Positions 1 through 42,584 of a stretch of 42,584 bases of DNA are shown here, piece after piece (within the stretch, counting starts at the first letter, position 1; each line of letters starts with the position of its first letter). The notes beneath the pieces were generated by a model. That model was not told where the DNA came from. It did no database searches and was given only the letters and a program-made list of their open reading frames with translations. Made by a program: the position numbers and the translations under genes. Source of the stretch: Clostridia bacterium (GTDB lineage: Bacteria; Bacillota; Clostridia; Oscillospirales; Acutalibacteraceae); assembly GCA_017517135.1 (NCBI GenBank), contig JAFXAK010000037.1:1-42584 (forward strand). Direction: 5' to 3'.

Positions 1-20
1 GCAGAATGAGTAAACCGAGC

Positions 21-46
21 AAAAACAACACAAAAGTGTTGTTTTT
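21..46. terminator. Perfect 11-bp hairpin with A/T-rich arms
   Basis: AAAAACAACAC, an AAAA loop and GTGTTGTTTTT form a perfect hairpin whose A- and U-rich arms could terminate transcription on either strand. The gene it would serve on the left lies outside the window. It abuts the repeat at 47-134. The related repeat at 15918-16005 also abuts a terminator. Confidence 0.5.
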
Positions 47-134
47 GGTTTCCCCGACAGCGTACAAAGGTACGCCGAGGGCGAGGTTTGCTTATAGCAT
101 AAAACTTGTTTTATGCGGTCTGCACTTTTTTTAC
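47..134 (+). repeat. Dispersed intergenic repeat, copy 1
   Basis: This roughly 88-bp stretch matches the reverse complement of 15918-16005 with a few differences. It contains the paired stretches CATAAAAC/GTTTTATG and GCGTAC/GTACGC, so either strand could form two short hairpins. It has no coding potential. The other copy directly follows the histidine operon. Sequence identity was judged by eye. Confidence 0.75.
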
Positions 135-142
135 AACCCCAG

Positions 143-233
143 TTTTATTCGCCTTGCGGCGAGTTATATTGCTTCGCAGTGATATTCGGTTATCACCGAG
201 TGATATTTGCTTCGGGGGTTAAGGCGAATAAAA
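143..233. repeat. Palindromic REP/MITE-like element with 13-bp inverted ends
   Basis: TTTTATTCGCCTT (143-155) is a perfect inverted copy of AAGGCGAATAAAA (221-233). Between them the motif AGTGATATT, or a close variant, recurs about every 20 bp, and each copy is followed by a short hairpin such as CGGTTATCACCG. The design suggests a non-autonomous palindromic repeat. No gene is visible. Together with its neighbours it accounts for the gene-free stretch 1-337. Confidence 0.7.
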
Positions 234-262
234 TATCACTGAAGCTGAAAACTTCAATATTG

Positions 263-309
263 CAAAAAAATGAGAGATAACACGGATTTGTCCGTATTAC
301 CTCTTTTTT
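263..309 (-). terminator. Intrinsic terminator of mnmA
   Basis: Read on the minus strand, a 13-bp imperfect stem (arms 291-303 and 274-286, four-base loop) is followed by a run of seven T residues. It lies about 30 bp past the mnmA stop codon. Confidence 0.85.
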
Positions 310-337
310 CTATATCTTTGCGAACTCTCGGTATGAG

Positions 338-1375
338 TTATTCTATAACCCCTCCGCCGAGGACTCTGCCTGTTGTATCATATATAACCGCGGACTGGCC
401 CGGTGCGGGGGAGAGGACGGGAGTGGTGAATTCTATAGTCATTTTATCGCCCGAAAAGGCTATGTCTGCCTGTGTAGGTGCGCCTGTGCTTCTCACCTTT
501 ACAAGGGCGGTTAATTTTTCGGGTATATTATTTATATTCATATATATACTGTCGGCAGTAAAGTGTGTTGCAAAGCGTTCGTTTTCCTTGCAAAGCGTCA
601 CCGTGTTGTCGGCGGCGTTTATTTTTTTTACATATCTCGGTTCCCCGAAGGCACCCAAGCCCTTTCGCTGTCCTACGGTATAATTGATAATTCCCGTATG
701 TGTGCCGATTTTATTTCCCTGCATATCGAGGAAATCACCGGGGGCGGGGACAAAACTGAAGTTATTGTAGATGAATTTTGCATAGTTGTTGTCGGGAATG
801 AAGCATATCTCCTGACTGTCCTTTTTCTTCGAGTTGGAAAGCCCTGCCGCTTCTCCGACAGCTCTTACCTGCTCCTTGTTTTCAAAATCTCCCAAGGGAA
901 AAAGCACACGGGAAAGCTGTTCGGCTTTAAGCCTGTACAAAAAGTAGCTCTGATCCTTTTTTGACGGTGCGGCAAGAAGAAAATGTCGGTTCTCTTCCTG
1001 AGAAAAGCCGATTTTTGCATAATGTCCCGTTGCGATAAGGTCAGTCCCCTCTTTGCCCGCTGTTTCGAGGAGAGAAAAAAACTTTGTTGTGGGATTGCAC
1101 ATTATACACGGATTCGGTGTTTTTCCGCTTAAATACTCTTTTGCAAAATATTCGCTTACATTTTTTCTGAAATGCTCCCTGTAGTCTGCAAAAACGAGCT
1201 TTATGCCGAGAAGGTCCGCAACGGCTCTTGCCTGTTCGGCTTCTTCGGAATTTATGTCCGCGTCTTCAGTCAGAAGCAGAAAACAGCCTGTTACATCATA
1301 GCCTTTATCAATTAAAATTTTTGCACTTACCGCGGAATCGACACCGCCCGATAAGCCAACCAGAACTTTTTTCAT
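338..1375 (-). CDS. mnmA: tRNA-specific 2-thiouridylase MnmA
   Basis: MnmA activates U34 of tRNA-Lys/Glu/Gln with ATP and inserts sulfur delivered by a cysteine desulfurase, giving 2-thiouridine at the wobble position. The 345-residue product has the usual family length. The PP-loop motif SGGVDS is at residues 9-14. The two active-site cysteines appear as C93 (NPCIMCN context, with an extra C90) and C191 (SQEICFIPD). The GHYAK segment follows the first cysteine. The start is an ATG preceded by GGGAG on the minus strand. It stands alone, divergent from the PHP gene and ended by a strong terminator. No desulfurase gene is visible nearby. Confidence 0.96.
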   Translation of the reverse strand: MKKVLVGLSGGVDSAVSAKILIDKGYDVTGCFLLLTEDADINSEEAEQARAVADLLGIKLVFADYREHFRKNVSEYFAKEYLSGKTPNPCIMCNPTTKFFSLLETAGKEGTDLIATGHYAKIGFSQEENRHFLLAAPSKKDQSYFLYRLKAEQLSRVLFPLGDFENKEQVRAVGEAAGLSNSKKKDSQEICFIPDNNYAKFIYNNFSFVPAPGDFLDMQGNKIGTHTGIINYTVGQRKGLGAFGEPRYVKKINAADNTVTLCKENERFATHFTADSIYMNINNIPEKLTALVKVRSTGAPTQADIAFSGDKMTIEFTTPVLSPAPGQSAVIYDTTGRVLGGGVIE

Positions 1376-1654
1376 AAAAAACTCCCAAATCTGCTTTTTT
1401 TATAATATATTATCACAAAAACTCTTGAAAATAAATACAAAAAGGAATATAATTATATATACTGCGGGAAATATTTAAATTTTTTTCACATTTTTCATAT
1501 TACAGCCGCATTTTTGGTACTAATAGCGAAAAATCAGACAGAAAATTGTGAAATACGCAGAGAAAAAACCGTTGGTAAAAAACGGTAGTGGAGAATATTT
1601 ATACAGAAAACATCAGCACAGACATATAAGTGCACTGTAAAGGAGGAATTTTTT

Positions 1655-2527
1655 TTGAGTGGGGATTTGCATTGTCACACAAGGTTATCAAACGGTTCGC
1701 TGGGCATTGATGATATAATCGCACTTGCCAAGCTGAACAATGTTGAAGTTCTTGCAATAACAGACCATGACTGTCTGGCTGGAAATGTAAGAGCCAAGCT
1801 TATCGGTGACAGAAATGATATTAAGATTGTTCCCGGTGTGGAGCTGTCGGCAACGGATGAAAGCAGCAACGAAACAGTATACATATTATGCTATTGTGCC
1901 GATTCACCCGACCGTCTGGAAGGCTTATGTCAGAAAAACAATCTCGCCAGAAAAAGAGCCTCCCAATATATGATGATAAAAGCCGCACAGCGTTACCCCG
2001 TAAGTGCAGAGCTTATCAAGAAATGTGCCGCAGGCTCAACAAATCTTTATCCCGAGCACATTATGCACGCTCTTATGGACTGCGGACTTGCAGATAAAAT
2101 CCACGGTGAGCTTTGGGACAGTTTATTTTCAGAGGATTCGGCAAACAATATATTTGTAAAGCCCCGTTTTGTGCCTGTTGAAGAGGTCATAGAGGGTATA
2201 CACGCTGCGGGCGGTATTGCGGTGCTTGCAACTCCTCTCAGCTATAAGGACGAAACCCTTTTGCCCAGACTTATGGAAATGGGACTTGACGGAATTGAGG
2301 TATGGCATCCCGATGTGAGCGAGGAGGACAGCAAAAAGCTTTACAGCTTTGCGAAGAAAAACCGTCTGCTTATGACAGGCGGAACATCATTCTGCGGAAT
2401 GTATAATAAAAGCAATGTAACCTTGGGTGCTGTTTCAACACCTAAAACTCAGCTGAGTGAGCTTCTCAGCTACAAATCGAAGCTCAAAAGACTTGCAAAA
2501 AAGCAGGCTATGGCAGAACAAGAATAA
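1655..2527 (+). CDS. PHP-domain protein with degenerate metal site (TrpH/YciV-like)
   Basis: The N-terminal half is a recognisable PHP domain: DLHCHT (H6, H8), ITDHD (D37, H38) and PGVELS (E63). PHP enzymes of this size are usually nucleotide phosphoesterases such as TrpH/YciV, or histidinol phosphatases. The C-terminal ligands are altered. The usual AHP reads ATP (T193), and GGSDFHG reads GGTSFCG (S245, C247), so three expected metal ligands are missing. It may therefore be catalytically altered or a pseudoenzyme. The start is TTG, chosen because a GGAGG (1641-1645) precedes it. It is followed after 15 bp by an unknown gene that also starts with TTG, probably in one operon. It is 290 residues long, normal for the family. 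Confidence 0.8.
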   Translation: MSGDLHCHTRLSNGSLGIDDIIALAKLNNVEVLAITDHDCLAGNVRAKLIGDRNDIKIVPGVELSATDESSNETVYILCYCADSPDRLEGLCQKNNLARKRASQYMMIKAAQRYPVSAELIKKCAAGSTNLYPEHIMHALMDCGLADKIHGELWDSLFSEDSANNIFVKPRFVPVEEVIEGIHAAGGIAVLATPLSYKDETLLPRLMEMGLDGIEVWHPDVSEEDSKKLYSFAKKNRLLMTGGTSFCGMYNKSNVTLGAVSTPKTQLSELLSYKSKLKRLAKKQAMAEQE

Positions 2528-2542
2528 TAAGAGGTGATAATA

Positions 2543-3124
2543 TTGAGCGTACATTTTGATGATACTGATATGAAAATAGTAGGGGAGCAACATCCTCTGG
2601 GACATTATGACCATTTTGATGCGCTTGATTTCATCCGGGAAACAAAGCAGCAGCGCTTCAACGGAAACACAGCAAAGGCAAAGGCTCTCGGCTCAAACAT
2701 AGTGAGCGCGTTTTCGTACAAGGCGGCTCCCGAGGAGCTTTACAATATGGCGAATGAGATGGGTATTGAAATAGATGCTCAGATTCTTCTGCAGATAAAG
2801 ATTCTTTCCGTTTTTTCTGCGGAATACTGTCTTAATAACTTTCTTCCCTCGCCTATGCTTTCAACCGTTGCGGTAGGAGAGCTTTATGATGTACTTATGG
2901 AAATTTCGGCAGACTTCTACGAGGAGCTTTCCCGTTCAACCGCTTTTTCTCTTTACTATATGTGTGTAAAGGACAGCAATTCCTGCTCGAGAAAGGTCGG
3001 AGAGCAGTTTGCGATGCTCTGCGGCAAAAAGGGAGAAGAAAATTTCATTCAGTTCGGAACAAAGCAGCATGAGCTTAACACCGAAGTGTATAAAAAAGCA
3101 ATCCAAGGATTTGCTTTTGTGTAA
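2543..3124 (+). CDS. Conserved-looking hypothetical protein, 193 residues
   Basis: I do not recognise this protein. It is soluble, mostly helical in appearance, acidic, with no signal peptide or membrane segment and six scattered cysteines. The TTG start at 2543 is preferred over the GTG at 2534 because GAGGTGAT (2531-2538) then sits at a normal 4-5 bp spacing. The GTG itself lies inside that ribosome binding site. It follows the degenerate PHP gene by 15 bp and is closed by a strong terminator, so the two probably form a two-gene operon and may work together. That link is inference from position only. Confidence 0.75.
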   Translation: MSVHFDDTDMKIVGEQHPLGHYDHFDALDFIRETKQQRFNGNTAKAKALGSNIVSAFSYKAAPEELYNMANEMGIEIDAQILLQIKILSVFSAEYCLNNFLPSPMLSTVAVGELYDVLMEISADFYEELSRSTAFSLYYMCVKDSNSCSRKVGEQFAMLCGKKGEENFIQFGTKQHELNTEVYKKAIQGFAFV

Positions 3125-3154
3125 TTGAATTGTATGTAATTAAACAATAAAATT

Positions 3155-3206
3155 ATCACCGCAATGTCTGACTTTTGATAAGTGTTGACATTGCGGTGAT
3201 TTTTTT
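3155..3206 (+). terminator. Intrinsic terminator of the PHP-hypothetical operon
   Basis: ATCACCGCAATGTC and GACATTGCGGTGAT form a perfect 14-bp stem (3155-3168 / 3187-3200) followed by seven T residues. Confidence 0.92.
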
Positions 3207-3275
3207 CATTTTCAGCAGAAGCTTAGAGGATAATCAAAGTAATACAGCAAAAACGGTTTTTTGATTTATTAAGAA

Positions 3276-3324
3276 AAAAATATACAAAAAGGGAGCTGTA
3301 AACGAAAGGTTTTACTGCTCCCTT
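3276..3324 (-). terminator. Intrinsic terminator of the GH130 gene
   Basis: On the minus strand AAGGGAGC and GCTCCCTT (3317-3324 / 3289-3296) pair, extended by AGTAAA/TTTACA. T-rich sequence follows. It lies 20 bp past the GH130 stop codon. Confidence 0.85.
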
Positions 3325-3344
3325 AAATTCTGCATTTATATGCT

Positions 3345-4295
3345 TTATTTTTTCAGTTCGTTTTTCTTAATGAAGTCAACAACCTCGTCAACTGTTGTGA
3401 AAGCGAGAGCTACGCTTGTGTCGGCGGCTCCGTAGTAGATTGCTATTTTGCCGGTTTCGGCATCTGCCAGTGCTGCACAGGGGAACACTACATTGGGAAC
3501 ATCGCCCACACATTCATATAATTCGTGGGGAGCTAAAAGGAAGCAGTCTGCACGGTGGAGTACCTTCCAGGGCTCGTCCTTGTCGAGTATAGCGGCACCC
3601 ATTGCGTATGTAAAGCCGTTACAGCTTGTGAGTACGCCGTGATAGAACATAAGCCAGCCTTCGTCTGTTTCTATGGGTGTAGGGCCGGCTCCCACCTTTG
3701 TCATTTCCCAGTTCTTTTCGGGCTTCATAACAAATCTGTGCTTGCCCCAGTATGTAAGGTCCTTGCTGTGGCTGAGGAAAATGTCACCGTAGGGGGTGTG
3801 TCCTCTGTCACAGGGACGGATGAGAAGCAGAAATTCGTCATTTACCTTTCTGGGGAAAAGCACACCGTTTCTTGCAACGGGATAGCAGGCATCCTCAAGC
3901 TGTACCCATTCCTTGAAATCGGTTGTGTATGCAATACCTATTGTTGTGCCGTGAGGAGTGAGGTTTACCCATGAAAGATAATACTTGCCGTCAATAAGAC
4001 AAAGTCTCGGATCGTATCCTCTGAAAATAACCTTTTCTTCAAGCTCCCAGTTGATAGCATCCTTACTGTAGCCCACAACAAGTGTGTGGTCACGGCTCAT
4101 AACATCAACTCTGAATACACCCGCAAAGCCGTCACCGTAGGGGACAACTGCGGAATTGAAAATAGAGTTTGCCATAAAAAGATTGTCTCTTGTGATGATG
4201 GGATTGCCTGAGTATCTCCATACGGGATATTTATAGCCCTCGGGCTTGTCCTGCCAGGGGATATTGGGGATAGCTGTGCCTATAATCTTTGCCAT
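3345..4295 (-). CDS. GH130 family beta-mannoside phosphorylase-like protein
   Basis: GH130 enzymes phosphorolyse (or in some clades hydrolyse) beta-mannosides, releasing mannose-1-phosphate in the cytoplasm. The 316-residue product shows the five-bladed-propeller signatures of the family: RYSGNPIIT near residue 27, YDPRL with the presumed catalytic Asp at D95, RNGVLFPRK, and GAGPTPIETDEGWLMFYHG. There is no signal peptide, consistent with a cytoplasmic phosphorylase. The start is an ATG preceded by AAAGAGGTGC. It lies 15 bp downstream of a GDPD gene and is probably co-transcribed with it. The substrate (mannobiose, mannosylglucose or mannan-oligosaccharide) cannot be read from the sequence. 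Confidence 0.9.
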   Translation of the reverse strand: MAKIIGTAIPNIPWQDKPEGYKYPVWRYSGNPIITRDNLFMANSIFNSAVVPYGDGFAGVFRVDVMSRDHTLVVGYSKDAINWELEEKVIFRGYDPRLCLIDGKYYLSWVNLTPHGTTIGIAYTTDFKEWVQLEDACYPVARNGVLFPRKVNDEFLLLIRPCDRGHTPYGDIFLSHSKDLTYWGKHRFVMKPEKNWEMTKVGAGPTPIETDEGWLMFYHGVLTSCNGFTYAMGAAILDKDEPWKVLHRADCFLLAPHELYECVGDVPNVVFPCAALADAETGKIAIYYGAADTSVALAFTTVDEVVDFIKKNELKK

Positions 4296-4310
4296 ATCAG
4301 CACCTCTTTC

Positions 4311-5165
4311 TTAGTTACAGAGAATGTCTGTTTCCATATATCTTACGCCCATATCATAGAGCATCTTGGCATCTTCTATAGTATTTACTGTCCACAGCGA
4401 TACACCGATACCTGCATCGAGTGCCTTCTGAATGGAAGCAGTTGTGTTCTTTTCGTAGCTTGCTGAAAGCCACATATTACCGCCTACGCTGTTTGCTGTT
4501 GCAATAACCTCGTCTGTGATTTCGTCGCAGAGGAACCAGAGCTCAATGTCAACACCCTTTGAGGAAGCATAGTTATAAACTGCTTTAAGCTGTTCAATAT
4601 CAAATGAAATAATGATTGCCTGCCCGCACATATCTCTTTCGATAAGCTCATCAACAATTACATCAAGCTTATCGTTGCCGTCTGTTTTGATTTCAATCTG
4701 AGGACGGGTTGAGGTGCCGACGAAAACATCAAGATATTCATCGAGAGTTGCAATCTTCAGGCCCTCCTGCCAGAAGTTTGCCCCGTACTTGTATGTATAT
4801 GTGCGAAGCTCCTCGAGTGTTGTTTCGGAAATTTCTGCATACTGACAGAACATTTTGTCTGTGTCGGAGTTGTGGTTGAGTACCCAGTAGCCGTCACTTG
4901 TGAGCTGAACATCACATTCTGCGGAATAAAATCCGAGCTCAACTGCCTTTTCATAAGAGGGAAGAGTGTTTTCGGGAGCAACTGCGGTGATACCTCTGTG
5001 TGCTGTGAGATATACGGGGTCTTCAGCAGAGCCTACACCGTTTTCACTCAGAGAAATAACTTCCTTTTCGGGATAGATAATCTTTGCTATCTGAATAAAG
5101 GGAAGATAAGGACAGAAAAACAGGGGAACGAGAACCATTGAGATTATTGTGTTGATAAAAGCCAT
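4311..5165 (-). CDS. Membrane-anchored glycerophosphodiester phosphodiesterase (GDPD)
   Basis: GDPD enzymes hydrolyse glycerophosphodiesters to glycerol-3-phosphate and an alcohol. Residues about 1-22 form one hydrophobic segment, so the catalytic domain is probably anchored and extracytoplasmic. Catalytic elements are HRG (H56), ENT (65-67), E83 and D85 in the AECDVQLTSDG segment, and H98. H98 is followed by NSD rather than the commoner D. Two in-frame ATGs exist. The one at 5165 is chosen because the GAAAGGA motif overlaps the other (5174) but stands 8 bp before this one. It is the first gene of a unit with GH130 and has a TTGAAA-17-TATATT promoter. A role in lipid or teichoic-acid glycerol recycling is inference. 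Confidence 0.88.
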   Translation of the reverse strand: MAFINTIISMVLVPLFFCPYLPFIQIAKIIYPEKEVISLSENGVGSAEDPVYLTAHRGITAVAPENTLPSYEKAVELGFYSAECDVQLTSDGYWVLNHNSDTDKMFCQYAEISETTLEELRTYTYKYGANFWQEGLKIATLDEYLDVFVGTSTRPQIEIKTDGNDKLDVIVDELIERDMCGQAIIISFDIEQLKAVYNYASSKGVDIELWFLCDEITDEVIATANSVGGNMWLSASYEKNTTASIQKALDAGIGVSLWTVNTIEDAKMLYDMGVRYMETDILCN

Positions 5166-5200
5166 AAAAAACATCCTTTCAGATTAAAATATATATATCT

Positions 5201-5229
5201 AATATATCAAATAAAAATATATTTTTCAA
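5201..5229 (-). promoter_or_regulatory. Sigma-A promoter for the GDPD-GH130 unit
   Basis: On the minus strand TTGAAA (5224-5229) and TATATT (5201-5206) are separated by 17 bp, upstream of the GDPD ribosome binding site. Confidence 0.6.
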
Positions 5230-5248
5230 TACCTTTTAACACACAAAT

Positions 5249-5288
5249 ATATAAAATGCTGTATCAGTCCCTTGTGTTCCGATACAGC
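5249..5288 (-). terminator. Weak terminator after the spore coat gene
   Basis: GCTGTATC and GATACAGC form an 8-bp stem (5281-5288 / 5258-5265) with a 15-base loop, followed on the minus strand by ATTTTAT. The U tract is short, so read-through is possible. Confidence 0.5.
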
Positions 5289-5298
5289 GTTTCTGTTT

Positions 5299-5751
5299 TT
5301 ATGAATACATTGAATTGACTGTCATATAGTCATATATAATTTTGCCGTGCTCCTGCTCTTCTTTCTGGATGTGGTTGAGGATATTTCTCGCATTTTCGTC
5401 CCTGAACTCAAAAATACAGGTGTCATACAATGCACTAACGTGCTTTTCTCCTGCAAGCACATCTGAACATAAGAAGCAGTCATTATCCTTATCGGGATTG
5501 GATGCCATCGCATATTTTGCCGAGAATGCTTTATTTACGGTCGGTGCACTACCTCCCATGGCAGTGTTGCCCTGTTCGAGCTGTGTAAGGGTGTCAAGAT
5601 GTGTCTGTTCAACGGCTGCAAGCTGAGTAAACAGAGTTTTGAGCTGTTCGTCCTTTGCACAGGATGAATGCTTCTGATACTTATCAATGCATAATTTCTC
5701 CTGACCTTTAAGATCCTTGATCAGAGAGCTTTCTTTGGGTGTAAGCTGCAT
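5299..5751 (-). CDS. Spore coat CotF/ferritin-like protein
   Basis: This 150-residue, mostly helical protein resembles the coat F/ferritin-like family of spore-forming Firmicutes. It begins with the typical KESSLIKDLKGQEKLCIDKY segment and has E-x-x-H pairs in two helices (VEQTH and EEQEHG) reminiscent of di-iron ferritin-like bundles. There is no signal peptide. The ATG is preceded by AAAGGAG. A nearly perfect 33-bp palindrome (5770-5802) lies just upstream of the ribosome binding site. Its presence suggests that the organism sporulates. A ferritin-like role other than spore coat assembly cannot be excluded. Confidence 0.72.
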   Translation of the reverse strand: MQLTPKESSLIKDLKGQEKLCIDKYQKHSSCAKDEQLKTLFTQLAAVEQTHLDTLTQLEQGNTAMGGSAPTVNKAFSAKYAMASNPDKDNDCFLCSDVLAGEKHVSALYDTCIFEFRDENARNILNHIQKEEQEHGKIIYDYMTVNSMYS

Positions 5752-5769
5752 ATTGCTTCTCCTTTATAC

Positions 5770-5802
5770 ATATATTTCCGAGAGTATCTCTCAGAAATAT
5801 AT
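5770..5802. promoter_or_regulatory. Near-perfect 33-bp palindrome upstream of the coat gene
   Basis: Arms 5770-5784 and 5788-5802 are inverted copies of each other with a single mismatch, around a 3-base centre (core CGAGAG / CTCTCA). It ends 5 bp from the coat gene ribosome binding site (5759-5765). It could be an operator or a stem-loop in the leader. Confidence 0.6.
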
Positions 5803-5825
5803 TTGGCACAATATGATGCTCTTAT

Positions 5826-5867
5826 ACACAAAAACGGATGCAAAGGGCAGAAGCCCTGAGCATCCGT
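5826..5867 (-). terminator. Intrinsic terminator of the secreted metallophosphoesterase gene
   Basis: On the minus strand ACGGATGC pairs with GCATCCGT, with an inner AGGGC/GCCCT stem, and is followed by TTTTTG. It is about 20 bp past the stop codon. Confidence 0.85.
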
Positions 5868-5885
5868 TATCAGCTGTAATTTAAT

Positions 5886-7574
5886 TTATGCTATATTAAA
5901 TATACCCGCAATAAAATTGAATATCTTTCTGAAAAATTCAAGAATCTGTTCCCAGATTGAAAGCGATTCTTCAGCAGGTGTTCCGTAGCCGGGCAAGATA
6001 ACATTGTTATCAGCAGGTGCTGTGTCATCCGAAATGTTTGTCAGCATAGGTATAACAGCCGTTGTGAGAACCAATTCCAGATGCTCATATATTGAAACAA
6101 TTGAGCCTGTGAATTCGAGTAAGCCTGCGTCAACCTCAACACCGAGGAAGTCAAACAGTAATTTGAGAACAACAGCATAATCCTGTGCGCTTACATCCTC
6201 AAGTGCATAAGTGAAAACTGCGGTAACTCCTCTTGTTGCAATAAGAATTTCCTTTGTGTATGCAGGATAATCCTCATCACCGCTCTGATATGCAAGATAA
6301 ATTACTCCGAGAAGATCAAGCAGATCCTTGTATTCACTGTCCGGAATAGTTTTTCCGAAGCCTGCTGCTATTGCTTCAACAGAATTTTCACCCTCAGCGG
6401 CATCCTTTGCATACAAGGGCATTTCAGCAACCTCGCTGATTCTGTCACCCACCCTTTCGATAAGTGCGCAAAGCTCGGGATTTTCTTCCTTGTTAATCTT
6501 CAGCAGAGAAACAAGAGATGAACCCTTGATGTATGAAGCCATAACTATACGCATACCCACTCTTGCACATTCGTATGCATAGCTCTGGAAGTCACTCTTG
6601 GCAAGAGCAAGCGCTTTTTCGGAAATTCCCGAAGCTACATCTGAATAATCAATGCTCTCAATTTTCTTTGTTTCAAATTTAACATCATCAGAGAAGGTCA
6701 CCTCTCTGTATGCACAGGGGTATGTGGTGAGAGAGCCTGTGACAACATCATATATTGTTGCACCGCCTTTGGAGGTATAAGACAAAATATCCTGAATGTG
6801 AATATGCCCTGTGAAAATATACTTAACACCGCCGTCTGCAAGAGTATCAGCAAGCGCGATATCTGAATTTACTGCCTCACCGATATGAATTTCTGCAAGG
6901 AATGAATAGTGGTCAAGAAGTGAGTGATGCATCATGGCAATAACATACTTACCGTCTGCCTTTGCCTTCTCACACTGCTGAGCGATCCAGTCAACTCTTG
7001 CCTGAGTCATACCGTGAGGGCCGTTACCGGGGTCTGTGCTGTCTATAGCAAGAAGACGGTATTCATCGTTAAGGTCAACGGTATATGAAAGTGAGTTGGT
7101 GTCTTTTTCAAGCGCCTTATCATAACCGAAGCTGTAGTATACAGCATAGAATTCCTCGGTTGAGGTCTTGAACAGATCGTGGTTACCGGGAACAACATAA
7201 ATCTGCTTTCCCGTTGTCTGCTCAAATTCTGCAAACTTTTCGGCAACAGCAATATGCTCATCAACCGTGCCTGCTTCAACAATATCACCGGGAACAAGAA
7301 TGACATCACTGTCACTTGCAGCAGCTGCTGCCATAAAAGCATCAAATATTGCAACAGACTCATAGTTAAGCTTTCCCGTTGAAGAAATATGGGAATAATC
7401 TTTACTTATTGAGTTGTGCTTTTTTACGGTCGCAGCAGAAGAGTATGCAAGACTGTAGTGCATATCGTTAGCAACGGTCACCTTGATATCTCCTGTGCCT
7501 TCTGCCGCAAAAGCAGGAGTACACAAAGAGAGCACAAGCAACATACTTAAAAATACGGACAATAATTTTTTCAT
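5886..7574 (-). CDS. Secreted calcineurin-like metallophosphoesterase
   Basis: The 562-residue product starts with a signal peptide (MKKLL..., hydrophobic core, likely cleavage after AFA at residue 23). A calcineurin-type dinuclear metal domain follows: DMH (D37, H39), VPGDIVEAG, VPGNHDL, MMHHSLLDH and TGHIHIQD. After residue about 310 comes a helical region of unknown function without repeats or a sorting motif, ending in a hydrophobic stretch (FRKIFNFIAGIFNIA). The enzyme probably acts outside the membrane on phosphomonoesters, phosphodiesters or nucleotides. The substrate is unknown. It stands alone, with a TTGACT-17-TAAACT promoter and its own terminator. A second, membrane-anchored member of the superfamily lies at 19027-20367. 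Confidence 0.88.
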   Translation of the reverse strand: MKKLLSVFLSMLLVLSLCTPAFAAEGTGDIKVTVANDMHYSLAYSSAATVKKHNSISKDYSHISSTGKLNYESVAIFDAFMAAAAASDSDVILVPGDIVEAGTVDEHIAVAEKFAEFEQTTGKQIYVVPGNHDLFKTSTEEFYAVYYSFGYDKALEKDTNSLSYTVDLNDEYRLLAIDSTDPGNGPHGMTQARVDWIAQQCEKAKADGKYVIAMMHHSLLDHYSFLAEIHIGEAVNSDIALADTLADGGVKYIFTGHIHIQDILSYTSKGGATIYDVVTGSLTTYPCAYREVTFSDDVKFETKKIESIDYSDVASGISEKALALAKSDFQSYAYECARVGMRIVMASYIKGSSLVSLLKINKEENPELCALIERVGDRISEVAEMPLYAKDAAEGENSVEAIAAGFGKTIPDSEYKDLLDLLGVIYLAYQSGDEDYPAYTKEILIATRGVTAVFTYALEDVSAQDYAVVLKLLFDFLGVEVDAGLLEFTGSIVSIYEHLELVLTTAVIPMLTNISDDTAPADNNVILPGYGTPAEESLSIWEQILEFFRKIFNFIAGIFNIA

Positions 7575-7620
7575 AGAAAGTCTCCTTTATATCATAAAAT
7601 ACTGTATAATCGCTGATTTC

Positions 7621-7649
7621 AGTTTAACCGATTTTCTGCCACAAGTCAA
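7621..7649 (-). promoter_or_regulatory. Candidate promoter for the secreted metallophosphoesterase
   Basis: On the minus strand TTGACT (7644-7649) and TAAACT (7621-7626) are 17 bp apart, about 47 bp before the start codon. The -10 box matches the consensus at 4 of 6 positions. Confidence 0.5.
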
Positions 7650-7741
7650 TAAAATAAACAAAAAAATAAACAAAACAGATGCTATTTTGTATACATTTGC
7701 GCTTTTGTTATAGTTGTCAACGCACCGTACACCAAGAAAGT

Positions 7742-7797
7742 TTCTTAAGTTGCTTGTGTTAGGCATCGTACCCTAACTGACGAAGACGCAAATCCTC
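7742..7797 (+). repeat. Degenerate fragment of the dispersed repeat family
   Basis: The part TTAAGTTGCTT...GGCATCGT resembles the right arm of the element at 23531-23573. The following ACTGACGAAGACGCAAAT recurs almost unchanged at about 31394-31412. There is no coding sequence. With the promoter at 7621 and the terminator at 7821 it explains the gene-free stretch 7575-7895. Confidence 0.6.
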
Positions 7798-7820
7798 ATA
7801 AAAATCCTTAATTTTTTAGC

Positions 7821-7852
7821 AAAGAAAAAAGACCGCAGATATTTCCACGGTC
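7821..7852 (-). terminator. Terminator of the 43-residue peptide gene
   Basis: GACCG (7831-7835) and CGGTC (7848-7852) pair around a 12-base loop. On the minus strand TTTTTTC follows. T residues also follow on the plus strand, so it may work both ways. Confidence 0.6.
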
Positions 7853-7895
7853 CTTTTTCTTTTCAGGTTGTTAAAAAGGGTTGTAAAAAAATGAA

Positions 7896-8027
7896 TTAAA
7901 ACTTGAGAAATCCCAAGGGATTTATTTCATCAAAGGAAATGGCAAGAATTACCGATGTGCAAAAAATTACGGAAATAATTGCTACTGCTAAGATAGTGTT
8001 TTTATTGGCTGAAATGAACTGACGCAT
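7896..8027 (-). CDS. Single-pass membrane peptide, 43 residues
   Basis: ATG at 8027 is preceded by AAAGGAGG at a normal distance. The peptide begins MRQFISANKN, continues with a hydrophobic segment of about 21 residues (TILAVAIISVIFCTSVILAI) and ends INPLGFLKF. The gene has its own TTGGAT-17-TATTAT promoter (8061-8089) and a downstream hairpin terminator, so it looks like a complete small cistron rather than a chance frame. A single transmembrane helix with a short charged N-terminus is predicted. I do not recognise the family and propose no function. It is divergent from the histidine operon. Confidence 0.68.
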   Translation of the reverse strand: MRQFISANKNTILAVAIISVIFCTSVILAISFDEINPLGFLKF

Positions 8028-8060
8028 CGGTAGTCCTCCTTTATTATTTTCTGTGAGTAT

Positions 8061-8089
8061 ATAATATAACATTCCTAAAACAAATCCAA
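8061..8089 (-). promoter_or_regulatory. Promoter of the 43-residue peptide gene
   Basis: On the minus strand TTGGAT (8084-8089) and TATTAT (8061-8066) lie 17 bp apart, about 34 bp upstream of the start codon. The rest of the gene-free stretch 8028-8330 is AT-rich and holds only this promoter and that of the his operon. Confidence 0.6.
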
Positions 8090-8268
8090 TTAAAAAGCTG
8101 TTACAAAAAAATACAGTTTTGTTACTTTTTGATTGAATGATTTACAGTTTTTTAAATTTACGGTTTACAAACCCCGACAGATATTGTATTATATAGGATA
8201 TTTATAATAAGACTGTATCAGGATTCTTATATAAAAGCATATAAAATAAGAAAAATATCAAAAAACAC

Positions 8269-8297
8269 TTTACTATGCTAACGCGGTAGTGTATAAT
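8269..8297 (+). promoter_or_regulatory. Promoter of the histidine operon
   Basis: TTTACT (8269-8274), a 17-bp spacer and a perfect TATAAT (8292-8297) predict transcription starting near 8304 with a leader of only about 27 nt. That is too short for a T-box or an attenuator. Confidence 0.8.
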
Positions 8298-8330
8298 AGC
8301 AAAAAAAACAAAACATCCTCGGAGATTTTT

Positions 8331-9401
8331 ATGAACAGTGTAAGCTCAGTGACAAAAAAATTAAGTCTGCTGTTTGAAGCGGCGGGCTACAAAAAATACA
8401 AAATGCGTAAATTTGAGGAGTATTCTCTCTATCTTGAGAACAAAAGCTTCCTCACAAGCGAATATGTTATCACCTTTAACGACCTTTCGGGTAAGCTTTT
8501 AGCGTTGAAGCCTGATGTTACCTTGTCTATAGTCAAGAACACAAAGGCAACGCAAACCGGCCGTGAAAAGCTTTACTACCGTGAGAGCGTATACCGTCTT
8601 GACAGCCGTACGCACGAATATAAGGAAATCGACCAGTTCGGTATGGAGATTTTAGGCGATATTGATGCTGCCGCAACCTTAGAGGTTATTTCTCTTGCAA
8701 AGGGGACACTTGCGCAGACCGAAAGGGCAGCATCCTTGTGTATTTCACATATGGGCTTTATGTCGGCATTGCTTGATTTTGCCGCAGGGGACAATTTTTT
8801 CTTACGCGAAAAGCTCACCGACTGTGTGAAAATGAAAAACACCCACGATATGCAGGCTGTTTTCGCTCAGTTCAATGTGTCGGGCGACAGAAAAGAGAAA
8901 TTTATTGCCGCAAACTGTGTTTCGGGTAATTTTGAAGCATCTCTTGAGGCTTTGTATAAGCTTGAAATTCCCGGAAGCAAGGCTTCTCTTGACGAGCTTA
9001 ATGAATTATACACAAATCTCAAGGCTTGCTCACTTGAAAAAGGCATTACGCTTGATTTGTCAATAATAACCGATACGGATTATTACAACGGCATTGTTTT
9101 TCAGGGCTTCGTTGAGGGTATACACAAAAACATTCTCTCGGGCGGCAGATACGATAAGCTTGCGGGAAAATTCCGCGAGGGAATAGGTGCTATGGGCTTT
9201 GCGGTGTATATTTCTGAGCTGGCTTTTCTTACAAGCCCCACACAGTATGACTGTGATGTGCTTCTGCTTTATAAGGAAAGCTCAAGCCCGTCCGAGGTGC
9301 TCAGCACGGCACAAAAGCTCAGAGAAGAGGGACTGAGCGTGAGAATTGAAAAAACGGTCCCCGATGGCCTGAGATATAAAGAATTAAGGGAGGCAGAGTG
9401 A
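8331..9401 (+). CDS. hisZ: ATP phosphoribosyltransferase regulatory subunit HisZ
   Basis: HisZ is a catalytically inactive histidyl-tRNA synthetase paralogue. It pairs with short-form HisG to make the first histidine enzyme and confers histidine feedback. The 356-residue product shows the class II synthetase-like core: KPDVTLSIVKN, YRESVYRLDSRTHEYKEIDQFGMEILG and LSGGRYDKLAGKF. The anticodon-binding domain expected of a true HisRS is nearly absent. The ATG at 8331 follows CTCGGAG. An in-frame GTG at 8289 is rejected because it lies at the -10 box of the promoter. The stop codon overlaps the hisG start (TGATG). Confidence 0.94.
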   Translation: MNSVSSVTKKLSLLFEAAGYKKYKMRKFEEYSLYLENKSFLTSEYVITFNDLSGKLLALKPDVTLSIVKNTKATQTGREKLYYRESVYRLDSRTHEYKEIDQFGMEILGDIDAAATLEVISLAKGTLAQTERAASLCISHMGFMSALLDFAAGDNFFLREKLTDCVKMKNTHDMQAVFAQFNVSGDRKEKFIAANCVSGNFEASLEALYKLEIPGSKASLDELNELYTNLKACSLEKGITLDLSIITDTDYYNGIVFQGFVEGIHKNILSGGRYDKLAGKFREGIGAMGFAVYISELAFLTSPTQYDCDVLLLYKESSSPSEVLSTAQKLREEGLSVRIEKTVPDGLRYKELREAE

Positions 9402-10021
9402 TGCTTAATATTGCACTTCCCAAGGGCAGACTCGGTTCAAAGGTCTATAAAATGCTTGAAAGCATAGGCTATGAGTGCCCCGAAATTTTAGAGGACAGCA
9501 GAAAGCTCATTTTTGAAAACAGCGAGGCAGGAGTAAAGTATTTCCTTGTAAAGCCGTCTGATGTTGCAATTTATGTTGAATACGGTGCGGCGGATATCGG
9601 TGTTGTGGGCAAGGATATACTTGACGAGGGCGATTTTGATATTTATGAGCTTGCGAACTTAGGCTTCGGCACCTGCCGTATGGCGATTGCGGCAAAAAAC
9701 GAGTTCAGAGAAGACTTTGACAGACCTCTGAAGGTCGCAACAAAGTATCCCAATATAGCAAAAAATTACTATAATTCAAAAAACCGTGAAATTGAAATAA
9801 TAAAGCTCAACGGCTCAATAGAGCTTGCTCCCGTTTTAGGTCTTTCGGATGTTATTGTTGATATCGTTGAAACGGGCACAACGCTTAAAGAGAACGGCTT
9901 GTCCGTTTTCGAGGAAATTCTTCCGATAAGTGCAAGACTTATCGCAAACAAAAGTGCATTCAAGTTCAAGGAAGAGGAAATTACAAAAATCGTTGAAGCG
10001 GTAAAAGGACAGATAAAATGA
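9401..10021 (+). CDS. hisG: ATP phosphoribosyltransferase catalytic subunit, short form
   Basis: HisG condenses ATP and PRPP to phosphoribosyl-ATP, the committed step of histidine synthesis. With 206 residues it is the short form that lacks the C-terminal regulatory domain, which fits the adjacent hisZ. NIALPKGRLG opens the protein, GAADIGVVGKDIL follows in the first domain, and the PRPP-binding loop is DIVETGTTLKENGL. The ATG at 9401 is preferred over the GTG at 9398 because of GGGAGG at 9388-9393. It overlaps hisZ by one base and hisD by four (ATGA), implying translational coupling. Confidence 0.96.
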   Translation: MLNIALPKGRLGSKVYKMLESIGYECPEILEDSRKLIFENSEAGVKYFLVKPSDVAIYVEYGAADIGVVGKDILDEGDFDIYELANLGFGTCRMAIAAKNEFREDFDRPLKVATKYPNIAKNYYNSKNREIEIIKLNGSIELAPVLGLSDVIVDIVETGTTLKENGLSVFEEILPISARLIANKSAFKFKEEEITKIVEAVKGQIK

Positions 10022-11304
10022 TTAAGATATACGAAAAGGGTATTGATACCGAAAAAATACTCAACAGAGAAATTCAGAGCTACACAGAATACGAGGGTAC
10101 GGTTAAGGAGATTATTGCAGATGTACTCTCAAGAGGTGACGAGGCAGTTTTAGATTATTGCAGAAAATTTGACTGTCCCACTCTTGATTCTCTTTTAGTA
10201 ACTCAGGCAGAAATTGACGAGGCGGAAGCCCAATTAGAGCCTGAATTTTTTGAAATTCTCAAGGAAGCAAAGGAAAATATTGAATTTTTCCATAAAAATC
10301 AGTTAAAAGACGGCTTCAGACTTGAAAAGCAAGGCGGTATTGTTTTAGGTCAGAAGTATACACCCGTCAAGAAAGCGGGTATATATGTCCCCGGCGGTAC
10401 TGCGGCTTATCCGTCAACCGTTCTTATGAATGCAATTCCCGCTTCAATAGCAGGAGTTAAGGAAATTATAATGGTAACCCCCGCCGATAAAAACGGCAAG
10501 ATAAAAAAGGAAATTCTTGCTGCCGCTTCTCTTTGCGGTGTGAGTAAGATTTTCAAGTGCGGCGGAGCACAGGCGATAGCGGCTCTTGCCTACGGTACCG
10601 AGAGTATCCCTGCTGTTGACAAGATAGTAGGCCCCGGCAATATCTTTGTTGCTCTTGCTAAAAAACAGGTTTTCGGCAAGGTCTCCATTGATATGATTGC
10701 AGGCCCGAGCGAAATTTTAGTTATTGCAGATGAAACTGCCAATCCCGTTCATATTGCGGCAGACTTATTAAGTCAGGCGGAGCACGACAGACTTGCAGCA
10801 GCGGTGCTTGTAACAGACAGTACCGAACTTGCACACAGGGTAAGCGATGAGCTTGAAAGACAGATTCCTTTACTTCCCAGAAACGAAATTGCCCGTTATT
10901 CAATAGACACAGCAGGCAAGATTATCATTACCGAAAGCATTGAAAAGGCAATAGAAATCAGCAACGAGATAGCTCCCGAGCATCTTGAAATCTGTGTTGA
11001 CGAGCCTTTCAGATACCTTGATATGATAGAAAATGCGGGCTCAATTTTCCTCGGCAAATATTCTCCCGAGCCCTTGGGTGACTATTTTGCGGGCCCCAAC
11101 CACACATTGCCCACGGGCGGCAGCGCGAAATTCTCCTCGCCGTTGTCCGTTGACGATTTTGTTAAAAAGTCCTCATTCCTCTACTATCCCGAGGAAGAGC
11201 TTAAAAAGGTAAAGGACAAGATTGCGGACTTTGCACAGAGAGAGGGGCTTGACGCTCACGCAAGAAGCATATTAGTCCGTTTTGAAGGTGACACAAATGA
11301 GTAA
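10018..11304 (+). CDS. hisD: Histidinol dehydrogenase
   Basis: HisD performs the last two oxidations, L-histidinol to L-histidine, with NAD and zinc. The 428-residue length is typical. Visible signatures are YVPGGTAAYPSTVLMNAIPA, KIVGPGNIFVALAKK, the zinc-ligand segment LLSQAEHD, the EIAPEHLEI motif with the catalytic Glu/His pair, and GPNHTLPTGG. The ATG overlaps the hisG stop codon. Its last 8 bases overlap hisC. Confidence 0.97.
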   Translation: MIKIYEKGIDTEKILNREIQSYTEYEGTVKEIIADVLSRGDEAVLDYCRKFDCPTLDSLLVTQAEIDEAEAQLEPEFFEILKEAKENIEFFHKNQLKDGFRLEKQGGIVLGQKYTPVKKAGIYVPGGTAAYPSTVLMNAIPASIAGVKEIIMVTPADKNGKIKKEILAAASLCGVSKIFKCGGAQAIAALAYGTESIPAVDKIVGPGNIFVALAKKQVFGKVSIDMIAGPSEILVIADETANPVHIAADLLSQAEHDRLAAAVLVTDSTELAHRVSDELERQIPLLPRNEIARYSIDTAGKIIITESIEKAIEISNEIAPEHLEICVDEPFRYLDMIENAGSIFLGKYSPEPLGDYFAGPNHTLPTGGSAKFSSPLSVDDFVKKSSFLYYPEEELKKVKDKIADFAQREGLDAHARSILVRFEGDTNE

Positions 11305-12358
11305 ATATTTTTCAGGTAAGCTTTCATCCATTGAGCCTTATGTGCCGGGTGAACAGCCCAGAGATAAAAAATACATAAAGCTCAACACAAACGAGTCCCC
11401 CTTTCCTCCCTCACCCGAGGTTGTAAAGGCTCTCGATGAAGCACAGGTAAGCTCACTCAATCTCTATTCCGATCCCACGGCAAAGGAATTGGTTGATGCT
11501 ATAGCTGAATATTACTCTGTATGCCCCGAAAATGTTTTTGTGGGCAACGGAAGTGACGAGGTTTTAGCCTTTGTTTTCTATGCCTGGGGCGAAAACGGCT
11601 TTACAGGCCCCGAGCTTTCCTACGGTTTTTATCCCGTATTCTCACAGTTTTTCTGTGTTGACTACACACAAATAGACCTTAAAGAGGATTTGTCTATAGA
11701 GCTTAGTGACTATTACAATGTAAAAAACAGCATAATCTTTGCAAACCCCAACGCTCAGACGGGACTTTACATAACACCCGAAAAAATTGAAGAGCTTGTA
11801 AGCAAGGTAAACGGTGTTGTTGTGGTAGACGAAGCATATATAGACTTCGGCGGAGAAAGCGTTGTACCGCTTACAAAGAAATACCCCAACCTTGTTGTGA
11901 CGGGCACTCTTTCAAAGTCAAGAAATCTTGCAGGCGCAAGAATAGGCTTTGCTATAGGTAACAAGGAGCTTATAAACGACCTCAACACTCTGAAATTCTC
12001 CTTTAACCCCTATAACATTAACCGTCTTTCAATTATAGCAGGTGCGAAAGCAATGGAGGATAAGGAATATTTCAGAAAGTGTGTCACAACGGTTGCCGAA
12101 ACAAGAGAATTTACAAAAAAGGCACTTTCTGATATAGGCTTTACCTGTACCGATTCACTTTCCAACTTTATTCTTGCCAAAACCGAAAAATTAAGCGGTA
12201 AGGAATTGTATCTTGCACTCAAAGAAAGAGGAATACTTGTAAGATACCTCGGTGACGAGATAATCAAGGAATATGTCCGTATAACAATAGGCTCAAAGGA
12301 ACAGATGATTACACTCATTGATACTATAAAAACAATACTTTCGGAGGTGGAAAAATGA
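11297..12358 (+). CDS. hisC: Histidinol-phosphate aminotransferase
   Basis: HisC transfers the amino group from glutamate to imidazole-acetol phosphate, using PLP. The 353-residue fold-type I product has the cofactor lysine in TGTLSKSRNLAGARIGFAIG, the NPNAQTG segment, and VVVDEAYIDFGG with the PLP-contacting Asp. The ATG at 11297 is preceded by GAAGGTG (11284-11290). A longer upstream start is possible but lacks a ribosome binding site. It overlaps hisD by 8 bp and hisB by 4 bp (ATGA). Confidence 0.95.
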   Translation: MSKYFSGKLSSIEPYVPGEQPRDKKYIKLNTNESPFPPSPEVVKALDEAQVSSLNLYSDPTAKELVDAIAEYYSVCPENVFVGNGSDEVLAFVFYAWGENGFTGPELSYGFYPVFSQFFCVDYTQIDLKEDLSIELSDYYNVKNSIIFANPNAQTGLYITPEKIEELVSKVNGVVVVDEAYIDFGGESVVPLTKKYPNLVVTGTLSKSRNLAGARIGFAIGNKELINDLNTLKFSFNPYNINRLSIIAGAKAMEDKEYFRKCVTTVAETREFTKKALSDIGFTCTDSLSNFILAKTEKLSGKELYLALKERGILVRYLGDEIIKEYVRITIGSKEQMITLIDTIKTILSEVEK

Positions 12359-12942
12359 GAACAGCCGAAATTAAAAGAACATCAACTGAAACAGATATTT
12401 CTATAAAGCTCAATATTGACGGTAAAGGACAATACTCGGTAAACACGGGCTGTGAATTTTTCGACCATATGCTCTCCCTCTTTGCAAAGCACGGCAATTT
12501 TGACCTTGAGGTTTTCTGCAACGGAGACATCGGTGTTGATGCTCACCACACCGTTGAGGATGTTGCAATGTGTTTAGGTCAGGCTTTCCTTGACGCGGCA
12601 GGCGAAAAAGCGGGCATAAACCGTTACGGAGATATAATTCTTCCTATGGACGAATCTCTCATTATGTGCGCTGTTGATTTCGGCGGCAGAAGCTATCTCG
12701 GATACGATGTTGAAATAAGAACGGGAAAGTGCGGTACATTTGACACCGAGCTTTGCGAGGAATTTATGCAGGCTTTTGTAAGATATGCAAAAATCAATCT
12801 TCATATCAGGAAACTCACGGGCACAAATGCTCATCACATAATTGAGGGCTGCTTCAAGGCTCTTGCAAGAACACTCAGGAAAGCACTCACCGTTGACGAA
12901 ACACTCGGCGGAGCACTTCCCACAACAAAAGGAGTTTTTTAA
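12355..12942 (+). CDS. hisB: Imidazoleglycerol-phosphate dehydratase
   Basis: HisB removes water from imidazoleglycerol phosphate to give imidazole-acetol phosphate in a manganese-dependent reaction. The 195-residue product is the monofunctional form without a fused phosphatase. Metal-binding motifs are FFDHML, DAHHTVEDV and GTNAHHIIEGCFKALAR. The ATG overlaps the hisC stop codon and is preceded by GGAGGTGG. Confidence 0.97.
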   Translation: MRTAEIKRTSTETDISIKLNIDGKGQYSVNTGCEFFDHMLSLFAKHGNFDLEVFCNGDIGVDAHHTVEDVAMCLGQAFLDAAGEKAGINRYGDIILPMDESLIMCAVDFGGRSYLGYDVEIRTGKCGTFDTELCEEFMQAFVRYAKINLHIRKLTGTNAHHIIEGCFKALARTLRKALTVDETLGGALPTTKGVF

Positions 12943-13548
12943 ATGACCGCAATTATTGATTACGGTGTGGGAAACCTCTTTTCCCTTGAAGGCTCTCTGA
13001 AGCACATAGGTGAGGAATGTGTCATCACGGCAGACGAGGCTGTTTTAAGACGGGCAGACAGAATTATTCTCCCCGGTGTGGGAGCCTTTCCCGATGCTAT
13101 AAAAAAGCTTGAAAATACAGGGCTTGTCCCCGTAATAAAGGAGTTAGCCGAAATAAAGCCGATAATGGGAATATGTCTTGGTATGCAGCTTCTGTTTGAT
13201 GTAAGCTTTGAGTACGGCACACATAAGGGGCTGGGACTCATAGAGGGCAAGGTAGTTCCCATTGAAAGTAAGCTCACCGAGCCGCTTAAAGTGCCGCATA
13301 TGGGCTGGAATTCTCTCAATATCAGAAAAACGGGCGGTATATTAAAATATGTAAACGAGAATGAGTTTGTATACTACGTACACTCATTCTGTGCGGTTGA
13401 CTGTGACGACAGTATTACTGCCACCTCCGTTTACGGCACGGACATAACAGGCAGTGTGCAGAAAAACAACGTCTACGGCACACAGTTCCACCCCGAAAAA
13501 AGCGGCGAAACAGGACTTAAAATATTAAAAGCGTTCTGTGAATTATAA
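12943..13548 (+). CDS. hisH: Imidazole glycerol phosphate synthase glutaminase subunit
   Basis: HisH releases ammonia from glutamine for HisF. The 201-residue class I amidotransferase carries the triad as C78 (GICLGMQLLF) and H183/E185 (QFHPEKSGETG), plus GVGAFPDA and PHMGWN. The ATG starts directly after the hisB stop codon with AAAGGAG inside the end of hisB. It is separated from hisA by 229 bp that hold an inverted-repeat element, the only large gap in the operon. Confidence 0.96.
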   Translation: MTAIIDYGVGNLFSLEGSLKHIGEECVITADEAVLRRADRIILPGVGAFPDAIKKLENTGLVPVIKELAEIKPIMGICLGMQLLFDVSFEYGTHKGLGLIEGKVVPIESKLTEPLKVPHMGWNSLNIRKTGGILKYVNENEFVYYVHSFCAVDCDDSITATSVYGTDITGSVQKNNVYGTQFHPEKSGETGLKILKAFCEL

Positions 13549-13560
13549 TTTTCTGCATCA

Positions 13561-13716
13561 AAATTGAAGTTATGAATGGTAGGGAACGATGCCCACATCG
13601 TTCCGGTTGCGGCAAATTCTAACTTATCACAACCAATTTATTATCACCAAAAACCGAATGTATACAATGGGAGATTACCAATCCCTCATGCGGAACGATG
13701 TGGGCATCGTTCCCTA
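13561..13716 (+). repeat. Miniature inverted-repeat element inside the his operon
   Basis: Perfect 26-bp inverted arms at 13580-13605 and 13691-13716 enclose 85 bp. Each arm is itself a palindrome (GGAACGAT/ATCGTTCC). The arms are identical to those at 23367-23392 and 23483-23508. A common flank (GTTATGAATGG) precedes the left arm in both places. No transposase is present, so it is MITE-like and presumably moved in trans. In the transcript the arms could form a very stable hairpin. Confidence 0.85.
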
Positions 13717-13777
13717 CAAAACAGACCTTTGGTTTCATAAAAAAACAAAAGGTCACACAAAACCCAAGGAGCAAAAA

Positions 13778-14494
13778 ATGGAAATTTTCCCTGCAATAGA
13801 TATAAAAAACAAAAAAGTAGTCCGACTTCTCAAAGGCGACTACTCACTTGTTACGGAATATGAACAGACACCCATTGAAGCGGCTCTGTTTTTTCAGAGT
13901 CAGGGTGCAAAAAATCTGCATATGGTAGACCTTGACGGTGCAAAGGACGGGACATTGTCCAACTTTGACGCTGTAAAAGAGGTCTGCGAAAACACTTCGC
14001 TTTATGTTGAAATCGGCGGCGGCATCAGAAGTATGGACAGAATAGAAAAGTATCTGTCCGTTGGTGTGGGCAGAGTGATTTTAGGCACAGCCGCACTCGA
14101 AAACCCCGATTTTCTCAGGGAGGCTGTGAAAACCTACGGTGACAAAATAGCCGTTGGTGTTGATGCGGCTGATTCAAAGGTTGCCACAAGGGGCTGGCTT
14201 AATGTCAGCGATACGGACAGCTTCGAGTTCTGCAAAAAAATGCGTGACGAGGGAGTAAAATCCGTCATATACACAGATATTTCAAGAGACGGCACTCTTT
14301 CGGGCACAAATATGGAAGCCTACAGGAAATTAAGTCTCATTGAGGGACTTTCAATAACTGCCTCGGGCGGTATAACACATATTGACGAAATAAAAGAACT
14401 TTCCGAAATCGGCACCTGGGGTGCTATTCTCGGCAAGGCTCTTTACAGCGGAAAAATTGATCTTAAGGAAGCACTTTCAGCTTCAAAGGGGTGA
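13778..14494 (+). CDS. hisA: ProFAR isomerase HisA
   Basis: HisA isomerises ProFAR to PRFAR in a (beta/alpha)8 barrel. Its 238 residues match the family length. The catalytic aspartates are in PAIDIKNKKVVRLLKGDY (D8) and AVGVDAADSKVATRGW. Phosphate-binding loops are EIGGGIRS and TASGGI. The ATG at 13778 follows AAGGAG (13767-13772). An open frame continues upstream to 13589, but that part is the inverted-repeat element and is not taken as protein. HisF follows after 4 bp. Confidence 0.96.
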   Translation: MEIFPAIDIKNKKVVRLLKGDYSLVTEYEQTPIEAALFFQSQGAKNLHMVDLDGAKDGTLSNFDAVKEVCENTSLYVEIGGGIRSMDRIEKYLSVGVGRVILGTAALENPDFLREAVKTYGDKIAVGVDAADSKVATRGWLNVSDTDSFEFCKKMRDEGVKSVIYTDISRDGTLSGTNMEAYRKLSLIEGLSITASGGITHIDEIKELSEIGTWGAILGKALYSGKIDLKEALSASKG

Positions 14495-14498
14495 AAAA

Positions 14499-15257
14499 AT
14501 GCTTGCAAAAAGAATCATTCCCTGTCTTGATGTAAGAAACAGCAAGGTAGTCAAGGGAGTAAACTTCGAGGGCGTAAGGGATGTTGACGATCCCGTAAGT
14601 CTTGCTAAGTTTTATAACGAGGCAGGTGCAGACGAGCTTGTTTTTTACGATATAACCGCAACACACGAGGGCAGAGAGCTTTTTACGGATATATTAAAGC
14701 GTGTTGCAGGTGAAATTTTCATTCCCCTGACAGTAGGCGGAGGAATTAACACTCTTGACGATTTCGACAGAGTGCTTAAAAGCGGTGCAGACAAGGTAAG
14801 CGTAAATTCGGGTGCAATAAAAAATCCCGCACTCATAGGTGAAGCGGCAAAACGATACGGCGACCAATGTGTTGTTCTTTCAATGGATATAAAGAGAGTT
14901 GACGGCAAATTTACTCTTTTCAGTGCGGGCGGAAGAATAAATACGGGTATAGATGCTCTCGAATGGGCAAGGATGGGACAGGAAAACGGAGCCGGAGAGC
15001 TTGTTGTGAACAGTATAGACACCGACGGAGTAAAAAAAGGCTTTGATATTGAAATGCTCGAAGAAATTTCAAAGAGAGTTTCAATTCCGATAATCGCAAG
15101 CGGAGGAGCCGGCTGTATTGACGATTTTACCCGTCTTTTCAATGCAGTACCCGGTGTTGATGCGGGACTTGCGGCATCAATTTTCCATTTCAGAGAGGTA
15201 TCTATAAAAGACCTCAAAAAAGAGCTTGCAAAAAACAATATTTCTGTGAGGATATAA
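14499..15257 (+). CDS. hisF: Imidazole glycerol phosphate synthase cyclase subunit
   Basis: HisF uses ammonia from HisH to convert PRFAR to imidazoleglycerol phosphate and AICAR. The 252-residue barrel shows [18 protein letters not shown] with catalytic D11, VLSMDIKR with the second catalytic Asp, [16 protein letters not shown] and IASGGAG. The ATG at 14499 follows AAAGGGGTG. Upstream in-frame codons lie within hisA and are rejected. It pairs with HisH encoded earlier in the operon. Confidence 0.97.
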
Positions 15258-15259
15258 AA

Positions 15260-15907
15260 ATGCTTGATATAAAAGAACTTAAATTTGACGAAAAGGGACT
15301 TATTCCCGCAATAGTAAGAGACTACAACACAAAAGAGGTGCTCACCCTCGCGTATATGAACGAGGAGAGCCTTAAAATCAGTATGGAGAAAGGACTTACC
15401 TGCTTTTTCTCCCGTTCCAGACAAGAATTATGGCTCAAGGGTGAAACCTCGGGCAATTTCCAGCACATAGTGTCCATTACTGCCGACTGCGATAACGATG
15501 CACTCACAATAGATGTCATAAAAGACGGCCCCGCGTGTCACACAGGCGCAGACTCGTGCTTCACAAAGGAAGTTTACAAGGCAGAAAACGCAGTAAAGGA
15601 ATTTTCCTTCAACACACTTTACGACTTGCTCATAAGCCGTAAAAAAGAAATGCCCGAGGGCTCATACACAACCTATCTTTTCCAGAAGGGACTTGACAAA
15701 ATCCTCAAGAAAATCGGTGAGGAAAGCACAGAGGTCATCATAGGCGCTAAGAACGACAAGGAAGAATGCGTATACGAAATTGTCGACCTTGCCTATCATG
15801 TAATGGTGCTTATGGTTGAATTAGGAATAAGCGTAGATGATATAAAAAATGAGCTTGCTTCAAGACATGTTATAGACCATAAGGTAAAGCAGGAAAAAAT
15901 GAAATAA
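15260..15907 (+). CDS. hisIE: Bifunctional PR-AMP cyclohydrolase / PR-ATP pyrophosphatase
   Basis: This fusion catalyses steps two and three of the pathway. The N-terminal HisI domain (about 1-115) has the zinc-binding pattern [17 protein letters not shown], then DCDNDALTI and [12 protein letters not shown]. The C-terminal HisE domain (about 120-215) is an all-helical MazG-like pyrophosphatase with [15 protein letters not shown] and [14 protein letters not shown]. The 215-residue length is standard for the fusion. The ATG lies 2 bp after hisF, with GTGAGGAT as a weak ribosome binding site. It is the last his gene; a terminator follows at 16014. No histidinol-phosphate phosphatase is encoded in the operon. 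Confidence 0.96.
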
Positions 15908-15917
15908 TATAAAGGGA

Positions 15918-16005
15918 TGTAAAAAAGCGCAGAGCGCATAAAACAAGTTTTATGCTATAAACCAACCTCGCCCTCGGCGTACCTTTGTACGCCTTCTGAG
16001 AAACC
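15918..16005 (-). repeat. Dispersed intergenic repeat, copy 2 (inverted)
   Basis: This is the reverse-complement relative of 47-134. It has the hairpins CATAAAAC/GTTTTATG and GGCGTAC/GTACGCC and is perfectly palindromic in these cores. It lies between the hisIE stop codon and the operon terminator. No coding potential. Confidence 0.75.
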
Positions 16006-16013
16006 AAAAACAA

Positions 16014-16044
16014 AACAGGAGCTGTCAAAGGCTCCTGTTTTTTT
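16014..16044 (+). terminator. Terminator of the histidine operon
   Basis: AACAGGAGC and GCTCCTGTT form a perfect 9-bp stem (16014-16022 / 16031-16039) with an 8-base loop, followed by a run of T. Confidence 0.92.
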
Positions 16045-16133
16045 GCAGAAAACAAATATCTTCGTCAGGTAGGGGACGGAAATTCCGTTGAAGTCTGTCA
16101 ATGCACACGAAGACGAAAAATTGAAGAAAGCTC

Positions 16134-16190
16134 TGTTTTATCCCGAAAAATCCCCGTGCCAACAGATTGTAGCGGGGATTTTTTATGTTT
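16134..16190 (+). repeat. Duplicated terminator-type repeat, copy 1
   Basis: About 56 bp matching 16845-16900 with a single one-base indel. It contains AATCCCCG and CGGGGATT (8-bp stem) followed by TTTTTATG. No plus-strand gene lies between this copy and the his terminator, so it looks like a stray copy. Confidence 0.75.
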
Positions 16191-16210
16191 GTTTTAAGTG
16201 AATAAAATTC

Positions 16211-16239
16211 TTGAAAGAATGAAAACTATATGATATAAT
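16211..16239 (+). promoter_or_regulatory. Sigma-A promoter of a structured RNA gene
   Basis: TTGAAA (16211-16216), a 17-bp spacer and a perfect TATAAT (16234-16239). The predicted start near 16246 coincides with the first base of the long hairpin that follows. Confidence 0.82.
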
Positions 16240-16245
16240 TATTGT

Positions 16246-16426
16246 GCCAAGCATAGTTTGAATATTTTAAACACACAATGAAAGTATGTGTATTTTTATT
16301 AATTTTGATAAAAATACATGTGCTCAGTTTCTGCATATACTTTATTGTGTGTTATGTTCAGAGATTATGTTTGGCGACAGTTGAGCTATGTGTTTTTTGT
16401 GCGTGGCTTCGGCTGCGCACTTTTTT
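16246..16426 (+). ncRNA. Structured non-coding RNA, about 181 nt, 6S RNA candidate
   Basis: The transcript would begin with a long irregular stem. GCCAAGCATAGTTT (16246-16259) pairs over 14 bp, including wobbles, with the sequence ending TTGGC at 16375. After an internal loop, AACACACAAT pairs with ATTGTGTGTT, and an apical stem-loop of up to 16 bp follows (around 16286-16321). Part of the apical stem competes with AAAGTATGTG/CATATACTTT, giving an alternative with a large central bubble. A UUCG-capped 9-bp terminator (16399-16420) and six T residues close the gene. Promoter, size and long-rod shape with an interruptible middle fit 6S RNA, the RNA-polymerase-binding regulator. No conserved primary motif confirms that, so the family name is inference. 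No reading frame of note lies inside. It occupies part of the gene-free stretch 15908-16564. Confidence 0.6.
16399..16426 (+). terminator. UUCG-capped terminator of the structured RNA
   Basis: GTGCGTGGC, TTCG and GCTGCGCAC form a continuous 9-bp stem (with two G-U pairs) and are followed by six T residues. Confidence 0.92.
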
Positions 16427-16436
16427 AATATATAGG

Positions 16437-16461
16437 AAATTGCTCGCGAAGTGAGCAATTT
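16437..16461. repeat. Perfect 9-bp hairpin upstream of the zinc-ribbon gene
   Basis: AAATTGCTC, a 7-base loop and GAGCAATTT. It is followed about 30 bp later by a C5/G5 hairpin. These may belong to a dispersed repeat. No U-tract supports a terminator. Confidence 0.45.
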
Positions 16462-16564
16462 AGCTTATATCAAGAAACACCTTTCCCCCAAGAGTGGGGG
16501 CAGGGGGTTGATAAATCGTAAGATTTTTTCTTATTGTCTTTTTTCATAAAAGGAGAAACTCTGA

Positions 16565-16828
16565 ATGGGATATAAATGTGTTTGCTGTGATTATGAGTCT
16601 GATGAAAAAAGAGAATTTATTGATGTTCGTGGCGTTATCGAGCCGACAACCATATGCAAGGATTGTACCTCTGTCATAGATTTTACTACTGTATATGAGC
16701 TTGGCAGAGAAGGTAATCTGAATGCTCTGAAAAGATATATTGAGGTATATCCCGAAGCACAGCCGAAATTAGATCGTTTTATCGAAAGGCTGAAAGAATA
16801 TTATAAAGAGCATCCGTATGAATACTGA
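16565..16828 (+). CDS. Small zinc-ribbon-like protein, 87 residues
   Basis: The product has two cysteine pairs, C5-x2-C8 (with C7 between) and C31-x2-C34, spaced as in small zinc ribbons. A lysine/glutamate-rich helical C-terminus follows (LDRFIERLKEYYKEHPYEY). It has no signal peptide. The ATG follows AAAGGAGA. A hairpin terminator at 16845 closes it and no partner gene is evident, so it appears monocistronic. I do not recognise a named family. Metal binding is inferred from the cysteine spacing alone. Confidence 0.7.
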   Translation: MGYKCVCCDYESDEKREFIDVRGVIEPTTICKDCTSVIDFTTVYELGREGNLNALKRYIEVYPEAQPKLDRFIERLKEYYKEHPYEY

Positions 16829-16844
16829 AATTTGCCGAATGCTT

Positions 16845-16900
16845 TGTTTTATCCCGAAAAATCCCCGTGCAACAGATTGTAGCGGGGATTTTTTATGTTT
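16845..16900 (+). terminator. Terminator of the zinc-ribbon gene (repeat copy 2)
   Basis: AATCCCCG and CGGGGATT pair around a 15-base loop, and TTTTTTATG follows. The whole 56-bp segment is nearly identical to 16134-16190. Confidence 0.8.
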
Positions 16901-16983
16901 TTTTCGTGACTTAATGCGAAATAAATGCTATTATAAGGGTGACAAAGCTTATAAATCCTGCTTTGCAGAAAGGATGATTTACC

Positions 16984-18447
16984 TTGAAAATATCCAAAAC
17001 GATAAAAAGGCTGAGAAGCGAAAGGGGTATGACACAGGAGGCACTTGCCGAAAAGCTTTTCATTACCCGTCAGTCCGTTTCAAGCTGGGAGAATGACAGA
17101 ACACAGCCGGATATTGAAATGCTCGGGAAGCTTTCTGAAATTTTTGATGTGTCAATAGAAGAATTAATCTACGGTCACAAACGCAATCTCACCCTTGAAA
17201 CAAAGAAGCCTGATTATAACAGTACGCTGATGATTGTTTTTTCAATCTTAGGCTCGCTTCTTGCGGGTGTGGGTGTTGTACTTATATTTGTTACCTTCTG
17301 GCAGAAAATGCCTATGTTTTTCAAGGCTGTGCTTTCATTGCTGCCCTTGCTTGCAGGACAGTCCGCGGGAGTTTTCGTACTGCTTAAAAAAAGAGAAAAG
17401 CTTCCCTGGTGTGAGGGAGCCGCTGTTTTATGGACAGCAGGTATTGCCGCAACACTTGCAATGATTTATAACATATTCGACCTTGAAATTTACTGGCATA
17501 CGGTGCTGATAATAATAAGTGTGTGCATAATTCCCGTGCTCGGGCTTCTGAAAGCGGTTTCTCCCTTGGTTGTATACTATGCGTGTGCGATAATCTGGCT
17601 GTGTGCCGCGGCTTCGTCGGATACAGTGTATCTTATGCTTTCATTGGTGGTCTTGTTGCTTGCAGGCGGATGTATATTCTCCTCGCGTCTTGTAAAAAAG
17701 GAAAACAAGAGTGTCAGAAGTCTTTATTCTCAATGGGTGAGTGCAGCGGCTGTGTTAGCTCTGGCAGTATGCACTGCTATATCCTTCAGTGTTATACATC
17801 TTGTGTTTTCGTCTGTGGGTACAGTGGGAATATGTCTTCTGCTTTTATCTCTCAGAGATGCAGACATCGTTATGCCCTACCGTCTTCCCGGTCTTTTGCT
17901 TACAAGCTTTATGCTGTTTGCATCAGGTGCAATATATTACGGTAATCTTGACCGAAGCAATGAAAATATTATTTTTGCTGTTTTGCAGGGTGTTGCCGTT
18001 CTTTTATGCGGCGTATATATTATCTTTACAAAAACAAAGGGTAAGGATAAATTTTTCAATACCTATATCGCAGTAAGTGCTTTAAGTATTTTTGTTTTTC
18101 TTATAGCTTATTTCCGTTTCCCCGATTCTGTTTCTGCTTTAAAAAATAAGGATGAGATATTTAAAGCGGCAATGAAGATAGTTGCCGTTATTGCAAACAT
18201 TTTTCTTATGATTTCGGGCGGACGCGAAAAGAAGCTTGCATCCATAAACCTCGGCTTCATATCCGTTGCGGCGCTTACACTTCTTTTTGTGTATCAGTCG
18301 GGACTTTCTATGATAGCCAACGGCTTTTTGCTTCTTATTTTCGGCGGAGTGCTTCTTGCAATCAATTTCAGACTTTCACGGAAGAATGTCAAAAAGGATA
18401 TGGCTGTAATTAACGAGGAGGTGGCAGAAAATGACACGGAAAGCTAA
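16984..18447 (+). CDS. XRE-family HTH regulator fused to DUF2157 membrane domain
   Basis: Residues about 3-62 form an XRE/Cro helix-turn-helix (GMTQEALAEKLFITRQSVSSWEND, then PDIEMLGKLSEIFDVSIEELI). After a short linker come a dozen or so hydrophobic segments. The first resemble DUF2157 (LLAGVGVVLIFVTFW, then VLWTAGIAATLAMIYNIFDLE). It is therefore a predicted membrane-tethered one-component regulator. The TTG start follows AAAGGATG. The last 17 bases overlap the next gene, so the two are translationally coupled. DUF2157 proteins are known to occur beside DUF4401/GDYXXLXY proteins, which fits the neighbour. The signal sensed is unknown. Confidence 0.85.
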   Translation: MKISKTIKRLRSERGMTQEALAEKLFITRQSVSSWENDRTQPDIEMLGKLSEIFDVSIEELIYGHKRNLTLETKKPDYNSTLMIVFSILGSLLAGVGVVLIFVTFWQKMPMFFKAVLSLLPLLAGQSAGVFVLLKKREKLPWCEGAAVLWTAGIAATLAMIYNIFDLEIYWHTVLIIISVCIIPVLGLLKAVSPLVVYYACAIIWLCAAASSDTVYLMLSLVVLLLAGGCIFSSRLVKKENKSVRSLYSQWVSAAAVLALAVCTAISFSVIHLVFSSVGTVGICLLLLSLRDADIVMPYRLPGLLLTSFMLFASGAIYYGNLDRSNENIIFAVLQGVAVLLCGVYIIFTKTKGKDKFFNTYIAVSALSIFVFLIAYFRFPDSVSALKNKDEIFKAAMKIVAVIANIFLMISGGREKKLASINLGFISVAALTLLFVYQSGLSMIANGFLLLIFGGVLLAINFRLSRKNVKKDMAVINEEVAENDTES

Positions 18448-18979
18448 AGTACTTTTAATTTTAACACTTATAATTCAGCTTATCATCCCTGCATATCTTC
18501 TCTCCCATCACTATTCCGTTACGAACTCAGCCCTCATGAGTGCCACCGAATACCGTTTCAGAATAAACAGTATTGATTTTGGTTATTATAAGGATGAGGA
18601 TAATAATTTTGTATGCGACGAAATTCGGTTCTATGTAGAGGAAATAGACGGACTGCGAAACAAAAAAATTGCCGTCTCTCTTAATGAAAACGGACTTCCT
18701 GTGCTTGAGGAATTAAAGGATAAAAAACAGACCGACATCTGGTTTGATTACGATTATTATAAGCAAATCCGTGAGCTTTCAGCAGATGACATCACCTTTT
18801 CTCCCAACAGGAATATGACGGAAATTATAGCAGATATAAGAAGCGAGTATTCCTGGTTTAACAGGAAAGACGAAAACAAAACCTATGCCTATGTCACGGC
18901 AAAAATCTACAAGGGTGTATTTATACCAACGGCAATATATTTTAACGGTATAGAGGTTATAACAATTACAAACGAATAA
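18431..18979 (+). CDS. GDYXXLXY-like membrane-anchored protein
   Basis: The 182-residue product has one N-terminal hydrophobic anchor (VLLILTLIIQLIIPAYLL) followed by a predicted extracytoplasmic domain beginning ATEYRFRINSIDFGYY. The anchor and the following strand resemble the GDYXXLXY proteins that accompany DUF2157 proteins, but the defining GDYxxLxY motif is not clearly present. The family call therefore rests on topology and context. The ATG is preceded by GAGGAGGTGG and lies inside the end of the XRE-DUF2157 gene. A bidirectional terminator follows. Confidence 0.6.
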   Translation: MTRKAKVLLILTLIIQLIIPAYLLSHHYSVTNSALMSATEYRFRINSIDFGYYKDEDNNFVCDEIRFYVEEIDGLRNKKIAVSLNENGLPVLEELKDKKQTDIWFDYDYYKQIRELSADDITFSPNRNMTEIIADIRSEYSWFNRKDENKTYAYVTAKIYKGVFIPTAIYFNGIEVITITNE

Positions 18980-18987
18980 CAAAAAAT

Positions 18988-19025
18988 GAGCTGTAAAAAA
19001 CGAAAAATTTTTTACAGCTCTGTTT
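18988..19025. terminator. Bidirectional terminator between convergent genes
   Basis: GAGCTGTAAAAAA (18988-19000) and TTTTTTACAGCTC (19008-19020) form a perfect 13-bp stem around a 7-base loop. It can serve the plus-strand DUF2157 unit and the minus-strand metallophosphoesterase. Confidence 0.85.
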
Positions 19026-19026
19026 A

Positions 19027-20367
19027 TTAAACGGTAAAATTTATGCTTATTTCATCTGAAACACGGTGATATGCACTTTCGGCCTTTATTGTAAGCGTAT
19101 AGTTTTTGCCTTGCTCAAGAAGCTCCTTTGAAACGGTAAAGCCTTGATTGCTCTCTGAGGAAACAATATAGTATGAGGCAATAAGTTCGTCCGAATATAC
19201 CTCGTTGTTGTTCTCATCTTTTATTGACACCTCATAGCTGTGCACAACAAAGCCATCAGGTACTGAAGCTTTTGTAAACAGGATTCTGTAATCTCCGTTT
19301 TCGGTAAGCTTTACTTTAGCAGTTGTGTTTTCACTGAATACGGGAGCTTCGTCGTGGGCTTTCATATTTTTGTATGTATATGCATAGGTGTCGGGATTGT
19401 TTATATCCTCAATAAAGTAGTCGCAGAAGTATGTGTCAGAGAGTAAATCGTAGCCTCTTATACGGACTCTTCCGTAGGAGTCTGCTTCAACAACACAGAA
19501 CTGTGCGGCATCCTCGTAGCTCTCGGGGTGCTGACCTACAACATAGTTTTTATCAAGCTCAAATCTTGCCATTGCACCAACACCAAAAGAGGTGTATGTA
19601 GTCTGGTTTATACTTCTCGGATCGTTCATCGGGAAATGTGAGTGTCCCGAGAAATTTATCACCTTGCTGTGTCCTGCAAACACGGGATTTAGCTGCGGTG
19701 TACACCATACGGAGCTTCCGTATACCGTGCCGAAGGGATGCGGATGCTGGAAAACGAAAACAGGCTTGCTGTCGGCTGTTTCTTCCGCCTTATGTATTTC
19801 GTCACTCAGCCACATAAGACTTTTCGGAGTAAAGGTCCATTCCGTAAGAGAGCGTTCTCCTGAAAACGCAATACAGGTAAAGCCGTTTATTTCGGTAACG
19901 GTATTTAACTCATGTTCAAAATACTGCTCGAAAAGCTCCTTGTAGTTATCTGCCTTGAATTCGTGATTACCTGCCACATTTATGCAGCCCGTGTCCTCAC
20001 GGATATGCTCTTTGAGAGTGTCAACATACGCTTTATAGTCAGGCTCTGTTCCGATACTTGAAAAATCGCCGAGACCGAAGAAAGCATCAACACCGGGATA
20101 AATGCTGTCTTCATCAAACAGGGCATAAGCTGTATCAATAGCATCTGCAACATTTTCGTTTTCATTATGTGTATCGGTGAAAACAATAAGTCTGATTTCG
20201 GGTACAAAGTTGTCGGGTGCTACGGGTAATGCTTCTGTGACATCTCCTCTTGTCATCTGCACTGAGCCCCAGATGAGTGTCGCAGCACAGCATAAAACTA
20301 AAAAAGAGAGCAGAGAGCCAAAAATAATTGCAAAAATTTTCGCAACGGTTTTCAATGTCTTTTTCAT
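19027..20367 (-). CDS. Membrane-anchored metallophosphoesterase
   Basis: The 446-residue product has an N-terminal transmembrane anchor (IFAIIFGSLLSFLVLCCAATLIWG). A calcineurin-like domain follows with the full motif set: FTDTH, GLGDFSS, VAGNHEF, FQHPHPFG and FSGHSHFP. A C-terminal beta-rich domain of about 100 residues (from about residue 345) looks like an immunoglobulin/fibronectin-type fold. The catalytic domain should be extracytoplasmic. The ATG lies within a short, AT-rich divergent region shared with the aldo/keto reductase gene. The substrate is not evident. It shares the superfamily with 5886-7574 but has different flanking domains. Confidence 0.88.
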   Translation of the reverse strand: MKKTLKTVAKIFAIIFGSLLSFLVLCCAATLIWGSVQMTRGDVTEALPVAPDNFVPEIRLIVFTDTHNENENVADAIDTAYALFDEDSIYPGVDAFFGLGDFSSIGTEPDYKAYVDTLKEHIREDTGCINVAGNHEFKADNYKELFEQYFEHELNTVTEINGFTCIAFSGERSLTEWTFTPKSLMWLSDEIHKAEETADSKPVFVFQHPHPFGTVYGSSVWCTPQLNPVFAGHSKVINFSGHSHFPMNDPRSINQTTYTSFGVGAMARFELDKNYVVGQHPESYEDAAQFCVVEADSYGRVRIRGYDLLSDTYFCDYFIEDINNPDTYAYTYKNMKAHDEAPVFSENTTAKVKLTENGDYRILFTKASVPDGFVVHSYEVSIKDENNNEVYSDELIASYYIVSSESNQGFTVSKELLEQGKNYTLTIKAESAYHRVSDEISINFTV

Positions 20368-20436
20368 ACACCATCATCCTTTTAAATCTATAATATGTTT
20401 TTTGAAAAACAGAGTCAATATATTTTAATACAATTA

Positions 20437-20465
20437 TTGTTTTTTTATATGATTATGAGTATAAT
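20437..20465 (+). promoter_or_regulatory. Promoter of the aldo/keto reductase unit
   Basis: TTGTTT (20437-20442), a 17-bp spacer and a perfect TATAAT (20460-20465), about 50 bp before the start codon. Confidence 0.68.
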
Positions 20466-20513
20466 TTAACTGTACAAAGCAGCCGTGTTATCGGCAAAAG
20501 GGGAGGAAATTTT

Positions 20514-21677
20514 ATGAAATACCGTGAGGACAAATACGGAAATCGGTTGTCTGTTTTAGGCTTCGGATGTATGCGCTTTAAGAAGAAAATGGGCAGAATT
20601 GAATTCGAGAAAGCTGAAAAACAGATAATGACCGCTTTTAATAAGGGTGTCAATTATTTTGACACAGCATTCATATATCCCGGAAGCGAAGCCGCAATAG
20701 GTGAAATCTTTGAAAAGAACAATATCCGCGATAAGGTTTTTATTGCAACAAAGCTTCCGCCTCAGCTTATGCGCAGTACCGAAATTCTCGATAAGCTTTT
20801 TAATGAGCAGTTAAAAAGACTGAGAACCGACCATATTGATTTTTATCTTATGCATATGATGGCAGATATAAAGGTATGGGAACGCTTAAAGAGTATCGGT
20901 ATTGAAAAGTGGATAGAGGATAAAAAGAAAAGCGGAGAAATCCGTCAGGTCGGATTTTCATATCACGGCAATTCTGATATGTTCTGTAAAATAGTTGATG
21001 CTTATGACTGGGATATGTGTCTTATACAGTATAACTATATGGATGAGCATACTCAGGCAGGCAGAAAGGGCTTAATGCACGCTCACAAAAAGGGTATACC
21101 TGTTATGATTATGGAGCCGCTCAGAGGAGGCAGACTTGTAAATAATCTCCCCGCTGAGGCAAAGCAGATTTTCTCTGAGCACCCCGTACAGCATACCCCT
21201 GCACAGTGGGCATTCAGATGGTTATATAATCAGCCCGAGGTTTCCGTTGTGCTTTCGGGTATGAATTCCGAGGAAATGGTGGAGGATAATATAAAAACCG
21301 CATCCGAAACCGAAATCGGAGAGCTTACCGTTAATGATGAAGAGATGCTTAAAAGAGTTGTAAAGGCTATCAACGCAAAATTAAAGGTCGGCTGTACTGG
21401 CTGCGGCTACTGTATGCCCTGTCCGCAGAATATTAATATCAGCGGTACATTCTCAGCCTATAACCGTCATTTCTCCGACAGTAGCTTCAAAGGCTTTACC
21501 GAGTATGTCAAGGCTACCAATAAATTTGCACCTGCTTCAGCGTGTATAGGCTGCGGAAAATGCGAACAGCACTGTCCGCAGAGTATTGAAATAAGAAAAC
21601 AGCTTCAAGAAGCCGCAAAAGTCCTTGAAACTCCTGCATACAAGGCAGTAAGCAAGGTGTTCACAAAGAAAAAGTAA
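20514..21677 (+). CDS. Aldo/keto reductase with C-terminal [4Fe-4S] domain
   Basis: The N-terminal barrel has the AKR catalytic set D50, Y55, K80 and H114 (NYFDTAFIYPGSE, FIATKLPP, YLMHMM). The C-terminal domain has two cysteine clusters, CTGCGYCMPCP (C294, C297, C300, C303) and CIGCGKCEQHCP (C344, C347, C350, C354), for one or two iron-sulfur clusters. Such fusions are common in anaerobes and are thought to couple NAD(P)H to ferredoxin-type electron transfer. The substrate is unknown. The ATG follows GGGGAGG. Only 28 bp separate it from the next gene with no terminator between, so the two are probably co-transcribed. Confidence 0.9.
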   Translation: MKYREDKYGNRLSVLGFGCMRFKKKMGRIEFEKAEKQIMTAFNKGVNYFDTAFIYPGSEAAIGEIFEKNNIRDKVFIATKLPPQLMRSTEILDKLFNEQLKRLRTDHIDFYLMHMMADIKVWERLKSIGIEKWIEDKKKSGEIRQVGFSYHGNSDMFCKIVDAYDWDMCLIQYNYMDEHTQAGRKGLMHAHKKGIPVMIMEPLRGGRLVNNLPAEAKQIFSEHPVQHTPAQWAFRWLYNQPEVSVVLSGMNSEEMVEDNIKTASETEIGELTVNDEEMLKRVVKAINAKLKVGCTGCGYCMPCPQNINISGTFSAYNRHFSDSSFKGFTEYVKATNKFAPASACIGCGKCEQHCPQSIEIRKQLQEAAKVLETPAYKAVSKVFTKKK

Positions 21678-21705
21678 TTTATTTTTCAAGGAGATATCAA
21701 TAAAA

Positions 21706-23223
21706 GTGAATATAAATGCTTTCAGAAAAACAGGAATAGATCTATCCCATCTGGGCTTCAATATGAACGGAGAGTTTGAATATTATTACTGCACACCGAA
21801 AAATGCTGAAATTATTGCGTCATCAGGTGTTGACGGTATACATTTTTGTACTGTAAAGCAATTTGGTGAAATGATATTTGCCGTAAGTCCTATGAATCTT
21901 GGGGACTGTGTGCATCTCATTGCCCGAAGCTTTGAGGATTTGCTCAGATTACTGTTACATTGCTCGGATGTTGCCGCTTTGGAGCAGTGCTATGCCTGGG
22001 ATGAGGAGCAATACAAAGCTTTTCTTACAGATTGTCCGCCAACTCAAAAACAGCAGGCAGTTTCAGATGAAATCAAGAGCAAATTCGGACTTGAACCGAT
22101 ATGTGATTCTTTTGCGTATGTAAAGGAATTACAGGCTGAATTTGATTTGTCGCAGATAGAGTATACCGAAGATTATTATGACACGGATATGAATCCTGCT
22201 GCTCCCGAGGTGCAGACAGAATGGAAGGTATACTTTGACGGCGGATATTGGACTAAAAACGCCAAAGGTGAACCGGGTGAAGAAATAACCTTGAACAAGA
22301 GCTTTTCCTGGGGCGATGAAGTATGGCATATTCCTGCTGTTTATTCCTACCCAAAAGGTCTGGTTGTTGATTTCTGTATTGAAATTGACCCTCAGAAAGA
22401 AAAGGCATTTTTTGATAAGTGGTATCGAGTTCTTTCAAAGGATGAAAATATCAGTAAAGAACTGCGTGAACGAATTGAGCAGGAAAACCCGATGGATGTA
22501 AATTTTACAGCTCATTTGCAAGTCAACTCAAAGCCTGTTATTGCAAAATACGGCAGTTCGGTCAATTGGATTCCTGAAGGATGTCTGCCCGACGGGGAAA
22601 GGGGTGTAAGCGAATCAAAAGAAATTATTAAGCATTACGGTCTGGACAAAACACGCGCCTGGGTTTTTTACAGACTTTCCTGTCCTTGGGCAACAAAAAG
22701 AAAGCATGAAATCAAATCTATAAAGCTGAAATTGGAACGCCAACCTACCGCGATTCAGGGTATTCATTTTAAGAATCCTGCAGTCGGGGATGAAATTTCT
22801 TTTGTGCATCCCGTTCACAAAACCGAGCACAAATTAACAGTTCTTGCTTATGAAAAACAGGAGTTTTCGGCTAAAGGATTTCAGCACGAGGAATACGAAT
22901 TTCCCACTTGTCACACGGCTATGACCTATACGTTAGAGCCCGAGTTGCCCGTAAGAAATTATCAGGTGCGCGATTGTGAACAAAACGAACAGCCGAAGCG
23001 CAGACCGAAGAAAAATTATGAGCCGAAGTCGGAATATGATGCTTGCTGTATAGGCATTATCGGCGGCGCAGACGGCCCGACAGCCATTTTTGCTTCAGTC
23101 GGACAGAACATAGAGCAACACACAGCTTTATCTGCCTTACGATTTGAGTATACGGACGATATTGAATGGAAAATAGTTTTCCGTGAAAAATTGATGGAAG
23201 ATATTGAAACAGAATTATTGTAA
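21706..23223 (+). CDS. Unrecognised 505-residue protein with a GIIGGADGPTAIF signature
   Basis: No known family covers the whole protein. Residues about 40-110 (IHFCTVKQFGEMIFAVSP..., then ARSFEDLLRLLLHCSDVAALEQ) vaguely recall SUKH/SMI1-KNR4 domains. That is a weak impression. The middle is rich in aromatic residues and contains repeated beta-like segments. A basic linker (QPKRRPKKNYEPK) precedes CCIGIIGGADGPTAIFASVGQ at about 447-467. The stretch GIIGGADGPTAIF (450-462) is the signature of Na+-translocating decarboxylase beta subunits, membrane proteins, yet here it sits in a soluble context with no membrane helices. The GTG start follows AAGGAGAT. The gene follows the Fe-S aldo/keto reductase and is closed by a terminator. 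Confidence 0.75.
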   Translation: MNINAFRKTGIDLSHLGFNMNGEFEYYYCTPKNAEIIASSGVDGIHFCTVKQFGEMIFAVSPMNLGDCVHLIARSFEDLLRLLLHCSDVAALEQCYAWDEEQYKAFLTDCPPTQKQQAVSDEIKSKFGLEPICDSFAYVKELQAEFDLSQIEYTEDYYDTDMNPAAPEVQTEWKVYFDGGYWTKNAKGEPGEEITLNKSFSWGDEVWHIPAVYSYPKGLVVDFCIEIDPQKEKAFFDKWYRVLSKDENISKELRERIEQENPMDVNFTAHLQVNSKPVIAKYGSSVNWIPEGCLPDGERGVSESKEIIKHYGLDKTRAWVFYRLSCPWATKRKHEIKSIKLKLERQPTAIQGIHFKNPAVGDEISFVHPVHKTEHKLTVLAYEKQEFSAKGFQHEEYEFPTCHTAMTYTLEPELPVRNYQVRDCEQNEQPKRRPKKNYEPKSEYDACCIGIIGGADGPTAIFASVGQNIEQHTALSALRFEYTDDIEWKIVFREKLMEDIETELL

Positions 23224-23229
23224 AGTCGA

Positions 23230-23255
23230 CTGCTCTCTTATGAGGGCAGTTTTTT
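23230..23255 (+). terminator. Terminator of the aldo/keto reductase unit
   Basis: CTGCTCTC, TTAT and GAGGGCAG form an 8-bp stem with one internal mismatch, followed by six T residues, just past the stop codon. Confidence 0.8.
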
Positions 23256-23281
23256 AATGTAAACAATTTAATAAAGTGGCT

Positions 23282-23573
23282 GCAAATTTGAGGTTATGAA
23301 TGGTAGGGAACGAAGCCCAACGCAAGCAACTAAAGATTTTCGCAGCAAATTTGAGGTTATGAATGGTAGGGAACGATGCCCACATCGTTCCGCATGAGGG
23401 AAAAGTTACTTTTATTTACACACAGTTTTTTGGTCAGATGTAGCTCGAAAAGCCTGCAAAAAAAGTTAGACTTTGCTTAATACGGAACGATGTGGGCATC
23501 GTTCCCTACCAACCGAAGACAAAAATGCAACGAAAAATCTTAAGTTGCTTAGCGTACGGCATCGTTTTCTACA
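23282..23573 (+). repeat. Nested miniature inverted-repeat elements
   Basis: The inner element has perfect 26-bp arms at 23367-23392 and 23483-23508, identical to those in the his operon. It lies inside an older, degenerate pair of arms at about 23302-23341 and 23531-23573, which share TTAAGTTGCTTAGCG- and ATCGTTTTCTA-like sequence in inverted form. A flank containing TTTGAGGTTATGAATGGTAG is repeated before both left arms (23287-23306 and 23351-23370). No gene or transposase is present. This accounts for most of the gene-free stretch 23224-23664. Confidence 0.8.
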
Positions 23574-23584
23574 ATTACAGACTC

Positions 23585-23613
23585 TTGATTTTGTGAAATA
23601 TTTATAGTATAAT
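23585..23613 (+). promoter_or_regulatory. Promoter of the PHP/CehA-like gene
   Basis: TTGATT (23585-23590), 17-bp spacer, perfect TATAAT (23608-23613), directly after the inverted-repeat element. Confidence 0.75.
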
Positions 23614-23664
23614 TAATTTATTGTAAAAAAATATGGTGTTTTAGCACACAAAAGGGGAAAATAT

Positions 23665-24660
23665 ATGAGCAGTAACGGGTATAAATGGTATGTAGGAGTT
23701 CCGCATAGTCATACTGTGGCTTCTGACGGAGGACTGACTCTTGAACAGCTTATTGAAAAGGCAAAAAAGAATAAGCTTGATTTCCTTATTATCACAGACC
23801 ATAATGTAAACTGCAAGGAATTGCCCGAGGTTGCGGGCTTAACGCTCATTTACGGTGCAGAGCTTACCAAACACGGCGGACATTGTAATATGTGGGGCGT
23901 TAAGGATGTTATAGACCAAGAGGACTACGAAACCTGCGAAACCTATGAGGACTTTTTGCGTGTAAAGAACAAGGCTAAAGAACGCGGTGCAGTTATATGT
24001 ATGAATCATCCGCATTGCAAGCAGTGCCCGTGGAGATGGGAAAAGAATGCGGCAGATGTTGATGTTCTTGAGGTTTGGAATGCGCCTACCCATTTTGATA
24101 ACCTTGAATGTACCGAATGGTGGCACGAGCAGTTAAGAAACGGTCATAAGCTTCCCATCGTCGGTGGAAGTGACTATCACAGAGATTATGTTATAACAAA
24201 TATGCTTGCATGGCCTGCTACATATGTGTATGCAAAATCAAATTCCCCTGAGGATATACTTGATGCTATTGTCAAAGGTCGCACAACTATCACATTCGGT
24301 GTGGGCACAACCTTTATTGACATTGTAAGCGGAGAGGCAGTACTGGGTGACACAGTAAAGCTTACCGACAAAACAACTGCTACAATTAATGTTAAAAAGC
24401 TTCGTAAAAATCATAAGCTTATAGTTTTTGACAATAAGGGCGAGAGGTTTTCTTATACCGCAAGAAAAACACAGGACTATTCCGTCACACTTGAGATTGA
24501 AAACGAGGGCTTCTTGTGTGCACATGTTGTTTTCGAGCCGGGCTTTATATACAGCAAAATCCACGATTACGCTATTGCATCAAGAATCCCCGAGCAGAAG
24601 GGTATGAAGCTGCCGCCCCTGATTTTCGCCCAGAGCGGTGCAATATTCTTTGAAAAATAA
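23665..24660 (+). CDS. PHP-domain metallohydrolase, CehA/McbA-like
   Basis: The 331-residue product has intact PHP ligands: PHSHT (H14, H16), ITDHN (D45, H46), GAELT (E66), MNHPH and GGSDYH. A C-terminal beta-rich domain (about 225-331) is typical of CehA/McbA-type hydrolases, a group that includes phosphoesterases and carbamate hydrolases. There is no signal peptide, so it is probably cytoplasmic. The ATG follows AAAAGGGG. It is monocistronic with its own promoter and terminator. The substrate cannot be told. It contrasts with the PHP protein at 1655, which has lost three ligands. Confidence 0.85.
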   Translation: MSSNGYKWYVGVPHSHTVASDGGLTLEQLIEKAKKNKLDFLIITDHNVNCKELPEVAGLTLIYGAELTKHGGHCNMWGVKDVIDQEDYETCETYEDFLRVKNKAKERGAVICMNHPHCKQCPWRWEKNAADVDVLEVWNAPTHFDNLECTEWWHEQLRNGHKLPIVGGSDYHRDYVITNMLAWPATYVYAKSNSPEDILDAIVKGRTTITFGVGTTFIDIVSGEAVLGDTVKLTDKTTATINVKKLRKNHKLIVFDNKGERFSYTARKTQDYSVTLEIENEGFLCAHVVFEPGFIYSKIHDYAIASRIPEQKGMKLPPLIFAQSGAIFFEK

Positions 24661-24690
24661 AACAGAAAAAGAATAAATTTTGGCAATTTA

Positions 24691-24731
24691 CCTGTATCTG
24701 AGCCATATGCGGTTCAGATACAGGCTTTTTT
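24691..24731 (+). terminator. Terminator of the PHP/CehA-like gene
   Basis: CCTGTATCTGA (24691-24701) and TCAGATACAGG (24714-24724) form a perfect 11-bp stem, followed by C and six T residues. Confidence 0.92.
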
Positions 24732-24744
24732 CTTAAAAAAGCTA

Positions 24745-24794
24745 TTGACTCTCACCTTAACTTAAGGTTTATACTATCATTGTAAGGTACCTTA
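24745..24794 (+). promoter_or_regulatory. MerR-type promoter with 19-bp spacer and two dyads
   Basis: TTGACT (24745-24750) and TATACT (24770-24775) are separated by 19 bp, the over-long spacing typical of MerR-activated promoters. Within the spacer lies the palindrome ACCTTAACTTAAGGT (24754-24768). A second palindrome made of the same half-sites in reversed order, TAAGGTACCTTA (24783-24794), covers the predicted start site. The arrangement predicts autoregulation by the MerR protein encoded next. Confidence 0.85.
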
Positions 24795-24818
24795 GATTAT
24801 ATGAAGGAGAGCTGTTTT

Positions 24819-26063
24819 ATGAAAATAGGAGAGTTTGCGAAAATGTGCGGGACAAGGATTTCCGTTCTGCGCCATTATGACAGAGAGAAGCTTCTTGAGC
24901 CTGAGTACACAGACAAATTTTCGGGCTACAGATACTATTCCTCTGAGCAGCTTCTTGTGTTTTATAAAATCGATGCCCTTAAAAAGGCAGGCTTCTCCTT
25001 GCAGGAAATCAGAGAAATCTTTTCAGGGAAAAAGTCTGAAAAAGAAATTGAGGAGATTTTTTCTCATAAGGAAAGACAATTTCTTGAAGTACTGAAAAAT
25101 CTCAGGGAGGCAAAACTTATGATGACAAAATTAGATATTACATTCTTAAATGACACGGCAATTATCAAACGCAGTTCCCGAAACAATGCTCTTGATTTGT
25201 GTACGGTTGCCGAAGCCGAAATCAAGGCGGCAGATTATCAGAGAATATCGCAGTATGAAATAAACGAAAATGAGATAATATGTAAGGTTGTGAAATTGGG
25301 TGACGAAACCGCACAGCCGAAAAAGGACATCCCCTTTGTGAATGACGAAAGAGTTATAGGCAAATGGGAGGTCAGGGGTGTTTTTGCAGTCAGAGAAGAC
25401 TATCAGCAGAACATTTTTTGTGATAACACTAATTTTTACGGTGAAACCGTAAAATATCTGTATTTTCTCCCCGACGGAGAGGAATACTGGGGCTACAGCT
25501 GGACAAAGGGGTATTTTATCAGCAATTCGTATCTGTCGGGCAATACCTACAGCGAATATGAGCTCGAGGAAAAAGCAGACGGGACATATATGCTCATCAC
25601 TCTCAGAGAGGATGAGGTAAGCCGCGGCGGAAAGCCTGTATACCTGTCCCTGAAAAAGACAGACAGCAACTGTTATTCAGCCGAGAGCATTGCAAGAAAG
25701 GACGATATCAACAAGCCCTTTGTGAATGATGAAAGGGTGATCGGCAAATGGACTGCTCATTCTTTTCTGTGCAGTAAATCCGAATTTCCGCAGGAAAGGG
25801 AGCTGCTTGAGGATTTGTATTTCAAGGAGCTTGAATTCTTCCCCCAAGGTAATGCAAGCTGTGTCTATGCAGATGCGGTTTTTGAGGGTAGCGACACCGT
25901 AGTATGGACAAAAAATTATCTTCTCCGTAAATGGAATTGGTCTGCCTGTGAATATGAAATAAGAACAGTTGGCGGTACGGACTATCTTATAATCGAATGG
26001 AAAAGCGGTGACTACCGATACGGCGGTTTTGATACAAATTATTATGTATTCACAAGAGCATAG
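24819..26063 (+). CDS. MerR-family regulator with duplicated C-terminal domain
   Basis: Residues about 1-70 are a MerR winged helix (MKIGEFAKMCGTRISVLRHYDREKLLEPE, then GYRYYSSEQLLVFYKIDALKKAGFSL), followed by the coiled-coil dimerisation helix to about residue 115. The C-terminal 250 residues hold two tandem modules, each starting PFVNDERVIGKW and rich in aromatic residues. They look like a lipocalin-type or GyrI-unrelated beta-barrel sensor that was duplicated. The ATG at 24819 is chosen over 24801 because AAGGAGAGC (24804-24812) then lies at normal spacing. Its promoter carries a MerR operator, so autoregulation is likely. The ligand is unknown. 414 residues is long for MerR. Confidence 0.88.
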   Translation: MKIGEFAKMCGTRISVLRHYDREKLLEPEYTDKFSGYRYYSSEQLLVFYKIDALKKAGFSLQEIREIFSGKKSEKEIEEIFSHKERQFLEVLKNLREAKLMMTKLDITFLNDTAIIKRSSRNNALDLCTVAEAEIKAADYQRISQYEINENEIICKVVKLGDETAQPKKDIPFVNDERVIGKWEVRGVFAVREDYQQNIFCDNTNFYGETVKYLYFLPDGEEYWGYSWTKGYFISNSYLSGNTYSEYELEEKADGTYMLITLREDEVSRGGKPVYLSLKKTDSNCYSAESIARKDDINKPFVNDERVIGKWTAHSFLCSKSEFPQERELLEDLYFKELEFFPQGNASCVYADAVFEGSDTVVWTKNYLLRKWNWSACEYEIRTVGGTDYLIIEWKSGDYRYGGFDTNYYVFTRA

Positions 26064-26099
26064 TTGAAAATCCGAAAACAAAACTCATCTGACAGCTTA

Positions 26100-26128
26100 T
26101 TTACTTTATCTTTTCCTCTTGCTATACT
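26100..26128 (+). promoter_or_regulatory. Promoter of the XRE regulator gene
   Basis: TTTACT (26100-26105), 17-bp spacer, TATACT (26123-26128), about 30 bp upstream of the start codon. Confidence 0.62.
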
Positions 26129-26158
26129 GTTATCAGAAAACAAAAAGAGGTGTAGCAA

Positions 26159-26686
26159 ATGAAAATTGATAAGGTAGCCGAGCAGATTTGCTTATTGAGA
26201 AAGGCAAAGGGGCTTACACAAAGCGAATTAGGGGAAAGGCTCGGTGTGTCCTTTCAGGCAGTAAGTAAATGGGAAAGGGGAGAAACACTTCCCGATACCC
26301 TGCTTTTGCCCGACCTTGCAAGGGTGCTTGAAACCTCGGTTGATTATATTCTCTCGGGCGGTGAAAGGCAGCTTGAATATAAGGGAAAAATAAGTGTTGC
26401 CGATATGAAGAAAGGACTTGACTGTATTAAAAATATGGGTGAATATCTCGGAAAGGAAAATATCATTTACCGTTCTGCGATAAAGGGCATAAACACCGAA
26501 ATGAACACCGATATCGAGCCGATTTTCACGGATGACTACATTTTCGAAGCCTTTTTGGCAGAAGCAATAATTCAGAATCTTTTACAGGGGATGTATGTTG
26601 ATATAAGCGATGTAAAAAACAATTTCAAGCACGAGCATTTCAAAAAAGTTGTGTTGGATTTCTGTAAAAGATATGAAATAAAGTAA
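26159..26686 (+). CDS. XRE-family transcriptional regulator
   Basis: Residues about 5-62 are an XRE helix-turn-helix (LRKAKGLTQSELGERLGVSFQAVSKWERGETLPDTLLLPDLARVLETSVDYIL). The remaining 110 residues are helical, without an obvious ligand-binding family or membrane segment. The 175-residue soluble product probably acts as a repressor. The ATG follows AGAGGTG. It is followed by a terminator and then a consensus promoter for a membrane protein gene, which is the most likely local target. That link is inference from position. Confidence 0.85.
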   Translation: MKIDKVAEQICLLRKAKGLTQSELGERLGVSFQAVSKWERGETLPDTLLLPDLARVLETSVDYILSGGERQLEYKGKISVADMKKGLDCIKNMGEYLGKENIIYRSAIKGINTEMNTDIEPIFTDDYIFEAFLAEAIIQNLLQGMYVDISDVKNNFKHEHFKKVVLDFCKRYEIK

Positions 26687-26694
26687 GTTTACAA

Positions 26695-26733
26695 AGGGGT
26701 TGTAAAAACGAAAGTTTTTTGCAACCTCTTTTT
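26695..26733 (+). terminator. Terminator of the XRE regulator gene
   Basis: GGTTGTAAAAAC, GAAA and GTTTTTTGCAACC form a stem of about 12 bp, followed by TCTTTTTG. Its U-tract ends just before the -35 box of the next promoter. Confidence 0.8.
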
Positions 26734-26734
26734 G

Positions 26735-26763
26735 TTGACAGGAGAAAATAAAAGGTTTATAAT
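26735..26763 (+). promoter_or_regulatory. Perfect consensus sigma-A promoter
   Basis: TTGACA (26735-26740), exactly 17 bp, TATAAT (26758-26763). Both hexamers match the consensus fully. It drives the membrane protein gene at 26786 and predicts a short leader of about 16 nt. Confidence 0.9.
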
Positions 26764-26785
26764 TAACTCAAAAGGAGTGAAATTT

Positions 26786-27646
26786 ATGGGAAAAATTTTT
26801 AATACGGGAAATTTAAGTAAACGCGATATCCTTGAAAGAAGATATAACAGCGGTGTCACAAGTCTGCTGTTGGTTGTGGGGCTTACTCTTGTCAATGTTA
26901 TTCTGCTTGTTGCAAACAGCGATACATATTTTCTTTTTTCCGCTTTGCTGCCGTATTTTCTTGCTGACTACGGTATGTTCTATTGCGGTATGTATGCTCC
27001 GGAATATTATGCGGATGTACCCGATATGGAATTTGCAGATACATCCCTTCTTGTAATAACTCTGAGTATTGCCGCAGTAATTTTATTGGCTTATCTGCTT
27101 TGCTGGATTTTTGCAAGAAAGAAAAAGGTGGGCTGGCTCATTTTTTCTCTTACCTTCTTTGCACTCGACACAGCGTTTATGCTTTTTATGTACGGAATAA
27201 ATATTGATATGCTTCTTGACATACTTCTCCATGCGTGGGTTATTATTTCCCTCGCAAGTGCTGTCAATGCATATTATAAGCTGCAGAAGCTGCCGCCCGA
27301 GCCTGAAGAGGCACCGGGAGAAAATGCAATTGCCGCAGATATGTACCCTGCAGTAAGCAATGAAAACTCTGCTATGCTGAGAATGGCGGATACGGATGTA
27401 AAATCAAGAATTCTGCTTGAAGCACAGCATCTCGGTTACCGTATAGAATACCGCAGAGTAAAGAGAACAAACGAGCTTGTTGTAAACGGCAGAGTGTATG
27501 ATGAATACGAAGCCCTTGTTGAAACACCCCACGCACTCACAGCCGTGCTTGACGGACACAAAATAGAGGTGCAGTATGATACATCAAGTCATATGTATAT
27601 CATTTTCGACGGCGAGCAGATTGTTAAAAAGCTGAGAATTATCTGA
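26786..27646 (+). CDS. Multi-pass membrane protein with soluble C-terminal domain
   Basis: The 286-residue product has about four or five membrane helices between residues 23 and 165 (for example SLLLVVGLTLVNVILLVA, LLVITLSIAAVILLAYLLCWIF and VGWLIFSLTFFALDTAFMLFM). After a Pro/Glu-rich linker comes a cytoplasmic domain of about 90 residues (VKSRILLEAQHLGYRIEYRRVKRTNELVVNGRVYDEY...) that looks beta-rich. I do not recognise a named family. The ATG at 26786 follows AAGGAGTG. Earlier in-frame codons lie within the promoter and are rejected. The perfect promoter suggests strong basal expression, possibly tempered by the neighbouring XRE regulator. A terminator follows. Confidence 0.8.
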   Translation: MGKIFNTGNLSKRDILERRYNSGVTSLLLVVGLTLVNVILLVANSDTYFLFSALLPYFLADYGMFYCGMYAPEYYADVPDMEFADTSLLVITLSIAAVILLAYLLCWIFARKKKVGWLIFSLTFFALDTAFMLFMYGINIDMLLDILLHAWVIISLASAVNAYYKLQKLPPEPEEAPGENAIAADMYPAVSNENSAMLRMADTDVKSRILLEAQHLGYRIEYRRVKRTNELVVNGRVYDEYEALVETPHALTAVLDGHKIEVQYDTSSHMYIIFDGEQIVKKLRII

Positions 27647-27658
27647 TGAAAAATTATT

Positions 27659-27699
27659 AACAGACTTATCGGAAGAAAATACCGGTAAGTCTGTTTTTT
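27659..27699 (+). terminator. Terminator of the membrane protein gene
   Basis: AACAGACTTA and TAAGTCTGTT form a 10-bp stem, extended inwards by CGG/CCG, followed by TTTT. Confidence 0.88.
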
Positions 27700-27712
27700 C
27701 AATCCGCTTTAT

Positions 27713-27741
27713 TTGACTTTTATCTTTCTTTGTTATAAAAT
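27713..27741 (+). promoter_or_regulatory. Promoter of the oxidoreductase-exporter unit
   Basis: TTGACT (27713-27718), 17-bp spacer, TAAAAT (27736-27741), 30 bp before the start codon. Confidence 0.62.
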
Positions 27742-27771
27742 ACTTGAAGTTATGAAAAAGGAGAATTTTTT

Positions 27772-28782
27772 ATGGAAAAGAAATTACTTGTTGCGAATAT
27801 CGGTATGAAATTCGGTATGTGTCATGTTGAGGGTGCATTGAACTGTAAGGATGCAGAGATTGTTATGATATGTGACAGCAATGAAGAAAATCTGCGTTTT
27901 GCAGGGGAGAGATATTCTATCCCCGAGGAAAAGCGGACTACCGATTATATGAATATAGTCAATAATAAAAACATTGATGTTGTTACCGTTGCCGTTCCCG
28001 ATCAGCTTCATGTGAAAATTTCCTGTGATTTGCTTCGTTCGGGTAAGCATGTGCTGTGTGAAAAGCCTCTTGCGCTTAAAAGAGAGGAATTGGAGGAAAT
28101 TATCAAGGTTTCCGAGGAATCGGGCTGTAAATTTATGGTCGGTCAAATCTGCCGATTCACCCCCGCATTCGAGAAAGCAAAGGAAATTATTGACAGCGGT
28201 ACACTCGGCGAATTGTATTTTGTTGAATCGGAATATGCACACGATTATATGAAGCTGGTCGATAACTGGCGTTCAGATCCTTTGCGTCACGGAGTTATAG
28301 GCGGCGGCTGTCACGCTGTTGACCTTCTTCGCTGGCTTGCGGGTGATCCCGAGGAGGTGTTTGCCTACGGCACACACAGACTTCTTCCGCAGGTAAGCTA
28401 TGACGATGCAACTATAGCAATTATGAAATTCAATGAAAATCTTGCAGGTAAGGTATTCGTTTCCACGGGCTGTAAGAGGGATTACACAATGAGAACGGTA
28501 ATTTACGGCACAAAGGGAACACTTATCTGTGATAATACCTCCCCTACAATGACGCTCTTTACCGTTGACGAGGAACAGGTTACAAAGGAAGCCGAGATAC
28601 TTCCCGTTGAGGTCAATAATCACAATGCAGTAAAGGAATTTGAGGTTTTTGCAGATGCAATACTCAACAACAAGCCTGTTCTGACAGACGCAAGAGAGGG
28701 CGCAAAGACAGTTGAGGTCTGCCTTTCAATCGTTGAAGCCTCAAAGACGGGTAAGGTTGTCAGACCGGATTATAATTTCTGA
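27772..28782 (+). CDS. Gfo/Idh/MocA family oxidoreductase
   Basis: The 336-residue product has an N-terminal NAD(P)-binding fold (VANIGMKFGMCHVEGALNCKDAEIVMICDSNE), the family signature VLCEKPLAL with the catalytic lysine, and a C-terminal substrate domain with NWRSDPLRHGVIGGGCHAVDLLRW. The histidine in this last motif is the usual second catalytic residue. It probably oxidises or reduces a sugar, inositol or pseudosugar. The glycine pattern at the start is unusual (G-x3-G rather than GxGxxG). The ATG follows AAAGGAG. It is followed by a YeiH-type membrane protein after 33 bp, probably in the same operon. Confidence 0.9.
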   Translation: MEKKLLVANIGMKFGMCHVEGALNCKDAEIVMICDSNEENLRFAGERYSIPEEKRTTDYMNIVNNKNIDVVTVAVPDQLHVKISCDLLRSGKHVLCEKPLALKREELEEIIKVSEESGCKFMVGQICRFTPAFEKAKEIIDSGTLGELYFVESEYAHDYMKLVDNWRSDPLRHGVIGGGCHAVDLLRWLAGDPEEVFAYGTHRLLPQVSYDDATIAIMKFNENLAGKVFVSTGCKRDYTMRTVIYGTKGTLICDNTSPTMTLFTVDEEQVTKEAEILPVEVNNHNAVKEFEVFADAILNNKPVLTDAREGAKTVEVCLSIVEASKTGKVVRPDYNF

Positions 28783-28815
28783 TTTTATAACCATTGATTT
28801 ATAGGAGCTTTATTT

Positions 28816-29847
28816 ATGAAGAAGATATTTGGATATTTCCCCGGAATTATTTTGTCTATGATAATAGCGGCACTCGCTATGTTTATAGAAAGTCTGTTAC
28901 CGATACATCTGATAGGTTCTGCTGTTATTGCAATGTTTATCGGTATGCTTCTCAACAAATTTTTGCGTTCAACTGCTGTTTTTTCTTCGGGAATCAAATT
29001 CACATCAAAGAAAATTCTTAAATTTGCGATTATACTTTTAGGACTGTCACTTAATATAACAACGGTTCTCAATGTCGGAAAGATGTCACTCACCGTTATG
29101 ATATTTACTCTGCTTACCTGCTTTGGCGGCGGATATTTTATCGGCAAAGCATTGAAGCTTAACTGGAAGCTTTCAAATCTCATCTCGGCAGGTACGGGTA
29201 TCTGCGGCGGCTCGGCAATAGCGGCTATTGCCCCCACGATTGATGCAGATGACGATGATGTAGCTTATGCTATGAGTGCAACATTTCTTTTTGATATGGC
29301 AATGATTATTCTCTTCCCCATTATGGGCAGGGCAATAGGTATGAGTGATGAAGCCTTCGGTATATGGGCAGGTACGGCTGTCAATGACACATCCTCCGTT
29401 GTTGCAACGGGCTATGCTTTCTCTGAAGCGGCAGGTGACTTTGCAACAATGGTAAAGCTTACCCGCACACTCTCGATTATTCCCACGGTTATCACCTTTG
29501 CATTCATTCAGCTTCGCCTTAAAAAGAAAGAGGCTGCTATGAACTCCGGCAGCAGCGACGAGCTTAAAGCAAATTTCAGCATAAAAAAGATTTTCCCCTG
29601 GTTTATTCTCGGCTTCGTTGCGATGTCTGTAATTGCAAGTATCTTTTCTATTCCCACAGAGGTTGTGTCGGGCACAAAGACTGTCAGCAAATTCCTTATG
29701 GTCAGCGCACTTGCGGCAATAGGACTTAATACATCATTTTCAAATCTGAAAAAATCAGGTATAAGACCTATGCTTCACGGCTTTATTATCTCGGCACTCG
29801 TTGTTGTGGTTGCATTGCTTGTTGAAATCTGTATGGGAATTGTTTAA
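28816..29847 (+). CDS. UPF0324/YeiH-family membrane protein, putative sulfate exporter
   Basis: The 343-residue product has about ten membrane helices and the family signature GTGICGGSAIAAIAPTIDA, followed by the second-half motif GTAVNDTSSVVATGYAFS. UPF0324 (YeiH/YadS-like) proteins are annotated as putative sulfate exporters, but the true substrate is poorly established. The ATG follows AGGAGC. It is the second gene after the Gfo/Idh/MocA oxidoreductase, and a strong bidirectional terminator follows. Confidence 0.9.
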   Translation: MKKIFGYFPGIILSMIIAALAMFIESLLPIHLIGSAVIAMFIGMLLNKFLRSTAVFSSGIKFTSKKILKFAIILLGLSLNITTVLNVGKMSLTVMIFTLLTCFGGGYFIGKALKLNWKLSNLISAGTGICGGSAIAAIAPTIDADDDDVAYAMSATFLFDMAMIILFPIMGRAIGMSDEAFGIWAGTAVNDTSSVVATGYAFSEAAGDFATMVKLTRTLSIIPTVITFAFIQLRLKKKEAAMNSGSSDELKANFSIKKIFPWFILGFVAMSVIASIFSIPTEVVSGTKTVSKFLMVSALAAIGLNTSFSNLKKSGIRPMLHGFIISALVVVVALLVEICMGIV

Positions 29848-29860
29848 TTAAATAAAAAGT

Positions 29861-29907
29861 AAACCGCTTCATTCAGCTCTTGTGCTGTAATATGAAGCGG
29901 TTTTTTT
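29861..29907. terminator. Bidirectional terminator between convergent genes
   Basis: AAACCGCTTCAT (29861-29872) and ATGAAGCGGTTT (29892-29903) form a perfect 12-bp stem, followed by T residues on the plus strand and A-rich sequence on the other side. Confidence 0.88.
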
Positions 29908-29909
29908 AA

Positions 29910-31283
29910 TTAAAAATCTATGTGTTCAAGTGTTTTCTCTACAGCCTTTTCGATATCAACCGTACCCACGCCTAAAATTGAGGTGTGGATTTTTCCGTTT
30001 ACGGGCTTTTGCCAGTATTCGTCTATGCTGTCAATTCCTCCTCGCATACCGAGAATTGAGCCTACCGTTGCACCGTTACAGTCTGTGTCAAACGCCATAC
30101 CGACTGCAATGCATATTGACTTGCCGAAATCGCCCTCGCCGTAAAGCAGGGCGGCAGCAACTATCATTGCATTTGAAATTGTGTGGCACCAGCCGTGGTC
30201 TGTATGCTCGTCATATTCGGAATGTATAAAAGAAAAACATTCGTCGAGGGTGACACCGTTTTTGTAGCCGTCAAAAATTTTCATAACAGCCTCGAAAAGT
30301 CTTGAGGTTGCGGGAATCTGAGCAAGACCGCCAAGTATAATATCCTCAATACTGTCTGTTACTGCGGCACAGGCAAGCATTGCAGATACAAGCATTTCAC
30401 CGTAAATACCGTTTTTGATATGTGACACTCTCGCATCGTTATATGCCATTTCGGCAGCCTTTTCGGGTGCACCGGGATTTATATAGCCGTAGTAGTCGCC
30501 TCTTATCTGAGCGCCTATCCACTCACGGCAGACATTTTTATACATAGCAGAAGCAGGCGGCTGAATACAGTTGATGAAATTTATGTATGCAATTCTCTCA
30601 GCTGTGAAATATGCGTGAATCGGCTGATACTGAAGCCATGCATTTGCAACATTCTCGGAGGTGAAATTTCTGCCTGAGTTTTCAACAATCAGCTGATTGA
30701 GAACAACATAGTTTGTGTCATCATCAACAGGCATACCGTCAACCGTGTCGGCATAGGCTTTGTTTTTAAGATAGAATTTATAATGTGAACAGACCTCGTC
30801 TGTGATGTCTGTGCTTAATATGTAGCGGTCCATCGGATAATTTCCCGTCTCTTTGAGAAGAGGAATAAGCTCGTCACTTCTGATACATTCAACAGGTTTT
30901 CCGAGCAAACAGCCGCAGGCTCTGCCCGTCCACGCACCGAGAAGCTTTTTCCTGAGTGTTTCTTTGTCGGGCATCTTAGCCGTAAATTCATATTTTTTGA
31001 GAAGCTGTCTGATTTTATTGAGGTCATTCGGCTCGTCATATTCATAATCGGCTCTGAGAGAAGAGGAGATAACCGTTTCAAAAATAATGTCACTCATACT
31101 CGTTTTCTCAGGTCCGTTTTCCATCGCGGCAACCGCCTCAAAAAGAGCCTTGTGCCGTTCAATATCAAGCCCCTCTTCAATACTCTGCTTGTATTCCAAC
31201 ATAATATCGTTAATGTAACGGTTGAATCCGTCCGGCTGATTATAATCAATTTTTATTTCGGTATCATAAATTTTCGCAAACGT
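29910..31283 (-). CDS. ADP-ribosylglycohydrolase family protein
   Basis: The ARH fold is shown by LLGAWTGRACGCLLGKPVE (near residue 127 of the frame), VDDDTNYVVL with the metal-binding acidic triplet, and FDTDCNGATVGSILG with the second metal site. ARH enzymes remove ADP-ribose from proteins or nucleic acids. Many bacterial members have unknown substrates. About 110 extra N-terminal residues precede the core. The start is a problem. An in-frame ATG exists at 31313, but it lies between the -35 and -10 boxes of a good promoter. A ribosome binding site AAAGGGGTG (31289-31297) precedes only an ACG at 31283, so I mark the start there tentatively. Translation from the rare ACG, or a start further in, is possible. 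Confidence 0.8.
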   Translation of the reverse strand, partial: TFAKIYDTEIKIDYNQPDGFNRYINDIMLEYKQSIEEGLDIERHKALFEAVAAMENGPEKTSMSDIIFETVISSSLRADYEYDEPNDLNKIRQLLKKYEFTAKMPDKETLRKKLLGAWTGRACGCLLGKPVECIRSDELIPLLKETGNYPMDRYILSTDITDEVCSHYKFYLKNKAYADTVDGMPVDDDTNYVVLNQLIVENSGRNFTSENVANAWLQYQPIHAYFTAERIAYINFINCIQPPASAMYKNVCREWIGAQIRGDYYGYINPGAPEKAAEMAYNDARVSHIKNGIYGEMLVSAMLACAAVTDSIEDIILGGLAQIPATSRLFEAVMKIFDGYKNGVTLDECFSFIHSEYDEHTDHGWCHTISNAMIVAAALLYGEGDFGKSICIAVGMAFDTDCNGATVGSILGMRGGIDSIDEYWQKPVNGKIHTSILGVGTVDIEKAVEKTLEHIDF

Positions 31284-31303
31284 AAAAACACCCCTTTGAA
31301 AAA

Positions 31304-31332
31304 AGTATATCACATAAAAAATATTATTTCAA
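31304..31332 (-). promoter_or_regulatory. Promoter of the ADP-ribosylglycohydrolase gene
   Basis: On the minus strand TTGAAA (31327-31332) and TATACT (31304-31309) are 17 bp apart. The predicted start near 31297 falls at the ribosome binding site, giving a very short leader. Confidence 0.68.
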
Positions 31333-31388
31333 TAAAACAAAGGTTATATAAAAAATATGCTTTTCAGATGAAATGAAAGGTCTGCGTT

Positions 31389-31414
31389 CCCTGCCTGACG
31401 AAGACGCAAATTCT
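31389..31414 (+). repeat. Fragment of the dispersed repeat family
   Basis: CCTGACGAAGACGCAAAT resembles 7777-7794 almost exactly, and CCTGACGAAGA also occurs inverted near 16056-16072. It lies upstream of the padR promoter. Confidence 0.5.
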
Positions 31415-31429
31415 CTGCAAAAAAAGCTC

Positions 31430-31458
31430 TTGACAAATATATTACCCTTGTGTATTAT
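31430..31458 (+). promoter_or_regulatory. Promoter of the padR operon
   Basis: Consensus TTGACA (31430-31435), 17-bp spacer, TATTAT (31453-31458). The start is predicted within the palindrome that follows. Confidence 0.85.
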
Positions 31459-31496
31459 ATACATAGATACTCTATGTATCGAAACTCTATGCATAG
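31459..31496 (+). promoter_or_regulatory. Probable PadR operator
   Basis: A perfect palindrome with 9-bp arms (ATACATAGA-TAC-TCTATGTAT, 31459-31479) lies just after the -10 box. A second, shorter palindrome CTATGCATAG (31487-31496) overlaps the ribosome binding site. Both share the CTATG core. Binding here would block transcription and perhaps translation of the padR operon. Confidence 0.78.
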
Positions 31497-31507
31497 GAGG
31501 AATACTT

Positions 31508-31852
31508 ATGGATATTAAAAAAGAACTCACAAAGGGCAGCAGTGCAATGCTGGTTTTATCCGTTCTCGAAAAAGAGGATTTGTACGGATATATGATAATC
31601 AAAAGAATTGCACAGAAAAGCGAGGATGTTTTTTCTTTCAAGGAGGGCACACTCTATCCTATTCTTCACAATTTTGAAAGCAACGGCTATGTGAAATCCT
31701 ATACCGTTGAGGTGGAGTCAAGAAAGAGAAAATATTATAAAATCACAAAAAAAGGTATAAAGGCACTTAACGAGGCAAGAAAAGAGTGGGAAGCTTATAC
31801 TATGGCTGTAAGAAAGGTGATAGATGTAAATCCTGTTGCAGCATTAGTATAA
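31508..31852 (+). CDS. PadR-family transcriptional regulator
   Basis: The 114-residue winged-helix protein has the PadR signature: GSSAMLVLSVLEKEDLYGYMIIKRI, FKEGTLYPILHNFESNGYVKSYTVE and SRKRKYYKITKKG. Its start is the ATG at 31508 after ATAGGAGGAA. A longer in-frame extension to 31373 runs through the promoter and operator and is rejected. PadR proteins of this short type typically repress their own operon, here including the following HAAS membrane protein. The palindromes at 31459-31496 are the likely binding sites. The inducer is unknown. Confidence 0.93.
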   Translation: MDIKKELTKGSSAMLVLSVLEKEDLYGYMIIKRIAQKSEDVFSFKEGTLYPILHNFESNGYVKSYTVEVESRKRKYYKITKKGIKALNEARKEWEAYTMAVRKVIDVNPVAALV

Positions 31853-31886
31853 AACCCGCAAGTAAGCTTTATGCGGAGGTGATTAT

Positions 31887-33371
31887 ATGGACAGAATTTC
31901 TCAGTTTGTTGATTCATTTATACCGAAAAATCTTCCTAAAGAAAGAAAACAAATGCTCAGATATGAGCTTGAAGACCATATTTTTGAAAAAACCGCATTT
32001 TATGAGGAAATAGGCTATACCCGAGAGCAAAGCATTGAAAAGGCTATAGAGGAATTCGGAGAAGGTGAGGAAATGAAAAAGCATATTTTCAATGAATTTG
32101 AAGAGCTTTATGCCGAAAGAGATATTTTCGGAGTGTTTGCCTTTATAATAATTGCTTTTATGAATTATCTGTGCTGGCCGCTTGATACATGGGTAACATC
32201 GGCAGACTTTAACAGAGATCCTGATGTTTTCGGTACTGCAGTAAGTCTTGGAATGATTTTTGTTGTGCTTGCAATGATTGTTTTTGCAAGGATAAAAAAA
32301 TACCGCAAGATGCTTTTTGCTATAGGCTTTGCGAACATACTTGTTGCAGTCTGCGTTTTAGTCAGCTTCTATCCTCAGATGGCGGCATATGCCATGACAT
32401 ATAATTTTATTTATCTTGTTGATAACTACACTCCATTTTTGCTCGGAAATCTGATTGCTAATGCATATGAAGGCTTTTTAATCGGTGTTTTATGGTTTGG
32501 CTCTCTGCTGATTCCTGCAATATATGCTGTTGTTATGTCTTTCCTGTTAAAAAAGGGCAAGGCAAAGGCTGTGAAAAATCCGAAGAAAAAAGCAGCACTT
32601 TTCTGTTCAGTGTATCTCTCAATTGCCGTTGTGAGCTGTATTTTACAGCCTGTGGGACAGCAGTATGCCGATGATTATCCCGTGTGGTTTTCTCCGTACA
32701 CACTTTATATTTCCGAAATGCCCGAGGAAATATTTTCAAAGCTGTATCCGGGAATGAGTGAAGAGAGTGCCAACGAGGTGCTTTATTCTTACGGCTATCA
32801 GAATCTGGAGGACTACAGAGCCTCTCTTGATTGGGTTGCAAAAAAGCAGTTTGATGCGAATGTAAAAGAATTTGATTTTCTTGACGGCTACACAATATGG
32901 TTCCTGCCCGATGTATACATACCGGGAGAAGGCTTTGTTGGTGTTAAATCCGAAAACGGCACGGTAACGGGCGTGGGTATAGGAAATCTCAACAACAGAA
33001 TGTATGACGCAGATGATTATAATTCCTTCGGTTACTCGGAAATAGAATTCAATCACGATATTGAAGCAATGACAGAAAGCTTCAGAGCATTGCAAAAGGG
33101 TGCAGATGAAGCCGATGTAATAAACATTTTTACTCAGCTTCACGGGCAGATATATGCCAAGCGTTTATATATTGAAAACGGAGAAGCAGTAAGCTATTAC
33201 CGCATTTATTTTTACGGTGTGGTAAATCCCGAAATGAAGCATTATTTAGATAAATATGACTCAAGGTATATTGAGCTTACCTTCAAGGGCGGTAATCTTA
33301 TAAAGGGAAATCTTTATTCAGAAAGAAATCAGGACGGGGAAAGCATTGTTTCGGTTGAGTATGTAAAATAA
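31887..33371 (+). CDS. HAAS/permease-prefix domain membrane protein
   Basis: Residues about 1-75 form the cytoplasmic helical prefix domain often found with PadR (LPKERKQMLRYELEDHIFEKTAFYEEIGYTREQSIEKAIEEFG). Five or so membrane helices follow (about 80-260). The remaining 230 residues are extracytoplasmic, with two segments resembling small BamE-like units (LYPGMSEESANEVLYSYGYQNL and LQKGADEADVINIFTQLHG). The ATG follows GGAGGTG and lies 34 bp after padR, in the same operon. HAAS-PadR pairs are thought to transmit envelope signals, but the output here is unknown. Confidence 0.84.
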   Translation: MDRISQFVDSFIPKNLPKERKQMLRYELEDHIFEKTAFYEEIGYTREQSIEKAIEEFGEGEEMKKHIFNEFEELYAERDIFGVFAFIIIAFMNYLCWPLDTWVTSADFNRDPDVFGTAVSLGMIFVVLAMIVFARIKKYRKMLFAIGFANILVAVCVLVSFYPQMAAYAMTYNFIYLVDNYTPFLLGNLIANAYEGFLIGVLWFGSLLIPAIYAVVMSFLLKKGKAKAVKNPKKKAALFCSVYLSIAVVSCILQPVGQQYADDYPVWFSPYTLYISEMPEEIFSKLYPGMSEESANEVLYSYGYQNLEDYRASLDWVAKKQFDANVKEFDFLDGYTIWFLPDVYIPGEGFVGVKSENGTVTGVGIGNLNNRMYDADDYNSFGYSEIEFNHDIEAMTESFRALQKGADEADVINIFTQLHGQIYAKRLYIENGEAVSYYRIYFYGVVNPEMKHYLDKYDSRYIELTFKGGNLIKGNLYSERNQDGESIVSVEYVK

Positions 33372-33389
33372 ACATAGGAGGCGGCAGAA

Positions 33390-33725
33390 ATGAAAAAAAA
33401 TATGCTTGTTAAGGTAAAAAACACAGTATGCGGTATCACGGCTGTCTGGGCAGGAATAGCGCTCGTTGAATATATTGTTGTTCTTCTGCCGTTTCTGTTT
33501 CCGGGAATTTTATTTGACTTTTTTGCTTTTTTTGGTGTTTTTCTGATTTACGGTGTTTATGGCGTGCCTGCTTGCTTTTTCCTTTCGTTATTGCTTATTC
33601 GGGCAGTCAGAAAAAAATACAAAAATGAGGATACGGCAAAAAGACTGAATATCGTAACCGTTGTATTATCCGTAGCAGTCATAGCAATTACTTTTCTGAC
33701 AGATTTAAATTCACGGCTACAGTAA
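33390..33725 (+). CDS. Small membrane protein in the padR operon
   Basis: This 111-residue product has three predicted membrane helices (about 13-32, 37-60 and 85-105) and short basic loops. I do not recognise the family. It starts with an ATG after GGAGGC, 18 bp past the HAAS gene, so it is probably the third gene of the PadR operon. A weak hairpin follows at 33802. Confidence 0.72.
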   Translation: MKKNMLVKVKNTVCGITAVWAGIALVEYIVVLLPFLFPGILFDFFAFFGVFLIYGVYGVPACFFLSLLLIRAVRKKYKNEDTAKRLNIVTVVLSVAVIAITFLTDLNSRLQ

Positions 33726-33801
33726 GAGAAGAAGAGATTTGCGTTTTCGGTAGCATTGATGTTTTCGTCATAGTAGAGAACTGAACATTGCGGTAAAAAA
33801 G

Positions 33802-33832
33802 GGGATTGTATCATTGATACGGTCCCGATTTT
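33802..33832 (+). terminator. Weak terminator of the padR operon
   Basis: GTATC, ATT and GATAC form a small stem extended by GGGA/TCCC outside it, and GATTTTTA follows. Confidence 0.5.
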
Positions 33833-33846
33833 TATATAAAAATATA

Positions 33847-33875
33847 TTGATAATGTATCTGTACAGTATTATAAT
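33847..33875 (+). promoter_or_regulatory. Promoter of the PnuC-like to M50-like gene run
   Basis: TTGATA (33847-33852), 17-bp spacer, perfect TATAAT (33870-33875), 30 bp upstream of the start codon. Confidence 0.75.
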
Positions 33876-33905
33876 AGCCTTATTGTTAATACGGAGATAA
33901 GGAAA

Positions 33906-34562
33906 ATGAAGGATAAGAAAAAAATTATAATTATAGCCGTTACGGGAATAGCAATACTCGTTGCGGGAATTTTGTGCAAACAGCATTTCCTTTTGATGGT
34001 GCCTTTGTTTATATCTCTGTTTGTTATGGCTTTTCAGTCCGAAGCAAACCGTTTCGGAGCTTTGGCGGGTGCTGTAAATTCTCTTATATACACTGGAGCC
34101 TATATTTATATGGGTGTTTATGCGTCTGCAGCCTCTGCTGTGCTGTTCAGTTTTCCTATGCAGCTTATGACTTTTTTCAACTGGCGGAAGAATGCATATA
34201 AAAGTACGGTTGTTTTCAAGAGTATGTCAAGAAAAATGCGTATACTTTCTTTTTCGGGCTTTCTTATTTTGTGGGCAGTGCTTTCACTTGTCTTTATACA
34301 TCTCGATTATGAATATGCCGTGTTGGACAGCGGTTCATTTCTCCTCGGCTTTATAGTTCCCGTGCTTACACTGCTTGCCTACATCGAATACACCTATCTC
34401 TGGCTTGTTCAGGCGGTGCTGAGTACCCTGCTGAGTGTACAGATGGTAATAGTTGATTACCGACAGACAACATATCTTATATATTCAATATACTGCTTCT
34501 ACTGCATAATCTGCGCATTTATAAATGTACGCAGATTTTACAAGGAGCAACAGACAGTTTAA
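33906..34562 (+). CDS. PnuC-like nicotinamide-type transporter
   Basis: The 218-residue product has seven predicted membrane helices. The segment QLMTFFNWRKNAYKSTVVFKSMS and the later IEYTYLWLVQAVLSTLLSVQM resemble PnuC family members, which import nicotinamide riboside or related vitamins. The match is by topology and local similarity only, and the conserved PnuC tryptophan motifs are incomplete. The ATG follows GGAGATAAGGA. It is the first of five genes (to 39468) with no clear internal terminator. Confidence 0.6.
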   Translation: MKDKKKIIIIAVTGIAILVAGILCKQHFLLMVPLFISLFVMAFQSEANRFGALAGAVNSLIYTGAYIYMGVYASAASAVLFSFPMQLMTFFNWRKNAYKSTVVFKSMSRKMRILSFSGFLILWAVLSLVFIHLDYEYAVLDSGSFLLGFIVPVLTLLAYIEYTYLWLVQAVLSTLLSVQMVIVDYRQTTYLIYSIYCFYCIICAFINVRRFYKEQQTV

Positions 34563-34586
34563 AATATTATCATGGAGAAATCGGTT

Positions 34587-35846
34587 ATGAAATACAATCT
34601 TGTTGTTGTGGGCGGAGGTCTTTCGGGAGTTGCGTCTGCAGTAAGTGCGGCTCGTGAGGGACTTAAGGTTTTGCTTGTTGAAAAATCAGGTTGTCTTGGC
34701 GGAGCAATTTCAAATTGTCTCGTTTATCCTTTTATGCCTTATTGGACAAAGATTCCCGATAGTGAAAATCCGAATAACAAAAAGTATCTTTCTCAGGGAA
34801 TTTTCAAGGAAATGAAGCAAAGGCACGACAAATATGTTTCCGATTGCAAGGATCATGAGTTTAATTCGGAATATTTTAAAATAGTTCTTGATGACATGAC
34901 AACCGAAAGCGGTGTAGATGTGCTTTTTCACAGTGTTGTTTATGATGTAAAAACTGAGGGTAAGCAGATAATCGAAGTAGATATAATCGCAAAAAGTCAG
35001 CATATAACGGTACAGTCGGATTTTTTTATTGATGCAACGGGAGACGGTGATTTATTTTATCTTGCAGGATGTGATTTCCAACTCGGCAGAGACTGTGATG
35101 GGCTTTGTCAGCCTATGACCACATGCTTCAGAATGAGCGGTGTTGACCTTAATGTGTTCACCGATGAAAGACCGTATTTGCAGAAGCTTTACAAAGAGAA
35201 ACAAGCCAAAGGAGAAATTTTGAATCCGAGAGAAAATATCCTTGTTTTTTTTGGTGTCGGTGAAGATGTTTTACATTTCAATTCCACCAGAGTTGTTAAA
35301 CTTGATCCCACAAATCCTTTTGATGTAAGCCGTGCTGAGGTTATTGCCCGCCGTCAGGTACACGAGCTTGTAAGCTTCTTGAGAGAAAATTCAAAAGCTT
35401 TTGATGAGAGTGCGCTTATATCAATAGCTGTTAATATTGGTATCCGAGAAAGCCGTAAGCTCAAAGGAGTTCATATTCTTACTGCTGATGAAATTATAAA
35501 CTGTACACGATTCGAAGATTCGGTTGCACTCGGTAACTACGATATAGATATACATAACCCCTCCGGCACAGGCACGAGCCACAGATATTTTGAGGACGGT
35601 GAATACTACACCATTCCGTACCGTTCTCTTTTACCCAAGGAGTTTGAAAATCTGCTTGTTGCAGGTCGCTGTATTTCTGCAACGCATGAAGCACAAGCCT
35701 CCGTCAGAATAATGCCTATCTGTTGCTGTCTCGGTGAAGCGGCAGGCACAGCTGTGGCTATTGCTTTCGCTTCACAGACAAATGCTCATGGCGTTGATAT
35801 AAAGAGTTTGCAGAAAAAGCTGATTGAAAACGGCGCGGTGTTATAA
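34587..35846 (+). CDS. FAD-dependent oxidoreductase
   Basis: The 419-residue product starts with a dinucleotide-binding fold (YNLVVVGGGLSGVASAVSAAREGLKVLLVEKSGCLGG), followed by FFIDATGDGDLFYLAGCDF and a C-terminal FAD segment ending LLVAGRCISATHEAQASVRIMPICCCLGEAAGTAVAIA. This is the FAD_oxidored-type group found in Clostridia, often next to sugar-metabolism genes. The ATG at 34587 is preferred over 34572 because the only ribosome binding site (GGAGA, 34574-34578) lies between them at a normal distance. It sits 24 bp after the PnuC-like gene. The substrate is unknown. Confidence 0.86.
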   Translation: MKYNLVVVGGGLSGVASAVSAAREGLKVLLVEKSGCLGGAISNCLVYPFMPYWTKIPDSENPNNKKYLSQGIFKEMKQRHDKYVSDCKDHEFNSEYFKIVLDDMTTESGVDVLFHSVVYDVKTEGKQIIEVDIIAKSQHITVQSDFFIDATGDGDLFYLAGCDFQLGRDCDGLCQPMTTCFRMSGVDLNVFTDERPYLQKLYKEKQAKGEILNPRENILVFFGVGEDVLHFNSTRVVKLDPTNPFDVSRAEVIARRQVHELVSFLRENSKAFDESALISIAVNIGIRESRKLKGVHILTADEIINCTRFEDSVALGNYDIDIHNPSGTGTSHRYFEDGEYYTIPYRSLLPKEFENLLVAGRCISATHEAQASVRIMPICCCLGEAAGTAVAIAFASQTNAHGVDIKSLQKKLIENGAVL

Positions 35847-35874
35847 TAATATTTTAAATTCAGAGGTGTTTTTT

Positions 35875-37380
35875 ATGTTCAATAAACGAGGTGCAGGTGT
35901 TATTATGCACATAAGCTCTGTTCCGTCACAGTACGGTATAGGTGTGTTCGATAAAAACTGCTTTGATTTTGCAGATAAGCTTGCCGAGATGAAATTTTCA
36001 TACTGGCAGGTGCTGCCCTTTAATCCTGTTGATGAGGCAAATTCTCCGTATTGCTCTGCATCGGCTTTTGCAGGAAATATTCTTTTCATTGATCCCATGG
36101 GACTTGTTAAAATGGGACTCTGTACAGAGGATGAGGCAAAAACGAATGTATATGACGGCTCACCCTATACAGCCGATTTCGATTTTGCGAAAAAGACAAG
36201 ACTTTCGCTTCTCAAAACTGCGTTTGCAAGAATTGACGCGTCCCTTGCACAGAAGATAAAGGAATTTGAAGCCGAAAACAAATGGCTTACGGATTTTTCC
36301 CGCTTTATGGCGATAAAGGAAGCCAACGGCTTCACCCCCTGGTGGGAATGGGATGAGGAATTTGCCCGTTATGACCTTTTCAAGAGGCTTCACAAGCACG
36401 ATTTTGAGGAGCGTTCTGCGTTCTGGAAATTCTGTCAGTATGTATTCTTCACACAGTGGAATGAGGTAAAGGCTTACGCTAACTCCAAGGGAATAAAGAT
36501 AATAGGCGATATGCCCATATATGTTGCTATGGACAGCGTTGATGTGTGGGCAAACTTACCTATGTTCCTTATAGACGATAAGAAATTGAAGCCCGAAAAG
36601 GTTGCAGGGGTACCGCCCGACTATTTCAGCGAGGACGGACAGCTCTGGGGCAATCCCATATACGATTGGGACTATATGGAGAAGGACGGCTACAAATGGT
36701 GGCTTTCAAGAATCGGCAATGCGCTGAATGTTTATGATGTTGTGAGAATAGACCATTTCAGAGCCTTTGCAAGCTACTGGGAAATTCCTGCTTCTTCCGA
36801 TACCGCAAAAAAGGGCGAATGGAAGCCCGGCCCCGGTATGAAGCTTTTCAGAAAGGTATTCAGAAAGTTCCCCGATGCTCCCATTATCGCGGAAGACCTC
36901 GGTGTTTTCGGTGAGGATGTTGTTCAGCTTCTTGCAGACACCAATTTCCCCGGAATGAAGGTTGTTCAGTTCGGCTTTGATCCCGACGGAGATTCCTCTC
37001 ATATGCCCCATAATGCACAGAAAAATTCAGTAAACTATGTGGGTACTCACGATAACAACACTATTCTCGGCTGGTTGTGGGAAGCAAGCGAGAGAGAACG
37101 CCGCTTTGCTCTCGACTATGTAGGCTTTGAGGGAGATAACTGGGGAGACGGCGGATATTATTCAAAGAGCTGCCGCAAGGTTATAGAGGCTGTATGGCGT
37201 TCTTCGTCCGATACGGCAATTATTGCATTTCAGGATATGTGCGGCTTCGGCTCGGATGCGAGAATGAACATCCCCGGAGTGCCCGAGAAAAACTGGCGAT
37301 ACAGAACAACTGCCGAAACAATAAATCAGATGGATTGGCAGTATTTCAGAAAGATAAACGAGCTGTTCAGACGCGCATAA
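35875..37380 (+). CDS. malQ: 4-alpha-glucanotransferase (amylomaltase), GH77
   Basis: MalQ transfers alpha-1,4-glucan segments between maltodextrins in the cytoplasm. The 501-residue length and motifs agree with GH77: GIGVFDKNCFDFADKL near the N-terminus, PYCSASAFAGN, VRIDHFRAFASYWEIP with nucleophile D293, IIAEDLG with E340, and GTHDNNT with D393. The ATG follows CAGAGGTG. The start at 35824 is rejected because it lies within the preceding gene. It is third in the 33906-39468 run. Confidence 0.95.
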   Translation: MFNKRGAGVIMHISSVPSQYGIGVFDKNCFDFADKLAEMKFSYWQVLPFNPVDEANSPYCSASAFAGNILFIDPMGLVKMGLCTEDEAKTNVYDGSPYTADFDFAKKTRLSLLKTAFARIDASLAQKIKEFEAENKWLTDFSRFMAIKEANGFTPWWEWDEEFARYDLFKRLHKHDFEERSAFWKFCQYVFFTQWNEVKAYANSKGIKIIGDMPIYVAMDSVDVWANLPMFLIDDKKLKPEKVAGVPPDYFSEDGQLWGNPIYDWDYMEKDGYKWWLSRIGNALNVYDVVRIDHFRAFASYWEIPASSDTAKKGEWKPGPGMKLFRKVFRKFPDAPIIAEDLGVFGEDVVQLLADTNFPGMKVVQFGFDPDGDSSHMPHNAQKNSVNYVGTHDNNTILGWLWEASERERRFALDYVGFEGDNWGDGGYYSKSCRKVIEAVWRSSSDTAIIAFQDMCGFGSDARMNIPGVPEKNWRYRTTAETINQMDWQYFRKINELFRRA

Positions 37381-37447
37381 ATTATCAGTTGTATGCCGGA
37401 CAGAAATCTGTTATGCTTTAAATGTATTAAAATCAGGGAGGCTTATT

Positions 37448-38305
37448 ATGTGTTCTGTTATAACTAAAGTTACATCCTTTTTTACATCAATTATTCTTTG
37501 TATCTGCTCATTTCTTAATGTACCCTGGTTCGCTATGGGACAGAAGGTTGACCTCGATAAATTTACTCTTACCTTCAGCGATGAATTTGAGGGAGAGCTT
37601 GACCGCAGCGTGTGGTCGGGACATTATCAGTACGGCAACACAAGTGAAGCCAGAAAGGGCAGCTACTGGAATCAGTATCTTGCATATACCGAAGACGGAA
37701 ATCTTGTTATTCCCGTAACATATCTTGAGGACGGTTTTGGCGGCAAGGGTGCAGGCTGGTACTCTGCCGGTATCGATACCGATTCGGATTCTCCCAACGG
37801 CTTCAGTCAGAAATACGGATATTTTGAATGCCGCTGTATTCTTCCTGAAGGAGCAGACATCTGGAGTGCCTTCTGGCTTATGAATGACGGTGTTTATGTT
37901 GCAGACGGCTCAGGTCAGGACGGCACGGAAATAGACATCTTTGAAAGTGACTGCTACGGAGATACCTTTGAAAACTGCGTAACCTCAAATCTTCATTTTG
38001 ACGGCTACGGGGATGCTCATCAGAAGCTCGGTGCAAAGGCATTCTACACAGGTAATAATCCTTATGAGGAATACAACACCTACGGTCTTGAGTGGAACGA
38101 AAACGAATATATTTTCTATATCAACGGTGTTGAAACCTTCCGTACAGACTTCGGCGGTGTAAGTCAGAATGAAGAATATCTCATTCTCTCCGTTGAAATG
38201 CGTGGCGAAAACGGTGTTCCCTCCGAAAGAGCAAACACCGCGGCAGACGAAACAGAGTTTATTGTTGACTATGTAAGGGTTTATCAGTATAACGATAAAG
38301 TATAA
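37448..38305 (+). CDS. Secreted GH16 beta-glucanase-like protein
   Basis: The 285-residue product has an N-terminal hydrophobic signal or anchor (about 8-27, ending FLNVPWFAMG). The GH16 catalytic motif is GTEIDIFES with E161 (nucleophile), D163 and E166 (acid/base). Nearby are YFECRCILPEGADIWSAFWLMND and NTYGLEWNENEYIFYINGVE. GH16 enzymes cleave beta-1,3- or mixed beta-glucans, and related ones galactans. The exact specificity is not visible. No cell-wall sorting or binding domain is attached. The ATG follows CAGGGAGG. It is the fourth gene of the run, after malQ. Confidence 0.9.
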   Translation: MCSVITKVTSFFTSIILCICSFLNVPWFAMGQKVDLDKFTLTFSDEFEGELDRSVWSGHYQYGNTSEARKGSYWNQYLAYTEDGNLVIPVTYLEDGFGGKGAGWYSAGIDTDSDSPNGFSQKYGYFECRCILPEGADIWSAFWLMNDGVYVADGSGQDGTEIDIFESDCYGDTFENCVTSNLHFDGYGDAHQKLGAKAFYTGNNPYEEYNTYGLEWNENEYIFYINGVETFRTDFGGVSQNEEYLILSVEMRGENGVPSERANTAADETEFIVDYVRVYQYNDKV

Positions 38306-38328
38306 TAGAAAACCCTAAGGAGATAGAA

Positions 38329-39468
38329 ATGAACCAAGGAAAGAAAAAGAAAAAAATAGTCTGGCAACAGTACATAGGCTTTGCATTTATGATGCTTGTA
38401 GGTGTAATTTGCGGTATCGTTATAGCTTCTTATCTTGATAAGTTCACAGCAGAAACACCGTCGCACCAAAAACTTATCTCTTTTGCAGGACTGCTACTCG
38501 GTATGTATGCTGCGTTGTTTTTTCATCTGATCGTTCATGAAGCAGGACATCTTGTGTTTGGTCTGCTGACGGGATATGAGTTCTGTTCTTTCCGTATAGC
38601 CTCTTTTATGTGGTTGAAAGAAAACGGAAAACTCAAATTGAAGCGTCTTACTATGGTTGGAACAGGCGGTCAATGTCTTATGTCTCCGCCCGATATTAAG
38701 GACGGCAAAATGCCGCTTGTGTTATATAACCTCGGAGGTTCATTTATCAATATCATTCTCGGTGTTTTGTTCTTGGCAGGTCATCTGCTTTGTTCAGATA
38801 TTCCGTTCCTTTCACCGCTTCTTCTTATATTTGCTGTAGCAGGATTTATGATCGCTATAATGAACGGCATACCGATGCGTATGGGAACAGTTGACAATGA
38901 CGGCTACAACGCCTTTGCATTATCGAAAAATAAAGAAGCGGTTGAAGCCTTTTGGGTTCAGCTTAAGGTTGCTGAGCAAGGTTCAAAGGGGGTTCGTATC
39001 AAGGATATGCCTTCTGAGTGGTTTGCAGTACCGACTGATGAAGCTATGAAAAACAGTATGGTTGCAACCCGTTGTGTGTTTACATGTAACAGACTTATGG
39101 ATGAGGGAAAGTTTGAGGAAGCAGATGCACTTATGGCACACCTGCTTGAAATTGACAGCGGAATTGTTGGCTTGCACCGCAATCTTATGATATGCGACAG
39201 AATTTATGTTGAATTGATTAAAGAAAACCGCAGTGATGTAATTGCAGATATGATGACCAAAGAGCAAAAGAAATTTATGAAAGCAATGAAACGGTTTCCG
39301 TCTGTGCTGCGTGTGCAATATGCTCTTGCGTTACTTTTTGAAAAGGATACCGCAAAGGCAGAAAAGATAAAAAACGAGTTTGAAAATATTGCAAGAACCT
39401 ATCCGTATTCAACGGATATTGAATCCGAGAGAGAATTAATAAAGATTGCAGAAGAAAAAACAGTTTAA
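38329..39468 (+). CDS. M50-like membrane metalloprotease homologue
   Basis: The 379-residue product has about five membrane helices in the first 190 residues. The zinc motif HEAGH (H70, E71, H74) is within a helix (FHLIVHEAGHLVFG), and a later MGTVDNDGYNAF segment resembles the family's second metal-ligand loop (DG). The C-terminal half (200-379) is soluble, helical and TPR-like. M50 proteases cleave substrates within the membrane. Whether this one is active is not known. The ATG follows AAGGAGATAG. It is the last gene of the run, ended by a terminator. Confidence 0.8.
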   Translation: MNQGKKKKKIVWQQYIGFAFMMLVGVICGIVIASYLDKFTAETPSHQKLISFAGLLLGMYAALFFHLIVHEAGHLVFGLLTGYEFCSFRIASFMWLKENGKLKLKRLTMVGTGGQCLMSPPDIKDGKMPLVLYNLGGSFINIILGVLFLAGHLLCSDIPFLSPLLLIFAVAGFMIAIMNGIPMRMGTVDNDGYNAFALSKNKEAVEAFWVQLKVAEQGSKGVRIKDMPSEWFAVPTDEAMKNSMVATRCVFTCNRLMDEGKFEEADALMAHLLEIDSGIVGLHRNLMICDRIYVELIKENRSDVIADMMTKEQKKFMKAMKRFPSVLRVQYALALLFEKDTAKAEKIKNEFENIARTYPYSTDIESERELIKIAEEKTV

Positions 39469-39474
39469 AAGCAG

Positions 39475-39515
39475 AAATGGTGCAGCTCCTTTTTAGAGGT
39501 TGCACCATTTTTATA
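39475..39515 (+). terminator. Terminator of the PnuC-like to M50-like gene run
   Basis: AAATGGTGCA (39475-39484) and TGCACCATTT (39501-39510) form a perfect 10-bp stem, followed by TTATAT. It lies between convergent genes. Confidence 0.82.
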
Positions 39516-39557
39516 TAAAAACCGTTTTTTGAATGTACTGCAGATAAAGCCGTTTTT

Positions 39558-40829
39558 TTATTTAAGTGATTCAATATATGCTTTTATCTGTTCCTCGGTC
39601 GGCTTGTAGTCGGGGTTGGAGCAGCAGGGGAGGTCGGGCTTTTTACCGTTTGTGCCGTAGGGCAAATCGGGTACATTATCACCGAAAATAAAATATGGTG
39701 TATGTCTGTCATTTTCATACTTTAGTCTGTCTTCCTCTCTTGTCATATCGGGGATATCGTAAGGAATACCGCCGTTCAGGATTGAACGGTGAGAGAGTAT
39801 TGCAACGCTTGACATATTTACTGCGGAATAAATGTCGTAAGGATGCTCGGGCTGTTTGTGTTCTCTGATACAGTCAAGGAACATTCTCGCAATTATAAAG
39901 TCACCGCCGCCGTGTCCGCTGTTGACAATAAGCTCTTCGTCCTTATCGTTCCATTCGGGAGTGTAAAGATTTTCTGTTTCCTTTCCCTCGGGAACGGACC
40001 ACTCACTGTAGCGGAGCATAATTTTGTTGTCCATACCGCGCAGATTTTCAATCTGTCCTTCGGTGCCGCAAACACGGTAAGAGTTGTGATGTGCACCGAA
40101 GCCCGCACAGCCTGTCACTCTGAAAACAGAGCCGTCGTCATTAAGCGTTGTTATAATAGCAGCTCTGTCACCCACATGTCTTGCGGTTGCCTTTTCTTCC
40201 AAGGGTGCATAAACGGGGAGTGCACTCACTCTTTTCGGTGTTGCACCCGTTGCCCACATAATGGGAGCAAGTGAGTGGGTTATATAGTATGAACGGGGAT
40301 TGAAATTTCTCCAATGGTCAACGAAATAAATATAGTCCTTGTTGAATTCGGTGTTGTCGGGGCAAACAGGATGGTTGTATTCGCCCTCTGCATAAAGAAT
40401 CTTGCCGAGCGTTCTGCCGTCACACACTCTTTTTATCTCACGGTTGAAAATCATCTGCGGATAGTTTTCGGCAAGCATATAAATTGAATTGCTCTTTTCA
40501 AATGCTCTTACAAGCTCAACACCCTCTGCTAAAGTACCGTTGCTGATACACTCGCTGAAAACATGAATTCCCTTTTCGAAGCATTTTATCGCATAGGGTG
40601 CATGCTCATTGAAGAAGTTTGCAAGCACAACGGCATCCATATCCTCTTCAATAAAGTCATCAAAATTATCAAAGCCTTTAACATTTTCACCAAGTGCTTC
40701 AATACCTTTATTTCTGCGCTCTTCAATAAAGTCACAAAGAGCCACAATTTCACAGCCGAGAAGCATAAGATTTTCTGCAATGTCAATACCGCGTCCGGCA
40801 CCGAATATACCAATTCTGATTTTTTCCAT
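39558..40829 (-). CDS. Gfo/Idh/MocA-like protein without the EKP lysine
   Basis: The 423-residue product has an N-terminal NAD(P)-binding fold (IRIGIFGAGRGIDIAENLMLLGCEIVALCDF) and a C-terminal substrate domain. Where family members read EKP with the catalytic lysine, this one has SECISNGTLAEG, so the lysine is missing. VDHWRNFNPRSYYITHSLAPIMWATG retains a histidine. Several bacterial relatives act on glycosides or as non-classical dehydrogenases. The catalytic role here is uncertain. The ATG at 40829 follows AGGAGG. A longer in-frame extension to 41066 crosses the divergent promoter region and is rejected. Confidence 0.86.
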   Translation of the reverse strand: MEKIRIGIFGAGRGIDIAENLMLLGCEIVALCDFIEERRNKGIEALGENVKGFDNFDDFIEEDMDAVVLANFFNEHAPYAIKCFEKGIHVFSECISNGTLAEGVELVRAFEKSNSIYMLAENYPQMIFNREIKRVCDGRTLGKILYAEGEYNHPVCPDNTEFNKDYIYFVDHWRNFNPRSYYITHSLAPIMWATGATPKRVSALPVYAPLEEKATARHVGDRAAIITTLNDDGSVFRVTGCAGFGAHHNSYRVCGTEGQIENLRGMDNKIMLRYSEWSVPEGKETENLYTPEWNDKDEELIVNSGHGGGDFIIARMFLDCIREHKQPEHPYDIYSAVNMSSVAILSHRSILNGGIPYDIPDMTREEDRLKYENDRHTPYFIFGDNVPDLPYGTNGKKPDLPCCSNPDYKPTEEQIKAYIESLK

Positions 40830-40860
40830 AAGGCTGAGCCTCCTATTTACTTTTTTCTTA

Positions 40861-40889
40861 ATTTTAGCAGATAGAAATTGAGTTATCAA
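40861..40889 (-). promoter_or_regulatory. Promoter of the Gfo/Idh/MocA-like gene
   Basis: On the minus strand TTGATA (40884-40889) and TAAAAT (40861-40866) are 17 bp apart, 32 bp before the start codon. Confidence 0.65.
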
Positions 40890-40949
40890 CAAAAAAATCT
40901 TGATATTATCCGTCTTTTGTTGTACTGTTAAATAAACGGAGGCGATATT

Positions 40950-41564
40950 ATGAGAAACAAAGATATTCTTGAAATTATTTTTATCCGTCACGCACAGACA
41001 GACTATGACGATATAGGCGACCGTGATCCCAGCGACGGTGAATTGACCGCCGAGGGCGAAAAGCAATGTATTGAATTGGGTGAAAAGCTGAAAAACAAAC
41101 CGATTGATGCATATATCACAAGCTCACTTCTGAGAAGCTTCAAGACTGCAACGGGTGTATGCAAGGCAAAGCCCGACAAGCCTGTGCTCGAAATCTGCCC
41201 CGAGCTTGTTGAGTGCGGCTGTACACCGGGGTATTTCGGCTGCAGTAAAGAGTATCTGAGCCGCTATTATGACAACACAAAAATGTGTGAAAGTCTTTAC
41301 GGCACAAAGGAATATTCATTCTCTTGCAAAACAAAGGAAGACAATGATATCAGAGCTAAAAAGGTGATAGACTATCTGAAAACCCGCTTCACCTACGGAC
41401 AAAGCGTAGCAGTTTTCTCTCATCACGGAATGCTGGAGCATCTTATCCCCACCGCCTTGGGAGTTGATCCGCATATATTCCGTTTTGCATTGGAAAATAC
41501 ATCAATAACGATAGTTGAATTCACAAGGGACGGGAACTGTATTCTCAGGTGTGTGAATAATTGA
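40950..41564 (+). CDS. Histidine phosphatase family protein
   Basis: The 204-residue product begins with the RHAQT motif (R13, H14), where H14 would be phosphorylated. It has GELTAEGEKQCIELGEKL, SSLLRSFKTA and the second histidine in VFSHHGMLEHL. The family includes phosphoglycerate mutases, CobC-type phosphatases and many phosphatases of unknown substrate. Large insertions around residues 90-125 rule out a confident assignment. The ATG follows GGAGGCG. It is divergent from the Gfo/Idh/MocA-like gene and followed by a terminator. Confidence 0.87.
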   Translation: MRNKDILEIIFIRHAQTDYDDIGDRDPSDGELTAEGEKQCIELGEKLKNKPIDAYITSSLLRSFKTATGVCKAKPDKPVLEICPELVECGCTPGYFGCSKEYLSRYYDNTKMCESLYGTKEYSFSCKTKEDNDIRAKKVIDYLKTRFTYGQSVAVFSHHGMLEHLIPTALGVDPHIFRFALENTSITIVEFTRDGNCILRCVNN

Positions 41565-41570
41565 ATTTTC

Positions 41571-41598
41571 GGGAGCTGTTTTTTGCAGCTCCTTTAAT
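41571..41598 (+). terminator. Terminator of the histidine phosphatase gene
   Basis: GGAGCTG (41572-41578) and CAGCTCC (41586-41592) form a 7-bp stem followed by TTTAATT. Confidence 0.75.
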
Positions 41599-41626
41599 TA
41601 TTAATACAACAAAAAACAAAAAAATG

Positions 41627-41655
41627 TTGACTATAACTGTTAATAATGATAAGAT
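41627..41655 (+). promoter_or_regulatory. Promoter of the repeat surface protein gene
   Basis: TTGACT (41627-41632), 17-bp spacer, TAAGAT (41650-41655), 36 bp before the start codon. Confidence 0.65.
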
Positions 41656-41690
41656 AAAATTAACTAAAAAATGCCGGAGGCAAGAAAAAT

Positions 41691-42584
41691 ATGGATGTAA
41701 TGGGCGCAATCTCAAAAGTCATAGTATTTCTTATGTGGATTCTTTATCTGCTTTTCCCGTGGTGGTTCTCTAACCCCAATGCACCAAAGCCGGATGAAAC
41801 CACAACAGGAATAGTTATCGAAGAAACCACAGATTATGAAACCACAACCGAATTCCAGCCGGAAGAGTGTGCACATACGGGCGGCACAGCTACCTGTACC
41901 GAAAAAGCAGTATGTGATTTATGTGGTGAAGCTTACGGTGAAGCTCTTGGCCACGATGAAATAAATCATAGCGGCAAGGATGCTACCTGTACCGAAGGTG
42001 GATGGAAAGCATATGTAACATGCTCAAGATGTGATTACACAACCTATGAAGAAATTACTGCAACAGGCCACACAAAGATTTCTTATGAAGAAAAAATTGC
42101 TGATGCAACCTGTACGCAGGACGGTTCCTATGACAAGGTTACATCATGCTCAGTATGTCTTGCTGAGCTTGACAGAGTAACAGTAACAGTAGATGCACTC
42201 GGTCATACAGATGGCGCAGTTGTTGTAGAAAACGAAGTAGAAGCAGATTGTGTAAACGACGGTTCATATGACAATGTAGTTTACTGTACAGTATGTGAAG
42301 AAGAACTCAGCAGAGAAACAGTAACAGTAGACGCACTCGGACACAAAGAAGTAACTGACGCAGCAGTAGCACCTGACTGTACAAACACAGGACTTACAGA
42401 GGGTAAGCACTGCTCAGTATGTAACGAAGTACTCGTTGCACAGACAGTAGTAGATGCACTCGGTCATACAGAGGGCGAAACAGTTGTAGAAAATGAAGTA
42501 GAAGCTGATTGTGTAAACGACGGTTCATATGACAATGTAGTTTACTGTACAGTATGTGATGCTGAACTCAGCAGAGAAACAGTA
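41691..42584 (+). CDS. CxxC-repeat cell-surface protein (incomplete at window end)
   Basis: An open frame of 298 codons runs off the window. Residues 1-27 are a hydrophobic anchor or signal ([21 protein letters not shown]). A Thr/Glu-rich spacer follows, then at least six repeats of about 38-45 residues, each with a conserved Cys, a C-x2-C pair and a closing ALGH or ATGH. Units four and six (around 42219-42341 and 42480-42584) are nearly identical at DNA level, 261 bp apart, a sign of recent duplication. Such repeats are common in surface proteins of gut Clostridia. They probably form small disulfide- or metal-stabilised modules. The ATG follows CCGGAGG. The C-terminal part and any sorting signal lie outside the window. 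Confidence 0.82.

Follow-up and report, generated by a model that had tools for sequence, protein, structure and literature searches.

A peptide resembling hairpin H1 of the Na+-decarboxylase beta subunit OadB is conserved on many unrelated proteins of pump-bearing Clostridia

INTRODUCTION

LPXTG and PEP-CTERM are sorting or attachment tags that lie beside a transmembrane (TM) helix and a basic tail and place one peptide on many exported proteins. Short linear docking motifs are short, conserved, and located in disordered regions of unrelated proteins. Here, we compare with these two kinds of element a peptide that resembles hairpin H1 of OadB, the beta subunit of Na+ decarboxylases (PF03977, TIGR01109; OadB, GcdB, and MmdB).

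According to PMC7274780, Asp203 at the tip of H1 is thought to help in Na+ binding inside the protein, the Na+ site of the pump also requires Ser382 of a second hairpin, and the H1 tip is buried in OadB. The DNA analyzed here, referred to as the window, is a whole stretch of 42,584 nucleotides from a Clostridia bacterium (contig JAFXAK010000037.1). It encodes a protein without the OadB fold that bears the H1-like peptide (Table 1). We report that this peptide is conserved and transplantable, that it occurs on many unrelated carrier proteins, and that it is associated with the pump across genomes.

RESULTS

A soluble protein displays an H1-like peptide in a disordered loop

The carrier protein (family label P0001; relatives of the window protein are called P0001-like) contains GIIGGADGPTAIF at residues 450-462 of 505, and hydropathy analysis gave no membrane helices, both as the earlier note had described. 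The CC pair and basic linker that it reported before the motif are also present (residues 447-448, with I449 next and QPKRRPKK upstream). Residues 452-459 read IGGADGPT and correspond to the H1 tip with a counterpart of Asp203. In Pfam and NCBIfam profile scans of the carrier, we found no family apart from the motif: Pfam OAD_beta matched residues 444-466 only (E 5.9e-5; 22.7 bits versus a gathering threshold of 31.6), and TIGR01109 scored 20.7 bits versus a cut-off of 190.6. Conversely, the profile of the carrier family found OadB (6iva) at 445-476 with an E of 0.0014. The stretch of the module that matches H1 comprises about 20 residues, (A/S)SIGIIGGADGPTAI(F/Y). Module carriers are without the remainder of the beta subunit, and, whereas OadB has about 10 membrane helices, the window carrier has none by hydropathy. 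Because only the hairpin is common to the two and the gene is full length in relatives, we rejected the possibility that the carrier is an OadB pseudogene or fusion remnant.

An AlphaFold2 (AF2) model of the carrier based on 18 sequences is of the mixed alpha/beta type (mean pLDDT 81.6, pTM 0.56) and places the motif in a disordered loop flanked by strands 419-423 and 471-475, which argues against the segment being part of an ordinary fold. The N-terminal domain, with a pLDDT of about 80-94 and a pairwise identity of 0.765 over residues 20-165 (16 long sequences), is one that we take to resemble SUKH/SMI1-type domains, a likeness for which there was no Pfam match. A shorter motif-bearing family (L152, L157, L180, and also L053) consists of the C-terminal half only and is homologous to the carrier family, as documented by hhalign (E 1.4e-29 over residues 172-477). 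Searches with the carrier model in Foldseek against PDB and BFVD gave no match at E<=0.001. PHROGs gave none for P0001 and one weak match (E 0.021) for the protein of L218, a second soluble carrier.

Table 1. Features of the carrier locus, in window coordinates
Feature	Coordinates	Strand	Description
Fe-S aldo/keto reductase	20514..21677	+	adjoins carrier gene; outside the system
Carrier gene	21706..23223	+	505-aa protein, GTG start, no predicted membrane helices
N-terminal domain, best conserved part	21706..22200	+	aa 1-165
C-terminal, mainly beta region	22213..23220	+	aa 170-505
Disordered loop displaying motif	23014..23106	+	aa 437-467, pLDDT <50
GIIGGADGPTAIF module	23053..23091	+	aa 450-462; like OadB hairpin H1 with Asp203 tip

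The peptide is conserved while its flanks change

We identified 19 homologous loci on genome contigs, mostly of gut Clostridia MAGs by title, with best segments 40-78% identical to the carrier. The motif or a close variant (e.g., AIIGGADGPT, ALIGGADGPT, GIIGGEDGPT, or GLIGGADGPV) is present in 18/18 loci that cover the site, L012 being excluded as it ends before the motif; loss of the motif from close homologues was thus not observed. The alignment comprises the window protein and 17 loci, of which 16 cover the site; it omits L017, whose score equals that of L016, and L019, which is frameshifted; both of these bear the motif. Mean pairwise identity, calculated over 16 long sequences including the window protein, is 0.955 for the core IGGADGPT, 0.77 for the whole module (residues 449-463), and 0.587 for the whole protein; identity in the flanks is 0.408 over the 24 residues before the module and 0.322 over the 9 residues after it. 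Core codons differ synonymously among relatives. These data show that the module in the carrier family is under selection at the protein level in a flexible segment. A near-invariant peptide in disordered, fast-changing flanks resembles a short linear motif, and it is in the window family that this combination was found. We note that two P0001-like proteins (L313 and L314) have GGAHGP in place of GGADGP; the Asp of the pump is therefore dispensable for the module.

The CC pair is not conserved in relatives (CA, CV, CS, VV, AA, and others), and cleavage near CC, which the earlier note suggested looking for, is therefore unlikely. The coupling to an Fe-S reductase that the earlier note described is real in the window, where the reductase gene lies 28 bp upstream of the carrier gene; however, none of the 19 homologous loci gave a match to the reductase, although upstream DNA is short in some of them, and the neighbor genes tested are not kept beside the carrier gene in these loci. 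Because it is local and not conserved, we rejected linkage to the reductase. Elsewhere in the window, the product of 31887-33371 has, by eye, a start like a HAAS/permease-prefix domain and is without the motif; permease-prefix-type proteins at other loci (L145 and L148) bear it.

The peptide recurs on unrelated, mostly exported proteins

We searched genomes with a degenerate DNA pattern for [IVM]GGxDGPT, using the reversed pattern as a control. The pattern matched in 45/60 genomes (own genome included) and in 266/393 Clostridia genomes; the control matched in 0/60 and 5/393. Based on this control and the conservation in the family, chance was rejected. Among the matches listed, the loci that we read were mostly true OadB for single matches and mostly the motif elsewhere for extra matches. 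Three copies are present in the own genome: one in OadB (contig C19), one in the window protein (C36), and one (C1) in an XRE-type HTH protein, between its two TM helices.

A heuristic tally of 94 entries was reduced by hand by 6 (5 OadB and 1 chance) to 88 carriers. By a rough classification in which L168, a TM-motif-TM fragment, counts as a lipoprotein, the motif lies between TM helices in 27, follows an N-terminal signal or TM in 23, and precedes a TM in 7, while 17 are lipoproteins and 14 have no detected signal. L197 in the last class is apparently a lipoprotein truncated by the end of the locus; the remaining 13 are soluble, have no export signal, and belong to two families, P0001-like (10) and L109/L218/L219 (3). 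The P0001 family looks cytosolic, whereas most other carriers are exported. Of the 34 carriers whose motif lies between TM helices or before one, 32 (all except L215 and L358) were assessed by counting K/R residues; the counts placed the motif outside in 27 and inside in 4, with 1 tied. With 9 carriers added later, 97 non-OadB carriers were read. After masking of the motif, blastp at E<=1e-3 grouped them into 44 clusters, of which 31 had a single member; because short membrane proteins cluster poorly, the number of unrelated kinds is at most 44.

The kinds of carriers include lipoproteins, TM-motif-TM miniproteins, HTH-TM regulators, a transporter loop, tandem repeats, and the two soluble families. 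Rhodanese, HTH_3, and permease-prefix proteins were identified as hosts by profile, and further hosts are presumably an M56-type peptidase, a substrate-binding protein, an SLH protein, amine-oxidase-like proteins, and a transporter. This diversity supports the idea, already put forward in the earlier note, of a mobile peptide that occurs as a module apart from the decarboxylase fold. A stand-alone C-terminal module, as envisaged there, is not the general case: N-terminal, central, C-terminal, inter-TM, and tandem forms were found, and some carriers have two or three tandem copies. Four small proteins (L120, L195, L363, and L364) have three tandem copies of the IIGGADGPTQIYTE type behind one N-terminal hydrophobic segment, with a spacing of 26 residues in L120. 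Rhodanese lipoproteins bear the module at four loci (L132, L185, L204, and L209), and it is absent from 17/17 rhodanese homologues (the subset of 30 loci passing a filter), indicating that it is optional there. In a scan of ten carriers, short matches took two above the Pfam threshold of 31.6, with 41.8 bits for a TM-motif-TM miniprotein and 60.3 bits for a protein with three copies; none came close to the TIGR01109 cut-off. An AF2 model of a 97-aa TM-motif-TM miniprotein has long helices and a motif loop with a pLDDT of about 50-60, and gave no evidence of a re-entrant hairpin.

Carriers were also found in 7/11 stretches from viral contigs (L214, L215, and L218-L222). The IMG/VR records L218-L221 contain soluble proteins of one family, about 220 aa long, that bear the motif close to their start (SIIGGADGPTSIFIAGK), and L222 has a relative of P0001. 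Four other viral-contig matches (L213, L216, L217, and L223) were excluded as probable chance frames, and L118, L199, L046, and L142 (which we take to be DXS) were dropped before the counts as chance. A tblastn search with a 22-aa consensus against plasmids and phages gave no matches, possibly as a result of low-complexity masking.

The module is OadB-like beyond the search pattern

We compared 69 module copies (65 proteins, 56 genomes) with 164 OadB motifs. Positions that the pattern did not force are OadB-like (I/V at -3 in 79% and at -1 in 88%), as are positions past the core (I/V at +9 in 93% and F/Y at +10 in 68%). The second OadB signature, GxAG[VI]SAxPM, had 85 matches in 55/56 module genomes, and the match closest to any carrier was about 18 kb off (G135). 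Many of these matches lie 534-546 nt from an OadB motif that we read; others (e.g., of the GISAFPM type), read in part, fit OadB paralogues. The own genome has one match, in the oadB gene on C19, and none on C36 with the carrier. Because this signature never occurs near a carrier, reuse seems to be specific to H1 among OadB segments.

At 811 identical residues, codon identity between module and own oadB is 0.419 versus 0.37 expected on the basis of codon usage, and the 69 copies represent 64 distinct 24-nt cores. As codons mostly differ and the cores are so varied, few copies can be recent, and a DNA-level mobile element or recent copying is unsupported. The module is slightly closer to the OadB of its own genome than to others (0.594 versus 0.528; 0/2000 permutations), a difference confounded by phylogeny. 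In G151, module and own pump have IIGAADGPTS in common; in G081, G133, and G154, the variants of module and own pump differ. We note that the GG pattern misses an OadB subgroup (L285-L290, L373, and L301) whose H1 tip reads IIGAADGPT, or MIGSSDGPT in L301.

The module goes with a genuine OadB except in one draft genome

Two families were surveyed in full, and these unselected sets gave the clearest comparisons. In the G233 family (109 genomes), modules were present in 16/37 genomes with OadB versus 0/72 without (exact p 2e-9, species as units). With genera as units (13 OadB genera of 35, 4 module genera), p was about 0.014 as calculated by hand. Given the difference between the two levels, the association is partly phylogenetic. 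Among the OadB-negative genomes of this family, weak matches in five genomes were read and were empty, and those in a sixth (G788) lay outside the motif. In the G081 family (11 genomes), modules were present in 1/2 OadB-positive versus 0/9 OadB-negative genomes.

OadB was found in 80/80 single-match genomes examined, about 19 more such genomes among the 393 being outside this count. Six of the 80 bear a further module (L310-L315), mostly missed by the exact pattern, and three more have degenerate module forms. A pattern-negative sample consisted of 79 genomes without a pattern match and G081. OadB was present in 9, of which 4 (G081, G133, G151, and G154) had modules, and modules were present in 0/71 OadB-negative genomes, a figure that is weak alone because the selection of the sample excludes exact-pattern modules beforehand. 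Among pattern-positive genomes, OadB was present in 79/80. The exception, G320, is a draft (91% complete, 260 contigs) with two modules in which OadB was not found; five other genomes of its genus have OadB. Finally, 51 genomes have a rhodanese homologue; the module was present in 0/28 of those without OadB and in one (G465) of the 23 with OadB. In total, modules were present in 1 (G320) of about 168 distinct OadB-negative genomes after overlaps. Thus, the module goes with a real OadB in the genomes examined, G320 excepted. This near restriction to OadB-bearing genomes was unforeseen by the earlier note.

DISCUSSION

We tentatively propose that the module is a transplantable short linear motif with the sequence of OadB H1 that may be a tag for docking or recognition, its reader being the pump or a pump-linked factor. 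We infer the partner and the tag function from the conservation of the peptide and its association with OadB. Carriers would display the H1-like peptide in a flexible segment; the reader of this peptide would be either the pump or a factor whose existence depends on it; and the Na+-pump machinery could in this way recruit, or be regulated together with, lipoproteins at the cell surface, sensors, small membrane proteins, and a soluble protein. Several observations count against such a tag: the H1 tip is buried in OadB (PMC7274780), many OadB-positive genomes are without the module, module and own-pump variants differ in three genomes, L313 and L314 have GGAHGP, the loop of the miniprotein model is of low confidence, and P0001 looks cytosolic when most carriers are exported. 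A broader version, in which the pump hairpin serves in many Clostridia as an internal address code on dozens of surface and cytosolic proteins, is recognized either by the pump or by a dedicated reader, and ties regulators, transporters, and lipoproteins to the sodium-energy machinery, is speculative, and we regard it as unlikely in this full form.

The association with OadB could also arise through shared sodium physiology if the module were a loop that responds weakly to Na+ and is part of sensors and transporters at the cell surface. The contribution of Asp203 to Na+ binding in the pump (PMC7274780) fits this explanation, as does the extracytoplasmic appearance of many carriers, including HTH-TM proteins and a transporter loop. 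However, the Asp is replaced by His in L313 and L314, the pump site also needs Ser382 of the second hairpin, and the motif is mostly hydrophobic and conserved past the Asp, making a Na+ loop rather improbable. We assign a similarly low likelihood to the idea that fragments of oadB were occasionally copied and serve as linkers only, so that OadB is merely their source. The strong conservation within disordered flanks, the mostly different codons with 64 distinct cores among 69 copies, the failure to see modules without OadB except in G320, and the second OadB signature never being reused all argue against it, even though the OadB-like sequence extends over about 20 residues and both the similarity to the own-genome OadB (phylogeny-confounded) and the codon identity with own oadB are slightly elevated.

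Carriers might instead be decoys that absorb a toxin, bacteriocin, or phage factor attacking H1 of OadB. Such a role would need the pump to be present and would suit the varied surface display, the tandem copies in L120, L195, L363, and L364, and the carriers in viral contigs; yet the H1 tip is buried in OadB, rhodanese and substrate-binding carriers are unlike immunity proteins, and PADLOC gave no match to a known defence family for P0001 or the L218 protein. We consider decoys improbable. Still less probable is a processed or secreted peptide signal released from the carriers: many carriers are exported with a juxtamembrane motif, but we saw no conserved cleavage context, the position of the motif varies among carriers, and soluble carriers have no export signal. 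The GP of the module loosely resembles the end of the SecM arrest peptide. A translation-arrest or insertion-timing peptide is nevertheless highly improbable, as conservation runs past the Pro to positions +9 and +10 and one protein bears three tandem copies.

Returning to the pump-linked tag, partial Pfam and NCBIfam matches would make many such carriers look like decarboxylase fragments. If the module is a tag, Clostridia would have a hidden recognition system tied to their sodium bioenergetics, and the motif would be a sequence handle for finding the reader. In the literature searched, which had most subscription journals and all bioRxiv preprints outside its scope, there was no "ggadgpt" text and no such module, and the papers naming PF03977 concern, by their listing, transporter evolution.

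In the broad sense, a short linear motif is a known kind of thing. We know of no counterpart in which the ion-binding hairpin of an ion pump is reused on unrelated proteins of pump-bearing genomes. Like LPXTG and PEP-CTERM tags, the module is a single peptide shared by many exported proteins that are otherwise unrelated, and it frequently adjoins a TM helix and a basic tail. Unlike them, it has no set position, extends to lipoproteins and soluble proteins, can lie between TM helices or be repeated in tandem, and is associated with a pump; with no TM in the window protein and a position that varies across carriers, it does not have the features of a sortase-type C-terminal sorting signal. With docking motifs of disordered regions, the module shares its shortness, its conservation in a disordered loop, and its unrelated carriers; it differs from them in copying the ion-binding hairpin of a pump.
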